Source: Pelosinus propionicus DSM 13327
GTDB lineage: Bacteria; Bacillota; Negativicutes; DSM-13327
NCBI RefSeq assembly: GCF_900114615.1
Contig: NZ_FOTS01000015.1
Span: 1-64,000 of the forward strand
Length of the DNA: 64,000 nt
Direction of reading: 5' to 3'
Part shown: in pieces, positions 1-64,000 of the stretch
How positions within the stretch are numbered: the stretch's first letter is position 1
How the letters are laid out: each line of letters opens with the position of its first letter
Notes under the pieces: model-generated
Databases searched by the model: none
What the model was told of the DNA's origin: nothing
The model's input: only the letters and a program-made list of their open reading frames with translations
Position numbers and translations under genes: made by a program

Positions 1-69
1 CAAAGATTGGGTGCGCTGCTTCTGTGAAGTTTTGAGGGAGCATACTCTTTGAGATGTTTACCTCTGTAT

Positions 70-187
70 ATCTGGTGGCGATAGCTAAGGGGTTCCACCT
101 GTTCCCATACCGAACACAGTAGTTAAGCCCTTATACGTCGAAAGTACTTGGTTGGAAACGGCCTGGGAGGATAGATAGTTGCCAGTT
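70..187 (+). rRNA. rrf: 5S ribosomal RNA
   Basis: Matches the bacterial 5S consensus by eye: CTGGTGGCGATAGC at the 5' end, the CCGAACACAGTAGTTAAG block in the middle and a 3' GCCAG that pairs with the 5' CTGG to close helix I. The 70 bases before it look like the 23S-5S spacer of an rRNA operon whose 16S and 23S genes lie outside the window. The ends are approximate to a few bases. Confidence 0.93.
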
Positions 188-190
188 TAT

Positions 191-266
191 TCCTTGATAG
201 CTCAGTTGGTAGAGCAATCGGCTGTTAACCGATCGGTCGTAGGTTCGAGTCCTACTCAAGGAGCCA
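191..266 (+). tRNA. tRNA-Asn (anticodon GTT)
   Basis: Cloverleaf folds by eye. The acceptor arm TCCTTGA (191-197) pairs with TCAAGGA (256-262), followed by discriminator G and an encoded CCA. The anticodon stem ATCGG/CCGAT encloses loop CTGTTAA with anticodon GTT at 224-226. The T loop GGTTCGAGTCC is present. It sits four bases after the 5S rRNA, so it is probably the last gene of the rRNA transcript. Confidence 0.97.
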
Positions 267-273
267 GTTTATG

Positions 274-306
274 AAAACACCATTCACGCAAGTGAATGGT
301 GTTTTC
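274..306 (+). terminator. Rho-independent terminator of rRNA-tRNA operon
   Basis: Perfect inverted repeat AAAACACCATTCAC / GTGAATGGTGTTTT with a short loop, directly after tRNA-Asn; the 3' arm itself ends in four Ts. Confidence 0.88.
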
Positions 307-339
307 TAATTATTAAGGATTATAGATGACAACTTATCA

Positions 340-368
340 TTGCGGTCTTTATACTATTATTGTACAAT
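340..368 (+). promoter_or_regulatory. Putative sigma-A promoter for the zinc-ribbon gene
   Basis: TTGCGG at 340-345 and TACAAT at 363-368 are separated by 17 bp, a good fit to the housekeeping consensus. It lies between the rRNA terminator and the start at 428. Confidence 0.5.
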
Positions 369-427
369 AATAGCAAATTGATGATATAGCAAAAGATGGA
401 TTGTTTATATAAGCGGGGTGACAGAGG

Positions 428-1258
428 ATGACGTATAGTGGTTTTAAATATTGTCCTTTTTGTGGTGAAGAGTTGCCGCAAAATCATATAATGAATTTCT
501 GTCCCTTTTGTGGAAAAAAAACTTCACTAAATGATAAGGTAGCTTTAGAGGTTGCCCAACATGAGGTTATAAAAGAAAAAATAGTAGCAAAGAGTTCTGA
601 CCAGGAGAAAAAGGTAAAGAATGAGATTTATATAAGGGATACCTTATTACAACAAATAGATATGCATGATGAATATTACAGTATTATGTTGAAGTATACC
701 ACAGATAGAGTAAATCTAATAAAAATTTTAGAAAAGGTATTAGTAAGGAGTGCCTTTGCTGTTCGTTTAGCTGTGGATAATATGCCAAGCCTTATTATCT
801 ATAAAGCTAAACGAAGAGATATTGTAAACTTACATATTGCTTTTGTAAAAGGTCAAGCAAGCGTTAGCATCATTCCTGGTGATTTTGATAATAATCCTTC
901 TTTAAAGGAATTATTCCCTATGTTTGGTAATTTAAAATTACAAATGCGAAAAGATATTGAAGGCTTACCAATTAATTTGTGGATAGGCGATCAAATTACC
1001 AAAGTCTTTCCGATTATATACAGAGAAAGTAAAAAAGGGATTTTGGTTATTACGAATAAAAATATATACATTATATATAAATATGCGATTATGACAGAAT
1101 TTCGCTGGTTGGTAATATCCTATACATTACTATTGAAAGTTGTTAAAGATAGTGAATCCCTTGAATTTATTTATAAGAACAATAAAGTAGAACGAATTGA
1201 ATTTAACACTAAACAGGAATTATTTGAGGCTTTTGAGATAATTGAACATATAGTATGA
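428..1258 (+). CDS. Zinc-ribbon protein of unknown function
   Basis: A 276-residue protein. Residues 9-34 hold two CPFCG knuckles about 16 residues apart, a typical short zinc ribbon that should bind one zinc. The rest (about 60-276) matches no family I recognise. It contains a stretch ending in a run of hydrophobic and aromatic residues near 205-220 but no convincing membrane segment or signal peptide. The start at ATG 428 follows GGGGTGA with good spacing. The gene is monocistronic, between the rRNA operon and a terminator. The zinc ribbon is seen; any role would be a guess. Confidence 0.75.
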   Translation: MTYSGFKYCPFCGEELPQNHIMNFCPFCGKKTSLNDKVALEVAQHEVIKEKIVAKSSDQEKKVKNEIYIRDTLLQQIDMHDEYYSIMLKYTTDRVNLIKILEKVLVRSAFAVRLAVDNMPSLIIYKAKRRDIVNLHIAFVKGQASVSIIPGDFDNNPSLKELFPMFGNLKLQMRKDIEGLPINLWIGDQITKVFPIIYRESKKGILVITNKNIYIIYKYAIMTEFRWLVISYTLLLKVVKDSESLEFIYKNNKVERIEFNTKQELFEAFEIIEHIV

Positions 1259-1261
1259 TAA

Positions 1262-1308
1262 AAATAAGGAAAGACTTCAGTTTTACTTAAGTCCTTCCTT
1301 ATTTTTTA
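1262..1308 (+). terminator. Rho-independent terminator
   Basis: AATAAGGAAAGACTT pairs with AAGTCCTTCCTTATT (one G-T pair) and is followed by a T run. It starts just after the stop of the zinc-ribbon gene. Confidence 0.88.
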
Positions 1309-1391
1309 TAAATAGATTTGCTAAAAGTTTAATTCGATTGGAGTATACAATAGAATTGACTAAAAAGTATTCATAAAAAAAGTCGTAGCTG

Positions 1392-1400
1392 TGGTACAAT
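1392..1400 (+). promoter_or_regulatory. Putative extended -10 promoter for the fol genes
   Basis: TGGTACAAT is an extended -10 element (TGn before TACAAT) 34 bases upstream of folP. No good -35 is seen at the right distance; TTGACT at 1356 is too far away. This fits an extended -10 promoter but is only moderately supported. Confidence 0.35.
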
Positions 1401-1433
1401 AAAGGATATGTTGGGATGCAGAAGGAGGAGAAA

Positions 1434-2636
1434 ATGACTTTTCATGTACGTGCATTAGGAATAGATAATCTAAAGCAAGCTCAAGTGGAATTAGCTAAGA
1501 TAAATTGTGATAAAACTAAAATTCCGGCTATGGATGATAAAGTTGTATTTAGGGTAATAAAATTAGAAAACATTTCAACCCAAAATGCTAATTTTTTAAA
1601 ACAAGCATTTCTAGTTAATGGTGGAGAGGTCGTTGTAGGGAGAAGTACAATAGATTTTGGAACTGCCTACGCAGATGTTTTATTGTGTGCAACAAAAAAG
1701 CAATTTCAAAAGGCTATCTCTCAATTGAAAATAGAACCATGGGGATTATCTTCAATTGCAGAAGCTATTGAGAGAACTATAAATAATATTGAGAGTTTTC
1801 CTCAACGCTCATATAATTGGCAGCATCATTCTTTAAAGATTATGCCAAGGCATACTTTAATAATGGGGATTTTGAATGTTACACCAGACTCTTTCTCAGA
1901 TGGCGGTAAATATAACACTATTGATAAAGCGTTGTATCATGTTGAACAAATGATACAGTGTGGCGCCGATATTATTGATATTGGAGCTGAATCTACCAGA
2001 CCCTATTTGGGAGCAGAAAAAATATCAGCTGAAGAAGAAATGAATCGATTAGGTCCATTGTTAGAACGAGTCTTATCGATATCGACAGTGCCTGTTTCGG
2101 TGGATACATACAAATCCAGCGTTGCGCTGGAGGCCTTAAAATTGGGTGCTCATATGATCAATGATATATGGGGACTACAACAGGATCAAAAGATGGCTAG
2201 GGTAGTAGCCGAGTACAATGCACCTATTATTATCATGCATAATCAAGATACTACATATTATCAGCAGGATATTATGTCAGAAATATATAATTTTCTGCAA
2301 AAGAGTATTTCTATTGGCATTCAAGCAGGTATTGATCCTAATAACATTATTATTGATCCGGGTATTGGGTTTGGTAAAACGCCAGAACAAAATTTGATAG
2401 TGATGTCGCGTTTAGATGAGTTAAGATCATTAGGTTGCCCGATATTACTAGGTACTTCCAATAAAAGGTTTATTGGAGAAGTATTAGGCCTGTCAGTCGA
2501 AGAGCGGTCGGAGGGGACTGGTGCTACCGTGTCTATTGGAATAATGAAAGGTAGTAATATTGTCCGTGTACATAATGTGCAAGCAATGACTAGAATAGCA
2601 AGAATGACAGATGCAATGATGAGGAGTGATATATGA
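1434..2636 (+). CDS. folP: Dihydropteroate synthase with N-terminal extension
   Basis: Condenses 6-hydroxymethyl-dihydropterin pyrophosphate with p-aminobenzoate in folate synthesis. The catalytic TIM barrel starts near residue 143 with the signature GILNVTPDSFSDGG. Further family motifs follow: DIIDIGAESTRP, SVDTYKSSVA, MINDIWG and the late DPGIGFGKT. About 140 residues precede the barrel, making the protein 400 residues against about 270-280 for most FolP. ATG 1434 is preferred over ATG 1416 because AAGGAGG (1422-1428) lies between them. It overlaps folB by four bases and forms a folP-folB-folK operon. Confidence 0.95.
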   Translation: MTFHVRALGIDNLKQAQVELAKINCDKTKIPAMDDKVVFRVIKLENISTQNANFLKQAFLVNGGEVVVGRSTIDFGTAYADVLLCATKKQFQKAISQLKIEPWGLSSIAEAIERTINNIESFPQRSYNWQHHSLKIMPRHTLIMGILNVTPDSFSDGGKYNTIDKALYHVEQMIQCGADIIDIGAESTRPYLGAEKISAEEEMNRLGPLLERVLSISTVPVSVDTYKSSVALEALKLGAHMINDIWGLQQDQKMARVVAEYNAPIIIMHNQDTTYYQQDIMSEIYNFLQKSISIGIQAGIDPNNIIIDPGIGFGKTPEQNLIVMSRLDELRSLGCPILLGTSNKRFIGEVLGLSVEERSEGTGATVSIGIMKGSNIVRVHNVQAMTRIARMTDAMMRSDI

Positions 2637-2995
2637 TGAAGGATACAATATTATTAGAAAATATGGTGTTTTATGGGTTTCATGGTGTTTATGAATATGA
2701 ACGTGAACAAGGGCAACGTTTTTATGTGGATGCGCAAATACATGCAGATTTAAGTGAGGCTTCTAAAACGGATAACCTTACTGATACAATTGACTATACG
2801 ATGGTTTACTCCCAAATTAAAGACGTCATGGAGAATCAAAGATTCCAACTATTAGAAGCAGTTGGCGGACATATTGCAGAATTAATTTTGAAGACAAGCA
2901 TTGCTACGAGTGTTACTATAAGAATTCGTAAGCCTGCTGTACCTATCCCTGGACCTTTGAATTTTGTTCAGGTAGAAGTGAGCCGGAGTAAATAA
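2633..2995 (+). CDS. folB: Dihydroneopterin aldolase
   Basis: Converts 7,8-dihydroneopterin to 6-hydroxymethyl-dihydropterin plus glycolaldehyde, two steps before FolP. At 120 residues it has normal FolB length. The N-terminal segment with FYGFHGVYEYEREQGQRF and the later TIDYTMVY and LLEAVGGHIAE carry the usual conserved Tyr, Glu and Lys region. RIRKPAVPIPG near the C terminus is also typical. The start overlaps the folP stop as ATGATGA; either of two adjacent ATGs could be used. Translational coupling with folP is likely. Confidence 0.95.
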   Translation: MMKDTILLENMVFYGFHGVYEYEREQGQRFYVDAQIHADLSEASKTDNLTDTIDYTMVYSQIKDVMENQRFQLLEAVGGHIAELILKTSIATSVTIRIRKPAVPIPGPLNFVQVEVSRSK

Positions 2996-2998
2996 GTA

Positions 2999-3502
2999 AT
3001 GATTATACTTGGATTAGGTTCTAATATGGGAGACCGTGAAAGTAATATAAAGTCGGCGATTTGTGAATTAAATAAGCATAGTAAAATTGCTATTGATAAA
3101 ATATCATCCTTGTATGAAACAAAGCCTGTTGGTTTTGTGAATCAACCTAACTTTTTAAACTTAGTTATTAGTATAAATACTATGTTAAATCCTCATGAGT
3201 TATTATCAGAATGCCTACAGGCAGAATATCATTTAGGTAGAATCCGCAAGCAACGTTGGGGCCCTAGAAATATAGACATTGATATTCTTATTTTTCAGAG
3301 CTACATGATCCAGGATGAGGTGCTGCAATTGCCTCATCCTCGCTTACATGAGAGATCCTTTGTTCTTATACCGTTGCAAGAGATTGCTTATGATCTTCCT
3401 GTATATCAAGGGCTAACTTCTAAAGATCTATTGCAAAAAATGAATACTAATGATGAGGTTATGTTATATAAAAAAATGAATTTAGACTTTTTAGAACGAT
3501 AA
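2999..3502 (+). CDS. folK: 6-hydroxymethyl-dihydropterin pyrophosphokinase
   Basis: Transfers pyrophosphate from ATP to 6-hydroxymethyl-7,8-dihydropterin, giving the FolP substrate. The 167-residue protein begins with the family start LGLGSNMGDR and carries the signature RWGPRNIDIDIL, including the Asp pair that binds magnesium. PHPRLHERSFVLIPL is also typical. It lies three bases after folB, completing a folP-folB-folK operon. Order and spacing suggest one transcript. Confidence 0.95.
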   Translation: MIILGLGSNMGDRESNIKSAICELNKHSKIAIDKISSLYETKPVGFVNQPNFLNLVISINTMLNPHELLSECLQAEYHLGRIRKQRWGPRNIDIDILIFQSYMIQDEVLQLPHPRLHERSFVLIPLQEIAYDLPVYQGLTSKDLLQKMNTNDEVMLYKKMNLDFLER

Positions 3503-3521
3503 GATAGGAGGCTAACGAAAG

Positions 3522-4664
3522 TTGGCTAAATCATGCAAAGTGTTATTTATCAGTGCTCCAATCGGGGCAGGACATGTAAAAGCTGCTCAGTCAATTGCCG
3601 AAACAATGTGTCGAAGGCATGATCACGTTGAAACTAGGTTGGTAAATGTATTTGATTTTTTTAGTACATTTATTGGCAAAAATATTTTAACTATATATTT
3701 CAAGGTATTAGAATTGTTTCCTAAAATATATGGGATAGCCTATGGATGGGGAAATGAAAGTCCTGTTGCATTAATCGGTCGTCAAATTATTAGTCGTTAT
3801 TTAGCTAGAAGAATGGAACAATACATTTTAGGGTATAATCCAGATATTATTGTATGTACTCATGCTACTCCTGCTGGGATTATTTCTTCTTTATTAAAAG
3901 ATAAAAAACTTACAATTCCAGTAGTTAGCATAGTTACTGATTTTGTTGTACATCGTTTGTGGGTTTATCCGGAAATTCAACATTATGTTATTGCCAATGA
4001 AAGAATGGGAAATTTCTTATATAATCACGGAATTAATAGTAGCTGTGTAGAAGTTATGGGAATTCCTGTTGATGAAAAATTTTCCAGATTACCTGACAAA
4101 GAAAAAATAATGCAGAAATTAGAGTTGCGTAGTGAGATAAGAACAATTCTTATTATGGGTGGTGGAGCAGGACTTTTGCCTATGGATAAAATTGTTCAAT
4201 GCTGTGAAAATATTGGCATTCCGCTACAAGTTATTGTTGTTGCAGGGAAAAATAAAAAGATGTATCAAAAAGTAACAAAATTACAGTCTAAAGTGCGTAA
4301 TAAGGTACAAGTTTTAGGATATGTTGATTATGTTAATGAACTAATGGTAATTGCAGATCTAATTATTTCTAAACCTGGAGGAATAACTTGTGCAGAAACA
4401 TTATGCGCAGGTGTACCTATGCTGATTTATCGACCAATACCGGGACAAGAAGAAGCAAATACGAGCTACTTAATTGAGCAGAAGGTGGCTTTAAGAGCGG
4501 ATTCTTTATTAGATATACAATTCATCTTAGTAAAGCTGTTTGTTGAGCAACCAGACGAATTAATACGATTACGAAAAAATTCTTTAAGAATAGGACGACC
4601 TCATGCTACTGTAGCTATAGCAGATTATATTTATTCTCAAGCCGGCATAAGACACAATTGCTAA
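3522..4664 (+). CDS. MGDG-synthase/UgtP-type glycosyltransferase
   Basis: A 380-residue family-28 glycosyltransferase of the monogalactosyl-diacylglycerol synthase / processive diacylglycerol glucosyltransferase type. The N-terminal domain starts with SAPIGAGHVKAA, the acceptor-side GAGH loop of this family. The C-terminal domain has GGGAGL near residue 206 and the nucleotide-sugar site KPGGITCAETLCAGVPML near 286. It probably glycosylates a membrane lipid on the cytoplasmic face. The start is TTG 3522, ten bases after AGGAGG (3506-3511). The exact sugar and acceptor are not predictable from sequence. Confidence 0.88.
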   Translation: MAKSCKVLFISAPIGAGHVKAAQSIAETMCRRHDHVETRLVNVFDFFSTFIGKNILTIYFKVLELFPKIYGIAYGWGNESPVALIGRQIISRYLARRMEQYILGYNPDIIVCTHATPAGIISSLLKDKKLTIPVVSIVTDFVVHRLWVYPEIQHYVIANERMGNFLYNHGINSSCVEVMGIPVDEKFSRLPDKEKIMQKLELRSEIRTILIMGGGAGLLPMDKIVQCCENIGIPLQVIVVAGKNKKMYQKVTKLQSKVRNKVQVLGYVDYVNELMVIADLIISKPGGITCAETLCAGVPMLIYRPIPGQEEANTSYLIEQKVALRADSLLDIQFILVKLFVEQPDELIRLRKNSLRIGRPHATVAIADYIYSQAGIRHNC

Positions 4665-4699
4665 TGTTTACGTTAAGGTTTTTATAATTGACATTTTTG

Positions 4700-4729
4700 T
4701 TGGTGTGTATTGTGGAAGTGTGCTATAAT
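4700..4729 (+). promoter_or_regulatory. Putative sigma-A promoter for dprA-topA
   Basis: TTGGTG at 4700-4705 and TATAAT at 4724-4729 have an 18-bp spacer, with TGC just upstream of the -10 (extended -10). The likely start point is about 65 bases before dprA. Confidence 0.55.
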
Positions 4730-4800
4730 TACCATTATTTTATAATGATTTTCCTGAATAAATATATGATTATTTAAATGTAATCATGTTGGAGGGAAAA

Positions 4801-5889
4801 ATGGAGAAAATATACTTGGCAGCATTACAGATGGTCGCTGGGATTGGTAACATGCGTCTTAAAGGGTTGGTTTCTTTTTTTGGTAGCGCTCAGCAGGCGT
4901 GGCTGGCTAATAAGCGTGATTTATTTTTATGTGGATATTTAGATGAAACAATCTATAATAAATTACTCATACATCGGGAAAAAATAGATATATATACATT
5001 AGCACGTGATTGGGAGAGAAATGGGATTCGTATTTGTTCTCATAGCGATTCGGAATATCCTAAATTGCTTTTAAATACTTACAATGCCCCTCAAGTTTTG
5101 TTTTATCGTGGTACATTGCCAATTACTGATCATCTTATTGCAATTGTTGGGGCGAGGAAAGCCACTTCCTATGGGAAAAATGTTGCGCAGTTACTGGCAT
5201 CAGAGCTGAATGAAGCAGGAGTATGGGTAGTGAGTGGTGCTGCTCGGGGTATCGATACAGCTGCTCATCAGGGCGCATTAGTTAAAGATGGATATACAAT
5301 AGCAGTTCTTGGTTGTGGAGTGGATATTAACTATCCGCCTGAGAATGGTAAATTGATAAACCAAATAGCAGAGAGTGGTGCTGTAGTTTCTGAATATGCC
5401 CCTGGCACTATAGCACATCCTGGCCATTTTCCAGCGCGCAATCGAATTATTAACGGTTTGTCCCGTGGTGTGGTAGTGGTGGAAGCTGCAGAAAGAAGCG
5501 GAGCATTAATTACAGCTGATTTTGCTTTAGAAGAAGGACGCGATGTTTTTGCTGTGCCTGGCAGTATTTTTTCACAATCTAGCAAAGGAGCACACCGTCT
5601 TATCAAACAGGGGGCTAAACTTATTGATGGTGCTGCCGATATATTAGAAGAATATCATATTGCTGCTAGGGAAAAAAAGATCCAAAGAATCGACCTCACT
5701 AGCGAGGAAGCAATGGTTTATGATATTCTTACATATGACAATTCTTTAGGAATTGAAGACATCGTTATGAAAACAAAGCTAAGTACCGCTGTAATTGCAT
5801 ATATATTACTTCAGTTTGAATTACGTGGTTTAGTGACAGAGCATAGCGGTAAACGCTATTTGCGCTGCGCTAAGGAGGGAGTTAAGTGA
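4801..5889 (+). CDS. dprA: DNA-processing protein DprA (Smf)
   Basis: Single-stranded DNA-binding protein that loads RecA on incoming DNA during transformation; the family is also widespread in non-competent bacteria. The 362-residue protein has the DprA order: a short helical N-terminal domain, the Rossmann-like core (IAIVGARKATSYG near 118; VVSGAARGIDTAAHQGAL near 146; PARNRIINGLS near 210; VVVEAAERSGALITAD near 225) and a C-terminal winged-helix part (about 295-355). ATG 4801 follows GGAGGG. ATG 4786 is less likely because it lies upstream of that site. It overlaps topA by four bases. Confidence 0.95.
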   Translation: MEKIYLAALQMVAGIGNMRLKGLVSFFGSAQQAWLANKRDLFLCGYLDETIYNKLLIHREKIDIYTLARDWERNGIRICSHSDSEYPKLLLNTYNAPQVLFYRGTLPITDHLIAIVGARKATSYGKNVAQLLASELNEAGVWVVSGAARGIDTAAHQGALVKDGYTIAVLGCGVDINYPPENGKLINQIAESGAVVSEYAPGTIAHPGHFPARNRIINGLSRGVVVVEAAERSGALITADFALEEGRDVFAVPGSIFSQSSKGAHRLIKQGAKLIDGAADILEEYHIAAREKKIQRIDLTSEEAMVYDILTYDNSLGIEDIVMKTKLSTAVIAYILLQFELRGLVTEHSGKRYLRCAKEGVK

Positions 5890-8045
5890 GCAAAGCATTA
5901 GTTATAGTTGAATCTCCAGCAAAAGCAAAAACGATTGAAAAGTTTCTTGGAAAAAACTACACGGTGAAGGCTTCTATGGGGCATTTAAGGGATTTGCCTA
6001 AAAGCCAATTTGGTGTAGATGTAGAGAATAATTTTACGCCTAAATATATTAATATTCGAGGTAAAGGCGATCTTATAAAAAGTCTTAAAAATGCTGCTAA
6101 GGCAGCAGATACTGTTTATTTGGCATCTGATCCTGATCGGGAAGGAGAAGCTATTGCCTGGCATTTGTCACATATATTAAATATTCCACAAGATAAGGCC
6201 TGTCGAATTGAGTTTAATGAAATCACAAAGACTACAATTCAAAATGCTGTAAAAAAACCTCGGCCTATTAATATGGAGAGAGTTGATGCGCAGCAAGCTA
6301 GGCGGCTATTAGACCGAATTGTTGGCTATCAATTAAGCCCTCTGCTGTGGAGAAAGGTAAGAAAAGGCCTTAGCGCTGGACGAGTGCAGTCTGCAGCTGT
6401 GGGAATTATCTGTGATAGAGAAAAAGAAATCCAGGCTTTTGTCTCGGAAGAATATTGGACAGTGGTTGCAAAGTTGCGAGGAAAGCCCAAAACGGCATTA
6501 TTTGATGCCCAGCTTATTTTAATTGAAGATCATAAGGCTAAAATTGATAACGAAGAACAAGCTCAAAGTATACAAGAAGAGTTAGAAAAAGCTGAATTTA
6601 CGGTAACGGACGTGAAGCGGCGAGAAAGACGGAGAAATCCTGCTGCGCCTTTTATTACAAGCAGTTTACAGCAAGAGGCATCACGCAAATTAGGCTTTAC
6701 TTCTCGTAAAACAATGATGGTCGCTCAACAATTATATGAAGGGCTAGATCTTGGCAGCTCTGGTCCAGTTGGACTTATCACTTATATGCGTACTGATTCG
6801 GTGCGTTTAGCTGAGTCGGCGCAGCAAGAAGCCATTAAGTACATTGTAGCAACATATGGGGAGAACTACTTACCTGAAAAGATTCCAGTATATTCTTCAA
6901 AGAAATCTCAAGATGCACATGAAGCCATTCGTCCTACTAGTTTAGAATTCCCCCCAGAAAAGCTAATCAAATATCTTTCCCGAGATCAGTTGCGATTATA
7001 TACTTTAATTTGGGAACGATTCATTGCTAGTCAAATGGCACCTGCAATATATGATACGTTAACTGTAGATATTGCAGCAAGTCGCTTTTCTTTACGGGCA
7101 ACAGGCTCAACGGTCAAGTTTCCTGGTTTTATGGCTGTATATACAGAAAGCAAAGATGGTGAAGAAAAAGAGAAAGATATTACATTGCCTAACTTAACGA
7201 TTGGAGAAAAGTTAAAGGTTAATAAGATTATTCCGAAACAGCATTTTACAGAACCACCGCCTAGATATACAGATTCCAGCTTAATAAAGGTACTAGAAGA
7301 AAAAGGTATTGGTCGTCCAAGTACCTATTCACCGATTGTTGAAACCATATTAGCACGAGGTTATGTAATTAAAGTAGAAAAAAAATTTCAACCAACAGAA
7401 TTAGGCTTTGTTGTTTTGGATTTATTAAAACAATATTTTAAAGCAATTGTAGATGTTGAATTTACAGCTAAAATGGAAAATAGTCTTGACGAAATTGCTG
7501 ATGGCAAAGGTTCACGTATTGATTTATTACGAGAGTTTTATGCGTGGTTTGCTGTAGATTTAGAACAAGCAGAAAAAGAAATTGGTCATGTTGAACTTCC
7601 CGTGGAAGTGTCTGATGTACCATGTGAAAATTGTGGTAGATTCATGGTGGTAAAACATGGCCGTTATGGTGATTTCTTAGCTTGTCCTGGTTTTCCAGAG
7701 TGTCGTAATACTAAGCCTATTTTAAAAGAAACAGGAGTACAATGCCCTAAATGCGCTGGTAGTATTGTTGAGCGTCGAACAAAGCGCAGCAAAATCTTTT
7801 ATGGATGCAAGAATTATCCTACTTGTGACTTTATGACATGGGATATACCTTTAAAAGAAAATTGTCAGGCTTGTGGTGCCTTTATGTTGCGACATAATTT
7901 GAAAAATGGTAAATTTAATATAATGTGTAGCAATGAATCTTGCGAAACGCGTCAAAAAGATGAAAAAAAAGTAACTAATAGTACAAAAAAAAGTAAAATA
8001 ATTTCAAGAAAATTAAAAGGTACGACGCTAACGAAAAAGAATTAA
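5886..8045 (+). CDS. topA: DNA topoisomerase I
   Basis: Type IA topoisomerase that relaxes negative supercoils by single-strand passage. The protein is 719 residues. The Toprim domain is at the N terminus (LVIVESPAKAKTIEKFLG; SDPDREGEAIAWH gives the acidic DxDxE-type site). The catalytic tyrosine is Y300 in TYMRTDSVRL. The C terminus carries three four-cysteine zinc ribbons at about 578-700 (CENCGR..., CPKCAG..., CQACGA...), followed by a basic Lys-rich tail. The start GTG 5886 overlaps the dprA stop as GTGA, so the two are coupled. Confidence 0.98.
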   Translation: MSKALVIVESPAKAKTIEKFLGKNYTVKASMGHLRDLPKSQFGVDVENNFTPKYINIRGKGDLIKSLKNAAKAADTVYLASDPDREGEAIAWHLSHILNIPQDKACRIEFNEITKTTIQNAVKKPRPINMERVDAQQARRLLDRIVGYQLSPLLWRKVRKGLSAGRVQSAAVGIICDREKEIQAFVSEEYWTVVAKLRGKPKTALFDAQLILIEDHKAKIDNEEQAQSIQEELEKAEFTVTDVKRRERRRNPAAPFITSSLQQEASRKLGFTSRKTMMVAQQLYEGLDLGSSGPVGLITYMRTDSVRLAESAQQEAIKYIVATYGENYLPEKIPVYSSKKSQDAHEAIRPTSLEFPPEKLIKYLSRDQLRLYTLIWERFIASQMAPAIYDTLTVDIAASRFSLRATGSTVKFPGFMAVYTESKDGEEKEKDITLPNLTIGEKLKVNKIIPKQHFTEPPPRYTDSSLIKVLEEKGIGRPSTYSPIVETILARGYVIKVEKKFQPTELGFVVLDLLKQYFKAIVDVEFTAKMENSLDEIADGKGSRIDLLREFYAWFAVDLEQAEKEIGHVELPVEVSDVPCENCGRFMVVKHGRYGDFLACPGFPECRNTKPILKETGVQCPKCAGSIVERRTKRSKIFYGCKNYPTCDFMTWDIPLKENCQACGAFMLRHNLKNGKFNIMCSNESCETRQKDEKKVTNSTKKSKIISRKLKGTTLTKKN

Positions 8046-8075
8046 ATCATAAATGATATAATCGGAGGAACAACC

Positions 8076-9395
8076 GTGTCAAAAGTAACTATTATCGGAG
8101 CTGGCTTAGCTGGCAGTGAAGCAGCTTGGCAAGTTGCGGAAGCGGGATATGAGGTGGAACTGCATGAGATGAGACCCCATGTTATGCCGCCCGCTCATCA
8201 TACGGATCAATTTGCAGAGTTAGTATGCAGTAATTCATTACGAGGAGCTGCAATTGAAAATGCTGTTGGATTGCTAAAGGAAGAAATGCGAAAAATGAAT
8301 TCTTTAATCATGAAAGCAGCAGATACAAGTAAAGTACCAGCAGGTGGAGCCTTAGCTGTCGATCGTGATTCATTTAGTAAATATGTAACAGATGCTCTTC
8401 TAAATCATCCTAAAGTAACAGTTATAAGTGGTGAAGTGACTGATATCCCTCAGGAACAATTATTAATTATCGCCAGTGGGCCTTTAACATCTCCAACTTT
8501 ATCAGAAGCTATCGGAAAAATAACAGGTAATGAATATTTGTACTTTTACGATGCTGCGGCTCCTATTGTATTAGGTGATTCTCTTGATATGAGTAAAATA
8601 TATAGAGCCTCTCGTTATGGCAAGGGAGATGATGACTATTTAAATTGTCCCATGAATAAAGCTGAATATGAACTATTCTGGAAAGAATTAACTCATGCGG
8701 AAACTGCCCCTGTCAAAAATTTTGAAAAAGCAATCTTTTTTGAAGGATGTATGCCGGTAGAAGAAATGGCGAGTCGCGGTATTGATACATTGCGTTTTGG
8801 ACCACTGAAACCAGTTGGCTTAGAAAATCCAACTACAGGAGAAAGACCGTACGCAGTAATTCAGTTACGTCAGGACAATTTTGCTGGAACCTTGTATAAT
8901 ATTGTTGGGTTTCAAACACATTTGAAATGGCCTGAACAGGAGCGAGTTTTCCGATTGATACCTGGTTTACAAAAAGCAGATTTTGTGCGTCTAGGTGTCA
9001 TGCATCGTAATACATTTATTAATTCTCCTAAAATTCTATCTACTACGCTGCAAATGATTACAAATCCCAGTATATTCTTTGCAGGACAAATTACAGGCGT
9101 AGAAGGATATGTGGAGTCCGCTGCTTCCGGATTAGTAGCTGGACTTAATGCAAGTCGTATATTATCAGGACTTGAGCCAGTGGTATTTCCGAAGGAAACA
9201 GCCCATGGTGCTTTGTGTCATTACATTACGAATGCCGAAGCTAAGCATTTTCAGCCTATGAATATAAACTTTGGATTATTGCCACCTTGGGTGGAAAAAA
9301 TTCGAGATAAAAAAATCAAAAATCATTTAATTGCTCAACGGTCATTAAATGCTATTGATAAATTTAAAGAAGAATTATACAATAATCTTGCATAA
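8076..9395 (+). CDS. trmFO: FAD/folate-dependent tRNA m5U54 methyltransferase TrmFO
   Basis: Methylates U54 of tRNA using methylene-tetrahydrofolate and FAD. The 439-residue protein starts with the FAD-binding dinucleotide fold [14 protein letters not shown]. The two family cysteines are C51 in LVCSNSLRG and C225 in [10 protein letters not shown]. The C-terminal FAD-contact region includes [17 protein letters not shown]. The start is GTG 8076 after CGGAGGA. It follows topA by 30 bases, the conserved Firmicute order topA-trmFO-xerC-hslV. Confidence 0.97.
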
Positions 9396-9519
9396 TTAAT
9401 GTTATTGTGCTAGTATGAATTAATAAATTTTCCTACATAGCTTGACAAATGAGAGGATCAGTCTTTGTAGTGTTTCGTATTTCGACATAATTTTAACGTA
9501 CATAATTGTTATTCTGACA

Positions 9520-9699
9520 ATGATGCTATTTATCCTATACTTAAAGATTGAAAAGAATGCCTCACAGCACTCTGTAATGAATTATTGGGCAGATATCGAG
9601 GGATTTGTCGAATTTGCTAATTTACAAGTGTTGAGGAGGTTCTTTTTAGTCATGTAGCGAATGTAAAAATTAAAGACGGTCTATCATAATGCATATGTG
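9520..9699 (+). pseudogene. xerC: xerC remnant (tyrosine recombinase, internally deleted)
   Basis: The locus between trmFO and hslV is where xerC (codV) sits in Bacillus. Here only scraps remain. The frame from ATG 9520 encodes FILYLKIEKNASQHSVMNYW and IEGFVEFA, which closely matches the start of the XerC core-binding domain (B. subtilis CodV has ...YLQIEKNYSQ...NY...IEEFETF). The frame then stops at 9657. In another frame, 9648-9677 reads SHVANVKIKD, followed after one more shift by YHNA (9682-9693), resembling the XerC C terminus THVSKE...HHPRA. The whole catalytic part (Arg, Lys, His and Tyr residues) is missing, so no active recombinase can be made. Confidence 0.72.
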
Positions 9700-9719
9700 A
9701 TGCATAGGAGGCGGTGTTT

Positions 9720-10250
9720 ATGTTTCACGCAACAACCATTGTTGCTGTAAAAAAGCAGGGGAAAACAGCAATTGCTGGTGACGGTCAAGTTACTTTTGGT
9801 GGTAATACGATAATGAAACATAATGCTAAGAAGGTTCGACGTTTATATCATGGTCAAGTGTTAGCTGGTTTTGCTGGATCTGTGGCTGATGCATTTACCT
9901 TATTTGGAAAATTTGAAGTAAAGTTGGAAGAATTCAATGGCAATTTATTACGAGCTGCTGTTGAATTAGCTAAAGAGTGGCGTGTAGACAGAGTATTACG
10001 CCGCTTGGAAGCATTACTTATTGTTACAGATGCAGATCATATGTTAATCATTTCAGGAAATGGTGAAGTAATTGAGCCGGATGATGATGTTATGTCTATT
10101 GGCTCAGGCGGTCCTTATGCCTTGGCTGCGGCTCGGGCCTTAGTAAAGCACTCTAATTTATCTGCTTCTGAAATTGCTCGAGAAGCGCTTCAAACTGCAG
10201 CAAGTATTTGTGTATATACAAATGGTAATATCACAGTTGAAGAGTTATAA
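9720..10250 (+). CDS. hslV: ATP-dependent protease HslUV, peptidase subunit
   Basis: Proteasome-like threonine peptidase of the HslUV (ClpQY) complex. The protein (176 residues) starts [12 protein letters not shown], so the predicted mature N terminus after removal of MFHA is a threonine, the usual nucleophile (B. subtilis ClpQ uses serine). Conserved stretches include [23 protein letters not shown] and [18 protein letters not shown] 9720 has AGGAGG at 9706-9711; GTG 9714 is too close. It precedes hslU by 14 bases. Confidence 0.96.
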
Positions 10251-10264
10251 AAAGGGGTGACAGT

Positions 10265-11665
10265 ATGATTGAGATGACACCTAAACAGATTGTAATAGAG
10301 TTAGATAAATATATTGTCGGGCAACAACAAGCCAAAAAATCAGTGGCTGTTGCACTTCGCAATCGATGGCGCAGTAAGCAATTAGCAGCAAACTTACAAG
10401 ATGAGATTGTACCTAAAAATATTTTGATGATTGGACCGACTGGTGTAGGTAAAACTGAAATTGCGAGGCGGCTGGCAAAGTTAGTCAATGCACCGTTTGT
10501 AAAGGTAGAGGCTACTAAATTTACTGAAGTTGGTTATGTTGGGCGTGATGTTGAGTCAATGGTCCGTGATTTGGTAGAAACGGCTATTCGTATGGTGAAG
10601 CAAACCAAAATGCTAGAGGTAACAGAGAAAGCACATCAGTTTGCTGAAGAACGTATATTGGAATTTTTTGTGCCATCTGCTAAAAAAGAAACGCCACGTA
10701 ATCCTTTTGAAATATTATTTGGTGGTACAGCTTCAAATACTGATGTAACATCAAATAAAGTAATTGATGAAAAAGTTGAATCTCCAATATTAAATCGGGA
10801 ATATTGGAAAAAACGATTAGATAATGGTGAATTAGAAAATGAGTTTATAGAAATAATAGTAGAAGATTCTGTAAATCCTATGATGGGAGCATTCTCTGGT
10901 GCTGGCATTGAGGAAATGGGTATTAACATACAAGATATGATTGGAAGTTTTTTACCAAAGAAACAAAAAAAGAAAAATGTAACCATTGCTAATGCTCGTA
11001 AAATTTTTATTCAAGAAGAAGCACAAAAACTTATTGACATGGATGAAGTGATTACCATTGCTTTAGATTTGGCAGAAAACTCCGGGATCATTTTCTTGGA
11101 TGAAATTGATAAAATCGTAGGTCGTGGAAAATCGTCTGGTCCCGACGTGTCACGAGAAGGGGTACAACGCGATATTTTGCCTATAGTAGAAGGATCTACC
11201 GTAGTTACCAAGCATGGTCCTATAAAAACGGATCACATATTGTTTATGGCAGCAGGAGCCTTTCATATGGCAAAGCCCTCTGAACTGATTCCTGAATTAC
11301 AGGGGCGTTTTCCCATTCGAGTAGAACTAACGAATTTATCGAAAACTGACTTAAAACAAATATTAACAGAACCAGCAAATGCCTTAATTAAACAGTACGT
11401 TAGCCTGTTAGAAACGGAAGATGTAAAAATTCAATTTACGGATGATGCCATTGAGGAATTAGCTGAAATTGCTTTTGAAGTAAATTCTCAAACTGAAAAT
11501 ATTGGTGCTAGACGTTTGCATACTATTTTGGAAAAATTATTAGAAGATTTAGCGTTTGATGCACCTGATATAAATGAAAAATTGGTTTTAATCAATAGCG
11601 ATTATGTTAAAACTAAATTAGCACATATTGTAGTGAATCCAGATTTAAGTCATTTTATATTATAA
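10265..11665 (+). CDS. hslU: ATP-dependent protease HslUV, ATPase subunit
   Basis: AAA+ unfoldase that feeds substrates to HslV. The 466-residue protein has Walker [10 protein letters not shown] near residue 58, the pore motif [10 protein letters not shown] near 88, Walker B FLDEIDK near 275 and the C-terminal sensor-2 region with [11 protein letters not shown]. The I domain is in the middle. It starts at ATG 10265 after AAAGGGGTGA and forms an operon with hslV; codY follows after 40 bases. Confidence 0.97.
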
Positions 11666-11667
11666 AC

Positions 11668-11683
11668 TAGGTTATATAACCTA
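11668..11683 (+). repeat. 16-bp perfect palindrome upstream of codY
   Basis: TAGGTTATATAACCTA lies in the 40-base gap between the hslU stop and codY, 22 bases before the codY start. It could be an operator or a weak RNA hairpin; nothing decides between these. Confidence 0.5.
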
Positions 11684-11705
11684 ATGAAGGGTAGGAGGCA
11701 GTATT

Positions 11706-12482
11706 ATGACAACGATGTTAGAACGTACTCGTAAAATTAATAAATTATTGCAAAAATCCGAGAAAGTGGAATATGATGAAATTTCTCGCGTGCTCAGTAC
11801 AGTGATGGAAGCAAATGTGTATATTGTTGCTAAAGATGGGAAAATATTTGGATATGCTTTGTTAGGTGATTTTGAATGTGATTTAATGCGTGATAAAGTA
11901 TTATTGCAAGGATGTTTTCCTGAACGGTACGTAGATTGGTTACTGCGGGTTAACGAGACATCCCCAAACTTAAGTCTTGAAGGAGGTCTTTGTTCTTTTA
12001 GTGAAGATACAGGGTGTATATTCACAGATAAGTTTACTACTATTGTCCCTATTCACGGTGTAGGAGAACGAATCGGCACATTAATTGTAGCTAAATTCCA
12101 TACTGAGTTTCAAGATGAAGATCTTGTTTTAGCTGAATATGGTGCAACTGTTGTTGGTATGGAGATTTTAAGAGATCGTAGTGGGAAAATTGAAGATGAA
12201 GCTCGCAAAAAAGCCACGGTACAAGTAGCTCTTGGTACCCTTTCTTATTCTGAACTTGAAGCTGTGATTCATATTTTAAATGAATTAGAAGGTAATGAAG
12301 GTTTATTGGTTGCAAGTAAAATTGCAGATCGGGTAGGGATTACTCGTTCAGTTATTGTTAATGCTTTACGTAAATTTGAAAGCGCTGGAGTTATTGAATC
12401 AAAATCCTTAGGAATGAAAGGTACTTATATAAAAGTACTAAATGAACGTTTATTTGAAGAATTGAAAAAGCTTAAAAAGTAA
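11706..12482 (+). CDS. codY: GTP- and branched-chain amino acid-sensing repressor CodY
   Basis: Global nutrient regulator of Firmicutes; binds GTP and isoleucine/valine and represses starvation genes. The 258-residue protein has the N-terminal GAF domain (about 1-155) and a C-terminal winged helix-turn-helix whose recognition segment [20 protein letters not shown] is nearly identical to the family consensus, followed by [24 protein letters not shown]. It starts at ATG 11706 after TAGGAGG. It stands at the end of the hslVU operon, directly before the flagellar cluster, the same order as in Bacillus. Confidence 0.98.
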
Positions 12483-12491
12483 TGCTAGATA

Positions 12492-12545
12492 AAAAAAGAA
12501 CTACTGCTATTGAGATAGGTTCAATAGCAGTAGTTCTTTTTTTTA
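12492..12545 (+). terminator. Rho-independent terminator after codY
   Basis: A stem of about 21 bp, AAAAGAACTACTGCTATTGA against TCAATAGCAGTAGTTCTTTT, with a T run of eight. It separates codY from the flagellar cluster. Confidence 0.95.
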
Positions 12546-12666
12546 TCTCTTAGTTATTCTGAGAAAATGATGATTGTAAAAATTTGTAGATAGAGGGATT
12601 TCTATATCTTTTGGTAGATGTGCAAATGAGAAAAGTATTATATCATTAACAAGTATTGATTTTTGA

Positions 12667-12695
12667 TTGTGAAGGAATTTCTGTCACTTTATAGA
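12667..12695 (+). promoter_or_regulatory. Candidate sigma-A promoter of the fla/che cluster
   Basis: TTGTGA (12667-12672) and TATAGA (12690-12695) with a 17-bp spacer are the best match I find in the AT-rich 293-base region 12546-12838 between the codY terminator and flgB. That region holds nothing else I can identify. The implied leader is about 135 bases. No clear sigma-28 type site (TAAA-N15-GCCGATAA) is visible. Confidence 0.3.
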
Positions 12696-12838
12696 ATTAT
12701 AAATGTGTAAAATTTGTTGGATTTAGTATTTTAACAAAGGTATTTGAAGGATTATATAGAATAATAATGCTTAGTTATAAATTTTTGTAATAAAATGTAA
12801 TTAATTTACATGTATTATATAATACTGGAGGATTATGT

Positions 12839-13249
12839 GTGTTAAATTCAATTCTAGCGTCGCCACGAGTGTCTGTGTTAGAACAAGCCCTATCAGCGTC
12901 TTCTTTACGGCAAAAGGTAATTAGTAATAATATTTCCAATGTTAACACGCCGGGGTTTAAGAAGAGTGAAGTGGTCTTTGAGGATTTTCTGCAAGATGCC
13001 GTAGATGGAGGCAAATTGCAGATGACTAAAACAAATAGTCATCATTTACCACTTCAAAGAAAAGGGATTCCAACTCCAACAGTAAAGGTAATTGATAAAA
13101 CTTCTTTTAGAACTGATGGCAGTAATGTAGATATTGATATTGAAATGGCAAATTTGTCAAAGAATAATATCTATTATAATGCCGTAGTACAACAATTGAG
13201 TGGTTATTTCACAGGGATTAAGTCCGCAATAAAAGAAGGGAGAGGATAA
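12839..13249 (+). CDS. flgB: Flagellar proximal rod protein FlgB
   Basis: Proximal rod subunit of the flagellar basal body. The 136-residue protein has the rod-family N-terminal helix with SNNISNVNTPGFKKSEV (residues about 28-45) and the C-terminal helix ending in TGIKSAIKEGRG. The start is GTG 12839 preceded by CTGGAGG. It is the first gene of the flagellar cluster and lies two bases before flgC, as in other Firmicutes. Confidence 0.96.
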   Translation: MLNSILASPRVSVLEQALSASSLRQKVISNNISNVNTPGFKKSEVVFEDFLQDAVDGGKLQMTKTNSHHLPLQRKGIPTPTVKVIDKTSFRTDGSNVDIDIEMANLSKNNIYYNAVVQQLSGYFTGIKSAIKEGRG

Positions 13250-13251
13250 GT

Positions 13252-13692
13252 TTGGGAATGTTTGGTGCTATTGATGCAGCAGCGTCAGGTTTGACGGCAG
13301 AACGACTTAGAATGGATGTAATTTCTAATAATATTGCCAATGTTAATACGACTCGTACTAGTCAAGGAGGAGCCTATAAGCGTCAAATGGTTGTGTTTTC
13401 TCCTCGGGAAAATCAAGCAACGTTTTCCCAGGTTTTATCTGAAAAGTTAGGTACCGATGTTGGAAATGGAGTTAGAGTAGTTGGAATTACCGAAGACAAT
13501 TCAGCAGCTCGCTTAATCTATGATCCGACACATCCGGATGCAAATCAAGATGGGTATGTGGAAATGCCTAATGTTAATGTTGTATCTGAAATGGTAGATA
13601 TGATTACAGCTACCAGGGCTTATGAGGCAAATGTCACTACGATTAATACCGCGAAAAGCATGGCTCTTAAAGCATTAGAAATCGGAAAATAA
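13252..13692 (+). CDS. flgC: Flagellar proximal rod protein FlgC
   Basis: Second proximal rod subunit. The 146-residue protein carries the rod/hook N-terminal motif SNNIANVNTT near residue 26 and the C-terminal pattern NVNVVSEMVDMITATRAYEANV. The start is TTG 13252, six bases after AGGGAGAGG; ATG 13258 is an alternative two codons later. Sits between flgB and fliE. Confidence 0.96.
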   Translation: MGMFGAIDAAASGLTAERLRMDVISNNIANVNTTRTSQGGAYKRQMVVFSPRENQATFSQVLSEKLGTDVGNGVRVVGITEDNSAARLIYDPTHPDANQDGYVEMPNVNVVSEMVDMITATRAYEANVTTINTAKSMALKALEIGK

Positions 13693-13707
13693 TGGAGGTC
13701 ATTGTTT

Positions 13708-14007
13708 GTGCGTATTGAAGCACTTAAATTAGCGTCAGTTCATTCAAGTATGGTTGAAAAAATAAAGACTCCAATAGAAGAGGGGAAGAAGAATTTTGGA
13801 GAATTCTTAACCGATGCGCTTGGTGAAGTAAATAGTTTGCAGCAGAATGCAACAAAAGCTTCTTTTGATCTAGCTGCAGGAAAATTACAAGATATTTCGC
13901 AAGTGACGATAGCGGCGGAAAAAGCAACAATAGCAATGCAGTTAACGATGCAAGTGCGAAATAAAGTGGTTGACGCATATCAAGAAATTATGCGTATGCA
14001 GGTATAA
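13708..14007 (+). CDS. fliE: Flagellar hook-basal body protein FliE
   Basis: Joins the MS ring to the proximal rod. The product is 99 residues, normal for FliE. The C-terminal half has the typical NATKASFDLAAGKLQDISQV and ends in VRNKVVDAYQEIMRMQV. GTG 13708 is preferred, nine bases after GGAGG; TTG 13702 lies only three bases from it. Follows flgC by 15 bases. Confidence 0.95.
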   Translation: MRIEALKLASVHSSMVEKIKTPIEEGKKNFGEFLTDALGEVNSLQQNATKASFDLAAGKLQDISQVTIAAEKATIAMQLTMQVRNKVVDAYQEIMRMQV

Positions 14008-14046
14008 TTATGACAATATTTTTGTTGAGTTGAAAGGGTGGAGACA

Positions 14047-15585
14047 ATGGCAGATTGGAAAGAACAGTCTCTGCGCTTGTGGCAAAACCTGGGTAAAAAA
14101 GAAAGATATATGATTCTTGGTTCGGCTATACTTATATTTGCAATTATTTTAGCGTGGAGTTTTTGGTGGGGTGGTCGCCCGGATCTTGTACCTTTATTTA
14201 CTGAGATGGAAGCTAAGGATGCTGGTGAGGTAAGTGCAAAACTAAAGGAAATGAAAGTTACCCATGAAATTGGTGGTAACGGAAATGCAATTATGGTTCC
14301 TGCAAAAGATGTTTACCGCATTCGGTTAGATTTAGCCAGTCAAGGTTTGCCACGAGGCAATAAGGGCTTTGAAATATTTGAGCAGAGTAAATTTGGTGCT
14401 ACTGAATTTCAAAATAAAGTGAATTTGGTGCAAGCGTTGCAAGGTGAATTGGCACGTACGATTGAACAATTATCAGAAGTAGAAAAAGCTAGAGTACATA
14501 TAGTGCTTTCAGAAGATAGTTTGTATAAAAAAAATGAAAAGCCTGCAACAGCTTCAATTATGCTCAAATTGCGTACAGGGGCTCAATTATCAAAGGAACA
14601 AATAAAAGGTGTAGTTAATTTAGTAGCCCACAGTATACAAGGGCTAAAGCCTGAGAATATAACAGTGGTAGATCAGCTGGCACGTGTACTGAATGAGGAA
14701 AATGATTCTAATGGAGTTTCTGGAGCGAATGTTACATTAACGCAAATTGAAATGACTAAAAAAGTACAAGATGGTTTACAAAAAGATGTACAGTCGCTAT
14801 TAGAACAGGTTTTAGGAGCTAATAAAGCTGCGGCAAGAGTAAATGTTGAGTTAAGTTTTGATCAACGTGTGGTAGATCGACAAACCTTTGAACCGGTAGT
14901 AGATGACAAAGGAATTATACGAAGTTCGCAAGAAATGAATGAGAATTTTAAGGGAAGTGCACCAAATACTCCGGGGGGAGTACCGGGAACGACGACAAAT
15001 GTACCTGGTTATGTGACGGCCAATACAAATCAGTCAAATTATGAAAAAAAAGAAGTAATCCGTAATTATGAAATCAACGAAACAAAAGAAAAAGTTGTAG
15101 CAACGCCAGGGTCTATAAAACGATTGACAGTTGCTGTTTTGGTTGATGCCAGCGTGAATAAGGCACAACAAGATAGCATTCTCAAAACTGTAAGCTCTGC
15201 AATTGGCATTAATAATGCAAGAGGTGATACAGTTTCTGTTGAGAGTATTACCTTTAATACTGAAGCAGCGGATAAGCAACGTAGAGAAGAAATGGAAGCT
15301 GAAAGTCAACAAAGACAAGCTTTATGGTTGAAGATAGGTTTAGCTGTAATAACGGTTCTTGGCATTTTGTACATTCTTCGTATGCGTAGTCTTCGTAAAA
15401 GGCAAGAAGAAGAAAGAGTAGAAGAAGAAATTGCTGCTGCAACTGAATCAATGTCAGTGGAAACGCCTGAAATGACAGCTCAGGAAATACAATTATCTGA
15501 ACAGCGTAAAGAACTTGAAAGGCTAGCCAAAGCTAAACCTGAAGAGGTAGCTCAGTTAATTAAAGTTTGGTTGTCCGAAGAGTAG
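14047..15585 (+). CDS. fliF: Flagellar MS-ring protein FliF
   Basis: Forms the membrane MS ring, the base on which rod, export gate and switch assemble. The 512-residue protein has a membrane segment at about 22-42 (MILGSAILIFAIILAWSF), a periplasmic ring-building region with the conserved LARTIEQLSEVEKARVHIVL, a second membrane segment near 432-450 and a cytoplasmic tail ending LAKAKPEEVAQLIKVWLSEE that should bind FliG. ATG 14047 follows AAGGGTGGAG; GTG 14038 lies inside that site. Confidence 0.96.
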   Translation: MADWKEQSLRLWQNLGKKERYMILGSAILIFAIILAWSFWWGGRPDLVPLFTEMEAKDAGEVSAKLKEMKVTHEIGGNGNAIMVPAKDVYRIRLDLASQGLPRGNKGFEIFEQSKFGATEFQNKVNLVQALQGELARTIEQLSEVEKARVHIVLSEDSLYKKNEKPATASIMLKLRTGAQLSKEQIKGVVNLVAHSIQGLKPENITVVDQLARVLNEENDSNGVSGANVTLTQIEMTKKVQDGLQKDVQSLLEQVLGANKAAARVNVELSFDQRVVDRQTFEPVVDDKGIIRSSQEMNENFKGSAPNTPGGVPGTTTNVPGYVTANTNQSNYEKKEVIRNYEINETKEKVVATPGSIKRLTVAVLVDASVNKAQQDSILKTVSSAIGINNARGDTVSVESITFNTEAADKQRREEMEAESQQRQALWLKIGLAVITVLGILYILRMRSLRKRQEEERVEEEIAAATESMSVETPEMTAQEIQLSEQRKELERLAKAKPEEVAQLIKVWLSEE

Positions 15586-15598
15586 AGCGGGGGTAAGT

Positions 15599-16609
15599 AT
15601 GTACCAATCAAATGAATTAAGTAATAAACAAAAAGCGGCTATCTTATTGATAGCCCTTGGTCCCGAGGTTTCTTCTCAGGTTTTTAAGCATCTAAAAGAA
15701 GATGAAATGGAGAAACTTACTCTAGAAATTGCTAATCAGCGAAAAGTATCACAGGAGCAGAAAGAAAAAGTATTAGCAGAATTTCATCAAATGTTAGTGG
15801 CGAATAATTATATTTCTTCTGGCGGTTTGGATTACGCTCGTGAAATCTTGGAAAAGGCACTTGGTGCAGAAAAAGCTGTTTCTATTATTAATAGACTAAC
15901 TTCGAGTTTACAAATCAGACCTTTTGATTTTGCTCGTAAAACAGATCCAGGACAATTGCTGAATTTTATCCAAAATGAGCATCCACAAACGATTGCTTTA
16001 ATTATGTCTTATTTACAAGCAGAACAATCTGGAGCAATATTGTCATCTTTACCGCCGGATCGGCAGGTTGATGTTGCAAAAAGGATTGCAACGATGGATC
16101 GTACGTCTCCTGATGTGTTGAAAGATGTTGAACGCATTTTGGAACGAAAATTATCAGCCATGGTTACTCAGGATTTTACATCTGCTGGTGGTGTTGATTC
16201 TATTGTGGAAATACTCAATCGAGTTGATCGATCCACAGAAAGAACAATTATGGAAAACTTAGAGGTGCAAAATCCTGAACTTGCGGAAGAAATTAAACGT
16301 CGCATGTTTGTCTTTGAAGATATTGTATTGTTGGATGATAGATCCTTGCAATTGGTATTACGTGAGATTGAAAGTAAGGACTTGGCGTTAGCGCTTAAAG
16401 CGTCTTCGACTGAAGTAGCTGATAAAATCTATAAAAATATGTCAAAACGTGCTGCTGACATGTTGCGTGAAGAAATTGAATATATGGGGCCTGTAAGAAT
16501 TAGAGATGTAGAAGAAGCCCAACAAAAAATTGTTAATGTTATCCGTCGTCTGGAAGAGTCAGGAGAAATAGTTGTGGCACGTGGTAAAGGGGACGAAATC
16601 ATTGGCTAA
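15599..16609 (+). CDS. fliG: Flagellar motor switch protein FliG
   Basis: Rotor protein that contacts FliF, FliM and the stator. The 336-residue protein shows the N-terminal NKQKAAILLIALGPE, the middle-domain EHPQTIALIMSYL and the C-terminal torque helix region (about 280-310) with KALKASS...KNMSKRAADMLREEIEYMGP, which contains the charged residues that meet MotA. The end overlaps fliH by eight bases. Start ATG 15599 follows GCGGGGG. Confidence 0.97.
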   Translation: MYQSNELSNKQKAAILLIALGPEVSSQVFKHLKEDEMEKLTLEIANQRKVSQEQKEKVLAEFHQMLVANNYISSGGLDYAREILEKALGAEKAVSIINRLTSSLQIRPFDFARKTDPGQLLNFIQNEHPQTIALIMSYLQAEQSGAILSSLPPDRQVDVAKRIATMDRTSPDVLKDVERILERKLSAMVTQDFTSAGGVDSIVEILNRVDRSTERTIMENLEVQNPELAEEIKRRMFVFEDIVLLDDRSLQLVLREIESKDLALALKASSTEVADKIYKNMSKRAADMLREEIEYMGPVRIRDVEEAQQKIVNVIRRLEESGEIVVARGKGDEIIG

Positions 16610-17357
16610 TATTATACGATTTGCTTGTATGCAAGTGGAACCTTTAGTACTAAATAATAATATTATTGTTGATGATAATATTGAAGTAAGTAAAGAATTA
16701 AATGAGGTTTCGGTGGATACTTCAGTGGCAGATGAAATAATAGCTTCAGCGCAAGAAAAAGCAGCTGCTATTATTGATGAAGCTAAAAAAGATGCAAATC
16801 AACGAATCAATGAGGCAAACCAGCAAGTGGAGCATTTGAAACAACAAGCTTATGATGAAGGATATCAAAAGGGATACCAACAAGGAGTCGAGCAAGGAAA
16901 ACAGTCAGGATTAGAAGAAATGCAGTCGCAGATTGAGAATGCTATTGATAGAACGCAGCAAATATTAACTCTTGGTGAAAAAGAAGCTAAAGAAATGATT
17001 TTAGCTGCAGAACGACAAATTATTGAAATAGCATTGGCTGTTGCCAGTAAGGTCATAGCTTGTCAAATTGAAGAGAATCCTATGGTTGTATTGCCTATTG
17101 TCAAAAGTGCGTTGGAAAAAGTTAAGGATCAAGAACAAATTGTTCTTAGAGTGAGTAGTGCTGATTTTGATATCGTTTTGCAAGCCAAGCAGGAATTTCA
17201 AAATATGGTAGGACGCGAACAAGCGTTAACAATTGTAGTAGATCGTACGATTACAGCAGGCAGTTGTGTGATTGATACATCTTATGGTGTTGTTGATGCT
17301 AAAATTGATACTCAATTTGATGCGCTCCGTAAAGCATTACAAGGAGTATTGCCATGA
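16602..17357 (+). CDS. fliH: Flagellar export ATPase regulator FliH
   Basis: Binds and restrains the export ATPase FliI at the base of the flagellum. The 251-residue protein has a long coiled-coil rich in Ala, Glu and Gln (about 40-120, with GYQKGYQQGVEQGKQSG repeats typical of FliH) and a C-terminal V-ATPase-E-like domain ending in DTQFDALRKALQ. TTG 16602 is nine bases after AAAGGGG (16586-16592) and overlaps the fliG stop. A GTG at 16572 is possible but lies upstream of that site. Confidence 0.9.
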   Translation: MANIIRFACMQVEPLVLNNNIIVDDNIEVSKELNEVSVDTSVADEIIASAQEKAAAIIDEAKKDANQRINEANQQVEHLKQQAYDEGYQKGYQQGVEQGKQSGLEEMQSQIENAIDRTQQILTLGEKEAKEMILAAERQIIEIALAVASKVIACQIEENPMVVLPIVKSALEKVKDQEQIVLRVSSADFDIVLQAKQEFQNMVGREQALTIVVDRTITAGSCVIDTSYGVVDAKIDTQFDALRKALQGVLP

Positions 17358-18667
17358 AAGTCTTTAATAGTGAAAAATATCTAAGTGCTGTACATGATTC
17401 TGAGACGATGAAAATAGCGGGTAAAATAACACAAATTGTGGGTTTGGTGATTGAATCTCAAGGTCCTAGTGTTAACTTGGGTGATTTATGCTATATTTCT
17501 CCTAGAAATGGAGGGAATACAATTCCTGCTGAAGTCGTTGGTTTTCGTCAAAATAGGGTATTGTTGATGTCTATCGGAGAAATGCAAGGCATAGGACCAG
17601 GATGCGAAGTGTTTTCAGCCCATCAGTCGTTAAAAGTTAATGTAGGACACCATTTACTTGGTCGTATTTTGGATGGATTAGGCAATCCTATGGACGATAA
17701 AGGACCATTAGCGGTGAAAGGAGAATATCCGTTACATAGTGCTCCGCCTCATCCTTTATCTCGCAAACGCATTGAACAAAAATTATCAGTAGGCGTACGA
17801 GCAATTGATAGTCTAATAACTTTAGGTCGGGGGCAGCGAGTTGGTATTATGGCAGGTAGTGGTGTTGGGAAGAGTACGTTGTTAGGTATGATTGCTCGTA
17901 ATACAGAGGCAGATATTAATGTTATTGCTTTAGTTGGTGAGCGGGGAAGAGAAGTTCGAGAATTCATTGAACGTGATTTAGGAGAAGAAGGTTTAAAACG
18001 ATCAGTGGTAGTTATTGCGACATCCGATCAGCCTGCTTTAGTACGTATCAAAGGCGCAATGACTGCAACAGCTATTGCAGAATACTTTCGTGATGAAGGC
18101 TCAGATGTTGTTTTGATGATGGATTCGGTTACTCGTTTTGCCATGGCGCAACGAGAAGTAGGATTAACTGTTGGTGAACCTCCTGCTACACGCGGCTATA
18201 CCCCGTCGGTTTTTGCTATGCTGCCAAAATTGTTAGAACGTTCTGGGACGGGCGAAAATGGTTCAATTACTGGCATTTATACGGTCTTAGTAGATGGTGA
18301 CGATATGAATGAACCTATAGCAGATGCTGTACGCAGTATTTTAGATGGACATATTGTATTGGATCGTGGTATTGCTGCCCAAAATCATTATCCGGCCATT
18401 GATGTTTTAGGGAGTGTAAGTCGGGTAATGTTAGATATTGTGGAAAAAGACCATTATAAGGCAGCGCAAAAAATGCGATCAATTATGGCTACCTATCGTG
18501 AAGCGGAGGATTTAATTAATATTGGAGCGTACGCTGCTGGCAGTAATGTCAATATTGATAATGCAATTGCAGCTATTGATTCTGTTAAAACCTTTTTGCA
18601 ACAGGATGTTTACGAGAAAATGTCTGCAGATGAAACAATTGAAAAATTGCTGTCATTAACATCTTAA
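17354..18667 (+). CDS. fliI: Flagellum-specific ATPase FliI
   Basis: Rotary-type ATPase of the flagellar type III export apparatus. The 437-residue protein has Walker A GSGVGKST near residue 173, the F1-beta-like ALVGERGREVREF and Walker B VLMMDSVTRFAMAQRE. The later GSITGIYTVLVDGDDMNEPIAD is the F1/type III family signature region. It starts at ATG 17354, overlapping fliH by four bases. Confidence 0.97.
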   Translation: MKVFNSEKYLSAVHDSETMKIAGKITQIVGLVIESQGPSVNLGDLCYISPRNGGNTIPAEVVGFRQNRVLLMSIGEMQGIGPGCEVFSAHQSLKVNVGHHLLGRILDGLGNPMDDKGPLAVKGEYPLHSAPPHPLSRKRIEQKLSVGVRAIDSLITLGRGQRVGIMAGSGVGKSTLLGMIARNTEADINVIALVGERGREVREFIERDLGEEGLKRSVVVIATSDQPALVRIKGAMTATAIAEYFRDEGSDVVLMMDSVTRFAMAQREVGLTVGEPPATRGYTPSVFAMLPKLLERSGTGENGSITGIYTVLVDGDDMNEPIADAVRSILDGHIVLDRGIAAQNHYPAIDVLGSVSRVMLDIVEKDHYKAAQKMRSIMATYREAEDLINIGAYAAGSNVNIDNAIAAIDSVKTFLQQDVYEKMSADETIEKLLSLTS

Positions 18668-18694
18668 GTGTAAGGTTTTGAGGTGTGAGATAAG

Positions 18695-19138
18695 GTGAAA
18701 TCATTTAAATTTCGATTAGAAACTTTACTTAAATTTCGTAAAATGCAAAAAGAACAGGCGCAAATTTTATTTTGGCAAGCCACAAATCAATTTCGAATAG
18801 AAAAAGAAAAGTTGTCAAATTTGGAAGAAGATGTATTGCGAAATATGAATCTACTGCGCAACTTTCAGCAGACTTTATTGTCAATTGAAACTTTTAAGTC
18901 ATTCCAACATTATTTTGATAAAATGAAAACAGAAATTCAACAGCAAAAAGACTCTGTCAAACGTGCTGATGAATATAGACTAGAATGTTTAAAGAAACTT
19001 GAAGATGCAGTAAAAGGTCATACGATTGTAGAAAAATTTCGTGAGAAAAAAATACAAGATTATCAAGCTGAATTGCTAAAGGAAGAGCAAAAAATCTTAG
19101 ATGAAATAGGATTACAACTTTATGTAAGAGAAGAGTAG
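18695..19138 (+). CDS. fliJ: Flagellar export protein FliJ
   Basis: Predicted coiled-coil protein that works with FliI and FlhA in export. It has 147 residues, almost entirely charged helix, with the typical N terminus FKFRLETLLKFRKMQKEQAQ. Sequence conservation in FliJ is low, so the assignment rests on this N terminus and on position directly after fliI. Start GTG 18695. Confidence 0.88.
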   Translation: MKSFKFRLETLLKFRKMQKEQAQILFWQATNQFRIEKEKLSNLEEDVLRNMNLLRNFQQTLLSIETFKSFQHYFDKMKTEIQQQKDSVKRADEYRLECLKKLEDAVKGHTIVEKFREKKIQDYQAELLKEEQKILDEIGLQLYVREE

Positions 19139-19147
19139 GGTGATCAA

Positions 19148-19663
19148 ATGGAAAGCATAAATAGAGTTTTGCAACGAATCAATACTATTGAGCAGCGATT
19201 TAATTATTCTCCAACGAATAAGCATGATTTTTCTACTGTGTTAGCGGGAGTACAATCAAAAGACTCTAGCAATGAAAAAAACTTTGTTTCAGATGATATA
19301 AGTAAAATTATTGATTATACAGCTAAAAAATATGGAGTTGACTCTAAGCTGGTTATGGCTGTTGCGAAAGTGGAGTCTAATTTGTCGCCAGACGTAGTTT
19401 CGTCGGCCGGTGCAGTAGGTGTAATGCAATTGATGCCTGAAACGGCGCAGGGATTAGGTGTTCGCAATAGTAAAGATCCACGTGACAATATTGATGGTGG
19501 TGTTCGTTACCTGAAGCAATTAATTACCTCTTTTGATGGTGATCTAACCAAAGCCGTGGCAGCTTATAATGCAGGGCCCCAAGCAGTAATAAAATACAAT
19601 GGTATTCCTCCTTATACAGAAACAAAAGATTATGTCGCTAAAGTAATGTCATTGGCAAATTAA
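19148..19663 (+). CDS. Lytic transglycosylase (SLT domain) in flagellar operon
   Basis: Cleaves peptidoglycan glycan strands, here presumably to let the rod pass the cell wall. The SLT domain covers about residues 52-168. The catalytic glutamate is E76 in AKVESNLSPD, followed by the SLT motifs SSAGAVGVMQLMPETA and VAAYNAGPQAV. No signal peptide is visible: the first 50 residues are polar. Export by another route, such as the flagellar apparatus, is an inference. It lies ten bases after fliJ. Confidence 0.9.
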   Translation: MESINRVLQRINTIEQRFNYSPTNKHDFSTVLAGVQSKDSSNEKNFVSDDISKIIDYTAKKYGVDSKLVMAVAKVESNLSPDVVSSAGAVGVMQLMPETAQGLGVRNSKDPRDNIDGGVRYLKQLITSFDGDLTKAVAAYNAGPQAVIKYNGIPPYTETKDYVAKVMSLAN

Positions 19664-19705
19664 TGATTTACATAGTTGAAACAGTCTTCAAAGGTAGGTA
19701 ACAAT

Positions 19706-20323
19706 ATGGCAAAAAAAGTGACGCCTGATTCTCAAATAAAAATAAATATGAGTACGCCTGAAAAATCTAAAAAAAAGCTAGGAATAATATTTAAAGTATT
19801 AATTGCAATCATAATACTGCTACTCATAGCTGCTGTTGGTTTTGCCCTGGGAGTTTATTTGAATTTAATTGATATGAAAGGCATGACTGAAAAATGGAAG
19901 TTAAATGAATACCCAGTGGTTGGACAGTACTTTCCACAGCCTAAAACTAATTTTGAGACTGTTGAATTAGATGAACAAAACCAAGTGGAAACTTCTAATG
20001 AGACAAAAATGATACCTTCGCAAGCGGTAGCTCCTATTTTATCTCCTGCTGTGCCGGTAGTTGTAGATGAATCTGAACTACAAAAACAGGCCAAGATCAA
20101 ACAGCAAGAAGAAGCTAAGCGTATTTCTAAATTGGCAAGATTATATGGTGGGATGAAACCTGACGAGGCTGTTGTGATTTTGAATAAGCTGGATGATCGT
20201 TCTGTATTAGCAATTTTAAATAAAATGGAAGATGAACAAGTTTCAAAAATTTTACCATTATTTAGTCCAGAACGCGCTGCAATTCTTACCCAAGCTATGC
20301 TTAGCGGCGGAAATTTGAATTAA
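19706..20323 (+). CDS. MotE/YlxF-like membrane protein
   Basis: A 205-residue protein with one membrane segment at about 30-52 (IIFKVLIAIIILLLIAAVGF), a polar linker and a C-terminal domain at about 145-205 (LARLYGGMKPDEAVVILNKL, then ILNKMEDEQVSKILPLFSPE) of the MgtE N-terminal/MotE type. In the same operon position Bacillus has YlxF and Rhizobium has the stator chaperone MotE; a comparable role is inferred. ATG 19706 follows AAGGTAGGT; the upstream TTG 19676 is less likely. Confidence 0.82.
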   Translation: MAKKVTPDSQIKINMSTPEKSKKKLGIIFKVLIAIIILLLIAAVGFALGVYLNLIDMKGMTEKWKLNEYPVVGQYFPQPKTNFETVELDEQNQVETSNETKMIPSQAVAPILSPAVPVVVDESELQKQAKIKQQEEAKRISKLARLYGGMKPDEAVVILNKLDDRSVLAILNKMEDEQVSKILPLFSPERAAILTQAMLSGGNLN

Positions 20324-20363
20324 CTTTTAACATATAAACAAGTAGTGAAAGGAGGTGAAAAAA

Positions 20364-21749
20364 ATGGCTGTAACGACAACTGCAAATCCAATAGAGATAA
20401 AACCAAGTGCAACCTCACAAGTATCTACGAATAAGAAGAATAATTCTTCCAGTAGCAGTAAATCTGGAGCGGATTTTGGCAAGGTCTTAAATAATCAGTC
20501 CGACAAAACGGAGCAAAAAATTGCAAATGACAATAATGATTCTGCTGTGGTTCAATTACTTTCAGAAATGATGGGACTTAATGCACAGATGAATGTTGTG
20601 CTAGCACCTACTCAAAGTGATGTTAACTTTACAGAAGAGTTGCCTGTAAACAATACTGAGGGACAAACGGTTAATACCAGTTCGAATCAACTTGCTGAAT
20701 TAATAGGGAAACCTACTATCCGGTTAGATGTGGCTACTGGTATGAATAGTTCTCAAGCACAATTGGCAGCCTTATTAAAAAAAGAGACAGATGCAAATGT
20801 GGCAGTGGACAATAATAATGCTAATCAATTTACATTACAGTTACGAGAGTTATTGCAAAATAAGCAATCGGCAGAACAAGCAAAAGTTAGTGATCAATCT
20901 TCAAATAAAGTCAGCGCAACAACTAACAGTGCTTTATTAGAAGCAGTGCCTTCTTTTGTACTTGTCAACAATAACGGAATAGGAAAAACCAATAATGTGT
21001 CACAATTTAATAACAAAATGACGGCGCAAAATAAAGCAGGAATAGCAGCAGTAGATATTGCTTCGTTGGTGGATTCTGTTGATGTAAAACCGCTAACTAC
21101 ATCTTCATTGGCAATGAATAATGTTACTCAGCTGGAGAACGTGTGTGAAGAAAGCACTATGTTATTAGGCAGTAATGAACAACTCAGTGTTGAGAGTCCG
21201 CTTCCTAATCAAACCACAAATACTTCAGATACTTTTGCGGGTGCCTTAAATCAACAAATAATAAAAAATGAAAGTCAAGTTACTGTTTCCAACGGTAAAC
21301 AAGTGATTCAACAACCTGTAAAGGATTCTTACCATGTTGCTTCTCAAATTGTTGATCAGGCTCGCTTAATTTCTGGTCAAAAGAATACCGAGATGATTAT
21401 TCAACTAAAGCCTGAACATTTAGGAGAATTGACTCTTAAGGTAACAGTTGAGAGTGGTGTGGTTAGTGCGAGTTTCCATTCAAATAATAATGAAGTCCGA
21501 AATATTATTGAAGCATCCCTCCCGCAATTAAAACAAGAATTATCTAATCAGGGGTTAAAAATCGATAATGTAGATGTGTATGCAGGTTTAGGAGACTTTT
21601 TTTCTAATGGGCAACATGAAAATCGACAAAGACCTGAAGTGAAAGTGCAGAATAAAAAGATTGAGGAAGATTTCCTTGATGCTCTAGACGATTCGACTAG
21701 TGTAGTAGAATCAAATTTGGAAGGAACTGGTGTAGACTATCGAATATAA
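20364..21749 (+). CDS. fliK: Flagellar hook-length control protein FliK
   Basis: Secreted molecular ruler that stops hook export and triggers the substrate switch at FlhB. The 461-residue protein is Asn/Ser/Thr/Gln-rich and low in complexity up to about 310. It then has the conserved C-terminal domain (about 330-415) with IIQLKPEHLGELTLKVTVES and LPQLKQELSNQGLKIDNVDV. The start ATG 20364 has a near-perfect AAAGGAGGTGA site at 20348. flgD follows 15 bases later. Confidence 0.93.
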   Translation: MAVTTTANPIEIKPSATSQVSTNKKNNSSSSSKSGADFGKVLNNQSDKTEQKIANDNNDSAVVQLLSEMMGLNAQMNVVLAPTQSDVNFTEELPVNNTEGQTVNTSSNQLAELIGKPTIRLDVATGMNSSQAQLAALLKKETDANVAVDNNNANQFTLQLRELLQNKQSAEQAKVSDQSSNKVSATTNSALLEAVPSFVLVNNNGIGKTNNVSQFNNKMTAQNKAGIAAVDIASLVDSVDVKPLTTSSLAMNNVTQLENVCEESTMLLGSNEQLSVESPLPNQTTNTSDTFAGALNQQIIKNESQVTVSNGKQVIQQPVKDSYHVASQIVDQARLISGQKNTEMIIQLKPEHLGELTLKVTVESGVVSASFHSNNNEVRNIIEASLPQLKQELSNQGLKIDNVDVYAGLGDFFSNGQHENRQRPEVKVQNKKIEEDFLDALDDSTSVVESNLEGTGVDYRI

Positions 21750-21764
21750 AAAGGAGATGATATT

Positions 21765-22385
21765 ATGTCTAATGTAATTACTAGTAATAGTGCAGCCAAT
21801 ACTAGTACAGCTAATAGTGCAACCGCGAAAGCTTCAAATAGTGCTTTAGGAAAAGATGATTTTTTGAAATTACTTGTTACGCAACTTCAATATCAAAATC
21901 CGCTGGACCCTATGGATAATACAGCATTTGTTGCCCAGATGGCACAGTTCTCCAGTTTAGAGCAAATGCAAAATTTAAATGCTACGATGACCAATATGCA
22001 TGCCAGCAATCTGATTGGCAGTACGATCAATTTTTCCAATGACAGTGGCAATTCGATTACAGGTATAGTGGGAGGAACAAGTACATCCTCTGGAGTGACT
22101 AGTTTGGTTGTTGGAGTAGATGCTGTACAATATCCAGCATATCTTCCTACCACAACAGGTGACTTGGCGAATTGCGCAGTTAGTTGGACTGATAGCAGCA
22201 AAGTATCTCATTCTGGAGTAATTAAGAGCGCAACTGTTGACAGTAATGGAACCGTGCAAATTACCGCAGTAGAAACAGATTCAAGTGGTACAACTACAAC
22301 AAGTACCTTTGCATCTAAGCAAATTACTAGGTTGGTTGTTCCGACAACGGTTGATCTGAGTAAAGTAACTGAGACTACAAAATAG
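21765..22385 (+). CDS. flgD: Flagellar hook capping protein FlgD
   Basis: Scaffold at the hook tip needed for FlgE polymerisation. The 206-residue protein has the conserved N terminus [25 protein letters not shown] and [13 protein letters not shown] (residues about 29-75). A Ser/Thr-rich beta-type C-terminal half follows. It starts at ATG 21765 after AAAGGAGATG and lies between fliK and the TIGR02530-type gene, the usual Firmicute order. Confidence 0.96.
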
Positions 22386-22409
22386 GTAAGTTAACAGGAG
22401 GTTAGAGAT

Positions 22410-22811
22410 ATGACTGACAACAGTATATATCGCCTGCAACAGTCTATGACTCCTGTAAGCCCGATTGCTGGAAAGTTAATCAATAATGCAAAAAATAGTC
22501 AAGGGAAACAAAATATTGTATCTTTTGATCAAATTTTATCCCAAGAGTTAGCAGGTGTAAAATTTTCTCAGCATGCTCTGCAACGGCTGCAAAGTAGGAA
22601 TATTAAATTAGGGCAGACAGAGTTGCTTAAATTAAATGAAGCCGTAGAAAAAGCTTCACAGAAAGGTGCAAATGAGTCTTTGGTGTTTATGAGTAATAGT
22701 AATCTAGCTTTAGTGGTGAGTGTAAAAAATAAAACAGTGATTACAGTGATGGATGGTGCAAATACCAAAGATAATGTATTTACGAATATTGATAGTGCGG
22801 TAATTGTATAA
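22410..22811 (+). CDS. Flagellar operon protein, TIGR02530 type
   Basis: A 133-residue protein of the small family found between flgD and flgE in many Firmicutes. The recognisable part is FSQHALQRLQSRNIKL (about 51-66), followed by NSNLALVVSVKNKTVITVMDG. Its biochemical role is not known to me. Start ATG 22410 follows AGGAGG. The 82-base gap to flgE holds a small inverted repeat (TGACTG ... CAGTCA) without a T tail. Confidence 0.85.
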   Translation: MTDNSIYRLQQSMTPVSPIAGKLINNAKNSQGKQNIVSFDQILSQELAGVKFSQHALQRLQSRNIKLGQTELLKLNEAVEKASQKGANESLVFMSNSNLALVVSVKNKTVITVMDGANTKDNVFTNIDSAVIV

Positions 22812-22893
22812 GGCTGGACCTCTAGTGGAGAGCCTTTGACTGTTGATTGATTGATACAGTCAGAAAATATATAAAAAGTGAGGTTGATTTATT

Positions 22894-24708
22894 ATGATGC
22901 GTTCTTTGTACGCTGCTGTTTCTGGTTTAAAAGGGAATCAGACCTATATGGATGTCATTGGTAATAATATTGCTAATGTAAATACAACAGGTTTTAAAGC
23001 TTCTAACGTTACATTTCAAGATATGCTGAGTCAAACACTCCAGGGAGCCTCTAGTCCTCAAGGTACTCAAGGAGGAACAAATCCTATGCAGATAGGTTTG
23101 GGTGTGGGTGTAGGCAGTATTAGCACCAATTTTACTGATGGCAGTACACAGTCAACTGGTATATCAACAAATCTGGCGATTTCAGGTGATGGATTCTTTG
23201 TTGTAGGTACCTCTACGAATCAAATGTATACTCGAAGTGGTGATTTTACGACGGATACGCTGGGAAATTTAGTTAATAGTGCAGGATATAGTGTATTAGG
23301 CTGGCAAGCTAATGCTTCTGGTGTTGTTGATACTACTCAGCCAATATCAGCATTGCAAATTCCGGTGGGTTCAACAATGCCAGCTAAAGTATCTACTACA
23401 ATAACCCTTGCGGGTAATTTAAATGCTAGTGCTACAGCGTTAGACCCTGCAGCAGTAGCAGCAGACGCTGCTACTGTAGCAACAGACGCTACGACAGCAG
23501 TTACAAATGCAACTAATGCAGTTACAGCAGCAAATGCATTAAAGGCAGCGGCAGATGCAGCAGTTACCGCTAATTCTACGACGGAAACATTAGCTGCTCA
23601 AGTCGCAGCGACTGATGCCCTGACTGCAGCAAATGCAGCTAAGGCATCTGCAGATGCAGCTAAAATAGCTGCAGATGCAGCTAAAACAGCAGCGGATGCG
23701 TTGGTTGCTGGTACTGGTACTGCAGCAGAAGCTCTAACTGCAGCTAAGGCATCTGCAACAGCTGCAGCAACCGCAAAAACAAAAGCAACAGCAGTAGTAA
23801 CAGCAACAACTGCAGCAACTGTAGCAGCAAGTACAGCAGAAAGTGCAACAGGTGCTCATCCTACGACAACCGCTGTTGTAACTGCAGCTGGAAGTTTATC
23901 TACTGCAGCAAATAGCTCTGTAACCTCCACTACAGCACTTTCTGATGCTTCAAGCACAGCTGTAACTTCAGCAACTGCTGCAGCAGAAAATGATTCAGCT
24001 CAACCGATTTCCTATGATTTATATGATACTCAAGGAAATAAATATACATTAACTGGTTCCATTACCAAAACAGGTGTTAATACCTGGACTTTTACTCCAT
24101 CAGAGGAAATTATAGGTGGTACGGATGGAAAAACTACAGTTGCTCATGTTAGTGGAGGATCGTCTATTATTAAATTTAATGCGGATGGGACCTTTGATAC
24201 CAGCACAGTATTCAATGCCCTAACCATTGATCCTACTGGAGGTCCATATGAGGGAGCAGGTGCTTTTACAGTGCAGCCTAGCGGCTCAACAATGACTCAA
24301 AATGGCAGTGACTCTACGGCGAAAATCAGTAACACGGATGGGTATGCTGCCGGTACCTTAAATGGAAAAACTATCGGTACTGATGGTGTAATTATGGGGA
24401 GTTTTACCAATGGAAAAACTCAGGCGATTGGGCAGGTAGCTTTAGCCGTATTTAATAACCCTGATGGTTTACTTTCTGCAGGAGGTAATCTGTATACAAA
24501 AACAACCAATTCAGGGGAGGCTCAGATTGGTGCGGCAGGTACAGGAGGACGTGGTAAATTTACTCCTGGCAGTTTGGAAATGTCCAATGTGGATTTAGCA
24601 CAGCAATTTACAAACATGATCGTTGCACAGCGTGCATTCCAGGCTAATTCTAAAATTATTACTACTGATGATAATATGTTAGAAGAGCTTGTAAACCTTA
24701 AACGTTAA
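22894..24708 (+). CDS. flgE: Flagellar hook protein FlgE with large Ala/Thr-rich insert
   Basis: Main hook subunit. The N-terminal D0 helix MRSLYAAVSGLKGNQTYMDV with NNIANVNTTGFKAS and the C-terminal LEMSNVDLAQQFTNMIVAQR are typical, as is the FlgE D2-like YDLYDTQGNKYTLTGSITKT. Between about residues 180 and 365 there is an Ala/Thr/Ser-rich low-complexity insert with almost no aromatic residues. This raises the length to 604 residues, longer than the roughly 400-430 common for FlgE. Two adjacent ATGs (22894, 22897) can serve as start. Confidence 0.95.
   Translation: MMRSLYAAVSGLKGNQTYMDVIGNNIANVNTTGFKASNVTFQDMLSQTLQGASSPQGTQGGTNPMQIGLGVGVGSISTNFTDGSTQSTGISTNLAISGDGFFVVGTSTNQMYTRSGDFTTDTLGNLVNSAGYSVLGWQANASGVVDTTQPISALQIPVGSTMPAKVSTTITLAGNLNASATALDPAAVAADAATVATDATTAVTNATNAVTAANALKAAADAAVTANSTTETLAAQVAATDALTAANAAKASADAAKIAADAAKTAADALVAGTGTAAEALTAAKASATAAATAKTKATAVVTATTAATVAASTAESATGAHPTTTAVVTAAGSLSTAANSSVTSTTALSDASSTAVTSATAAAENDSAQPISYDLYDTQGNKYTLTGSITKTGVNTWTFTPSEEIIGGTDGKTTVAHVSGGSSIIKFNADGTFDTSTVFNALTIDPTGGPYEGAGAFTVQPSGSTMTQNGSDSTAKISNTDGYAAGTLNGKTIGTDGVIMGSFTNGKTQAIGQVALAVFNNPDGLLSAGGNLYTKTTNSGEAQIGAAGTGGRGKFTPGSLEMSNVDLAQQFTNMIVAQRAFQANSKIITTDDNMLEELVNLKR
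23431..23999 (+). repeat. Ala/Thr-coding low-complexity repeat inside flgE
   Basis: Codes for the Ala-rich insert in FlgE. An 18-bp string CTGCAGATGCAGCTAAAA occurs at 23648-23665 and again at 23669-23686, a 21-bp period coding for a 7-residue unit (ADAAKxA). Another 18-bp string GCAGCTAAGGCATCTGCA occurs at 23635-23652 and 23740-23757. The rest is a degenerate GCA/GCT/ACA-rich run. Confidence 0.85.
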
Positions 24709-24716
24709 TGATAAGT

Positions 24717-24739
24717 AAGGGGGGGCAAAATCCCCCCTT
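24717..24739 (+). other. GC-rich hairpin between flgE and flbD
   Basis: AAGGGGGG pairs with CCCCCCTT around a short A-rich loop. There is no T run after it (TTCTAC), so it may be a processing or stability element or a weak terminator inside the operon. Confidence 0.6.
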
Positions 24740-24770
24740 CTACAAAATGTGAATGTATGGAGGCTTTTTT

Positions 24771-24965
24771 ATGATAAAAGTAGCACGTCTTAAATCCCAA
24801 GAGGAATTTATATTAAATGCAGAATTGATTGAAACGATCGAAGAAACACCTGATACTGTGATTACTCTTACGAGTGGTAGGAAGTTGATTGTCGAAGAAA
24901 CTATGGATGAAGTAGTGCGTAAAGTAATGGATTATCGTCGAGCTATTTTTGGTAAGTTTAGATAG
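24771..24965 (+). CDS. flbD: FlbD-family flagellar protein
   Basis: A 64-residue protein of the small FlbD/YlzI family found after flgE in Firmicutes. The conserved elements are the N-terminal MIKVARL, NAELIETIEETPDTVITLTSG and the C-terminal VVRKVMDYRR. ATG 24771 lies nine bases after GGAGG. In related clusters motA and motB often follow; here a 163-base gap and fliL follow instead. No function can be shown from sequence. Confidence 0.88.
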   Translation: MIKVARLKSQEEFILNAELIETIEETPDTVITLTSGRKLIVEETMDEVVRKVMDYRRAIFGKFR

Positions 24966-25128
24966 AGGTATCTATTATTAAAAATGCTGTCTGTTTATCA
25001 AGAATGAAAATTATATGATAAATATTTATTGTCATTTTAATAAGTTAAAAGATAAGTATAAGAGTTTGCAGTTAATTGTGTATTAGCATTAAGTCAACTT
25101 ATGTATAGTCTAAAATGGGGGTGTAGCA

Positions 25129-25608
25129 GTGGCTGATGGTCAAAAGAAGTTTCCGATGATGCTTATGGTAGGGATGATTGTGTTTGGTTTATTATTGGCT
25201 GGAGGGATTTCTTACTTTATTGCGACTAAAATTGTTGCTGACAAAACGGTGGACAAGAAAAGTTCGCAACGTGAACCGGGTGTTTTTGTAAAATTGGGTG
25301 ATGCAAAAGATGGGCTGTTGATCAATATTGGTGGTGCAAGTAGTGGGCGTTACTTGAAAATTGGACTTATTGTAGAGCTAAAACCTGACAAAAAGGCTGC
25401 TGCTGCAGCTGCCACTGGAAAAATGCCTTCACCAGAAGAAATAAAACTTGCAGATACAGCGGTTTTTGTATTGCGTTCTCTAAAGATCGAAGATTTTGAT
25501 CCTCTTAAGCAAGAACAGTTAAAGGAACTTTTGAAAAGTGAAATCAATAAAGCCTTTGGTGATGATCGCGTGTATGACGTATATATTACCAATTTTGTTT
25601 TGCAGTAG
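25129..25608 (+). CDS. fliL: Flagellar basal body-associated protein FliL
   Basis: Single-pass inner membrane protein near the stator. The 159-residue product has a membrane segment at about 8-30 (MMLMVGMIVFGLLLAGGISY). Its periplasmic domain shows the FliL pattern ISV/GRYLKIGLIVELKP and the C-terminal LLKSEINKAFGDDRVYDVYITNFVLQ. The start is GTG 25129 after TGGGGGTG. It opens the fliL-fliM-fliY-cheY-fliO-fliP sub-run. Confidence 0.93.
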   Translation: MADGQKKFPMMLMVGMIVFGLLLAGGISYFIATKIVADKTVDKKSSQREPGVFVKLGDAKDGLLINIGGASSGRYLKIGLIVELKPDKKAAAAAATGKMPSPEEIKLADTAVFVLRSLKIEDFDPLKQEQLKELLKSEINKAFGDDRVYDVYITNFVLQ

Positions 25609-25666
25609 ATTTAGATTGTATGCCGTATTATAATATGTAATAGAGTGGTGGAAAGGAGAGAACGTA

Positions 25667-26671
25667 TTGGCAGGTTCAGATGTGTTATCCCAATCTGAAA
25701 TTGATGATCTGTTATCTGCATTATCTACAGGCGTAGTATCAGCTGAAGAAATAAAAGATGAGCAGAAACAAAAAAAGATTAAAGTCTATGATTTTAAGCG
25801 TCCTGATAAATTTTCTAAGGATCAAATTCGTACCTTATATATGCTGCATGAAAATTTTGCGCGTCTTATGAACACTTACCTTTCCGCACATCTTCGGACG
25901 CTTGTACATATTGATGTAGCTTCTGTTGATCAATTAACGTATGAAGAATTTATTCGCTCATTGCCCAATCCAAGTGTTATTGGTGTTTTTCAAATGCGCC
26001 CTCTAAAAGGGAATGCGATTCTAGAGCTGAATCCAAATGTGATTTTTTCGATTATTGATCGCTTGTTTGGTGGTCCCGGCTTACCGCCTGCTAAAACACG
26101 ATCATTAACTGATATTGAAGAAGCCATAGTTAAAAGGGTGATAAACAAAACCTTAGAATGCTTTTCAGATGCTTGGAAACAGGTGGTTGCAATTGAACCA
26201 AAATTGGAAATTATTGAATCGAATCCTCAATTCACGCAGATTGTACCGCCTAATGATATGGTTGTCATTATTACATTACATGTGAAAATTGGTCAGGTTG
26301 AAGGATTGGTTAACATTTGTATTCCGTATCTAGTACTTGAACCCATTATGTCAAAATTGACTACTACTTATTGGGTTGCTTCGTCCGTTGCTAAACAAGC
26401 GTTGCCTGAACATATTAATGCAATACAGCGTAAACTGGAAAAAGCTTTTATTCCTCTATATGTAGAATTAGGGAGAACGACAGTTACTGTGCAGGAATTA
26501 TTAGGTTTAGTAGTGAATGATGTATTGCAGCTGGAGAGCAAAATCGAAAATGACCTGAATGTAATTGTGGGTCAGCGTGAAAAGTTTAGAGGGAAGCCAG
26601 GGCTCTCAGGACATAAGGTTGCATTACAAATAACACAAGTAATTTCAGAAGGAGATGAAAATTATGACTGA
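25667..26671 (+). CDS. fliM: Flagellar motor switch protein FliM
   Basis: C-ring protein that receives the CheY signal. The 334-residue protein starts with the CheY-binding peptide LSQSEIDDLLSAL, has the middle CheC-like domain (with MLHENFARLMNTYLSAHLRT and VFQMRPLKGNAILELNPNV) and a C-terminal SpoA domain (about 250-322) with YVELGRTTVTVQELLGLVVN. The start is TTG 25667 after AAAGGAGAG. It overlaps fliY by eight bases. Confidence 0.96.
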   Translation: MAGSDVLSQSEIDDLLSALSTGVVSAEEIKDEQKQKKIKVYDFKRPDKFSKDQIRTLYMLHENFARLMNTYLSAHLRTLVHIDVASVDQLTYEEFIRSLPNPSVIGVFQMRPLKGNAILELNPNVIFSIIDRLFGGPGLPPAKTRSLTDIEEAIVKRVINKTLECFSDAWKQVVAIEPKLEIIESNPQFTQIVPPNDMVVIITLHVKIGQVEGLVNICIPYLVLEPIMSKLTTTYWVASSVAKQALPEHINAIQRKLEKAFIPLYVELGRTTVTVQELLGLVVNDVLQLESKIENDLNVIVGQREKFRGKPGLSGHKVALQITQVISEGDENYD

Positions 26672-27773
26672 AGGCTTTCTATCCCAAGACGAGATTGATG
26701 CCTTACTCAGGGGAGAAGCTACTTCATCCTCTCCAGCACCTGAGTTATCCGCAATAGAACAAGATGCACTTGGTGAAATTGGTAATATTTCTATGGGAAG
26801 TGCGGCAACTACATTGTCTGTATTGCTTGGACGTCGGGTATCGATTACTACACCACGTGTATCTGTATCTAATTTAGAAGAAATAAAGGGACAATACCCT
26901 CTGCCATACTTGGTTATTGAAGTCGGATATACACATGGCATCGTTGGAACTAATGTTTTAGCGATTCGCGAACAAGACGCATTAATTATTGCGGATTTGA
27001 TGATGGGAGGGGATGGGCTCAATCCTCCTACTGAATTAAATGAATTATATATGAGCGCTGTGAGTGAAGCTATGAATCAAATGATGGGTGGCGTCGCAAC
27101 ATCTATGTCAACTATGTTTCGGAAGAAAATCGACATAGCTCCGCCGAATGTAAATTTGATTGATTTTGCAGTTGCTTCTAGCATTACAAATGCGGTTGGA
27201 TCAGATGACAACATCGTTCGCGTTGCTTTTCGTATGGAAGTGGAAGATCTGATTGATAGTGAAATTATGCAAATATTGCCGATTGATGTATCTAAAGAAA
27301 TGGTAGACAGTCTTATGAATGCTGTACAGCCACCAGCAGCTGCACCAGTTACAGAATCTCCTAAGGTTGCAGAAACATCGTCTTCGCAAGCACAAACTGC
27401 TAAGGCCCAGCAGCAAGTAGCTGCTGCTTCAGTTGCAAAACAGCATATACAACCTGTTAATGTACAACCTGTACAATTTGCTCCTTTGGTGCAAGGTACG
27501 ATGCCTGTTTCTGATACTAATATTGATCTTATTATGGATGTGCCATTGCAAGTAACGGTAGAACTTGGCAGAACTCGTAAATTAATTCGCGATATTTTGG
27601 AATTAGCACCTGGTTCAGTAGTAGAACTGGATAAATTAGCTGGTGAGCCTGTTGATATATTAGTGAATGGGAAGTTAATTGCCAAGGGTGAAGTTGTAGT
27701 AATTGACGAAAATTTTGGTGTAAGAATTACGGATATTATAAGTCCATTAGAGCGGACTTATAGTTTACAATAG
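26664..27773 (+). CDS. fliY: Flagellar switch phosphatase FliY
   Basis: FliN-type C-ring protein fused to a CheC-like CheY-P phosphatase, as in Bacillus. The 369-residue protein has an N-terminal CheY-binding peptide (FLSQDEIDALLRG), two phosphatase sites with the ExxN pattern (LGEIGNISMGSAATTLS and VSEAMNQMMGGVATSMS), an Ala/Gln/Val-rich linker (about 215-275) and a C-terminal SpoA/FliN domain with VPLQVTVELGRTRKLIRDIL. ATG 26664 is nine bases after AGAAGGAG; it overlaps fliM. Confidence 0.95.
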   Translation: MTEGFLSQDEIDALLRGEATSSSPAPELSAIEQDALGEIGNISMGSAATTLSVLLGRRVSITTPRVSVSNLEEIKGQYPLPYLVIEVGYTHGIVGTNVLAIREQDALIIADLMMGGDGLNPPTELNELYMSAVSEAMNQMMGGVATSMSTMFRKKIDIAPPNVNLIDFAVASSITNAVGSDDNIVRVAFRMEVEDLIDSEIMQILPIDVSKEMVDSLMNAVQPPAAAPVTESPKVAETSSSQAQTAKAQQQVAAASVAKQHIQPVNVQPVQFAPLVQGTMPVSDTNIDLIMDVPLQVTVELGRTRKLIRDILELAPGSVVELDKLAGEPVDILVNGKLIAKGEVVVIDENFGVRITDIISPLERTYSLQ

Positions 27774-27807
27774 TATGATAATAGAATAATTAGGAGGAGA
27801 CAAAAGA

Positions 27808-28170
27808 ATGGCAACTAGAGTATTAATTGTTGACGATGCTGCATTTATGCGTATGATGGTTAAAGATATTTTAAGTAAAAATGGATATGAAATCGTTGGT
27901 GAAGCGGAAAATGGGTTAAAGGCATTGGAAAAATATCAAGAATTGAAACCAGATCTTACTACTATGGATATTACAATGCCTGAAATGGATGGTATTACTG
28001 CTGTGAAAGAAATTAAAAAAATTGATCCTAATGCAAAAGTCATCATGTGTAGTGCTATGGGGCAGCAAGCAATGGTTGTTGAAGCAATTCAGGCAGGAGC
28101 TCGAGATTTTATTGTTAAGCCTTTTCAACCAGACCGAGTATTGGAAGCAGTTCGCAAAGCAGTTGGTTAA
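27808..28170 (+). CDS. cheY: Chemotaxis response regulator CheY
   Basis: Single-domain receiver (120 residues) that carries the phosphoryl signal from CheA to the switch. The acidic pair is in LIVDDAAFMR, the phospho-acceptor Asp is in TTMDITMPEMDG (residue 54), the conserved Thr/Ser position is in IMCSAMGQQ and the Lys is in FIVKPFQ. It sits between fliY and fliO, as in Bacillus. The start ATG 27808 follows TAGGAGGAG. Confidence 0.95.
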   Translation: MATRVLIVDDAAFMRMMVKDILSKNGYEIVGEAENGLKALEKYQELKPDLTTMDITMPEMDGITAVKEIKKIDPNAKVIMCSAMGQQAMVVEAIQAGARDFIVKPFQPDRVLEAVRKAVG

Positions 28171-28172
28171 TA

Positions 28173-28745
28173 ATGTATAAGAGTAAATACCAAATTATTT
28201 GGAGGCTCTTAGTGCTTCTTTTTTGCATTGGAATATTTTTAAATGGGCAAGTATATGCGACAGAAACCAATGGCGATTATTTACAATATCAAGAACCTAA
28301 GCCTGCGGCTTCTATATCTTGGTTATCTACTGTTTCCTATGTCCTCTCGTTATTAATAACCTTTGCAGCAGTTATTGCCCTTGCATATTTTGCTTCCCGT
28401 TTTTTAGGAAAAAAATTGGGAAGCTTATCTGCTAATGGCAGCAGTAGGGTCATTAATACATTATCTTTTGGTGCAAATCGTGCTGTTTATACAGTGGAAA
28501 TTGCAGGTAAGTATTTGATACTAGGTGTTACAGATCATGCGATTACTGTACTGCAGGAAATAACAAATCCTGAGGAAATTGAAAAAATGCAAGCTGAACA
28601 ATTGGAACAATTAAGAATACCAATAAAAAATTTCGATACAATTTTTCAAAAGCAGCTTGCTTCTCTGCAAAAATTTTCACAAACTTTTCCTACTGCTTTT
28701 GGTGATATGCAGAGTAAACAAAAACATGAAAGTGGGAAGAGGTAA
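28173..28745 (+). CDS. fliO: Flagellar biosynthesis protein FliO (FliZ)
   Basis: Membrane protein that helps assemble the FliP-FliQ-FliR export gate. The 190-residue protein has an N-terminal signal-like segment (about 12-30, WRLLVLLFCIGIFLNGQVYA) and a membrane segment at about 50-72. A conserved cytoplasmic part follows with VINTLSFGANRAVYTVEIAGKYLILGVTD (about 90-120). FliO is poorly conserved; the position before fliP supports the call. Confidence 0.88.
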   Translation: MYKSKYQIIWRLLVLLFCIGIFLNGQVYATETNGDYLQYQEPKPAASISWLSTVSYVLSLLITFAAVIALAYFASRFLGKKLGSLSANGSSRVINTLSFGANRAVYTVEIAGKYLILGVTDHAITVLQEITNPEEIEKMQAEQLEQLRIPIKNFDTIFQKQLASLQKFSQTFPTAFGDMQSKQKHESGKR

Positions 28746-29510
28746 GTGGCTAAAATTCGAAAAGATATGCTCGGTGTTATAGTTTTCATTAGTTTATTTG
28801 TTATACCAGTATTGGCAAATGCTGCACCTTTAGTTCCTCTTCCTAGTATCAATGTTGAAGTGGGAGCTGCTAATGATCCTAAAGATGTTGCGCTTAGTTT
28901 GCAGATATTACTTACAATGACGGTATTAACGTTAGCGCCGTCGATTTTGATCATGATGACTTCATTCACACGTATAATAGTAGTTTTATCGTTCTTGCGT
29001 AGCGCTCTCGGAACACAGCAAATGCCGCCAAATCAAGTTGTGGTTGCCATGGCTTTGTTTCTAACTTTTTTTACAATGTCTCCTTATCTAGAACAATCAA
29101 ATCAAAATGGATTGCAGCCATATTTGGCCGGAAGTATTACTCAAGATGCTGCGCTGACAGAAGTGTTAAAACCAATGCGTGAGTTTATGTTTAAACAAAC
29201 GCGGGAAAATGACTTGGCATTATTTGTGAATTTGTCAGAAGGTGTTCGTCCTAATTCTCCCGAAGATGTTCCGACGACTACTTTAATACCATCTTTCATA
29301 ATTAGTGAACTAAAGACGGCATTTCAAATAGGATTTTTGATTTATATTCCTTTTATAGTGATCGATATGGTGGTTGCAAGTACATTAATGTCTATGGGAA
29401 TGATGATGTTGCCTCCTGTGATGATCTCTCTGCCATTTAAGTTGTTATTATTTATCTTAGTGGATGGTTGGCACTTGATTATTCTCTCATTAATTAATAG
29501 TTTCCACTAA
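28746..29510 (+). CDS. fliP: Flagellar export gate protein FliP
   Basis: Core ring subunit of the export gate. The 254-residue protein has an N-terminal signal-like hydrophobic segment and four membrane segments. The family signatures are SFTRIIVVLSFLRSALGTQQ with MPPNQV, and later GFLIYIPFIVIDMVVASTLM and MMLPPVMISLPFKLLLFILV. It starts at GTG 28746, directly after the fliO stop, and is followed by fliQ and fliR. Confidence 0.97.
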   Translation: MAKIRKDMLGVIVFISLFVIPVLANAAPLVPLPSINVEVGAANDPKDVALSLQILLTMTVLTLAPSILIMMTSFTRIIVVLSFLRSALGTQQMPPNQVVVAMALFLTFFTMSPYLEQSNQNGLQPYLAGSITQDAALTEVLKPMREFMFKQTRENDLALFVNLSEGVRPNSPEDVPTTTLIPSFIISELKTAFQIGFLIYIPFIVIDMVVASTLMSMGMMMLPPVMISLPFKLLLFILVDGWHLIILSLINSFH

Positions 29511-29520
29511 AGGAGGAAGT

Positions 29521-29790
29521 ATGTCAGGTGATTTAGCAATACAAGTTGGTCGTGAAGCATTAACCATGGTAATGCTGATTGCTGCTCCCATGTTAGGATT
29601 AGGTTTGTTAGTAGGGATTTTAGTAAGTATTTTTCAAGCTACTACTCAAATTCAAGAACAAACCTTAGTATTTATTCCTAAGATTATAGCAATTTTTATC
29701 GCGATATTAGTTTTTGGTCCGTGGATGTTAAGTTTGATGGTTGATTATACTCGTGAGATTTTTATCAACCTCCCTAACATGGTACGTTAA
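29521..29790 (+). CDS. fliQ: Flagellar export gate protein FliQ
   Basis: Small gate subunit of 89 residues with two membrane segments (about 15-40 and 50-75). The motif FQATTQIQEQTLVFIPK in the loop between them is typical. Start ATG 29521 follows AAGGAGG; it sits between fliP and fliR. Confidence 0.96.
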   Translation: MSGDLAIQVGREALTMVMLIAAPMLGLGLLVGILVSIFQATTQIQEQTLVFIPKIIAIFIAILVFGPWMLSLMVDYTREIFINLPNMVR

Positions 29791-29808
29791 CGTAAGGGGT
29801 AATTATTT

Positions 29809-30585
29809 GTGGATTTTTTTTCACTTCTGCAAAATCAAGTAGCTTTTTTCTTGCTAATTTTTGTTCGTATTACGGGTATCTTTATGATGACTCCCATTTT
29901 TGGCAGTCGAAACATTCCAGTTAGTATTAAGGCTGGTTTATCACTAATTATTACATATATATTATATCCGATTGTATTTAATGATAGCAGTGCGATACCC
30001 AATGAGTTCCTTCCTTACATTTTTATAGTAATAGGAGAACTTATTATCGGATTAACCATAGGTTTTTTAAGTTCGTTGGTGTTTTCTGCTATACAAATGG
30101 CAGGACAATTATTGGACACGCAGATTGGATTTGGCGTTATTAATATTATTGACCCTCAATCGGGAAGTCAACTACCTTTAGTTGGTAACTTTAAGTATAT
30201 GCTGGCGTTGATTATTTTCCTAGCAACAAATGGACATCATGTGTTATTATCTGCTTTGTTTGTCAGTTTTAAGTTAGTCCCAGTTACTGGTGTGGTAGTT
30301 AAAGCGGCTCTAGCTAATTTTATAGTTGATATGGTGGGAGGTACCTTTGTTATTGCAATGAAAATCAGTTTGCCTATACTTATTTCGCTGGTAATAACAG
30401 ATGTAGCTCTTGGTATTTTAGCTCGTACGATGCCGCAAATGAACATATTTGTGGTTGGTGTACCAGGAAAAATTCTTGTCGGTTTATTTGTTTTATCTTT
30501 AGCATTACCTTTTTATATATTTTTTTTGGAGATGGCGTTTAATGGGATGTATAAAGATATTTTCCGACTTCTTTCTGCGTTTTAG
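29809..30585 (+). CDS. fliR: Flagellar export gate protein FliR
   Basis: Third gate subunit, 258 residues with about six membrane segments. Family features include FVRITGIFMMTPIFGSRNIP near residue 17, the GELIIGLTIGFL segment, GQLLDTQIGFGVINIIDPQ and PQMNIFVVGVPGKILVGLFV. Start GTG 29809. Its last 44 bases may overlap the flhB reading frame; FliR-FlhB fusions are known in some clostridia, but here the two are separate frames. Confidence 0.95.
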   Translation: MDFFSLLQNQVAFFLLIFVRITGIFMMTPIFGSRNIPVSIKAGLSLIITYILYPIVFNDSSAIPNEFLPYIFIVIGELIIGLTIGFLSSLVFSAIQMAGQLLDTQIGFGVINIIDPQSGSQLPLVGNFKYMLALIIFLATNGHHVLLSALFVSFKLVPVTGVVVKAALANFIVDMVGGTFVIAMKISLPILISLVITDVALGILARTMPQMNIFVVGVPGKILVGLFVLSLALPFYIFFLEMAFNGMYKDIFRLLSAF

Positions 30586-31684
30586 TAAGGCACAATCATT
30601 TTCTAAGAAGGTGCCTTTCGATTTACAGCTGTTTGCCGGAGAGAAAACTGAAGAGGCCACTGCCAAGCGAAAAGGAGAAGCTAGGCAAAAAGGTCAAGTT
30701 GCTAAAAGTACAGAAGTCAATTCAGTTTTTATCATTTTAGCAGCATTTTTTACATTGAAACTAATTGGTTCCTATATTTATGATGAACTCTCAAGGTACA
30801 TGCAACTTAGCTTTTCTAATGTTGCAATGGCTGATATGACGATTAATTCCATTCGAGAAACATTCCTTGGCTTTGCTATCGTCTTTTTAAAGACGGCTTT
30901 GCCAGTTATGTGTGTAATATTAATAGTGTCCTTAACGATTAATTTTATTCAAGTTGGCTTTCTATTTTCTTTTGAGCCTCTGATGCCTACATTTAGTAAA
31001 CTTAATCCTATTTCAGGATTCGGACGTTTATTTTCAAAACGCTCATTAGTGGAACTCGTAAAATCTTTATTGAAAATTATCATTATCGGTTACTTTATTT
31101 TTCGGTTTATGAGAAAACAGATTGAGCAGATTCCTAGTTTAGTTAGTGCTGAGCTTATTGATTCATTACATTTAGCAGCATCCTTAATTTTAAGTCTGGT
31201 ATTTCAAATTAGCGCAGTAATGCTTGTTTTGGCTGCATTTGATTATTTTTACCAATGGTGGGAGCATAAGGAAAGTTTAAAGATGAGTAAGGATGATATT
31301 AAACAGGAGTTTAAACAATCGGAAGGTGACCCATTAATTAAAGGGAAAATAAAACAGCGACAGCGAGCAATGTCCATGCAGCGTATGATGCAGGAAGTTC
31401 CAAAAGCAGACGTCATCGTAACGAATCCTACTCATTTTGCTGTTGCCTTAAAATATGAAAAATCAATGGCGGCTCCCATTATCGTAGCAAAAGGTCAAGA
31501 CCTAATTGCACAAAGAATTAAAGAGATTGCCAAAGAAAATAAGGTAATAATTGTTGAGAATAAAGTTTTAGCAAGAGCCTTATATGCAGCAGTAGACATT
31601 GGCTATCCTGTACCGCCGGAATTATATCAAGCTGTTGCAGAAGTTTTGGCATATGTTTATAAACTAAAAAAACGCTTGTCCTAA
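30542..31684 (+). CDS. flhB: Flagellar export switch protein FlhB
   Basis: Export apparatus membrane protein that switches specificity from rod/hook to filament substrates. The N terminus shows FDLQLFAGEKTEEATAKRKG, then four membrane segments, and the cytoplasmic domain carries the self-cleavage site NPTH in VTNPTHFAVALKYE (residue about 295). The start is uncertain: ATG 30542 gives 380 residues and overlaps fliR by 44 bases, while GTG 30611 would begin at VPFDLQLFAG, closer to other FlhB N termini, but has only a weak ribosome site. Confidence 0.93.
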   Translation: MGCIKIFSDFFLRFSKAQSFSKKVPFDLQLFAGEKTEEATAKRKGEARQKGQVAKSTEVNSVFIILAAFFTLKLIGSYIYDELSRYMQLSFSNVAMADMTINSIRETFLGFAIVFLKTALPVMCVILIVSLTINFIQVGFLFSFEPLMPTFSKLNPISGFGRLFSKRSLVELVKSLLKIIIIGYFIFRFMRKQIEQIPSLVSAELIDSLHLAASLILSLVFQISAVMLVLAAFDYFYQWWEHKESLKMSKDDIKQEFKQSEGDPLIKGKIKQRQRAMSMQRMMQEVPKADVIVTNPTHFAVALKYEKSMAAPIIVAKGQDLIAQRIKEIAKENKVIIVENKVLARALYAAVDIGYPVPPELYQAVAEVLAYVYKLKKRLS

Positions 31685-31703
31685 GTTGTAGAAGGAGTAA
31701 AAT

Positions 31704-33776
31704 ATGGCTACGCAAACATCGCCCTTTCCGGGTTTAAGTAAACTAACTAAATATAGTGATATTATTGTAGCCCTTGGAATTATTACCATTGTTATTATGA
31801 TGATCATTCCTTTGCCAACATTCTTATTAGATTTATTATTAGCGTTAAATATTTCCTTGGCTCTTGTGATTGTAATGATTGCTGTTTACAATGTTGAACC
31901 ATTGCAATTTTCGATTTTTCCTTCGTTACTATTGATTACCACCCTATTTCGTTTAGCACTGAATGTATCTTCTACGCGACTTATTTTATTGGATGGTTAT
32001 GCTGGTGAAGTAATTATGGCATTTGGTAATTTTGTTGTCGGTGGTAATGCCATTGTTGGTTTTATTGTATTTGTAATTTTAATTATTATACAATTTTTGG
32101 TAATCACCAAAGGCTCTGAACGTGTTGCCGAAGTTGCTGCCAGATTTACGCTGGATGCAATGCCTGGTAAACAGATGAGCATTGATGCTGACTTAAATTC
32201 TGGAGCTATTACTGATAATGAAGCACGGCAGCGTCGGGTTAAGATTCAGCGAGAAGCTGATTTTTATGGTGCGATGGATGGTGCTAGTAAGTTCGTAAAG
32301 GGTGATGCGATAGCAGCAATCATTATTATTGTAATTAATATCGTAGGTGGTTTTATTATCGGTATGGTCCAGCGAGATCTAGGTGTGCTAGAAGCTTTAC
32401 ATAGTTATACGTTGTTGACGGTAGGGGAAGGATTAGTGAATCAGATCCCGGCACTTTTAATATCCACAGCAACAGGTATTGTAGTAACAAGAGCTGCATC
32501 GGAGTCCAATTTGGGTAAGGATCTCATAGGGCAAATTTTTACGAATCCACGAGTATTTTTTATTGTTGCAGGGGTATTGGCAGTAATGGGCTTTGTTCCG
32601 GGTTTGCCTTTAATTCCTTTTATAAGTCTTGGTCTTATTTGTTTTGCTGTTGGTTATATTTTGAAAAAAACAATTCAATATAAACATGTTTCACAAGAAA
32701 CTGATTTAGAAGAAAAGGAAAATGAAGAAGTTAAAAACCCAGAAAACATTGTATCATTATTGCAAATTGATACAATGGAATTAGAAATTGGGTATAGCTT
32801 AATACCAATGGTTGATATTTCCCAAGGAGGGGATTTATTAGACAGGGTAGTTATGATACGTAGACAATGTGCTTTAGAATTAGGACTTATTGTACCAACT
32901 ATTCGAATCCGTGATAATATTCAATTAAAACCCAATGTATATGTGATAAAACTAAAAGGAATCGAGATTGCGAAAGGCGAATTATTATTAGATCATTATT
33001 TAGCGATGAACTCAGGCACTGTTTTTGAAGAGGTAAATGGGATTGAAACTGTAGAGCCAGCTTTTGGTTTACCAGCTTTATGGATTCAAGAGGCGAATCG
33101 TGAACAAGCTGAGCTTGCAGGATATACAGTAGTGGATCCCGTATCCGTGTTAGCCACGCATCTAACAGAAGTTATTAAAGCCTATGCCTTTGAAATTTTA
33201 GGTCGTCAAGAGGTTCAGACGTTAGTTGATTCTGTAAAACAACATAATCCTGCAGTCGTAGAAGAGTTGACGCCTGCCTTATTATCCATTGGCGATATTC
33301 AGAAAGTATTAGGGAAATTATTACATGAAAGAATCTCCATTCGAGATATGGTGACTATCTTTGAAACGTTAGCTGATTACGCACAACTTACCAAAGATAC
33401 TGATATCTTAACAGAATATGTTCGTCATGCACTCGCTAGGCAAATATCACGGCAGTACGCACAGAATAATATGCTAACCTGCATAACTGTTGATCCGCAG
33501 CTAGAAAATCTCATTGCAGGAGCTGTTCAGCGCAATGAAAGCGGCTCTTATGTAGTACTTGAGCCACAACTATTGCAAAATATTATTTCAAGCATATCGA
33601 AAGAATTGCCGAAGATAACCAATATTGGATATCAACCTATTATTCTGACCAGCCCTGCAATTAGAACGTATTTTTATAAGTTAGTTGAACGTAGCATACC
33701 TAATTTAATTGTTTTGTCGTATGCGGAGTTAGAGACTAAAGTTGATGTACAATCATTAGGGATGGTGAGAGTATAA
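31704..33776 (+). CDS. flhA: Flagellar export protein FlhA
   Basis: Largest export gate component, 690 residues. The N-terminal half has eight predicted membrane segments and the FHIPEP-family signature AARFTLDAMPGKQMSIDADL near residue 145. The C-terminal cytoplasmic half (about 345-690) forms the docking platform for FliI/FliJ and chaperones. ATG 31704 follows GAAGGAG. The stop codon directly abuts the flhF start. Confidence 0.97.
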   Translation: MATQTSPFPGLSKLTKYSDIIVALGIITIVIMMIIPLPTFLLDLLLALNISLALVIVMIAVYNVEPLQFSIFPSLLLITTLFRLALNVSSTRLILLDGYAGEVIMAFGNFVVGGNAIVGFIVFVILIIIQFLVITKGSERVAEVAARFTLDAMPGKQMSIDADLNSGAITDNEARQRRVKIQREADFYGAMDGASKFVKGDAIAAIIIIVINIVGGFIIGMVQRDLGVLEALHSYTLLTVGEGLVNQIPALLISTATGIVVTRAASESNLGKDLIGQIFTNPRVFFIVAGVLAVMGFVPGLPLIPFISLGLICFAVGYILKKTIQYKHVSQETDLEEKENEEVKNPENIVSLLQIDTMELEIGYSLIPMVDISQGGDLLDRVVMIRRQCALELGLIVPTIRIRDNIQLKPNVYVIKLKGIEIAKGELLLDHYLAMNSGTVFEEVNGIETVEPAFGLPALWIQEANREQAELAGYTVVDPVSVLATHLTEVIKAYAFEILGRQEVQTLVDSVKQHNPAVVEELTPALLSIGDIQKVLGKLLHERISIRDMVTIFETLADYAQLTKDTDILTEYVRHALARQISRQYAQNNMLTCITVDPQLENLIAGAVQRNESGSYVVLEPQLLQNIISSISKELPKITNIGYQPIILTSPAIRTYFYKLVERSIPNLIVLSYAELETKVDVQSLGMVRV

Positions 33777-34865
33777 TTGAAAGTTAGAGTGTTTACTGCT
33801 GATACTATGCAAAATGCCATCGCTCAGGCGAAAGGTGCTTTAGGGCGTGATGCCATTATTTTACATACAAGGAAATATCGTAAAGGTGGTCTTTGGGGTT
33901 TTTTTTCAAAAGAGGAGGTCGAGGTTACAGCAGCTGTGGACACCTCTTTTAGTACCACTATATTACCTAAAAAGGCAGAGCCTTGTGTTGAAGAGGTTTC
34001 TCTACAACCTGAGGTTGCTGTAAAATCTGAGCTTGCTACTATGCGTAATTTACTAGAAAAAGTAATATCTAAAATTCCTCAAGGCAGTGAGCATTCCTCT
34101 ATTCTCGACCTGTTAATGAATAATGATATTGATATAAAGATTGCAGAACGAATTATACATGATTTACCAATTGATTATTCTAAATTTGAAGTTGGTAGTC
34201 CGGAATTGAAACAGTTGCTTATTACACAGATTCAAACTTGTTTTAAAAGTGCAGAAGGTATTAAAATACCTGATCAAGGTAGAAAGGTAGTAGCGTTTTT
34301 TGGACCAACAGGAGTAGGCAAGACAACTACCATTGCTAAGTTAGCAGCTAAATTTGCGATTCAAGAGGGATATCAAGTTTCATTAATAACTGCTGATACC
34401 TATCGCATTTCTGCTGTTGAGCAATTAAAAACGTATTCTGATATTATGGGAATACCTATTCATGTAGTGTATGCCGCTGATGAACTTAAAACAGTACTAG
34501 ATAGTGATCAGGATAAACAACTGATCTTAATTGATACAGCAGGGAGAAGTCCTCATAACGATGAACAGCTAGATGAATTGAAAAAACTTTTACATATAGA
34601 TGATGCGATTGAAAAATATTTAGTATTAAGTGCTACTACTAAATATAAGGATGCATTAGATATTGTGGAGAAATTTTCTATATGTATGCCTGATAAAGTT
34701 ATTTTTACAAAAATTGATGAAACACGAAACATTGGCACTGTTGTAAATCTTTTGTATCAATTCCCAATGTCACTATCATATGTAACAAATGGACAAAATG
34801 TTCCCGATGACATAGAGTTAGTTGATATGAATAGATTAACGCCACTGATATTGAGAGACTTGTAA
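33777..34865 (+). CDS. flhF: Flagellar SRP-like GTPase FlhF
   Basis: SRP-family GTPase that sets the place and number of flagella. The 362-residue protein has a basic N-terminal B domain (KVRVFTADTMQNAIAQAKGA), then the NG domain with G1 [17 protein letters not shown] near 178, DTYRISAVEQLKTY, G3 LIDTAGRSP and G4 TKIDET. TTG 33777 starts directly after the flhA stop. flhG follows with a one-base overlap. Confidence 0.95.
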   Translation: MKVRVFTADTMQNAIAQAKGALGRDAIILHTRKYRKGGLWGFFSKEEVEVTAAVDTSFSTTILPKKAEPCVEEVSLQPEVAVKSELATMRNLLEKVISKIPQGSEHSSILDLLMNNDIDIKIAERIIHDLPIDYSKFEVGSPELKQLLITQIQTCFKSAEGIKIPDQGRKVVAFFGPTGVGKTTTIAKLAAKFAIQEGYQVSLITADTYRISAVEQLKTYSDIMGIPIHVVYAADELKTVLDSDQDKQLILIDTAGRSPHNDEQLDELKKLLHIDDAIEKYLVLSATTKYKDALDIVEKFSICMPDKVIFTKIDETRNIGTVVNLLYQFPMSLSYVTNGQNVPDDIELVDMNRLTPLILRDL

Positions 34866-35752
34866 TGATGTGGGATCAGGCGGAAAAATTGCGAAAAATG
34901 GTGCAAAGTTCATCTGGCAAAAACAGTAGTTCTGTTATAAAAGCAAATCGTACCAACGCAAGGGTCATCACTGTTACTAGTGGTAAAGGTGGTGTTGGTA
35001 AAACTAATTTTACAGTAAATTTAGCACTGGCACTGGCTAAATTAGGACAAAGAGTGTTAATTATAGATGCAGATTTAGGAATGGGGAATGTAGATGTAAT
35101 ATTGGGGTGCTCAACACCGTATAATATTCTGCATTTGTTAGAAGGTGGATTTTCTCTAATTGATATTATAACAGATGGTCCTCTGGGAATAAAATTTATG
35201 TCAGGTGGGTCTGGGCTTTATAATTTAGCAAATTTAGATGACTTACAACTTACGCGTATTATTAATAAAATTACATTATTAGATGATTTGGCAGATATCA
35301 TATTGATTGATACTGGTGCAGGCATCAGTAAAAGTGTAATGAATTTTGTGGTAGCTGCTGATGAAGTCATTATTGTAACAACTCCTGAACCAACGGCAAT
35401 TACAGACGCTTATGCGATGGTGAAAACCTACGTAAATCACTCTGGGGCTTCCGTATTAAAATTAGTGATTAATCGTGTCATGGAGCCTGATGAGGGCAAT
35501 ATTGCAGCCGATAAGCTGATTAAAGTAGCTCTTAAATTTTTGGGATTAACAATCAGCAGTCTTGGTTTTGTTTATGAAGATAGTAATTTAGTTAAGGCTG
35601 TAAAAAAGCAAACACCGTTGTTATTGGCATATCCTAATGCTGCATCAGCTCGCTGTATTGAGCAAATAGCCAATCGTTTATTAGATCGGGCTACCAATAA
35701 AACTACAGGGGTTAAAGGTTTCTTTAATAAGTTATTAGGATTAATGCGGTGA
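34865..35752 (+). CDS. flhG: MinD-type ATPase FlhG (YlxH/FleN)
   Basis: Regulates flagellar number together with FlhF. The 295-residue protein begins with DQAEKLRKM, the short N-terminal motif known to stimulate FlhF GTPase activity. It then has the deviant Walker A SGKGGVGKTNF near 39, the MinD-type IDADLGMGNVDV and the switch LIDTGAGISKSVMNF. The C-terminal amphipathic helix (KGFFNKLLGLM) would bind membrane. It overlaps the next gene by four bases. Confidence 0.95.
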   Translation: MMWDQAEKLRKMVQSSSGKNSSSVIKANRTNARVITVTSGKGGVGKTNFTVNLALALAKLGQRVLIIDADLGMGNVDVILGCSTPYNILHLLEGGFSLIDIITDGPLGIKFMSGGSGLYNLANLDDLQLTRIINKITLLDDLADIILIDTGAGISKSVMNFVVAADEVIIVTTPEPTAITDAYAMVKTYVNHSGASVLKLVINRVMEPDEGNIAADKLIKVALKFLGLTISSLGFVYEDSNLVKAVKKQTPLLLAYPNAASARCIEQIANRLLDRATNKTTGVKGFFNKLLGLMR

Positions 35753-36432
35753 GTTTGTGTAGTAAGGAGGAAAGACTTATTAGCTTGGAACAGATTGTAA
35801 AAGTAAATCAACGCTTGGAAATTATGTTATCCCAAAATAACAATACTCCACGATTTACTAGTCGTATTGAAGAAATTACTTCTAGTGAGATGGTAATTGC
35901 CATGCCAATGCAAAAGGGACGTCCTATTTTTTTAGAAAGCGGTCGTGGATTTTATGGCAAAATTATTACTGAGAGTGGCGTTTATATCTTTAAAAGTAAA
36001 TTTATGAGCAAGAGAATGTATCCTTTACCAGTCTGGATTGTTACAATGCCCTATGAAATTGAAAAGACGCAGCAAAGAGCTTTCGTTCGTTTCGATGTGT
36101 CTCAGCCCCTGCAAATAGAGTATTTTTTAGAAGAGGATGCTGAGGAAGCTACTTCTCTTAAGGTAATGACTCGAGACCTTAGTGGTGGCGGATTGCAAGC
36201 GATTTGCGAACAATCTATAAAAATAGGGACAAAAGTAACTCTGCGACTGACTCTTCCAGAAGAAGGTGACCTTGAGGTTGATGGTGAAGTTATCCGAGTA
36301 CAGAAACCACAAGAAGATCGACAATTATTTTGGATTAGTATTAAATTTGTCGATACGCGTAATATTGTGCGAGATAAAATAAGTAGGTTTATATTTAAAA
36401 AGCAGTTGGAACATCGTCAAAGAGGTCTCTAA
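35749..36432 (+). CDS. YcgR-like PilZ-domain protein (c-di-GMP receptor)
   Basis: A cyclic-di-GMP-binding motility protein of the YcgR/FlgZ type. The N-terminal YcgR-like domain (about 15-100) is followed by a PilZ domain with both ligand motifs intact, RAFVR (RxxxR) and DLSGGG (DxSxxG). Length is 227 residues if GTG 35749 is used. However the strong site AAGGAGG (35764-35770) lies inside that frame. The codon at usual distance after it is ATT 35779, and TTG 35785 is 14 bases away. The true start is therefore open. Confidence 0.88.
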   Translation: MSLCSKEERLISLEQIVKVNQRLEIMLSQNNNTPRFTSRIEEITSSEMVIAMPMQKGRPIFLESGRGFYGKIITESGVYIFKSKFMSKRMYPLPVWIVTMPYEIEKTQQRAFVRFDVSQPLQIEYFLEEDAEEATSLKVMTRDLSGGGLQAICEQSIKIGTKVTLRLTLPEEGDLEVDGEVIRVQKPQEDRQLFWISIKFVDTRNIVRDKISRFIFKKQLEHRQRGL

Positions 36433-36447
36433 CTTACAGGAGGTAGA

Positions 36448-37494
36448 ATGATGATCAAAATATTAATTGTTGATGATTCTGCTTTTATGCGTAAGCTATT
36501 ATCAGATCTATTTTCTGCTGAGTCAGATTTTTTGGTAGTTGGCACAGCACGAAACGGTAAAGAAGCTGTAGAGAAAGTAAAACAATTTAAACCAGATGTA
36601 ATTACCATGGATGTCGAAATGCCAATTATGAGTGGATTACAAGCGCTAGAAATTATTATGAAAGAAATACCAACTCCTGTAGTGATGCTTAGTAGTCTGA
36701 CTAGTGCTGGAGCAAAAGCCACACTGAGTGCTTTAGAGTTAGGTGCAGTTGATTTTGTTGCAAAGACTGCAGGTGTTATTTCTAATATAGCTGGTATTAG
36801 TACTGAAATAGTAGCGAAAAGTCGAGCGGCAATTAAAGCAAACGTATCTCAATTAAGTAAAGTAAAGGTAATATTACCATCTATGACGAATCTTCCATTT
36901 CAGTCTGTTAAAAAATCCACAAATGAGCCTATTTTAGCAATTGGTACATCTACGGGAGGTCCAAGGGCCCTCCAGGAAATTGTTACTAGATTACCTGGTA
37001 ACTTGCCTTGCGGGGTAGTCATTGTTCAACATATGCCTCCAGGATTTACTCGATCCTTAGCTGAACGTTTAAACTCTTTATCCTCTTTGACCGTAAAAGA
37101 GGCTGAACACAATGATACTATACGTGAGGGATTAGTACTAATAGCCCCTGGTGATCATCATATGAGCATCGAGCGTGAAGGTAATAAAAAAGTTGTGAAA
37201 TTGAATCAGAGTCCTCCTATTGGTGGGCACCGACCAGCAGTAGATCCTATGATGGAATCGGTTGCCAAGGTTTATGGAGAGAATTCTGTTGGAGTAATTC
37301 TTACGGGGATGGGTCATGATGGTGCTAAAGGTATACAGGCTATCAAGCAAAAGGGGGGCTACACTATTGCCGAAGACCAATCTACAGCAGTTGTGTTTGG
37401 TATGCCTAAGTCAGCGATTGAGCTCGGTGTGGTTGATAAAGTAGCGCCACTTTCAACTATTGCTGCAGAAATTGTTAAAGCTATTGTCAAATAA
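36448..37494 (+). CDS. cheB: Chemotaxis methylesterase/deamidase CheB
   Basis: Removes methyl groups from chemoreceptors and deamidates them. The 348-residue protein has an N-terminal receiver (IVDDSAFMRK; VITMDVEMPIMSG with the phospho-Asp at residue 56) and a C-terminal esterase domain with the catalytic Ser in IGTSTGGPRAL, His in VQHMPPGFTRS and Asp in GMGHDGAKG. Start ATG 36448 or 36451 after AGGAGG. It precedes cheA by 17 bases. Confidence 0.97.
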   Translation: MMIKILIVDDSAFMRKLLSDLFSAESDFLVVGTARNGKEAVEKVKQFKPDVITMDVEMPIMSGLQALEIIMKEIPTPVVMLSSLTSAGAKATLSALELGAVDFVAKTAGVISNIAGISTEIVAKSRAAIKANVSQLSKVKVILPSMTNLPFQSVKKSTNEPILAIGTSTGGPRALQEIVTRLPGNLPCGVVIVQHMPPGFTRSLAERLNSLSSLTVKEAEHNDTIREGLVLIAPGDHHMSIEREGNKKVVKLNQSPPIGGHRPAVDPMMESVAKVYGENSVGVILTGMGHDGAKGIQAIKQKGGYTIAEDQSTAVVFGMPKSAIELGVVDKVAPLSTIAAEIVKAIVK

Positions 37495-37511
37495 TTATGG
37501 AGGTGGAAATG

Positions 37512-39551
37512 ATGGATACAAATCAGTATATGGGAATGTTCTTAGAAGAATCTCGAGAACATTTACAAACGCTTAATAGTTGTGTATTAGACTTAGAAAA
37601 TGATCCTGAAAACCTATCTGTACTTAGCGAAATCTTTCGTAGTGCTCATACAATAAAAGGTATGTCAGCTACTATGGGATTTACAACAATTGCAGAATTA
37701 ACGCATGAGATGGAAAATATATTAGATTTATTACGTAAAGGTCAATTAAAGGCAAGTCATGATATTATTGATACTATTTTTAGATGTGTCGATACTTTAG
37801 AGCAACTAGTAGAAAGTGTTGCATCAAATAATGAAAGCTCTATTGATAGCAAGCCGTTGATTACTAAACTTAAAGCCCTGGCTAAGGGAGAGTCTATTTT
37901 ACCTACTCCTGCAAAAACAGAAGCTGTTAGCATAGCATTAGGAGCGGCTTCAACAATTGAGCTTAGTGATACAGAAATAGCCATTATAAAAAAAGCACGT
38001 GATCAAGGTATGCAGGCGTATGAAGTACAAGTTTCTTTGCGAGAAGGTTGTCTTTTAAAGTCTGCCAGATCCTATATGGTTATGAATGCGTTAGATGAAA
38101 TTGGTGAAGTAATCAAAAGTATTCCAGTAGTAGAAGAATTAGAAAAAGAAAATTTTTCTCTTAGTTTCCAAGTGATTGTGGTATCAGGTAGTGAGGCAGA
38201 AAAAATTCAACACACAGTATTATCGATTTCAGAAATTGACCAAGCGATTGTTATACCATGCGTATTGCCTAATGACGCTACAGGAGAAATCGCTGCTCCG
38301 AAAGCTATAGAGCCAATGAAAAAAGATGACGAAGCTGAGAAAGCTGGAAACGTTCCTGTACATACGCAAACCACAGTAGAAAAGAAAAATAAAAGTGGTC
38401 AATCAGTGCGTGTGGATATTGATAAACTAGATACCTTGTTAAATCTTGTTGGTGAATTAGTAATTAATAAGACCCGACTGGAACAAATTGGTCTTACCCA
38501 TAAGTTAACTGATCTAGTAGAAACAATTGAACAAATGGATCGTGTAACGACAGATTTACAGGCCGTTGTCATGAAAGTGCGAATGGTTCCTGTGGGACAA
38601 GTTTTTAATCGTTTTCCAAGAATGGTTAGAGATTTATCTCGGGATCTTAATAAGGAAATCAACCTTATCATTCAAGGCGAAGAAACAGAGCTTGATCGTA
38701 CTGTTATTGATGAAATTGGTGATCCTCTTGTTCATTTATTACGTAATTCGATTGATCATGGTATTGAGCATCCAAATGAAAGAGAAGAAAAAGGCAAAAA
38801 TCCTATTGGTGAAATTCGCCTGATTGCCCGCCACGAAGGTAATAATGTAATTATTATGGTTGAAGATGATGGTAAGGGAATCAATGCTGATATTATTAAA
38901 CGCAAGGCAGTTGAGAAGGGGCTTATCTTACAAGGTGAAGCTGATGCGATGGATGCCAATGAAGCTGTGCGCTTAGTATTTCTGCCAGGTTTTTCTACAG
39001 CCGCTGTTGTTACAGATGTTTCTGGGCGCGGTGTAGGTATGGATGCTGTAAAAAATAAAATTGAATCTCTTGGTGGTATGGTTGATGTTGAGACCAAGGT
39101 CAATGAAGGTAGTAAGTTTAAAATTCGGTTGCCACTAACCTTAGCAATTATACAAGCATTATTAGTAAAAGTTTCAGAAGAAATTTATGCAATTCCGTTA
39201 GGATCAATTGACAGTACGATCAATATTGTACCTTCTGATATTAAAACAGTGCAAAATAAAGAAGTGATTCTGCTTCGAGGACAAATTATTCCTATAGTAC
39301 GATTAGCAGATGTGCTTAATATACCAGATTCTGAGACTCAACAACATACGGAAGACGAATTATTTGTAGTTATTGTACATATTGGAGAGCAGCGTGCCGG
39401 AATTATTGTTGATAATCTAATAGGACAGCAGGAAATTGTAATAAAATCTTTAGGAAAACTTTTAGCCGGAATTAAAATTATTGCTGGTGCAACTATTTTG
39501 GGTAATGGTCAAGTCGCACTTATATTAGATATCGGTTCATTAATCCAATAA
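37512..39551 (+). CDS. cheA: Chemotaxis histidine kinase CheA
   Basis: Central kinase that phosphorylates CheY and CheB. The 679-residue protein has an HPt domain with phospho-histidine H46 in RSAHTIKGMSATMGF, a P2-like middle region (about 150-255), a dimerisation region (SVRVDIDKLDTLLNLVGELV), the ATPase domain (LLRNSIDHGIEHP; VEDDGKGIN; GRGVGMDAV) and a C-terminal CheW-like domain. ATG 37512 is five bases from GGAGGTGG; the upstream ATG 37497 overlaps that site. Confidence 0.97.
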   Translation: MDTNQYMGMFLEESREHLQTLNSCVLDLENDPENLSVLSEIFRSAHTIKGMSATMGFTTIAELTHEMENILDLLRKGQLKASHDIIDTIFRCVDTLEQLVESVASNNESSIDSKPLITKLKALAKGESILPTPAKTEAVSIALGAASTIELSDTEIAIIKKARDQGMQAYEVQVSLREGCLLKSARSYMVMNALDEIGEVIKSIPVVEELEKENFSLSFQVIVVSGSEAEKIQHTVLSISEIDQAIVIPCVLPNDATGEIAAPKAIEPMKKDDEAEKAGNVPVHTQTTVEKKNKSGQSVRVDIDKLDTLLNLVGELVINKTRLEQIGLTHKLTDLVETIEQMDRVTTDLQAVVMKVRMVPVGQVFNRFPRMVRDLSRDLNKEINLIIQGEETELDRTVIDEIGDPLVHLLRNSIDHGIEHPNEREEKGKNPIGEIRLIARHEGNNVIIMVEDDGKGINADIIKRKAVEKGLILQGEADAMDANEAVRLVFLPGFSTAAVVTDVSGRGVGMDAVKNKIESLGGMVDVETKVNEGSKFKIRLPLTLAIIQALLVKVSEEIYAIPLGSIDSTINIVPSDIKTVQNKEVILLRGQIIPIVRLADVLNIPDSETQQHTEDELFVVIVHIGEQRAGIIVDNLIGQQEIVIKSLGKLLAGIKIIAGATILGNGQVALILDIGSLIQ

Positions 39552-39564
39552 GGAGGAGCAGCAC

Positions 39565-40029
39565 ATGTTAGAAAAAAGTTATGCAAGCAGTGAAGTACAG
39601 CTAGTTGTTTTCAAACTAGGCAAGGAAGAATACAGTGTCAGTATTTTGCAAGTGCAAGAAATAAAACGGATTACTGATATTACAAGAGTTCCTCATACAC
39701 CAGATTATATTAAAGGTGTAATTAACCTTCGTGGCAGTGTTCTACCAGTTATTGATTTAAAGAAACGCTTGAACTTGCCTCAACAAGTCTTGACAGAAGA
39801 TACACGGATCATTATTGTCAAGGTAGATGAATTATCTGTTGGTATGATCGTAGATGCTGTCTCAGAGGTTATGACAATTGATCAGGAAAATATTGATTCG
39901 CCAGATGTTGTAGCGGGGAGTGTGGCAGCAAGTTATCTTAGTGGAGTAGGAAAATTGGACAATCGACTACTCATTTTATTGAATTTGGAAGAGATTATTG
40001 GTGTTGGTCAAGAAGTAAAGGTAGTGTAA
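39565..40029 (+). CDS. cheW: Chemotaxis coupling protein CheW
   Basis: Links chemoreceptors to CheA. The 154-residue single CheW domain has the typical VVFKLGKEEYSVSILQVQEI, then RVPHTPDYIKGVINLRGSVL and PVIDLKKRL. Start ATG 39565 follows AAGGAGGAG. It lies 13 bases after cheA. Confidence 0.96.
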   Translation: MLEKSYASSEVQLVVFKLGKEEYSVSILQVQEIKRITDITRVPHTPDYIKGVINLRGSVLPVIDLKKRLNLPQQVLTEDTRIIIVKVDELSVGMIVDAVSEVMTIDQENIDSPDVVAGSVAASYLSGVGKLDNRLLILLNLEEIIGVGQEVKVV

Positions 40030-40057
40030 TTATTGAGCTTAAAATGAGGTGGAACTA

Positions 40058-40678
40058 TTGTCTGATGAAATATTAAAACTGTCAATGCTGCAGCTAGATG
40101 CATTAAGGGAAATTGGCAATGTTGGTGCTGGAAATTCCGCTACAGCATTATCACAGATTATTAATCGTAAAATTGATATGACAGTTCCTAAAATTGCTAT
40201 TATGCCTTTAGGGGAGGTGCCAGATGTAGTTGGTGGTCCAGATGCAATGGTCGCAGGTGTATATTTACGCGTATTTGGTCCTGCTCCCAGTAGTATTTTA
40301 TTTTTGTTACCTCGTGATAGTGCTTTTTATTTAGTAGATATGCTAATGGGGAGAGAGCAGGGGCATACAACCTCATTAAATTCTATGGATGAGTCTGCGT
40401 TAATGGAAATCGGTAATATTCTTGCAGGTGCTTATCTTAATGCGTTATCCCACTTTACGTCTTTAACTTTATTACCATCGATTCCAGCCTTAGCAATGGA
40501 TATGGCTGGAGCTATCTTAAGCGTTATTTTGATCCAGTTAGGACAAATGGGAGATCATGCACTCGTAATTGAGACCGAATTTACTACTGAGAGTGATGGT
40601 GTAAAAGGACATTTTTTCTTGATTCCTGATCCTGGTTCGTTAAATACCATTTTGGCGGCAATAGGGGTGAAGGAATAA
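40058..40678 (+). CDS. cheC: CheY-P phosphatase CheC
   Basis: Dephosphorylates CheY-P and partners with CheD. The 206-residue protein keeps both ExxN phosphatase sites, in ALREIGNVGAGNSATALSQ and ALMEIGNILAGAYLNALS. TTG 40058 is five bases after GAGGTGG; the frame could open at GTG 40049, which lies inside that site. The end overlaps the cheD start by one base. Confidence 0.94.
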   Translation: MSDEILKLSMLQLDALREIGNVGAGNSATALSQIINRKIDMTVPKIAIMPLGEVPDVVGGPDAMVAGVYLRVFGPAPSSILFLLPRDSAFYLVDMLMGREQGHTTSLNSMDESALMEIGNILAGAYLNALSHFTSLTLLPSIPALAMDMAGAILSVILIQLGQMGDHALVIETEFTTESDGVKGHFFLIPDPGSLNTILAAIGVKE

Positions 40679-41163
40679 TGTCAGAACTAATAAAAGTTGG
40701 GATGGCTGATTACAAAGTTGGTTGTAATCCTTCTAGTCTTATAAGTTATGGATTAGGTTCTTGTGTTGGCATTGCACTATATGATACAGTTACTAAAATT
40801 GGTGGCTTGGCTCATATTATGCTTCCTGATAGTACACAAGCACGTTCAGCTGAAAATCCAGCTAAGTTTGCAAATACGGCTTTGCCCTTAATGTTAGATG
40901 AAATGATTAATTTAGGGGCTGCAAAAAAACGTGTGTTAGCAAAAATTGCTGGTGGAGCTCAAATGTTTACTTTTGCAAATGCAACAGATGTTATGCGTGT
41001 TGGCGAGCGTAATACAGAAGCTGTACGTATGTTATTAAAAAAAATGGATATTAAAATAATTGCAGATGATACGGGCGGAAATTATGGGCGTACCGTGGTA
41101 TTACATTTGGATACAGGTATTTATTTAATCAAAACAATTGCTAAAGGTGAAAAAGAACTATAA
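40678..41163 (+). CDS. cheD: Chemoreceptor glutamine deamidase CheD
   Basis: Deamidates receptor glutamines and, bound to CheC, raises its phosphatase activity. The 161-residue protein has the catalytic Cys in YGLGSCVGIALYD and His in GLAHIMLPDS; the usual Thr region is ADDTGGNYGRTV. It starts at ATG 40678 on the last base of cheC, so the pair is probably coupled. Confidence 0.96.
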   Translation: MSELIKVGMADYKVGCNPSSLISYGLGSCVGIALYDTVTKIGGLAHIMLPDSTQARSAENPAKFANTALPLMLDEMINLGAAKKRVLAKIAGGAQMFTFANATDVMRVGERNTEAVRMLLKKMDIKIIADDTGGNYGRTVVLHLDTGIYLIKTIAKGEKEL

Positions 41164-41180
41164 TTAGTGGGGGTGTGAAG

Positions 41181-41501
41181 GTGCTAAAGTTGCGTACTGC
41201 TCTATGCCTAGCACTCATTGTTGGTACCCTGACACTGCTTAACGGTATGTTGCAAGGTGCTAGGCTAGAAACTATTATTTATCGTATTATTGTTTCTGTT
41301 GCAATTTTTGGTTTTATTGGCTATGGATTAGGACTTATAGTGGAAAGATTTTTTAAAAAGATTGCATTAAAGAAGTTAAATGAAAAGTATCAAAGTGATA
41401 CGTTGAAAGAAAATGAGCCTTCAGATGACGTTACCGGAAATTCAGAATTTGCTCCTTTTACCTCTACTAGTTTTGAACAAATAACGCGCCCCAAAGAATG
41501 A
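41181..41501 (+). CDS. Small membrane protein of unknown function
   Basis: A 106-residue protein with two predicted membrane segments (about 3-20, TALCLALIVGTLTLLNGML, and 30-52) and a polar C-terminal tail rich in Glu, Ser and Thr. I do not recognise a family. It lies between cheD and the sigma-28 gene, so a motility-related role is likely by position only. GTG 41181 is five bases from GGGGGTG; GTG 41175 overlaps that site. Confidence 0.7.
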   Translation: MLKLRTALCLALIVGTLTLLNGMLQGARLETIIYRIIVSVAIFGFIGYGLGLIVERFFKKIALKKLNEKYQSDTLKENEPSDDVTGNSEFAPFTSTSFEQITRPKE

Positions 41502-41532
41502 GGTATACGTGGGTTTATGGGGGTAACCATAG

Positions 41533-42291
41533 ATGTTAGAGAATAAACAAGCTAAAATAGAAGAAATTATGAATTTGTGGATAGAATATCAGCAAAATAG
41601 AAAAGTAGAAGTACGGGAAAAGCTAATCGAATATTATTTATCATTAGTTAAATTAGTTGCGAGTCGTATAGCAATTAGCTTGCCACAATATGTAGATAAA
41701 GACGATTTAATTAGTAACGGCTTTTTTGGTTTACTTGATGCAATTGAAAAATATGATCCAATGCGAGGAATTAAGTTTGAAACTTATGCTGTTGTTCGTA
41801 TTAGGGGATCTATGCTTGATGCCATTCGTGCACAAGATTGGGTGCCTACCAGTATTCGTCAAAAAGCAAAACAATATGAACAAACAGTATCAAAGCTTGA
41901 AAATCAATTAGGGCGAGCCGCTACTGATAGTGAAATTGCTGATGCTCTTAGTATTTCTCTTAATGAACTATATGTTCTATTAAATCAGCTTAATGCTAGT
42001 ACGATTATGCCTTTAGATGAATTTATAAAATCAGAAAAATCCTCTGCTCATTTAACGAATCCTTCAGAACAAATTGAAATAGAAGAAGTAAAACAAGCCT
42101 TAGCCAAAACAATTGACAAATTACCAGAAAAAGAAAGATTAGTCGTTTCTTTGTATTATTATGAAGGATTAACCTTAAAAGAGATCAGTTTAATATTGAA
42201 ATTGTCTGAAGCGCGTATTTCTCAGCTTCATACTAAATCAATTTTCCGATTAAGGGGAGCATTATCACGGATTAAATCAAGTTTTATTTGA
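41533..42291 (+). CDS. fliA: RNA polymerase sigma-28 factor (FliA/SigD)
   Basis: Sigma factor for late flagellar, motility and chemotaxis genes. The 252-residue protein has region 2 (LVKLVASRIAISLPQYVDKD, then FFGLLDAIEKYDP and KFETYAVVRIRGSMLDAIRA), a short region 3 and region 4 with LPEKERLVVSLYYYEGLTLK, EISLILKLSEARISQLH. WVPTSIRQKAKQYE is typical of the SigD group. It sits near the end of the fla/che cluster, as in Bacillus. Confidence 0.96.
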   Translation: MLENKQAKIEEIMNLWIEYQQNRKVEVREKLIEYYLSLVKLVASRIAISLPQYVDKDDLISNGFFGLLDAIEKYDPMRGIKFETYAVVRIRGSMLDAIRAQDWVPTSIRQKAKQYEQTVSKLENQLGRAATDSEIADALSISLNELYVLLNQLNASTIMPLDEFIKSEKSSAHLTNPSEQIEIEEVKQALAKTIDKLPEKERLVVSLYYYEGLTLKEISLILKLSEARISQLHTKSIFRLRGALSRIKSSFI

Positions 42292-42316
42292 CACCGTTAA
42301 GGGGGAATATCAAGCT

Positions 42317-43945
42317 ATGATTGGTGATGAACACGTTGAGGTTCAAGATGGACAAAAAAACGATAAGAATCCTGGATTTTCAATTGATGTTAATGAGAGT
42401 GGTGTATTTGTAACAATACACTCCATTGAAGATAGCACATCTTCTGTAAACGAAGTAGCTATATTTGAGCAATTAAATAAGCAGGGAGTAGCAGAGTATA
42501 ATCGTAGTTTAATCATTACTGCGATTAAAGCTAGAGATAATCAGCCAGTAAAAGTAGCAGAAAAACCTAGCGTAGAGCCTCAACCTGATCCAGAAGTCCA
42601 GGTAAGTTTGACACGTGACAAGATGGAAGCAGTTTTAGAGATTGTGTTGCCGCCACGATGTACTCCTTTAACTATGGAATCTGTACTTGAAAAAATCAAG
42701 GATAGTAGTATTGTTTTTGGTATTGATGATAAGGCTATTCAGCAGGCTTACGAGTCTCCTGGTACAAAGGTGACGTTTGCTTGTGGCCAACAACCAATTC
42801 ATGGGACAAATGCTCAAATTAAACACCATTTTACATTGGCATCAAAAAGTCGTCCACAGGAAATGGAAGACGGTAGTGTAGATTTTAAAAACTTAAATTT
42901 GTTTACTACTGTGCAAGAAGGAGATCTTCTTGCAGAGAAGATTCCAGCAACACCGGGAATTGCTGGAATGGATGTATTAGGTAATAACGTTATTGCAAAA
43001 CCAGGTAAAGATATTTTACTTCCTATAGGGAAAAATGTAAGTGTTGTGGATACGAATACCATTGTGGCAGATATAGCAGGACAAATCCTGATGATCAATA
43101 ATAAAATTAATGTGATGCCCATTATTGAAATAAAAGAAGATGTAGATGTTTCGACAGGTAATATTGAATTTATTGGTAATGTTACCATACGTGGTTCGGT
43201 GCAACCAGGATTTTCAGTGAAAGCAGAAGGCAATGTGGAGATTTTTGGCACTGTAAGTGGCGGTACTGTAGAAGGAAAGAATGTAGTGATAAAAATGGGC
43301 ATTCAAGGAATGCATCGCGGTTATGTTAAAGCGAAAGAAAATGTAGTTGCTAAATTTATTGAAAATGCTACAGTTCATGCAGGAATGGATATTTTGGTTA
43401 GTGATGTTATACTTCATTCTAGAATAACTGCGGGAAAGAAGATTTTAGTAGAGGGACGCCGTGGCTTAATTACTGGTGGGACGATTATGGCTGGAGAAGA
43501 AATTCGTGCTAAAGTGATTGGTACACAGATGTCAACCAGTACAGAGCTAGAAGTTGGCGTCAATCCATCACTGCGGGAGGAGTATCAACATATACGTCGT
43601 GAAATGAAAAAAGTTGAAATTAATCTTGAACAAGCCCAAAAGGCGTTGAGTATTTTACGCTCAATGGATCAACATACGATACCTCCTGAGAAAAGAGAAA
43701 TGCTCCTAAAATTAACAAAAGCTCAATTTCACTTAGTAGGGCAAGTCGAAACTATGCGTACCCGAATGGCTGTAATTGAAGGTGAGTTCGAGGAAATGCG
43801 TGCTGGACGTATAAAAGTATCTGATGTTATGTATCCCGGAGTAAAGGTTGTAATTGGTACATTGGTTAAACCAATACGTGACACTCTAAAGTTCAGTTCT
43901 TTGTATGCAGAAGACGGTGAAATAAAAATTGGTACTTTTAAATAA
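42317..43945 (+). CDS. FapA-like protein (DUF342, flagellar assembly protein A)
   Basis: A 542-residue protein of the DUF342/FapA family. The N-terminal 190 residues are mixed and acidic. The middle (about 195-400) holds the glycine-rich, repeated beta-type segments of this family (GNIEFIGNVTIRGSVQPGFS; EGNVEIFGTVSGGTVEGKNV; AGEEIRAKVIG). A coiled-coil covers about 420-500. In Vibrio FapA affects polar flagellar assembly; the role here is inferred from its place next to sigma-28. Confidence 0.85.
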   Translation: MIGDEHVEVQDGQKNDKNPGFSIDVNESGVFVTIHSIEDSTSSVNEVAIFEQLNKQGVAEYNRSLIITAIKARDNQPVKVAEKPSVEPQPDPEVQVSLTRDKMEAVLEIVLPPRCTPLTMESVLEKIKDSSIVFGIDDKAIQQAYESPGTKVTFACGQQPIHGTNAQIKHHFTLASKSRPQEMEDGSVDFKNLNLFTTVQEGDLLAEKIPATPGIAGMDVLGNNVIAKPGKDILLPIGKNVSVVDTNTIVADIAGQILMINNKINVMPIIEIKEDVDVSTGNIEFIGNVTIRGSVQPGFSVKAEGNVEIFGTVSGGTVEGKNVVIKMGIQGMHRGYVKAKENVVAKFIENATVHAGMDILVSDVILHSRITAGKKILVEGRRGLITGGTIMAGEEIRAKVIGTQMSTSTELEVGVNPSLREEYQHIRREMKKVEINLEQAQKALSILRSMDQHTIPPEKREMLLKLTKAQFHLVGQVETMRTRMAVIEGEFEEMRAGRIKVSDVMYPGVKVVIGTLVKPIRDTLKFSSLYAEDGEIKIGTFK

Positions 43946-43995
43946 ATATAACTGAGTTTTACTCAATTTTGTATCTGGTATAAGGTGGTGTGAAA

Positions 43996-44331
43996 ATGTC
44001 CATTAATCCAATTGAGATGCAAGTGTTGATTCCAAAAGCTACTGAAGTAGGCAAGGCTCAGAATCTTGCAAATCGTCAAGAAACGCTACAGCAGCAACAT
44101 GTTGCTGCACAATGGAATGATATTTCTACGAATCGTCAGCATCAGGTACAAAGTGCAGGTAAAAATGAGGGTGGCAAGGTTGGCCGCGAAAGGGAGTCTA
44201 AGGGAGAGAATCATTCTTCGAATGAGCAAAAGCCTAGAAAGAATGATGAGGGCATTAATGAAAAAGACAAGGTAAATCGAGCTTCTAGTGATGATCCCGT
44301 TAGGGGACATATTATTGATATAAAAACATGA
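43996..44331 (+). CDS. Hypothetical small hydrophilic protein
   Basis: A 111-residue highly charged protein (many Lys, Glu, Asn, Gln) without membrane segments or motifs that I recognise. MSINPIEMQVLIPKATEVGK is the most ordered-looking part, at the N terminus; the remainder looks disordered. It starts at ATG 43996 after AAGGTGGTG, between the FapA-like and SwrB-like genes. A minus-strand frame covers the same bases but has no ribosome site. Confidence 0.65.
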   Translation: MSINPIEMQVLIPKATEVGKAQNLANRQETLQQQHVAAQWNDISTNRQHQVQSAGKNEGGKVGRERESKGENHSSNEQKPRKNDEGINEKDKVNRASSDDPVRGHIIDIKT

Positions 44332-44370
44332 GGCAATATGGTTGTTATCGAGAGTTAATGAGGTGAAAGT

Positions 44371-44919
44371 ATGTTTTTAAATCTTATTATTTTTATGCTA
44401 GTTATTATTCTTATTGTTATTTTTATGTTGTATAAGCGACAAACATTGTTGAACTTATTTTCTCATACGATGGCATCTTCTACCATTCAATTTCAAGAAC
44501 AGATAGAGGGAACAGCTGAGGTTGTCATTCAACGGCTGGAAGAACGGATTCGTTACTTAGAGGATATATTAATAACTGCTGACGCAGAAATTGCCAGATT
44601 GGATAAAGAGATTACGAGGGCGGAAAAGCTTTTAGATAAAGAACCTAAGGATGGGCAATTATTGCCGGAGTTGTCGAAGTTTTCAGAAAAGGAAAAAGAA
44701 GAAAAAATGCAAATCTCTTTTCAGCCATTGAATTCAATGCAGGAGCCTATAGATAAAAATGATAAGGTGATAGATAATGAAAAAGAAGTCATACGCATTC
44801 ATAAACGTAATTCTGTACTAGCTTTGGCTGAACAAGGATATAGCAGTATTGAAATAGCAAAAACTACAGGAATAAGTAAAAGTGAAATCATTCTGCTGCT
44901 GCAGTTAAATAAAAAATAA
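44371..44919 (+). CDS. SwrB/YlxL-like membrane protein
   Basis: A 182-residue protein with one N-terminal membrane segment (about 2-22, rich in Ile/Val/Leu), a coiled-coil (about 40-95) and a C-terminal helix-turn-helix-like segment AEQGYSSIEIAKTTGISKSE followed by IILLLQLNKK. This architecture and the place between sigma-28 and rpsB match B. subtilis SwrB, which promotes flagellar basal body assembly. Sequence similarity outside the C terminus is low, so homology is probable rather than proven. Confidence 0.72.
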   Translation: MFLNLIIFMLVIILIVIFMLYKRQTLLNLFSHTMASSTIQFQEQIEGTAEVVIQRLEERIRYLEDILITADAEIARLDKEITRAEKLLDKEPKDGQLLPELSKFSEKEKEEKMQISFQPLNSMQEPIDKNDKVIDNEKEVIRIHKRNSVLALAEQGYSSIEIAKTTGISKSEIILLLQLNKK

Positions 44920-44960
44920 ATGGAGTATTTAAATAAAACGTAAAAAACTTGTATAATATC

Positions 44961-44989
44961 TTGTTATATAAAAATAACTATGATATAAT
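44961..44989 (+). promoter_or_regulatory. Sigma-A promoter of rpsB
   Basis: TTGTTA (44961-44966), 17-bp spacer, TATAAT (44984-44989), with TGA before the -10 giving an extended -10. Transcription would start near 44996, leaving a leader of about 105 bases before rpsB. Confidence 0.75.
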
Positions 44990-45002
44990 GATTCGTATTG
45001 TA

Positions 45003-45071
45003 AATCCACACGCATTCTAATTTTGTTTACTGTGCTAACATTATGTTAGTGATAAATAAAAAATGCGGATT
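45003..45071 (+). ncRNA. Structured rpsB leader (probable S2-binding RNA)
   Basis: AATCC (45003-45007) pairs with GGATT (45067-45071) and GCATT (45012-45016) with AATGC (45062-45066), giving a 10-bp basal helix with a 4-base bulge. Inside it CTAAC / GTTAG forms a second hairpin. Leaders that bind S2 and regulate rpsB are known in bacteria; that this is one is inferred from position and fold. Confidence 0.55.
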
Positions 45072-45100
45072 GCGGCGGTAATTTAACAGGAGGTGTAAGT

Positions 45101-45802
45101 ATGTCAGTAATTTCTATGAAACAGCTTTTAGAGGCAGGTGTTCATTTCGGACATCAAACTAGAAGGTGGAACCCTAAAATGGCTCCTTATATTTTTACGG
45201 AGCGTAATGGTATCTACATAATTGACTTACAAAAAACAGTCAAAAAGGTGGAAGATGCCTATAATTTTGTGCGTGAAATTGCACAAGATAAAACAATTTT
45301 ATTTGTTGGAACCAAAAAGCAAGCTCAAGATGCAGTAAAAGAAGAAGCAGTTAGAAGCAACATGTATTACATTAATGAAAGATGGCTTGGTGGCATGTTG
45401 ACAAATTTCCAGACTATTCAGAAGCGTATTGGACGTTTGAAAGAATTGGAAAAAATGGAAGAGGAAGGACTCTTCGAAGTATTGTCTAAAAAGGAAGTTA
45501 TTACTCTTCGTCATGAGATGGAAAGATTACAAAAGTTCCTTGGCGGTATTAAGAACATGACTAAATTGCCGGGTGCATTATTTATTATTGATCCTCGTAA
45601 AGAACGCATTGCTGTTGCTGAAGCAAAGAAGCTTGGTATACCTATTGTAGCGATTGTGGATACTAATTGTGATCCAGATGAAATCGACTATGTCATTCCA
45701 GGTAATGATGATGCTATTCGTGCTGTTAAATTGCTTACAGCTAAAATGGCAGATGCTGTTTTGGAAGCTAGACAAGGCGAACAAATAGAAGAAGCTGAGT
45801 AA
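45101..45802 (+). CDS. rpsB: 30S ribosomal protein S2
   Basis: Small-subunit ribosomal protein, 233 residues, normal length. The N terminus [20 protein letters not shown] and the C-terminal [19 protein letters not shown] are S2 signatures. Start ATG 45101 follows AGGAGGTG. It is the first gene after the flagellar cluster and has its own promoter. Confidence 0.98.
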
Positions 45803-45813
45803 TTGTATTTAGA

Positions 45814-45857
45814 TAAAGGTAAGGGGAAAAATAATATTTTTCCCTCTTACCTTTAAT
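45814..45857 (+). terminator. Hairpin between rpsB and tsf
   Basis: AAAGGTAAGGGGAAAAATA pairs with TATTTTTCCCTCTTACCTTT with one bulged base. There is no T run after it, so it may be a partial terminator or processing hairpin that sets the rpsB:tsf ratio. Confidence 0.7.
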
Positions 45858-45879
45858 AATAGATAGGGGGACTTTATAT

Positions 45880-46527
45880 ATGGTAACTGCTGAAATGGTA
45901 AAAGAATTGCGCCAACGTTCTGGTGCAGGTATGATGGATTGCAAAAAAGCTTTAACAGAAACAAAAGGTAATTTAGATGAAGCTATTGACTATTTACGTG
46001 AAAAAGGTTTAGCAGCTGCTGCTAAAAAAGCAGATCGAATTGCTTCTGAGGGAGTAATTGAAGCTTACATACATGGTGGCGGACGTATAGGTGTAATGGT
46101 TGAAATCAATTGTGAAACTGACTTTGTTGCCAAAACCGATAAATTTAAAGATTTAGCAAGAGATATTGCCATGCAAATTGCTGCTACGAATCCTACATGT
46201 GTTCGTCGTGAAGAAGTACCTGCAGAAGTGTTGGAACATGAAAAAGAAATCCTTAAAGCTCAAGCTATAAATGAAGGTAAACCTGCTAATATTGTGGAAA
46301 AAATGATCATTGGCCGGGTTGAAAAATACTATAAAGAAGTCTGTCTAATGGAACAAACTTTCATCAAAAACCCAGATCAGACAATTACTCAACTTATTAA
46401 TGAAAATATTTCTAAAATTGGTGAAAATATCTCCATTCGCAGATTTACCAGATACCAGCTCGGTGAAGGCATCGAGAAAAAAAGCAATGATTTTGCTGCT
46501 GAAGTTATGGCTGCTGTTAAAAAATAA
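45880..46527 (+). CDS. tsf: Elongation factor Ts
   Basis: Nucleotide exchange factor for EF-Tu. The N-terminal UBA-like part [20 protein letters not shown] and the following [17 protein letters not shown] with [14 protein letters not shown] are signatures. At 215 residues it is shorter than the E. coli form (283), matching the short EF-Ts of many clostridia and Thermus with only one full core subdomain. Start ATG 45880. Confidence 0.97.
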
Positions 46528-46555
46528 GAGAACACTGCAGTGTTCTCTTATTTTT
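46520..46555 (+). terminator. Rho-independent terminator after tsf
   Basis: Near-perfect palindrome AAAAATAAGAGAACACTG / CAGTGTTCTCTTATTTTT, overlapping the tsf stop codon, with the T run in the 3' arm. Confidence 0.88.
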
Positions 46556-46594
46556 AAGGAATCAGAGTATAGTAAATTTTGATTTCAAATTTGG

Positions 46595-46650
46595 AAGACA
46601 AAGCTTATTTCTATATCTTATAAGATAAGGTAAAGGCTTTGTCTTTTCTT
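46595..46650 (+). terminator. Second hairpin upstream of pyrH
   Basis: AAGACAAAGC (46595-46604) pairs with GCTTTGTCTT (46636-46645), followed by TTCTT. The 31-base loop contains the palindrome ATCTTATAAGAT. It may be a back-up terminator or a leader element of pyrH. Confidence 0.6.
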
Positions 46651-46673
46651 AAATCTATTAAAGGATTTAGTAG

Positions 46674-47432
<759 letters not shown>

Positions 47433-47434
47433 AA

Positions 47435-47995
47435 ATGTTAATTAAGGAAATATATGATAGTAATACCGAGAAAATGAAGAAGGCAATTGATGCCTTGCGC
47501 AGAGAATTATCTACTTTGCGTGCAGGGCGAGCTACGCCTGCACTGTTAGATAAAATTACAGTTGATTATTATGGTACGCCTACACCGATAAATCAAGTGG
47601 CAAACATTGCTGTGCCTGAACCACGGATGATTACAATTCAAGCATGGGAAAAATCGATGATCGCTCAAATTGAAAAAGCAATTTTGAAATCAGACTTAGG
47701 GCTTACGCCTAACAGTGATGGAGTCGTCATTCGTTTGAATATACCACAATTGACGCAGCAGCGTCGTATGGAACTTGTGAAAGTTGTTCATAAGAAAGCT
47801 GAAGATAGCCGAATTGTCATTCGTAATTCTCGGCGTGATGCAAATGATGCAATTAAAAAACTTGAGAAAGACAAAGCGATATCCGAAGATGATGTAAAGA
47901 AAGCTCAAGATGATATGCAGAAACTGACTGATAAGTACGTAAAGGAAGTAGATGCTATTATGAATGCTAAAGAAAAAGAGATCATGGAAGTATAA
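47435..47995 (+). CDS. frr: Ribosome recycling factor
   Basis: Splits post-termination ribosomes together with EF-G. The 186-residue protein (normal 185) has [20 protein letters not shown] near residue 20, [14 protein letters not shown] and the C-terminal helical [20 protein letters not shown]. It starts at ATG 47435, immediately after pyrH. Confidence 0.98.
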
Positions 47996-47997
47996 TA

Positions 47998-48206
47998 TGA
48001 TAGATGTTGTAGCAAAATCCTTATATGTAGCAGAAAAGCAGCTAAATGAAGCGCAGATACCATATACGGTAATTGTGACTCGTCCAACGCGTCACATATC
48101 TGACTTATCGGAGAATTGTTTTTATGTTATACGGCAGCAGTTTAATAATGGTGTATATCATCTGGTAGCTGCTGCTAAAATGGGGAGAGAAAGTTTTAAA
48201 TGTTAA
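47998..48206 (+). CDS. Hypothetical small protein
   Basis: A 69-residue frame beginning at ATG 47998, two bases after the frr stop, with GGAAG upstream inside the end of frr. The sequence (VVAKSLYVAEKQLNEAQIPY, later NCFYVIRQQFNNGVYHLVAA) has a regular helix-strand look and shows no stop, so I think it is real. I do not recognise a family. Confidence 0.55.
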
Positions 48207-48274
48207 CTTGCAATGATAAACATAATCTTGAAAATCGTTATAAAGTAACTTTTTTCTGTAAGTATATGTTTTGA

Positions 48275-48370
48275 CATGAAGGGAATGTCATATTTACCAT
48301 TTTAGCAAAATGTGTAGAATGCGGTGCCTGTGCGGCGGTTTGCCCTGTTGGTGCTATTTTGGCTCCATGA
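48275..48370 (+). pseudogene. Ferredoxin remnant (one 4Fe-4S motif)
   Basis: A 31-codon frame with no usual start codon, opening after the in-frame stop at 48272-48274. It ends KCVECGACAAVCPVGAILAP, a clean CxxCxxCxxxCP 4Fe-4S motif like the C-terminal half of a clostridial 2[4Fe-4S] ferredoxin. The N-terminal half and a start are missing. A strong terminator follows directly, as expected at the end of a gene. Confidence 0.55.
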
Positions 48371-48374
48371 CTGG

Positions 48375-48402
48375 AACCCCCTCGCAAGAGGGGGTTTATT
48401 TG
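48375..48402 (+). terminator. Rho-independent terminator
   Basis: AACCCCCTC / GAGGGGGTT with loop GCAA, followed by TTATTTG. It lies directly after the ferredoxin remnant and before uppS. Confidence 0.85.
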
Positions 48403-48430
48403 CTTGTTAGATTATTTTGGAGGTCATAAC

Positions 48431-49198
48431 ATGTGGGAAAAATGGTTTAACAAAAAAAATGAGAAGATTGCTACAGAAAATGTAGTAGAACAAGGAAAAT
48501 TGCCCCAACATGTTGCTATTATCATGGACGGAAATGGGCGATGGGCAAAGCGAAAAGGATTACCGCGTACTTTTGGCCATCGAGCAGGTGTAGAAAGTTT
48601 ACGTCATATTGTCACAACGGCAGTTAATATGAATTTGAAAGTATTGACGACATATGCATTTTCCACTGAAAATTGGAAAAGACCGGAAGATGAAGTGAAT
48701 TTATTAATGCGGTTATTTTCTGAATATCTTGAAAGCGAAATTGACGAATTACATCAAAAAAATGTGCAGATTCGCTTTATTGGTAAAGTAGATGGGTTAG
48801 CTATTGGATTACAACAAAAAATAGAAAAAGCTCAAATGCATACTAAAAATAATACCGGGTTAGTTTTTAATTTAGCAGTCAATTATGGTGGACGAGCAGA
48901 GATTGTACGTTCTGTTCAGATGATTGGTGAGAAGATTGTTAGAGGCGAAATTTTACCTGAGGATATTAGTGAAAAAAGTATAATGGAAAATTTATATACA
49001 GCCAGTTTACCTGATCCTGACTTGATCATTCGACCTAGTGGTGATTTTCGAATCAGTAATTTTTTATTATGGCAATCAGCGTATGCAGAATTCTGGTTTA
49101 CTGATATTTATTGGCCTGACTTTAAACCTGAACATTTTCTACAGGCTATCGTGGACTATCAGAAACGAGAACGAAGATTTGGGGGATTAAAAAAATAA
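48431..49198 (+). CDS. uppS: Isoprenyl (undecaprenyl) diphosphate synthase
   Basis: cis-Prenyltransferase making the C55 lipid carrier for cell wall synthesis. The 255-residue protein has the catalytic Asp in AIIMDGNGRWAKRKGLPR, then FGHRAGVESLR, LTTYAFSTENWKRP and the C-terminal DLIIRPSGDFRISNFLLWQ. ATG 48431 is seven bases after GGAGG (48419-48423). It opens uppS-cdsA-dxr-rseP. Confidence 0.97.
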   Translation: MWEKWFNKKNEKIATENVVEQGKLPQHVAIIMDGNGRWAKRKGLPRTFGHRAGVESLRHIVTTAVNMNLKVLTTYAFSTENWKRPEDEVNLLMRLFSEYLESEIDELHQKNVQIRFIGKVDGLAIGLQQKIEKAQMHTKNNTGLVFNLAVNYGGRAEIVRSVQMIGEKIVRGEILPEDISEKSIMENLYTASLPDPDLIIRPSGDFRISNFLLWQSAYAEFWFTDIYWPDFKPEHFLQAIVDYQKRERRFGGLKK

Positions 49199-49218
49199 GG
49201 CTATAGGTAGGTGCTTGA

Positions 49219-50046
49219 ATGCTGGGGAGACGGGTTTTAACAGCAGTGATAGGTATACCTATTACTATCTATGTAATTCATTATGGTGAGTGGTTATTTG
49301 CTGCTGCTATTTTGATTCTTACATTATTGGCATGGCATGAATTTTATATAATGTTGAGTAATAAGAATATAAAAGTATTTTATAATTTGGGTATTCTAGT
49401 AAATACTTTGATACTAGGATGCGCCTGGTTGGGCAACTCTCAGGAATTGACCATGACATTCGTTTTTGCCAATTTATTGTTTCTAATAAATATGGTATTG
49501 TCAGGAAATAAGTTTACTGTTATTGATGTAGCTTTTTCTATACTTGGCATTACTTATATTGGAGTAGGTTTTTCCCATTTATTGCTTTTAAGATATACTG
49601 ATAGTTCTTTATACATAACGACTTCTATGGGAACGTTGTCTATGGGAGCTAGTTATTTGTGGTTAGCTTTTATTGGAACATGGGCAAATGACACATTTGC
49701 TTATTTTATAGGGTCACGTTTTGGGAGGCATAAACTGTGTCCAACAATCAGTCCAGCGAAAACAGTCGAGGGTTCCATTGGGGGACTTCTCGGTAGTATT
49801 TTAGCTCTTACTCTATTAGGATTGTTATTTAGGCTACCGGTAATTCATAGTATGATAATGGGGTTAGCAGTTGGTATTGTTGCGCCTATTGGAGATTTAG
49901 CAGAATCTGCGATAAAACGTTTTGCAGGAGTAAAAGATTCTGGAAAATTGCTGCCGGGGCATGGCGGAATTTTAGATCGTTTTGATAGTATATTATTTAC
50001 AGTGCCTATTGTTTATTACTATATCCATATGTTTCTATTACGGTAA
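49219..50046 (+). CDS. cdsA: Phosphatidate cytidylyltransferase
   Basis: Makes CDP-diacylglycerol for phospholipid synthesis. The 275-residue integral membrane protein has about eight hydrophobic segments. The family signature is near the C terminus: CPTISPAKTVEGSIGGLLGS and then APIGDLAESAIKRFAGVKDS followed by GKLLPGHGGILDRFDS, which carries the metal-binding Asp residues. Start ATG 49219, 20 bases after uppS. Confidence 0.96.
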   Translation: MLGRRVLTAVIGIPITIYVIHYGEWLFAAAILILTLLAWHEFYIMLSNKNIKVFYNLGILVNTLILGCAWLGNSQELTMTFVFANLLFLINMVLSGNKFTVIDVAFSILGITYIGVGFSHLLLLRYTDSSLYITTSMGTLSMGASYLWLAFIGTWANDTFAYFIGSRFGRHKLCPTISPAKTVEGSIGGLLGSILALTLLGLLFRLPVIHSMIMGLAVGIVAPIGDLAESAIKRFAGVKDSGKLLPGHGGILDRFDSILFTVPIVYYYIHMFLLR

Positions 50047-50098
50047 TTAATTTTTTTCTTCTAGTGTATAATTAAGTAGGTTAAGGGAGATTTTTAGA

Positions 50099-51250
50099 AT
50101 GAAATCTATAGCGATTTTAGGTAGCACTGGTTCTATTGGCACACAATCTTTAGAAGTTATTGCAGCTAATCAAGATCAATTTTGTGTAAGTGCATTAGCA
50201 GCTTATCATAATGATATTTTACTAGAGAAGCAAATTGAATATTTTAAACCTAAAATAGCTGTATTGGTTGATAAGAATGCAGCAGATAGGCTCATAAGAA
50301 GATATTCGGGTTCAACAATTATTTTAGCTGGTGAGGAAGGCTTATTAGAAGCAGCTGTTCATGAAGATGTGAGCACCGTATTAACATCTTTAGTCGGGTT
50401 TGCTGGTTTGAAACCAACGTTGAAAGCAATCAAGGCTGGCAAGAATATTGCATTGGCGAATAAAGAGACATTGGTAGCTGCTGGTGAGTTGGTAACTCAG
50501 ATTGCAAAAGACAACCATGTTAAGATTCTCCCTGTAGACAGTGAACATAGTGCAATTTTTCAATGTTTGCAAGGAGAGAATTCTAAAAAAGTGAATCGTA
50601 TTCTTCTTACTGCTTCAGGTGGCCCATTCCATGGATTGAAAAGAGAAGAATTAGAGCATGTTACTATAGAGGACTGTTTACGGCATCCAAATTGGTCGAT
50701 GGGGAAAAAAATTACAGTGGATTCGTCTACTCTGGCAAATAAAGGCTTAGAAGTTATTGAAGCTCGATGGTTATTTGATATTTCATATTCTCAAATTGAG
50801 GTTGTTGTACATCGTCAAAGTATTATTCATTCTATGGTTGAATTTGTAGATGGATCTGTGATGGCTCAATTAGGAAAACCGGATATGAGGGTACCGATTC
50901 AATATGCCTTAACTTATCCTGAAAGATCTGTTACAGAGTATCCCAAGCTTGATTTTAAAACACTCTCGGCATTAACTTTTTCAGCACCTGATATGGTTAA
51001 CTTTCCTATATTGTCACTTGCTTTTATTGCAGGGAATACAGGAGGAACATTGCCATGTGTATTCAATGCAGCTAATGAGGAAGCAGTTTATGCCTTTTTG
51101 CAAGGGAAAATTCGCTATCTTGATATTTTCATAGTGATAAGAAGTGTAATGGAAAGTCATGAGGTCAATAAGCAGCCTGATCTAAATGAAATTTACAGTG
51201 CTGATTTGTGGTCGCGTGCACAGGCTCAGGAAATTATCAAAGCTATTTAA
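50099..51250 (+). CDS. dxr: 1-deoxy-D-xylulose 5-phosphate reductoisomerase
   Basis: Second enzyme of the MEP isoprenoid pathway, NADPH-dependent. The 383-residue protein has the N-terminal dinucleotide motif ILGSTGSIGTQSLEVI, ANKETLVAAGELV, the metal site PVDSEHSAIFQCL and GGPFHG...HPNWSMGKKITVDSSTL. Start ATG 50099 after AAGGGAG. It is grouped with rseP and ispG. Confidence 0.97.
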   Translation: MKSIAILGSTGSIGTQSLEVIAANQDQFCVSALAAYHNDILLEKQIEYFKPKIAVLVDKNAADRLIRRYSGSTIILAGEEGLLEAAVHEDVSTVLTSLVGFAGLKPTLKAIKAGKNIALANKETLVAAGELVTQIAKDNHVKILPVDSEHSAIFQCLQGENSKKVNRILLTASGGPFHGLKREELEHVTIEDCLRHPNWSMGKKITVDSSTLANKGLEVIEARWLFDISYSQIEVVVHRQSIIHSMVEFVDGSVMAQLGKPDMRVPIQYALTYPERSVTEYPKLDFKTLSALTFSAPDMVNFPILSLAFIAGNTGGTLPCVFNAANEEAVYAFLQGKIRYLDIFIVIRSVMESHEVNKQPDLNEIYSADLWSRAQAQEIIKAI

Positions 51251-51282
51251 TAAGTTTATAATAAAAGATAGGAGTGATTCTA

Positions 51283-52314
51283 TTGTTGATGACAACCGTT
51301 GCTACCATTTTTGTATTTGGTCTATTGGTATTTGTTCATGAATTAGGACATTTCATTACCGCAAAAATGACTGGTATGAGAGTAGATGAATTTGCGATTG
51401 GCTTTGGTCCTAAAGTAATTAGTTATAAGCATGGTGAGACGTTATATTCTTGGCGCATTATACCATTAGGCGGTTTTAATAAAATTGCGGGTATGGATCC
51501 TGATGAGGAGCAAGATGATCGCTCTTTTAATGCAAAATCAATTCCTGCCAGAATGTTAGTAATTGTAGCTGGATCAACAATGAATTTTGTGTTGCCAATC
51601 TTATTATTTTTGACCATTTTTTTGAGTTCGGGTATTGATACTCCTTCAAGTTCTCCCATTGTAGGTAATGTTTTTGCTGATAAGCCTGCAGCGCAGGCGG
51701 GATTATCCCTTGGAGATACAATCATTTCGGTTAATAATCAAGAAATTGCATCATGGAGAGAATTTGTAAATATTGTACAAATAAATGCTGGTAATAAACT
51801 ATCACTAAAATATCAACATAATGGTGAATTTAGAACAACGGTAGTAACTCCAGAATTTGATGAAAAAGCCAACAGAGGGATAATCGGTGTGATGCCGCAA
51901 ATTGAAAAATACCATCCAGGTTTTATCGAATCGTTTGGCTTAGCTGCTAAGCAAACATATGCAGTAGCGAGCAGTATGGTCATTGGCATTGCGCAAATGA
52001 TTACAGGAAAGGTTGCTGCTGAAGTAGCTGGTCCAATTGGTGTGGCACAAATGGCAGGTGAAGTAGCGCAATTAGGGTTGATTCCTTTACTGCAGTTTGC
52101 TGCATTTTTAAGTATTAACTTAGGACTGATTAATCTGTTGCCAGTACCTATGCTTGATGGCGGGCATCTTGTAACCCTAGTTGTAGAGGGATTAAGAGGT
52201 AAGCCTTTGGAGAAAAAACATATGCAATTTATTCAAATGATTGGCTTTGCTTTATTGATGCTTTTATTCTTAGTAGCTACCTTTAAAGATATTTCTAGAT
52301 TAAAGATTTTTTAA
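51283..52314 (+). CDS. rseP: Site-2 intramembrane metalloprotease RseP
   Basis: RIP metalloprotease that cleaves membrane-bound signalling proteins within the bilayer. The zinc site FVHELGHFI is in the first membrane segment (residues about 15-23). One PDZ domain lies at about 125-195, and the second active-site motif NLLPVPMLDGGHL is near 285. The protein is 343 residues if TTG 51283 is used, six bases after GGAGTG; GTG 51274 and ATG 51289 are alternatives. Confidence 0.95.
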   Translation: MLMTTVATIFVFGLLVFVHELGHFITAKMTGMRVDEFAIGFGPKVISYKHGETLYSWRIIPLGGFNKIAGMDPDEEQDDRSFNAKSIPARMLVIVAGSTMNFVLPILLFLTIFLSSGIDTPSSSPIVGNVFADKPAAQAGLSLGDTIISVNNQEIASWREFVNIVQINAGNKLSLKYQHNGEFRTTVVTPEFDEKANRGIIGVMPQIEKYHPGFIESFGLAAKQTYAVASSMVIGIAQMITGKVAAEVAGPIGVAQMAGEVAQLGLIPLLQFAAFLSINLGLINLLPVPMLDGGHLVTLVVEGLRGKPLEKKHMQFIQMIGFALLMLLFLVATFKDISRLKIF

Positions 52315-52412
52315 GCATGAGATAGATTTAAAAAGTGTGTGAAATCAAGGGTGAATTTAAATTTATTTAATAAATTAATTGCAGCCTAGATCGTAGATTT
52401 TGAGGTGAAGAA

Positions 52413-53492
52413 ATGACAGAATTCATACAACGAAAAATGACCAATCCTGTATCTGTTGGCAAGGTAATGGTTGGGGGGAAGGCTCCTATCTCTGTTCAAT
52501 CTATGACAAATACCAAAACTGACGATGTAGCAGGTACAGTAGCTCAAATAATGCAGCTGGGTTCAGCAGGGTGTGATATAGTACGTTTAGCGGTACCAGA
52601 TATGTCAGCAGCATTAGCAATTAAAGAGATTAAATCAAAAGTGCAGATACCTCTAATTGCAGATATCCATTTTGATTATCGTTTAGCAATTGCTGCAATG
52701 GAAAATGGTATTGATGCTCTGCGAATTAATCCCGGCAATATTGCCGAAGCAACTCACGTTTCAATCATTGTTAAAGAAGCAAAGAAACGAAGCATTCCGA
52801 TTCGTATAGGGGTGAATGCTGGCTCTTTAGAAAAAAGTATTTTAGAAAAATATGGCGGGCACCCTACGCCTGCTGGAATGGTGGAAAGCGCACTGCAGCA
52901 TATTGCCATCTTAGAAGAATTAGACTTTCGAGATATTAAAATATCATTGAAAGCCAATAATGTGCCTATGACTATTAAAGCCTATCAATTGATGTCTGAA
53001 GCAGTTGACTATCCCTTGCACTTAGGGATTACGGAAGCTGGAACCATAAAATCGGGGATGATTAAATCCGCAGTAGGTATTGGTGCTTTATTAGCACAAG
53101 GTATTGGTGATACCATTCGTGTATCTCTAACAGGTGATCCAGTAGAAGAGGTAAAAGCTGCAAATGAAATATTAAAGTCATTAGGATTAAGAGAATATGG
53201 GCCAACCTTAATTTCATGTCCAACTTGTGGGCGATGTAATATTAATTTAGCTGAAATTGCGGAACAAGTTGAACAAAAACTTAGCAAAGTACATAAACCT
53301 TTTAAAGTTGCCGTTATGGGATGTGTTGTGAATGGACCAGGTGAAGCTAAGGAAGCTGATATTGGTATTGCAGGCGGTAAGGGGCAAGGATTAGTATTTC
53401 GTAAAGGTGAAATCGTAAAAAGAGTTTCAGAAGATCAGTTAGTAACAGCTCTATTCACAGAAATTGACAAACTCATTGAGGAGGACAATTAA
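52413..53492 (+). CDS. ispG: 4-hydroxy-3-methylbut-2-enyl diphosphate synthase (flavodoxin)
   Basis: Iron-sulphur enzyme of the MEP pathway converting MEcPP to HMBPP. The 359-residue protein has the TIM-barrel part starting [17 protein letters not shown], and the C-terminal cluster cysteines in ISCPTCGRC and [12 protein letters not shown]. With dxr two genes upstream it forms part of an isoprenoid block. Start ATG 52413 after TGAGGTGA. Confidence 0.97.
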
Positions 53493-53495
53493 ATT

Positions 53496-55199
53496 ATGCT
53501 TGTATCACAATTATATGCTCCTACATTACGTGAAACTCCGGCAGAAGCTGAAGTAGTAAGTCATCAGCTAATGCTGCGGTCTGGTATGATTCGCAAAGCT
53601 GCTGGTGGAGTTTATACATATATGCCATTGGCTTTGAGAGTACTTAGAAAAATTGAAAATATTGTGCGTCAAGAAATGGATGCTAAAGGAAGCCAAGAAT
53701 TATTAATGCCAATCATACAGCCAGCAGAAATGTGGCAGGAAACTGGCCGCTGGGATGTATATGGTGATGAAATGTTTAGATTGAAGGACCGACATAACCG
53801 CAACTTCTGCCTTGGGCCTACTCATGAAGAAATGATTACTACATTGGTACGTTCAGATGTACGATCTTATCGGCAATTACCTCTAAAGCTTTATCAAATT
53901 CAAAATAAATATCGTGATGAACGCCGTCCTCGCTTTGGGTTAATGCGTGGTCGCGAATTTATTATGAAAGATTTATACTCTTTTGATAAAGATGAGGATG
54001 GTCTTGCCAAAAGCTATGATCAAATGTATGAAGCCTATACTGCTATTTTCAATCGTTGTGGTTTAACATTTAGGGCCGTGGAAGCTGATGGTGGGGCAAT
54101 TGGTGGCAGTGGCACTCATGAGTTTATGGTTATTGCTGATTCAGGTGAAGCTGCTATTGTATACTGTCCGTCATGTGAATATGCAGCAAATGTTGAAAAA
54201 GCGGAATTAAAATGTATCTTAATGCCGGAAGAGGAATTAAAAGCCCTAACTATTGTTGAGACACCAGGAACTAAATCAATAGACGCGGTAACAACTTTAT
54301 TGGGGATTACCGCTGATAAGACAATTAAGACCCTTGTTTATAATACTGATAAGGGCGTTGTAGTAGCCCTAGTTCGCGGTGACCACGAAGTCAATGAAAT
54401 TAAATTGCAGAACCTAGTGGATTGTTTAACCATTGAACTAGCAGATGAAAAGACGATAGTAGAAACCCTCGGGAGTACTCCTGGATTTATTGGTCCAATT
54501 GGTATAAAAATTCCTATGCTTATTGCTGATTCTACTGTTATGAATCAATATAATGCTGTTTGTGGGGCAAATACTCTTGATAAACATTATTGTAACGTGA
54601 ATGCTAAACGTGATTTTTCTCCAACAATCATTGCTGATATTCGTTTAATTCAAGAAAATGATCCTTGTCCACATTGCGGATTACTGGTAAAAACTGCTAG
54701 AGGAATTGAAGTTGGTCAAGTATTTAAACTGCATACGAAATATAGTAAAGCGTTAAAAGCTACTTATCTAGACGTGAATGGCAGAGAGCAGCCTATGGTT
54801 ATGGGATGCTATGGTATCGGCGTGAGTCGCACTATGGCTGCAACAATTGAGCAAAATAACGATGAATATGGGATTATTTGGCCAGCAGCGATAGCACCTT
54901 ATCAAGTTGTTGTTGTGCCGATTAGCGCCAAAGATGAGGCGCAGATGTCTTTATCAGATTCAATTTATAAGGCATTAAATGCGTCAGGTATTGAGGCTGC
55001 CTTTGACGATCGTAATGAACGACCTGGAGTAAAATTTAAAGATGCGGATCTGATTGGATATCCTTTGAAGGTTACAGTTGGACCAAAAACAATTAATGAG
55101 AATTTAATCGAAGTGAAAGTAAGACGTACAGGAGAAGTATTGTATTTCGATGTAAATAACTACTTAGAAGATATAAAATCATTATTAGCAAGATTATAA
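53496..55199 (+). CDS. proS: Prolyl-tRNA synthetase (bacterial type, with editing domain)
   Basis: Class II synthetase charging tRNA-Pro. The 567-residue protein has motif 1 ([20 protein letters not shown]), motif 2 ([20 protein letters not shown]), the editing insertion (about 225-400) and motif 3 ([15 protein letters not shown]), then the anticodon-binding domain from about 470. Length and the insertion match the bacterial form. It starts at ATG 53496, three bases after ispG, and ends the block. Confidence 0.98.
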
Positions 55200-55243
55200 G
55201 CAAGAGTATTTCCTACTTTGATCATCGAAAAAAATATAAAAAA

Positions 55244-55316
55244 GAAGCCACAAAGGTGCTGTCTTTACATGTTACTCAATATGAGCATCAGGTAAGATTG
55301 CACCTTTATGGTTTAT
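55244..55316. terminator. Bidirectional terminator between proS and the ArsC-like gene
   Basis: CCACAAAGGTGC (55248-55259) pairs with GCACCTTTATGG (55300-55311) with one mismatch. It has a run of As before the left arm and TTT after the right arm, so it can act on both converging genes. Confidence 0.7.
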
Positions 55317-55331
55317 AAGAAAATTAGAGAT

Positions 55332-55670
55332 TTAAACTTGCCACTGTTTCCAAATCTCGGGGCAGTATCCAATTGTTGCAGCTTTAGAAGTGTTTCTTAC
55401 AATTGGTGTTTTAAGTAATAGAGGATTGTTCAATAAAATATCCTCTGTATTATGGATGATATATCTTAAATTACTTGCCTCATATTCTTTACTTTCAGTA
55501 TTTACTAAGTCCTTCAAATCAATAAATCTTTTTATATTATTTAACTCTCCTTTGCTTAAGGCCTTTAAGGTTAAGTCAATGAAGTGATAGGAGATTTTTC
55601 GTTCTTTAAAATATCGTTCAGCTTTGCGAGTATTTTGGCATTTTTTTGTACCAAAGATTTGAATGTTCAT
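55332..55670 (-). CDS. ArsC/Spx-family thioredoxin-fold protein
   Basis: A 112-residue protein with the ArsC-family fold: IQIFGTKKCQNTRKAERYFK at the N terminus gives a single active-site cysteine (C12, CxxT rather than CxxC), followed by the typical DLKDLVNTESKEY. A C-terminal PIVR segment before RNTSKAATIGY fits the conserved cis-Pro region. It may be an arsenate reductase-like or unrelated redox protein. It converges with proS. The ribosome site is AGAGAGG on the minus strand. Confidence 0.82.
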   Translation of the reverse strand: MNIQIFGTKKCQNTRKAERYFKERKISYHFIDLTLKALSKGELNNIKRFIDLKDLVNTESKEYEASNLRYIIHNTEDILLNNPLLLKTPIVRNTSKAATIGYCPEIWKQWQV

Positions 55671-55779
55671 AAATAGAACCTCTCTTTATTAATATCTATA
55701 TAATAAAATATCCTAATATGCAGAGAAAAGCAATTTTTAAAAATTACTTAATTTCTGGATAAATGGAGAAATAGCTCAA

Positions 55780-56619
55780 ATGGAGAGTGAGAAAGTGATG
55801 GAAACGGAGTTTAAAGCAATTGTTTTAAATAACGAAATTAATTTAAATAAAATTTCTCAACATTTTGGTAGTAATCGTAAACTAAAATGGGAAGAATATT
55901 TAATATTAAAAGGTACTGAGTTACAAGGTATTGTTCGTGAAATAGAAATGAAAAGAGTTTATTTATTTCATTTTGGCAGTATTGTATTTTTAAACTTTCA
56001 ATATCATGAAATTATGGATATTATCAATTATTTAAAAACGATTGAAAATGGTATACATGATATAAATACGTTTAAATATGTTGATGAATATAAGATTGAA
56101 ATTAACTCAGAAAGTGAATCGGCTATTAATAACGATTATATGGTTACAAAACAAATAGCTGAATATCAATTTGATATCGTTTCTACCGTATTGGCAAAAT
56201 CTGTAGCTTTAGAAAAAATTGAATCTGATATCTCTCGGGTTTTAGATGAGATTGAAGAAGTTGTGAATAATTTATATCGCGGAGAGTTAACCGTATCAGA
56301 TGAAAAACTAGCAAAGATGTCAGCGAGTATTTTAGAATTTAAGTTAAGCACCATTTCATATGTTATGTTATTGGACAAACCAGCAATTACTTGGAATCAT
56401 GAGGGTGCTAGTGAACTATTTGATGAACTTACCATATTGTTTGAATTAACAGATCGCTATGAAAAACTTCGTCATAAAATAGATACATTAATGGATATTA
56501 TAGAAGTTTTTTCAGGATTAGCTCATTCCAAGAGGGGGACGCGTTTAGAATGGGCGGTTATCATATTGATTGGTATTGAAATTTGCTTATCTTTATTCGC
56601 CTTATTTTTTGAAAAATAA
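55780..56619 (+). CDS. RMND1/DUF155-family membrane-anchored protein
   Basis: A 279-residue protein of the DUF155 (COG1723, RMND1/Sif) family. The N-terminal half is a mixed domain with YLILKGTELQGIVREIEMKR and VYLFHFGSIVFLNF. The C-terminal half is helical, ending in LTDRYEKLRHKIDTLMDIIE and a single terminal membrane segment (about 256-276). The bacterial role is unknown. ATG 55798 is an alternative start. Codes in isolation on the plus strand. Confidence 0.82.
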   Translation: MESEKVMETEFKAIVLNNEINLNKISQHFGSNRKLKWEEYLILKGTELQGIVREIEMKRVYLFHFGSIVFLNFQYHEIMDIINYLKTIENGIHDINTFKYVDEYKIEINSESESAINNDYMVTKQIAEYQFDIVSTVLAKSVALEKIESDISRVLDEIEEVVNNLYRGELTVSDEKLAKMSASILEFKLSTISYVMLLDKPAITWNHEGASELFDELTILFELTDRYEKLRHKIDTLMDIIEVFSGLAHSKRGTRLEWAVIILIGIEICLSLFALFFEK

Positions 56620-56626
56620 TCATAGG

Positions 56627-56656
56627 TTGACCAGAAATGCCCAAAGGTAATATAAT
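56627..56656 (+). promoter_or_regulatory. Sigma-A promoter of the CoA-binding/thioredoxin pair
   Basis: TTGACC (56627-56632), 18-bp spacer, TATAAT (56651-56656), 32 bases before the start of the CoA-binding gene. Confidence 0.65.
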
Positions 56657-56688
56657 GTAATTAAAAGTTAATATAAGGAGGTAAATCT

Positions 56689-57081
56689 TTGAGTAACATT
56701 GACACTATGATAAACTTAAAAACTTGGGCAGTGGTTGGCGCAACTGATAATAAAGAAAAGTTTGGATATAAAATTTTTAAGGTATTGTTAGATAGTGGAA
56801 TTGATGTATATCCTATTAATACTGGTGTTACGGAAATTTTGGGACGGAAATGTTATCCATCACTTAAAGATTTACCAATAAAGCCAGAAGCTGTAGATAT
56901 AGTAGTACCTCCTAAAGTTGGAGAAAAGATTATGCATGAATGTGCACAAATTGGTATAAAAAATGTTTGGTTACAGCCGGGAGCCGATGCTCCGCAGGTT
57001 ATTCACGTAGCTGAAGAATTAGGGCTTAATGTTGTTCATCATGCATGTGTCATGGTAGAAATGAAAAAAAAGGAGGCATAA
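56689..57081 (+). CDS. CoA-binding domain protein (YccU family)
   Basis: A 130-residue Rossmann-fold protein of the CoA-binding YccU type. Conserved parts are TWAVVGATDNKEKFGYKIFK, VYPINTGVTEILGRKCYPSL and the C-terminal VWLQPGADAPQVIHVAEELG with NVVHHACVMVE. The start is TTG 56689 after AAGGAGG. It is followed three bases later by thioredoxin, so they are one operon; a role in redox or CoA-linked metabolism is only suggested. Confidence 0.88.
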   Translation: MSNIDTMINLKTWAVVGATDNKEKFGYKIFKVLLDSGIDVYPINTGVTEILGRKCYPSLKDLPIKPEAVDIVVPPKVGEKIMHECAQIGIKNVWLQPGADAPQVIHVAEELGLNVVHHACVMVEMKKKEA

Positions 57082-57084
57082 TCA

Positions 57085-57408
57085 ATGGCAAATGTAATTC
57101 ATGTAAATGAAGAAAACTTCCAGAGTGAAGTAATGGAGTCAAAAGTACCTGTATTAGCAGATTTTTGGGCACCTTGGTGTGGCCATTGTACGAAGTTATC
57201 TCCAGTACTTGACGAATTAGCTGCTGATTTAGGAGACATGGTTAAAGTGGTAAAGATTAGCGTAGATGAAAATAGATCACTAGCGCAACAATATAGTGTA
57301 ATGAGTTTGCCCACTATGATTCTAATTAAAGATGGAGAAAAGGTGGAAAAATTATTAGGGTTTATGCCTAAAACTGCCATTAGTGATAAAATTTCCTCAG
57401 TATTATAA
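57085..57408 (+). CDS. trxA: Thioredoxin with CGHC active site
   Basis: Small cytoplasmic disulphide reductase, 107 residues. The active site is WAPWCGHCTKLSPVL (C32, C35) and the cis-proline is in MSLPTMILIKDG. The dipeptide between the cysteines is Gly-His, as in eukaryotic PDI, not the Gly-Pro of standard thioredoxins, which usually makes the protein more oxidising. It lies three bases after the CoA-binding gene and ends in a terminator. Confidence 0.93.
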   Translation: MANVIHVNEENFQSEVMESKVPVLADFWAPWCGHCTKLSPVLDELAADLGDMVKVVKISVDENRSLAQQYSVMSLPTMILIKDGEKVEKLLGFMPKTAISDKISSVL

Positions 57409-57411
57409 AAT

Positions 57412-57453
57412 GGACAACCAATAACAGTAAATGCTGTTATTGGTTGTTTTTTT
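57412..57453 (+). terminator. Rho-independent terminator after trxA
   Basis: Perfect 14-bp stem ACAACCAATAACAG / CTGTTATTGGTTGT with a 6-base loop and a T run of seven. Confidence 0.95.
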
Positions 57454-57519
57454 GTTCTAATTATATTGCTGATAGAATAGACAATAGCAACAAAATTTTT
57501 AAGATGGGGGACGGAACTA

Positions 57520-58776
57520 TTGACAAAAATGGTTTTAGTTGGTTCGCCTAACGTTGGTAAAAGCGTAATATTTAATTACCTGACTGGTCAATATGTGGCA
57601 GTATCCAATTATCCAGGAACCACAGTTGATATATCTCGAGGGTATAGCAAAATTAATGGAAAATCATATGAAATTATTGATACTCCTGGTATGTACTCAC
57701 TTATCCCCCTTACAGAGGAAGAGCGAGTGTCACGAATGTTATTGTGTCAGGAGCAGCCGGATATTGTACTAAATGTAATTGATGCTAAAAATATTCGTAG
57801 AATGCTGCATCTTACGCTGCAGCTAATTGATATGAATTTCCCGGTCGTATTAGTTGTAAATTTGATAGATGAAGCAAAGAAAAATGGTATTTTTTTAAGG
57901 CTAGAGTGTTTATCTGACATATTGGGAATTCCAGTTATTGCTACCATTGCCACAAAAGGTCTTGGTCTCGAAAAGATTAAAGAAGAAGTTCAGGAATATT
58001 CCTTTATAAAACCTCGTTTTTCTTTACTATATTCTCCTGATATAGAACAAGCCATTCATTTTATCAGTGAAAAAATAAACGAAGATTATGGTTTATCGCC
58101 CCGCATGGCAGCTTTTTTGCTTATACAAGGTGATAAACGACTGTGTGCATTGGCAAGCCGGAAGGAACATGCATTTTCTAAAATTTTAGCAAAAGTAAAT
58201 GAACTTAAATCTAGTTATCAAAATGATATGGAATACATTATGGCTGTAGAACGGCAGCGGGCGATTGATCATATTTGTGACTCCGTTCTGGAAGAAAGAA
58301 ATCTACATTCGGGAGGAATGGGTGAAACTTTAAGTCGCTTAACTAGGGAACCAATAACTGGAATACCTATTTTATGTTTAGTAATATTTTTTGGAATCTA
58401 TCAATTTGTAGGTAAATTTGGAGCAGGGTTTTTAGTTGAGTATTTAGATATTAATTTCTTTCTTCCTTATGCGAACCCTTTAATCGGATACTATGTGTAT
58501 CAACATATACCCTGGGATTGGTTGCAATCATTGATAATGGGCAAATATGGAGTTTTCACTTTAGGGTTTCGTTATGCATTTATTATTATTTTACCAATCG
58601 TTAGCACTTTTTTCTTTATGTTTGCGATTTTAGAAGATAGTGGATATTTACCTCGATTAGCCATGTTAATGGATTGTATATTTAAAAGAATTGGACTAAA
58701 TGGTAGAGCTGTTATTCCTTTTGCTTTGGGATTAGGGTGTGGCACAATGGCAGTTATGGTGAGAAGTAAAAGATAA
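57520..58776 (+). CDS. feoB: FeoB ferrous iron transporter, 5' part (interrupted by element)
   Basis: The N-terminal two thirds of FeoB. It has the G domain (G1 GSPNVGKSVIFN, G3 DTPGMYS, G4 NLID), the helical region and three membrane segments. Genuine FeoB sequence ends at codon 413 in GLGCGTMAVM; five codons read into the mobile element then end at TAA. Joined with the 3' part at 61744, the frame is continuous and gives 644 residues, a normal FeoB. The truncated product lacks the second half of the pore and is unlikely to transport. TTG 57520 follows GGGGGACGG. Confidence 0.93.
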   Translation: MTKMVLVGSPNVGKSVIFNYLTGQYVAVSNYPGTTVDISRGYSKINGKSYEIIDTPGMYSLIPLTEEERVSRMLLCQEQPDIVLNVIDAKNIRRMLHLTLQLIDMNFPVVLVVNLIDEAKKNGIFLRLECLSDILGIPVIATIATKGLGLEKIKEEVQEYSFIKPRFSLLYSPDIEQAIHFISEKINEDYGLSPRMAAFLLIQGDKRLCALASRKEHAFSKILAKVNELKSSYQNDMEYIMAVERQRAIDHICDSVLEERNLHSGGMGETLSRLTREPITGIPILCLVIFFGIYQFVGKFGAGFLVEYLDINFFLPYANPLIGYYVYQHIPWDWLQSLIMGKYGVFTLGFRYAFIIILPIVSTFFFMFAILEDSGYLPRLAMLMDCIFKRIGLNGRAVIPFALGLGCGTMAVMVRSKR

Positions 58777-58779
58777 AAC
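58740..58779 (+). other. attL, left junction of the feoB element
   Basis: FeoB sequence up to 58760 changes to element sequence after TGGT (58757-58760). The element-side half (58761-58779) is an imperfect inverted repeat of the element-side half at the other end, with GT (58759-58760) in the centre. Confidence 0.75.
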
Positions 58780-58791
58780 GTCTATAGAAGT

Positions 58792-60237
58792 TTATATTTT
58801 AATGCTGATCTTCATTGGTATCATGCGATGATCAATGTAGAATTTCCAACCCAGCTTTTCAATAATAGTTCGCCGTTCAATAAAAGACCTTGCGGCAAAA
58901 AAAGCTTCAAGATCTATTTGTGTAGTAGGATTAGAAGAGAGTTTGGTAAGAGAATCGGATATTCTTTGAAGATCTTCTTTTAAACGATTAAGCTCTTTTT
59001 CTGCATCCTTAGAAGTTAGCATTCCTTCATTAAACCACCGAAGGATTGTTGTCCGCTTCTTTTTTAATTCACTTTGATGATTTTGAATAACTTTTATTTT
59101 ATCAGTCTTAGACGTAGCTTCATTTGGAAAGGAAATTAAACATTGTTGTTTATTATTCTTTATAATTGCACAGAGATGTTTCCATACGATTTCATCGATC
59201 TCAAGTGATGAGATCGATGGGTTGCCACATGGGGCTAGCGATAGATCACTACCTCCTGAGTTACATTTATACCAAGTATATTCTTTACCTGAAGAATGTT
59301 TCTTAGAATGAGCTGACAAGCTATAACCGCAGACTGAACATTTAAGGAAGTTGCGCAGTAGATATTCATGTTTTGTGTTACGAGGGCTTTTACGTTTGTT
59401 TTCAGTTAAGATTTGTCTTACTTTTTGAAATTGATCAATTGTTACAATCGGAGAAATAGGGATTGGAATCCAATCTTCTTTTGGTCGCGCTATCCTTTTA
59501 CGTTTATATTGACTGATCTTTTTTTCATATTTATTAAAAGACCATTTAGTGCCAGCATATTTTTCATCTGTTAAGATTCGATAAATCATTGATAGAGTAA
59601 AGGGTTTACCCTGCTGGTTCGTAATATTTTGTTGACGAAGAAAAATCGCGATTTCTTTAATTGTAACTTTTTTACTAAGATACAATTCATAAATCATATG
59701 TACGACTGCAGCTTCAGTTTGGTTGATACTATACGTACTATTTACATCATCCCAGTCGTAACCATAGGCGCGAGTTTTCTGGATCATCTTACCACTTCGT
59801 GCTTTGGCACGTTTACCACGTAGAGTACGTTCACGAATTTTAGCTTTTTCAAAAGCACTGATCGCACCACGGATCGAAAAGAATAAGCGTCCTTCTGGTG
59901 AAGCATCGTAGCTGCCAGTTACAAAATATAGTTTTGTATTCAATTTTTCAATTTCATCAGCCAATAGTAATTGATTTGTTAGGTTGCGGCTAAGGCGATC
60001 GGGATCATAAACAATGACATTCGTAATTTTTTTATTATGCAGATCATCTCTTAAACGGTCAAGGGCGGGCCTTTCTAAATACTCACCGCTATAGCCATCA
60101 TCAATATATTCTGAGCAGCTTGAGGTTTCCAAGCCTAGTTTGGCAGCATGCTCATGGCAAGTGCGAATTTGGTCACTAATTGAATAACCTATTTCCGCTT
60201 GAAGCTCTGTGCTTACACGGCAGTAAATCGCATTCAT
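58792..60237 (-). CDS. Large serine recombinase (site-specific integrase)
   Basis: A 481-residue serine recombinase that should catalyse integration and excision of this element. The resolvase domain (about 1-145) has the catalytic serine S9 in IYCRVSTELQ and the VYDPDRLSRNL helix region. It is followed by the Recombinase domain (about 165-280, AYGYDWDDV...EKYAGT), a zinc ribbon with CSVCG (about 312) and later paired cysteines, and a coiled-coil (about 385-440). ATG 60237 has GGGAGG upstream. Its stop is 31 bases from the left junction. Confidence 0.96.
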   Translation of the reverse strand: MNAIYCRVSTELQAEIGYSISDQIRTCHEHAAKLGLETSSCSEYIDDGYSGEYLERPALDRLRDDLHNKKITNVIVYDPDRLSRNLTNQLLLADEIEKLNTKLYFVTGSYDASPEGRLFFSIRGAISAFEKAKIRERTLRGKRAKARSGKMIQKTRAYGYDWDDVNSTYSINQTEAAVVHMIYELYLSKKVTIKEIAIFLRQQNITNQQGKPFTLSMIYRILTDEKYAGTKWSFNKYEKKISQYKRKRIARPKEDWIPIPISPIVTIDQFQKVRQILTENKRKSPRNTKHEYLLRNFLKCSVCGYSLSAHSKKHSSGKEYTWYKCNSGGSDLSLAPCGNPSISSLEIDEIVWKHLCAIIKNNKQQCLISFPNEATSKTDKIKVIQNHQSELKKKRTTILRWFNEGMLTSKDAEKELNRLKEDLQRISDSLTKLSSNPTTQIDLEAFFAARSFIERRTIIEKLGWKFYIDHRMIPMKISIKI

Positions 60238-60387
60238 TGCAGCCTCCCGAAGAAAAAAATTTATAAAAATATCTTATGAGGTTAAAGGAATTTGTATTTT
60301 TTTGTAGGGCATAAAAGGAAATCATAAATTAAAATAGAAAATAATTAATAGTGATATCGTTAAGTAAAGCATTATTCTTGCATAAAG

Positions 60388-60416
60388 TTGATAGTTATTA
60401 CTCTATAAGTTATATT
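60388..60416 (+). promoter_or_regulatory. Putative sigma-A promoter of the YitT-family gene
   Basis: TTGATA (60388-60393), 17-bp spacer, TATATT (60411-60416), in the 220-base gap between the divergent recombinase and YitT-family genes. Confidence 0.5.
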
Positions 60417-60457
60417 TTTGTGGGAATAAGAAAATATACATATGGGAGGAGCGTTTT

Positions 60458-61318
60458 ATGTTAAAAAAAAGAAAATTATTAATAGACAAACTTAAGAAGT
60501 ATATCATGCTTTTTATCGGATCTATCTTTACCGCTGTAGGACTAGAAGAATTCTTGGTTCCCAATCAAATCATTGATGGTGGTATTGTTGGCATATCAAT
60601 TATGGCAAGTCATTTAACTTCGATGCCTTTAAGTGTATTTTTAGTACTGCTAAACTTACCTTTTATATATTTAGGCTATACACAAATTGGAAAGACATTT
60701 GCTATATCAACTATTTTTTCCATATTTTCTTTGGCCTATTGGGTTTCCATTTTTCATCCTATATCAGAAGTTACAAGAGATCCATTTTTATCAGCTGTTT
60801 TTGGTGGAATTATTATTGGAATTGGCGTTGGCTTAATCATTCGATATGGTGGATCTTTAGATGGTACTGAAATTGTTGCTATTATTTTAGATAAGAAGAC
60901 CGGGTTTTCTATAGGTGAAATCGTCATGTTTTTTAATATTTTTATTTTAGCTAGTGCAGGGTTTATTTTTAGCTGGGATAAAGCAATGTACTCTTTGGTG
61001 GCCTATTTCATTGCTTTTAAGGTTATAGACATAACCATTGAAGGATTAGATGAGTCAAAAGGTATCCTGATTGTTTCGGATAATCCAGATGAAATAGCTG
61101 ACGCGCTAATGGCTCGTTTAGGGAGGGGCGTGACCATTCTTCATGGTGAAGGCGGATATTCAGGTGATTATAAAAAAATTCTTTACTCTGTTCTTACTCG
61201 GCTTGAAATTGCTAAGCTTAAAGCGATTGTAAAGGAAAAGGACGAAAATGCTTTCATTACAATAACAGATGTACATGATGCGATGGGCGGTAGAGTAAAG
61301 AAAAAAGCAATACATTAG
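60458..61318 (+). CDS. YitT-family membrane protein (cargo of the element)
   Basis: A 286-residue member of the YitT family (DUF161 membrane part plus C-terminal DUF2179 domain). There are five to six membrane segments up to about residue 195, with EEFLVPNQIIDGGIVGISIM and RYGGSLDGTEIVAIILDKKT being typical. The cytoplasmic DUF2179 part is GVTILHGEGGYSGDYKKILY and ITITDVHDAMGGRVKKKA. The substrate is not known. ATG 60458 follows GGGAGGAG. It lies wholly between the element junctions. Confidence 0.92.
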   Translation: MLKKRKLLIDKLKKYIMLFIGSIFTAVGLEEFLVPNQIIDGGIVGISIMASHLTSMPLSVFLVLLNLPFIYLGYTQIGKTFAISTIFSIFSLAYWVSIFHPISEVTRDPFLSAVFGGIIIGIGVGLIIRYGGSLDGTEIVAIILDKKTGFSIGEIVMFFNIFILASAGFIFSWDKAMYSLVAYFIAFKVIDITIEGLDESKGILIVSDNPDEIADALMARLGRGVTILHGEGGYSGDYKKILYSVLTRLEIAKLKAIVKEKDENAFITITDVHDAMGGRVKKKAIH

Positions 61319-61375
61319 TAAGAATTTTATTGTCACAACAAATATATATTAGATTGTGTGATTAAATATACTTGT

Positions 61376-61447
61376 AAGACTTATGTTGAAAAGGAAGAGA
61401 CAGCTACAAGAACTGTCTCTTCCTTTTCAACATAAGTCTTAATTTTT
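61376..61447 (+). terminator. 28-bp perfect hairpin terminator after YitT gene
   Basis: The arms 61376-61403 and 61413-61440 are exact reverse complements (28 bp) around the 9-base loop CTACAAGAA. They are followed by AATTTTTTAG. This is much longer than the other terminators in the window. Confidence 0.88.
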
Positions 61448-61519
61448 TAGACTACATTTATAATGTTTTCACAAATTATTAATATTAGACAAGGAGAGAG
61501 CATATACCCTAGGGGGGGA

Positions 61520-61651
61520 ATGAAAATGGAGGTTGTTTTTGAATATGAATTCGATGGTATTGAGTATCCGGAAGATAATCCACCACCAAAGCTCATTAAT
61601 GATTTACTAGATGTTTTAGAGCCTTTTCTGCAACTGAATCAAGCCGAGTAA
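61520..61651 (+). CDS. 43-residue acidic peptide in the feoB element
   Basis: Begins at ATG 61520 just after a run of seven Gs (AGGGGGGGAA) that serves as ribosome site. The product is acidic (FEYEFDGIEYPEDNPPPKLI, then DLLDVLEPFLQL) and looks soluble. I do not recognise a family. It lies between the long hairpin and the right junction. Recombination directionality factors of serine integrases are often small and encoded near an att site; that role here is only a hypothesis. Confidence 0.55.
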   Translation: MKMEVVFEYEFDGIEYPEDNPPPKLINDLLDVLEPFLQLNQAE

Positions 61652-61689
61652 TATCGGCTGATATGTTATAAATGGACAAGTAGTAGGTA

Positions 61690-62439
61690 GTGGAGAGTAA
61701 AGGTTTCGTTATGATATTAAATATATTTTGTATGTTACGTGTGGTAACGCGAACATTGGAAACACGCCGCGAAAGAATATTAGCTACGTTCTTATTGTCT
61801 TTGACCATACCTTGTTCGGCACAGCTTGGTGTTATCTTGGCGTTATTGTCGGATTCATTTTTATCTCTAACGATATGGGGCTGTTATATCCTTCTCATTT
61901 TTGGAATCATTGGAAGGTTGTCAGGAAGTTTTCTTCCTGGCAACTCTAGTTCATTTTATATGGAAATACCACCTTTGCGCCTGCCAATTTTATCAAATGT
62001 ATTACAGAAGGCTTTTATTCGGATGTGGTGGTATTTTATAGAAATCCTGCCGATTTTTATAATGACGAGTGTTATTTTGTGGCTTGGTGATCGAACTGGT
62101 ATTTTAAGTGATATTATATATTCTCTACAACCGACCATGAGTCTGCTGGGTTTGCCAATAGAAACAGCCCAGCCATTTCTGTTAGGCTTCTTTCGTAGAG
62201 ATTATGGTGCTGCTGGATTGTATGAAATGGCTGCAAATCAAAGTTTAAGTAAAGAGCAACTTTTAATTGCAAGTGCAACACTGACCTTATTTGTACCATG
62301 TGTTGCACAAGTAGCCGTAATGATAAAAGAACGAGGGATATTCATCTCAATGGTAATATTATGTAGTATAATTGTCTTTGCTTTTGTGGGAGGTTTATTG
62401 CTTTCGAAATTATTGCCTATTCTTAATTTGTATCTATAG
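61690..62439 (+). CDS. feoB: FeoB ferrous iron transporter, 3' part
   Basis: The C-terminal part of FeoB. FeoB sequence begins at codon GTA 61744 with TRTLETRRERILATFLLSLT, then the second pore half with five membrane segments (for example IPCSAQLGVILALL, FLLGFFRRDYGAAGLYEMAA and FVPCVAQVAVMIKERG). The first 18 codons come from the element. GTG 61690 could start a separate product, but no strong ribosome site is seen. In the excised form it is in frame with the 5' part. feoA follows. Confidence 0.92.
   Translation: MESKGFVMILNIFCMLRVVTRTLETRRERILATFLLSLTIPCSAQLGVILALLSDSFLSLTIWGCYILLIFGIIGRLSGSFLPGNSSSFYMEIPPLRLPILSNVLQKAFIRMWWYFIEILPIFIMTSVILWLGDRTGILSDIIYSLQPTMSLLGLPIETAQPFLLGFFRRDYGAAGLYEMAANQSLSKEQLLIASATLTLFVPCVAQVAVMIKERGIFISMVILCSIIVFAFVGGLLLSKLLPILNLYL
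61725..61764 (+). other. attR, right junction of the feoB element
   Basis: Element sequence up to TGGT (61742-61745) changes to FeoB coding sequence from 61746. The element half 61725-61743 matches the reverse complement of 58761-58779 at 12 of 19 positions around a central GT. Confidence 0.75.
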
Positions 62440-62474
62440 AAATATTCATGAATGTCATAAAGGGAGTGAAAAGT

Positions 62475-62702
62475 ATGGCTCACCTGATGCCAATTGTTAG
62501 ATGCAAAAAGAATACGACTGTACATGTTGTACGTCTATTATTAACAAGTGGAGAGAATCTGCGCAAACTAACAGCTTTTGGGTTGTTGCCTGGGGTAAAA
62601 ATAGAAATTTTGCAAACATATCCTGTCTATGTATTAAAAATAGGATACACACAAATTGCTTTAGATTATGAAATAGCAAAAAATATTATTGTTGTCCTAT
62701 AA
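62475..62702 (+). CDS. feoA: FeoA-domain protein
   Basis: A 75-residue SH3-like FeoA domain protein that supports FeoB in ferrous iron uptake. The typical parts are NLRKLTAFGLLPGVKIEILQ and IALDYEIAKNIIV at the C-terminal end. ATG 62475 follows AGGGAGTG. It lies 35 bases after feoB; when feoB is interrupted, its expression may depend on promoters inside the element. Confidence 0.92.
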   Translation: MAHLMPIVRCKKNTTVHVVRLLLTSGENLRKLTAFGLLPGVKIEILQTYPVYVLKIGYTQIALDYEIAKNIIVVL

Positions 62703-62733
62703 TTAAAAAAGACTTGGATTGTACTAAGCTTAA

Positions 62734-62878
62734 TCAGTCAGAATTATTATTTTCTATTGCTTTATTTAAAGCATTGATTAACGTTATTATGCTGATACCA
62801 TGATCGCGAAAAAAAGCAATAGTTTGAGGCTATTGTTTCAACAACTTTTGAAATTCTCATTTTTTCGTTTATAAGCAT
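62734..62878 (-). pseudogene. DUF1858-like small protein gene with frameshift
   Basis: On the minus strand TTAGGAGG lies before ATG 62878, whose frame reads MLINEKMRISKVVET and then drifts. From about 62831 a second frame reads PQTIAFFRDHGISIITLINA, LNKAIE, ending at TGA 62734. Together these look like a DUF1858-type helical domain (K-I-x-x-VVE-x-YPQT-x-x-FF-x-x-HGI). A one-base insertion or an equivalent change near 62831-62838 has broken the frame, unless it is a sequencing error. Confidence 0.55.
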
Positions 62879-63000
62879 ATAGCGGCCTCCTAATTCACAT
62901 AATTATTAATACATAGTTTTATCAAACGAGAAACTTTTATACGAACTAGAGACTAGTATTTTTTGCAAAAGAGAGGTAGAATATTGTAGATAAAGATAAA

Positions 63001-63855
63001 ATGAGGTTATATGATAAAGGGCGGTGGCAAAAATTGAATATAAAAAAGGGGCAAATCAATATTATAATAAGCTTAGTTATTATTTTTTTCTTGATTGTCC
63101 TTTCTAAATTTGGTACTCAGTCAGTAGTAGCGAGCTTTAATAAGAGCAACCCTATTAATCTTCAAGAAGTACCCATATTAAATTATCATAAAGTGGATAT
63201 ATTAAATCATGCTCTATCTGTTTCTCCACGAGAATTTGAAGAGCAAATGGAGTATTTGTATCAAAATGGTTATCATACGATTACTCCTGATCAACTGATG
63301 GCTTATTTAAAATCAGGTAAATCGCTGCCAGATAAGCCAATTTTGATTACCTTTGATGATGGTTATCTTGATAATTATACAAATGCATATCCTATCATGA
63401 AAAAATACGGCTTTACAGGAACTATTTTTATTGTTACCAATTTTATTAGTAAAGATGAACGGTTTATGACTTGGGAGCAAATAAAAGAAATGCAGCAAAA
63501 TGGTATGATCTTTGGTTCTCATACTGCAAATCATAAGTCCCTTACAAGTCTTACTAAAGAACAAGCTCTAGACGAACTTAATCAATCTCGTGATGAAATA
63601 GCACGACAATTAGGTAAGCCTCCTAAGTATTTTGCCTACCCAACCGGCACTTATAGCGGGGAAATTGAAGACATGGTGAGAAAAACTGGATATAAGGCTG
63701 CATTTACCATTGAATATGGGCAGGTTGGTGCTGATAGCGATATATTTCTTTTACCGAGGATCCCTATTTTTAAAGGGCAAAAAACGTTTCGAAGTTTCTT
63801 CATTCGCTTAAATGGCGCACCTGTCTTAGAAGAATTGGGCATTATAAAAAATTGA
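63001..63855 (+). CDS. Polysaccharide deacetylase (NodB homology domain)
   Basis: A 284-residue membrane-anchored carbohydrate esterase family 4 protein. The N terminus is basic with one membrane segment (about 18-36, IIISLVIIFFLIVLS). The NodB domain (about 112-270) has motif 1 ITFDDGYLDNY, motif 2 FGSHTANH and motif 3 FAYPTGTYSG. It probably deacetylates cell wall or matrix sugars outside the membrane. ATG 63001 lacks a near ribosome site; AGAGAGGTAG lies further up, so an earlier unusual start is possible. Confidence 0.9.
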   Translation: MRLYDKGRWQKLNIKKGQINIIISLVIIFFLIVLSKFGTQSVVASFNKSNPINLQEVPILNYHKVDILNHALSVSPREFEEQMEYLYQNGYHTITPDQLMAYLKSGKSLPDKPILITFDDGYLDNYTNAYPIMKKYGFTGTIFIVTNFISKDERFMTWEQIKEMQQNGMIFGSHTANHKSLTSLTKEQALDELNQSRDEIARQLGKPPKYFAYPTGTYSGEIEDMVRKTGYKAAFTIEYGQVGADSDIFLLPRIPIFKGQKTFRSFFIRLNGAPVLEELGIIKN

Positions 63856-63875
63856 ATATTTTAGATATAAACTAG

Positions 63876-63912
63876 GACAAAAGACTTTTATGATGGGTCT
63901 TTTGTCTTTTAT
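63876..63912 (+). terminator. Rho-independent terminator
   Basis: GACAAAAGAC / GTCTTTTGTC with an 11-base loop, followed by TTTTATTTTT. It closes the deacetylase gene. The remaining bases to 64000 hold no gene I can support. Confidence 0.88.
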
Positions 63913-64000
63913 TTTTAAATGATGAAGAATTCTTTAAGTAGCAAGAAGGATTTTATTTTATAAAGATAGAACACTAAAAGTGGGTAATTGTGGTGAAAAG

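Follow-up and report, generated by a model that had tools for sequence, protein, structure and literature searches.

In Pelosinus, an internal deletion has taken out xerC, and what is left is decaying, very probably because another tyrosine recombinase has assumed its task of resolving chromosome dimers at the terminus. We call this recombinase XerX; on the sequence evidence, it would act on a palindrome adjoining its own gene. The remains of xerC lie in a 64,000-nucleotide stretch of Pelosinus propionicus DSM 13327 (contig NZ_FOTS01000015.1, positions 1 to 64,000; hereafter the window). For the Negativicutes as a whole, a wider reading is probable, if less firmly so: a plasmid-type module resembling Cre/lox settled near dif and supplanted XerC and dif in the resolution of chromosome dimers, leaving living intermediates.

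A xerC pseudogene between trmFO and hslV

The window carries topA, trmFO, a gap, hslV, hslU and codY in this order, and the xerC pseudogene lies inside the trmFO–hslV gap (9393–9713; Table 1). A profile was made from nine intact XerC proteins whose genes occupy the trmFO–hslV interval in different genera of this class. It recognises an N-terminal piece of 37 residues (MMLFILYLKIEKNASQHSVMNYWADIEGFVEFANLQV) with 36.5 bits; 500 shuffled versions of the gap reached no more than 5.4 bits. The same piece reaches 22.2 bits with the Pfam model Phage_int_SAM_1, just below its cut-off of 22.3. In the window, a frameshift splits the C-terminal tail into two fragments, SHVANVKIK and KLKTVYHNAY, which score about 1 bit each, so that its identity depends on alignment with relatives: in G001, G002 and G003 it reads in a single frame (VLFTHVAKEKLKTVYHNAY; profile positions 294–312, 15 bits). 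Profile positions ~65–293, including the catalytic domain, are absent, a loss of ~230 codons. The remnant lacks the complete catalytic domain with the R-K-H-R-H-Y residues of a functional XerC, and both its similarity and its place in the conserved trmFO–xerC–hslV order mark it as a descendant of one. By its sequence, xerC in Pelosinus is a deletion pseudogene. This agrees with the preliminary description, which had read the locus as N- and C-terminal scraps of xerC with the catalytic domain deleted and the tail frameshifted. Its range of 9442–9719 holds both xerC pieces, but 9442–9519 has no detectable xerC similarity and the hslV ribosome-binding site is included. The window comes from Pelosinus, a genus of the Negativicutes, and not from Bacillus, which had served as the reference for the place of xerC.

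Table 1 Features at the xerC locus of the window
Feature	Position	Strand	Evidence
trmFO (439 aa), flanking xerC on the left	8076–9395	+	Pfam GIDA E = 1e-106; ORF
Strongly conserved stretch past the trmFO stop (TGCTAGTATGAATTAATAAATTTT...TTGACA)	9393–9448	+	Near-identical in 7/7 Pelosinus
xerC N-terminal remnant (profile positions 21–57)	9520–9630	+	36.5 bits; Phage_int_SAM_1 E = 1.7e-4
xerC C-terminal remnant, frameshifted	9633–9696	+	Alignment with relatives; VLFTHVAKEKLKTVYHNAY, 15 bits in G001–G003
hslV, right neighbour	9714–10250 (start probably ATG 9720)	+	Pfam Proteasome E = 5e-28
hslU	10265–11665	+	ORF; named from translated sequence and position
codY	11706–12482	+	Pfam CodY E = 1e-58

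The stump is common to all seven Pelosinus genomes that have the locus, with gaps of 321–343 bp and the N-terminal piece in every one; the C-terminal piece is not recognisable in the gaps of G004 and G006. Among 30 loci examined, 12 have an intact xerC in this position, in genera of other families. Shorter N-terminal scraps persist in two sister-genus genomes and in G046. Within Pelosinus, stops and frameshifts fall at differing places (for example NY*ADIEGF), so coding selection is not acting on the window's short open frame. This frame, a 71-aa ORF at 9442–9657, is open only in the window's genome and broken by stops or frameshifts in the other Pelosinus; it is not the conserved, unrelated short gene that had been named as the counter-case to a xerC remnant.

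It is hardly credible that the gap (9396–9713) is a small functional gene or RNA instead of a pseudogene. Portions of it are well conserved throughout Pelosinus, as such a gene would be, but the ORF is confined to one genome, the gap matches no Rfam family, two separate segments are xerC-like, and the conservation beside trmFO fits a promoter. The stretch at 9393–9448 stands out from the remainder of the gap by its stronger conservation and is partly kept outside the genus (in the gaps of g2 and G046); it is probably a promoter of the old xerC–hslVU–codY unit, preserved beside the dead gene.

XerX and a palindromic site at the terminus

XerX is a tyrosine recombinase of 318 aa, encoded outside the window (G000, contig C83:94892–95848). 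Its length in Pelosinus is 318–336 aa; it is present in single copy in six genomes of the genus and absent only from two incomplete ones. The superfamily residues R157, K184, H266, R269, H292 and Y301 are invariant among 26 sequences, and XerX exceeds the Pfam cut-off for PF00589. It falls below every Xer equivalog cut-off of NCBIfam (score/cut-off: XerA 70.9/220, XerD 68.2/329.6, XerC 57.8/335, XerS 50.9/267). The nearest solved relative is Cre, with a profile E value of about 1e-22 compared with 4e-14 for XerD, and Cre also accounts for the top 33 Foldseek hits of a XerX structure model (TM about 0.55); the confidence of this model is moderate (mean pLDDT 84, pTM 0.63), which makes the fold evidence modest.

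The other tyrosine recombinases of G000 (17 domains) were set aside as substitutes for XerC because only XerD, a short form and XerX recur in the genus, and XerX lies at the terminus. The short form, of 186–193 aa, lacks the N-terminal domain (G000:C55:22386 and C117:162; loci L003 and L007). Two XerX copies occur in family f10 (in G035, at C1:2349721 and 2355587, 6 kb apart, and in G018), and a tandem pair in G008 (C232) has a partial match as its second member.

XerX is located at the plus-to-minus switch in GC skew in all seven closed genomes tested, which belong to five families. In G001, where XerX lies at 2.587 Mb, the skew is 0.045 at 2.50 Mb, 0.00 at 2.58–2.60 Mb and −0.08 at 2.62 Mb. 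G002 and G004 show the same arrangement, and these three Pelosinus positions count as one synteny, not as three independent events. In the remaining genomes, XerX is found at the switch at 1.073 Mb (G055), 1.272 Mb (G025), 0.111 Mb (G049) and 2.350 Mb (G035). It is near lexA in Pelosinus, G024, G026 and G114, and the native dif elsewhere in the class is also near lexA.

In Pelosinus, a perfect 35-bp palindrome (TCAATATACGATAATTTAAGATTATCGTATATTGA) lies 60–70 bp upstream of the XerX match, with the structure TCAATATACGATAA-TTTAAGA-TTATCGTATATTGA and thus an asymmetric 7-bp spacer. It occurs once per genome in five Pelosinus genomes, the locus being incomplete or missing in the other assemblies. 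Two bases of the left arm are changed in G004, and both arms are changed, symmetrically, in G006. XerX is preceded by the motif ATAA-N7-TTAT, extended by longer inverted arms, in G008, G013, G021, G022, G024, G026, G037, G039, G043, G046, G110, G114 and G146. In these genomes the spacer is mostly the same asymmetric TTTATAG, while the arms co-vary on both sides (AACTTCCGATAA, AACTATTGATAA, AACTAGTGATAA). No ATAA-N7-TTAT palindrome was found beside XerX in families f4, f10, f11, f12, f17 and f25. Symmetric arms around a fixed asymmetric centre are how the site of a single recombinase should look; why a terminator or operator should preserve its centre is not apparent. As in single-recombinase dif modules, the site adjoins the gene, is unique in the genome and lies at the terminus.

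XerX, XerC and dif across the Negativicutes

XerX is present in 91 of 200 genomes of the class: in 8 of the 78 with two XerC/D hits, 17 of the 24 with one and 66 of the 98 with none. Most of those that have one hit but lack XerX are incomplete assemblies. XerX and the XerC–XerD pair are largely mutually exclusive (8/78 versus 83/122; Fisher p = 1e-16, a value inflated by kinship, which was uncorrected), a pattern repeated in many families, and 66 genomes have XerX alone. In its lineage XerX stands in place of XerCD, as the recombinase of a single-recombinase dif module does.

The loss of dif goes with that of XerC. A canonical dif (0–1 mismatches in 15 positions) lies within 1.5 kb of XerX in seven of the eight genomes that have XerC, XerD and XerX, and at none of 34 XerX loci in genomes without XerC. 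XerC itself is damaged where XerX is present: of five such proteins read, four have lost catalytic residues though they are full length and in an open frame. The tyrosine is replaced by Asp in G022 (L040; His to Gln as well) and in G037 (L042; both His to Gln), and by Glu in G043 (L043; one His to Gln); in G024 (L468) a catalytic His has become Gln. The only intact XerC among the five is that of G110. At the five positions that could be read reliably, which exclude the lysine, nine XerC from genomes free of XerX and all 17 XerD read are intact. A catalytically dead XerC accompanied by XerD perhaps serves a structural role.

At the thresholds used, 32 of the 200 genomes have neither XerX nor XerC/D (G019, G045, G052, G060 and G061 among them), and a search of 140 kb around the skew switch of the closed genome G052 (320–460 kb) detected none of these recombinases. 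Other solutions therefore exist, and XerCD can also be lost by routes that do not involve XerX.

XerD without XerC and dif

No canonical Firmicutes dif was found in Pelosinus with up to 3 mismatches, nor was one found beside XerX. A looser half-site pattern was discarded, as its roughly 40 matches per genome did not exceed the reversed control; the most promising of them belonged to a repeated promoter-like element or to what seems to be coding sequence. The promoter-like repeat (TATAATAATAACTATTATTATGTAAACT) has an XerD-type half-site inside and several copies (G001:C1:1866882, 2500924 and 2506687; G000:C25:4328). A TTATGTTAAGT half-site ~1.2 kb from XerX in G001 and G002 is a possible dif fossil; half-sites of this kind occur frequently in the genome.

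G000 has one XerD (C120; TIGR02225 E = 5e-121). It differs from XerD of G002 by 69 nucleotides and from that of G005 by 107, with no amino acid difference in either comparison, showing strong purifying selection. Being nearly invariant in Pelosinus, XerD is therefore in use. Unloading of SMC by XerD is not known to need XerC. By analogy with Bacillus subtilis, whose XerD unloads SMC at the terminus (cited in PMC12322038), XerD has probably been retained in Pelosinus for this other job. XerD has here been separated from XerC in nature: it persists with hardly any change after the loss of XerC and dif, which makes this second role directly testable.

The preliminary description had assigned dimer resolution to some other recombinase, and XerX is the best candidate for the XerC role. 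Of the specific options it offered, a second XerC copy fell away, since a search with XerD as query recovers nothing but XerD from the window's genome. Reliance on XerD alone became unlikely, given that no canonical dif was found in the genus by motif search or beside XerX and that 9 of 60 genomes in a smaller sample have XerX with neither XerC nor XerD. An XerH/XerS-like substitute was right as to a single recombinase with an adjoining terminus site, but XerX fails the XerS cut-off and is nearest to Cre.

It is quite improbable that XerX is a new partner of XerD in place of XerC, the two sharing one heterotypic site. Such a partnership would suit the intact XerD of many XerX genomes and its strong purifying selection in Pelosinus; against it, the site is symmetric and its arms change on both sides together, XerX occurs without XerC or XerD in both the sample of 60 and the larger set (66/200), and XerX resembles Cre, which acts alone.

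Proposed mechanism and known systems

In the takeover by XerX that we favour, an internal deletion removed the middle of xerC and the remnant is decaying. XerX would act alone on the adjacent 35-bp palindrome at the terminus, four protomers synapsing the two copies of the palindrome in a chromosome dimer. Its conserved tyrosine would cleave at the borders of ATAA|N7|TTAT, strands would be exchanged in the fashion of Cre and Xer, and the asymmetric 7-bp spacer would set the direction. The presence of dif beside XerX in genomes with XerC, the dead XerC proteins and the absence of dif without XerC suggest an order of steps: XerX and its site would land beside dif, XerC would decay first, dif would go next, and XerD would linger or be lost. 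The intermediates, so read, are genomes with XerCD and dif only, with XerCD and XerX and both sites next to each other, with a dead XerC, with a xerC stump and XerD, and with XerX alone.

Cre/loxP of phage P1 is the best match to XerX in sequence and fold, and its site is likewise palindromic, with ~13-bp arms and a short asymmetric spacer. Identity is ~24%, and Cre belongs to a plasmid-phage whereas XerX is on the host chromosome. The loxP spacer is 8 bp, compared with 7 in the XerX site, and the catalytic tryptophan of Cre has a histidine at the equivalent place in XerX. With XerCD/dif, the XerX module shares the chromosomal place and the arm core ATAA/TTAT; the arm of the XerX site, (A)CTTCCGATAA, is similar to ACGTCCGATAA, which is the XerC arm in the Negativicutes dif. 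The module differs in having one enzyme, a symmetric site and a spacer of 7 instead of 6.

One tyrosine recombinase replaces XerCD in streptococci and lactococci (XerS/difSL) and in Helicobacter and Campylobacter (XerH/difH) (PMC5357621). There, as with XerX, a lone recombinase gene adjoins a terminus site of roughly 30 bp (PMC5357621). XerX is shorter, however (about 320 versus about 355 aa), scores far under the XerS cut-off, and has a perfect palindrome with a 7-bp spacer where those sites have imperfect arms and a centre of 11 bp or 6–10 bp. The XerL/dif system of the Legionellales also combines a single recombinase with a terminus site of perfect dyad symmetry (PMC9765430). As described, the Legionella gene is >400 kb from its site and the site arms are unrelated to known Xer motifs (PMC9765430), whereas the XerX gene and site form one module with arms like the XerC arm of dif. 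A search confined to the open-access literature found no described Negativicutes or Cre-like chromosome system, and priority is not certain.

Few substitutes for XerCD/dif have been described (XerS, XerH, XerA and XerL), and XerX would add one found in many families of one class. If the reading is correct, the replacement of XerCD is caught at successive stages and not at its end point alone, which would support a contested proposal: that mobile elements can supply the recombinase for a core function of the chromosome.

Plasmid and viral relatives of XerX

Relatives 45–53% identical to XerX are encoded on plasmids of Alicyclobacillus, Paenibacillus and Sporosarcina. On the Alicyclobacillus plasmid pAACI01, the relative lies 3' of an AbrB/MazE and PIN pair, and TGATGTCCGATAA-GTGATTG-TTATCGGACATCA, with the same geometry as the XerX palindrome, stands ahead of the AbrB/MazE–PIN operon. 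MazE and PIN genes lie across the palindrome from XerX in Pelosinus. In the stretches read from the other plasmid relatives there is no matching palindrome, save an imperfect one on the ALC3 plasmid. The XerX module appears to have come from a plasmid, where it would have served maintenance, to have landed beside dif and to have been recruited to the chromosome.

These relatives bear also on a further alternative, in which XerX is no more than a domesticated or still mobile integrase or a relic of plasmid maintenance, with the palindrome as its operator or attachment site, while dimers in Pelosinus are resolved by XerD alone or tolerated. The abundance of XerX relatives on plasmids and viral contigs would fit this, as would the toxin–antitoxin pair that flanks XerX in Pelosinus as it does on pAACI01, but XerX is single copy and syntenic in the genus, coincides with the skew switch in five families, and by its presence tracks the loss of xerC and dif class-wide, which would be unexpected of a relic. 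We regard this alternative as unlikely and prefer the recruitment of XerX for dimer resolution.

The MazE-like antitoxin and PIN toxin genes flanking XerX were located on the Pelosinus chromosome and on pAACI01 at L232:3425–4086 (−) and L463:1180–1898. The viral contig L388 encodes a relative 44% identical to XerX, with arms CAACTTCCGATA/TATCGGAAGTTG identical to those of G046. Together with L383, L401 and L406, it belongs to a set of viral or plasmid-like contigs with XerX relatives and TCCGATA/TATCGGA palindromes nearby, and some of these contigs may represent mobile elements exploiting the chromosomal site.

Follow-up and report, generated by a model that had tools for sequence, protein, structure and literature searches.

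A feoB gene in two halves

The analyzed window is a 64,000-nucleotide stretch of the genome of Pelosinus propionicus DSM 13327. Near its right end, the gene for the ferrous iron transporter FeoB is interrupted by a 2985-bp element, as the first-pass annotation had it. The features of the locus are the following.

57520-58756, + strand: N-terminal half of feoB, an open frame with Pfam matches (TTG start at 57520; 412 codons and the first base of codon 413)
58757-58760, + strand: left recombination site core, TGGT
58757-61741, no strand assigned: intervening element, 2985 bp, with orthologues in six further Pelosinus genomes
58792-60237, - strand: large serine recombinase, 481 aa
60458-61318, + strand: cargo gene yitT (YitT_membrane and DUF2179 domains)
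61375-61441, no strand assigned: perfect inverted repeat of 29 bp, terminator-like, 3' of yitT
61480-61506, + strand: sigma-E-like promoter (TAATATT-N14-CATATA) with an overlapping SpoIIID-like box, AGACAA (61487)
61526-61651, + strand: acidic 41-aa ORF, candidate recombination directionality factor (RDF)
61673-61680, + strand: second TGGACAAG motif, 3' of the small ORF and ahead of the right junction
61742-61745, + strand: right recombination site core, TGGT
61742-62439, + strand: C-terminal half of feoB
62448-62702, + strand: downstream feoA-like gene (FeoA domain)

Joining the two halves at the common TGGT yields a single open frame of 644 codons and a stop, again as first proposed, whereas the unjoined left ORF runs for only six codons (MVRSKR) beyond residue 412, to a stop at 58776. 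In Pfam searches, the left half matches FeoB_N, FeoB_Cyto and positions 2-66 of the 104 positions of Gate, and the right half matches Gate and FeoB_C; hence the break falls inside the Gate domain, and the FeoB_N GTPase, Gate and FeoB_C make up one chain once the halves are joined. Taken alone, TGGT as a 4-bp repeat would be weak evidence. The junctions of two other Pelosinus genomes (G004 and G006) have just GT in common, which makes GT the probable crossover dinucleotide. Neither a rejoined feoB in the G000 assembly nor a circular-junction 40-mer in any of the selected loci scanned was found. The feoB leader is conserved and fits no promoter class that we recognize; in particular, nothing convincing as a mother-cell promoter was seen before feoB itself.

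The element has its own large serine recombinase, a claim of the first-pass annotation that is upheld by the Resolvase, Recombinase and Zn_ribbon_recom domains (Pfam). Assignment to the cassette chromosome recombinases (Ccr) of SCCmec was rejected because all model scores are below cut-off (CcrB 138 bits of 900, CcrC 107 of 900 and CcrA 61 of 700). The cyanobacterial fdxN element, the excision of which restores a gene in a terminal cell type, belongs to another kind of development, and the NCBIfam model for its recombinase XisF is matched here at 102 bits, well under the cut-off of 375. Beyond what was first noticed, the element contains the divergent yitT gene and the conserved 41-aa ORF. The yitT gene is transcribed divergently from the recombinase and is found in 7/7 Pelosinus elements; it does not qualify as specially selected cargo because its omega of 0.00-0.05 is equalled by that of a chromosomal paralog (0.02-0.05).

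Inheritance and selection

The element occupies the identical feoB codon in seven of the eight Pelosinus genomes examined. The comparison with close relatives that had been suggested to find the uninterrupted allele did find it: the eighth genome, G001, has an exact empty site and an uninterrupted feoB. The feoB tree groups G001 at 100/100 with the split genes of G000, G007, G002 and G003, and the split genes of G005, G004 and G006 fall outside this group. FeoB homologs without an interruption are present in G001 and G009 and, among 35 matched genomes outside Pelosinus, in 32. A scan of 380 genomes of the class detected the recombinase at E 1e-150 or better in eight genomes, in all eight within feoB, and these eight rows form a clade of the recombinase tree with a support of 100/100. 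The one that adds to the seven from Pelosinus, for a count of eight split genomes, comes from another family (G040) and lies at the same place in feoB. In G040, the C half of feoB is on a different contig from the recombinase, the locus shows no credible yitT match, and the break can be localized to a few codons but to no single base, because both ends are alike around the site.

Purifying selection acts on both halves of feoB, with omega values of 0.06-0.18 up to saturated dS. In all eight Pelosinus genomes, the N half has 412 codons and the C half, counted from RTLE to the stop, has 229; neither half contains internal stops over saturated dS. The first-pass annotation had left the choice between a switch and a plain loss of iron transport; of the two, programmed excision is the one favored by the sequences. 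Loss of feoB to a mobile element, followed by decay, might be tolerable given the other FeoB copies in the genome. Nevertheless, it is hardly credible in view of the equal codon counts, the unbroken frames and an omega of about 0.1, and a knockout is strongly disfavored because the split is common to 7/8 Pelosinus genomes and one genome of another family, with a selection test on both halves that contradicts it.

The dS values of the feoB halves, the recombinase and yitT rise in step (for G000-G002, 0.41 for feoB-N, 0.52 for feoB-C, 0.57 for the recombinase and 0.42 for yitT). Because the recombinase and feoB distances agree, the element is, on this comparative evidence, inherited within Pelosinus and not a strain-level knockout. 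The same agreement bears on the possibility of a selfish mobile element that would attach strictly at one site in feoB, reinsert repeatedly and excise without any role for the host. Large serine recombinases favor one site, and the element of G040, a genome of another family, occupies the same place, which fits such behavior. This explanation is nonetheless rather improbable: apart from the signs of inheritance, there is no transfer gene among the ORFs of the element, and selection on both halves of feoB requires recurrent rejoining.

Conservation of the two halves would also be expected if they were translated separately and functioned as a split FeoB, with the element as a fixed passenger. 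Five of the eight split genomes have an in-frame start shortly before the C half, a TTG is present at the L of RTLE in Pelosinus, and another FeoB in the genome matches the GTPase and the membrane part separately. Such a split transporter is, however, highly improbable: in the remaining three split genomes (G004, G006 and G040), there is no upstream ATG, GTG or TTG, CTC replaces the TTG in G040, the break is within the Gate domain, and the recombinase and the junctions are conserved as well, which is needless for a fixed passenger.

The small ORF and the sporulation context

The small ORF is retained in 7/7 Pelosinus elements, with a length of 41-45 aa and, in the four Pelosinus variants computed, a pI of 4.05-4.19. 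It matches no family of Pfam or PHROGs, and the poliovirus-like rows of the Pfam search (E 0.14 and 0.16) were dismissed as chance matches. The second TGGACAAG motif starts 19-22 bases past its stop in 7/7 Pelosinus elements, and the G040 counterpart, TGGACAAC, is found 18 bases past the stop. The ORF weakly similar to the small ORF that adjoins the recombinase in G040 (E 0.00095) is non-acidic (pI 8.0), and so is the spoVK-element ORF (pI 10.2).

The leader of the small ORF, AATAT..GACAA..GCATATA, can be aligned in 7/7 Pelosinus elements. Scored against background with a sigma-E consensus, its match is 13/15 in three genomes, 12/15 in two, and 10/15 in G004 and G006, where the best-scoring site is elsewhere. 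The SpoIIID consensus, in its B. subtilis form, is WWRRACARNY; a search of the open-access literature did not turn it up in print. A composite motif, [AG]GACAA-N8-10-CATA[TA][AC], has five matches in 16 other selected loci, all of which precede the small ORF of an intervening element (four spoVK elements and the G040 feoB element); it was not found in the sigK, C49 and spoIIR-side loci scanned. The window contains two matches, one of them unrelated. In the five spoIIID leaders displayed, an inverted box TTTTGTCC stands beside GCATATA. Thus, the small-ORF leader, conserved and sigma-E/SpoIIID-like, is as expected for an excision factor, and position, size and leader make the small ORF a candidate RDF.

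From genes alone, the host appears to be a spore former: spoIVA and spoIIIAA are present in 7/8 Pelosinus genomes, missing only from G003, an assembly that is 83% complete, and spoIIID is present in all eight, in seven above the cut-off. In the same set, sigK is split in seven of the eight genomes and spoVK in at least four. The N half of sigK is adjoined by a distant recombinase, 23-26% identical to that of the feoB element (G000, G001, G002 and G006), which is the likelier skin excisase and would be a distant relative. Closer relatives of the feoB-element recombinase (40-48% identical) are encoded just beyond the C half of sigK in four genomes; their coordinates place them there and not at the split, so they were discarded as skin recombinases. 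The C-half match ends at residue 218-220 in G000, G001 and G006 and at residue 226 in G002, G003 and G004; these end points and the recombinase position suggest a second element at the 3' end of sigK.

In sequence terms, this is a gene-intervening element: it has its own large serine recombinase and interrupts a coding gene at a single exact codon, both halves of the gene are conserved, rejoining is in frame, and one species has the exact rejoined gene. The best explanation, to which we give a probability of roughly two in three, is a minimal, non-phage, skin-like element, through the excision of which the sporulating mother cell regains FeoB. The small ORF would be transcribed in the mother cell during sporulation from the sigma-E/SpoIIID-type promoter, and its product would act as the RDF for the recombinase, which would join attL and attR across the GT core. 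After excision, the terminal mother cell would have an intact feoB, whereas the forespore and all descendants would retain the split allele; the rejoined FeoB would serve the mother cell, and the other FeoB copies would serve growing cells. The first-pass proposal that iron import may be switched by excision is thus partly supported, with excision of the sigK/skin kind as the better reading. Sporulation is a more likely cue than iron because the leader of the candidate excision-factor gene is of the mother-cell type and is common to the spoVK elements. A fact weighing against mother-cell excision is that G001 lives without the split.

Excision could, alternatively, occur in growing cells, regulated or stochastic (iron- or stress-triggered, or as phase variation) and unlinked to sporulation, with feoB on in a subpopulation. 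The sequence evidence for programmed excision fits this equally, G001 demonstrates that the rejoined state can be heritable, the conserved feoB leader is of no recognized class, and in C. acetobutylicum the rise of feoA and feoB falls in a transitional cluster to which further iron genes belong (PMC2530871). Growing-cell excision is still unlikely given the mother-cell-type leader that recurs in the spoVK elements, and the element was lost in just one of the eight species, whereas heritable excision should presumably cost more losses. For C. difficile, a mother-cell table includes feoA-feoB (CD1518-CD1517) with an entry of 0.05 and a sigma-K promoter (PMC3789822); by this likeness, the mother cell is a candidate site of FeoB action in Pelosinus.

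Relation to known intervening elements

The closest parallels come from spore formers, the elements of which, in the papers cited here, interrupt the sporulation genes sigK, spsM, gerE and yabG; the comK prophage is cited as a case outside spore formers (PMC4191935). The skin element of sigK (B. subtilis; skinCd of C. difficile, with the CD1231 recombinase and the CD1234 RDF) likewise splits a coding gene at one site and employs a large serine recombinase; one report places CD1234 under the control of sigma-E and SpoIIID (PMC5025042), comparable to the sigma-E-type, SpoIIID-like leader of the excision-factor candidate here, where mother-cell excision is presumed. The differences are that the target of skin is a sporulation regulator and not an iron transporter, and that the feoB element has 2985 bp, three genes and no phage genes, compared with the 19 genes given for skinCd in the same report. 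SP-beta in spsM (SprA/SprB) combines a large serine recombinase with a small RDF, of 58 aa and with a mother-cell promoter (PMC4191935), but is an active prophage, in contrast to the feoB element, which is very small, non-phage and maintained across a genus. The gin element in gerE of B. cereus (GirC/GirX) is non-phage and restores its gene site-specifically through a serine recombinase and an RDF, but is described as spanning 28.6 kb with three recombinases (PMC5595907). The yin element of C. botulinum lies in a spore-former gene, with its recombinase adjoining the 5' portion of that gene, and has a predicted small RDF, but is prophage-like, and its target, yabG, encodes a sporulation protease (PMC10747680).

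Here, the split gene codes for a metal transporter, the element is ~3 kb long, and the arrangement is old enough for synonymous sites to have become saturated. If the mother-cell reading is true, terminal-cell genome editing would act on ordinary physiology, a mother-cell need for ferrous iron would be indicated, and the element would be a very small natural excision module. More tentatively, and with slightly less than even odds, the small recombinase cassettes of Pelosinus may constitute a developmental gene-assembly system, in which the germ line would carry sigK, spoVK and feoB as split genes, to be joined in the mother cell alone, spoVK and feoB via small factors under a common SpoIIID-type leader; iron uptake would then be one arm of a recombinational sporulation program, for which a recombinase and a factor of ~45 aa would suffice. 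The open-access literature searched, most subscription papers being outside its scope, yielded no description of a split feoB element. G001, with its intact feoB, provides a natural control.

The interrupted gene and its element

The 2985-bp element in feoB is best read, on the sequence, as a skin-like intervening element. It appears to work in the manner of the sigK-interrupting element that is excised in the sporulating mother cell, but differs from it in size (∼3 kb) and in its target, an iron transporter. The interruption and the in-frame rejoining at TGGT claimed in the first-pass annotation are borne out, the joined halves giving 644 codons and a stop, as is the large serine recombinase of the element, whose matches to the CcrB, CcrC and XisF models score far under cut-off. 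Structure and recombinase are those expected of a sporulation intervening element; its excision factor is putative and its timing in sporulation a prediction.

Features of the interrupted feoB locus
57520: start of feoB (ferrous iron transporter), N part of 412 codons before the interruption
58757-58760 and 61742-61745: TGGT repeat at both junctions, 2985 bp apart
Inside the element, minus strand: recombinase, 481 aa, complete large-serine domain set
Inside the element, divergent from the recombinase: yitT
Inside the element: terminator-like inverted repeat
Inside the element: small ORF, 41 aa, candidate recombination directionality factor

In domain searches, the left part of feoB comprises FeoB_N, the cytosolic domain and the beginning of Gate, and the right part comprises Gate and FeoB_C. 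The conserved function of both halves most likely requires DNA joining rather than two separate proteins, because the break falls within the Gate domain, no ATG, GTG or TTG is available from the preceding stop up to the right junction in two Pelosinus genomes (G004 and G006) or in G040, from another family, and G040 has CTC where the genus has TTG at the leucine of RTLE. The remaining five split genomes do have start codons upstream of the C half, at varying positions. A second TGGACAA motif (61673-61680), perhaps a factor-binding site used in excision, lies near the right junction, ∼20 bases 3' of the small-ORF stop, with equivalents in place in six other Pelosinus elements and in G040.

Distribution and inheritance

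Among eight Pelosinus genomes (G000, that of the window, to G007), seven have feoB split at the identical codon by orthologous elements that each carry the recombinase, yitT and the small ORF, and recombinases 84-87% identical to that of the window sit on Pelosinus contigs. The uninterrupted allele to be sought in close relatives was found in G001, where feoB is a single 644-residue frame, continuous across the insertion site with no residue of the element. In G004 and G006, only GT is common to both junctions, which fits a GT crossover.

Of two other members of the family, G009 has an uninterrupted feoB and G008 has no feoB match at threshold. In a class-level sample of 120 genomes, drawn evenly from a larger group and at least 90% complete, 40 have a feoB match at E 1e-85 or better among the top 10 candidates of each. 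Continuity of feoB at the insertion point is present in relatives, namely in G001, G009 and 32 of the 35 matched genomes outside Pelosinus; two of the others (G027, G064) have feoB broken up over two contigs, with one or more of the pieces at a contig end, and are not judgeable, and G040 is split. Its N half stops, give or take a few codons, at the equivalent place; the recombinase that comes next is 60% identical and oriented as in Pelosinus, and beside it is a small ORF weakly similar to the Pelosinus one. The best yitT match at the locus is at chance level (E 1.6), and the C half is an open frame on a separate contig. A search of 380 class genomes (top four candidates each) found the recombinase at E 1e-150 or better in eight, the seven split Pelosinus and G040, in all cases located in feoB.

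Nei-Gojobori dS values of feoB-N, feoB-C, recombinase and yitT climb together, from 0.03-0.05 (G002-G003) up to saturation, with scatter (e.g. 0.10, 0.06, 0.20 and 0.12, respectively, for G004-G006). The main groups of the recombinase tree are the same as in the feoB tree, where G001 is grouped (100/100) with the split G000, G007, G002 and G003, the forks inside this group being weaker (84/85, 88/93) and the G040 and G009 branches long. For G001-G002, the flanking trx dS (0.116) is similar to that of the feoB halves (0.14 and 0.12). The simplest history is a single ancient insertion, then exact loss in G001. The other possibility raised initially, that feoB was simply lost by insertion, is not borne out, and a knockout is rejected as the explanation: the feoB halves have omega values of 0.06-0.18 and the recombinase of 0.08-0.16, and the codon counts, 412 and 229, are constant in all eight Pelosinus genomes. 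yitT evolves very slowly (omega up to 0.05), as does its paralog (0.02-0.05).

The small ORF and sporulation

Over the seven elements, the best-kept blocks upstream of the small ORF are AATAT, GACAA and GCATATA; GACAA resembles a SpoIIID box. Scored against a sigma-E consensus (best site in 80 bases upstream, maximum 15), three leaders reach 13, as do 0.5% of 3196 background 80-mers, two reach 12 (background rate 6.1%), and two reach 10, with the best match at a different place. As a yardstick, spoIVA leaders score 12-13 in four cases and spoIIIAA leaders only 9-11 in five, the CATATC box being nonetheless visible. The window has two copies of the composite [AG]GACAA-N8-10-CATA[TA][AC] against 0.45 expected, one in the small-ORF leader and one at an unrelated site at 63887. 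Five more come from 16 further loci, picked from ∼140 for carrying genus recombinases or split genes or as the G040 locus: four are in the spoVK elements of G000, G001, G002 and G004, and one in the feoB element of G040, always preceding a small ORF (three judged from common leader sequence). The composite was not found in the scanned sigK, C49 and spoIIR-side loci. spoIIID is detected in all eight Pelosinus genomes, above cut-off in seven, and in the five leaders inspected (of eight loci) an inverted GACAA-type box lies next to GCATATA.

The Pelosinus small ORF is acidic (pI 4.05-4.19, four computed); the G040 (pI 8.0) and spoVK-element (pI 10.2) ORFs are not. Control by sigma-E and SpoIIID is described for the C. 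difficile skin directionality factor CD1234, the recombinase there being constitutive; both CD1234 and SprB are described as acidic (PMC5025042). FeoB in the mother cell has a precedent, since a table for C. difficile lists feoA-feoB at 0.05 and assigns it a sigma-K promoter (PMC3789822); the placement of C. acetobutylicum feoAB in a transitional, iron-linked cluster (PMC2530871) is not decisive. During growth, ferrous iron may be imported by other proteins, given two further FeoB homologs in G000 (C80:43800-45410 and C73:104135-105921), one a long chain, the other separate GTPase and membrane parts.

Other recombinase loci in the genus

Other split genes
L040 (G000:C78), L051, L118, L119; L052: sigK split
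L044 (G000:C83:102000-120000), 4907-9853, minus strand: recombinase element of 4002 bp in a spoVK-like AAA ATPase gene, join of the halves at common GTA

sigK is present as separate N and C pieces in seven of the eight Pelosinus genomes, on different contigs in G005; in G007, N-side pieces only were seen. The recombinase adjoining the N half in G000, G001, G002 and G006, 23-26% identical to that of the feoB element, is the likelier skin excisase candidate. Closer relatives (40-48%) lie past the C half in G000, G001, G005 and G006, with no match in G002, G003 or G004; where they are present, the final codons of sigK have apparently taken a second insertion. The feoB recombinases form a clade of eight (100/100), and nearest to it, with moderate support (84/84), are the C49 and sigK-side recombinases.

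The spoVK halves of G000 join in frame to give 314 residues. Related elements exist in other genus members, and the spoVK-type recombinase in seven of the eight genomes; of the seven genomes examined for the gene halves, G000, G001, G004 and G006 have both on the stretch inspected, G002 and G007 the N half alone, and G003 neither. Among 17 SpoIIID-raised, sigma-E-controlled genes of B. subtilis, two are given as nearly fully SpoIIID-dependent, namely spoVK and spoIVCA, which encodes the skin recombinase (PMC517825).

At the C49 locus (L041, G000:C49, 5236-7450), a recombinase shares ∼2 kb with an acidic ORF of 59 aa that has, by eye, a sigma-E-like leader; the motif ATGGACAAGT comes next, the same as in the feoB elements. 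In G004 (C1:2581616-2630148), genes that by eye are sigE-like and sigG-like, neighbours in G000, lie ∼47 kb apart, the former adjoined by a recombinase; the L054 stretch of this genome holds a weak small-ORF relative (E 0.054). At L043 (G000:C57, ∼1290-4738), a comFC-like gene (named by eye) is truncated next to a prophage-like recombinase and repressor/protease-like ORFs, an arrangement reminiscent of comK phages. At L042 (G000:C34, 8195-9679), a recombinase lies directly 3' of spoIIR, with a sigma-K-like promoter and a short ORF between them (by eye), and, by coordinates, in the equivalent place in G001, G002, G006 and G007.
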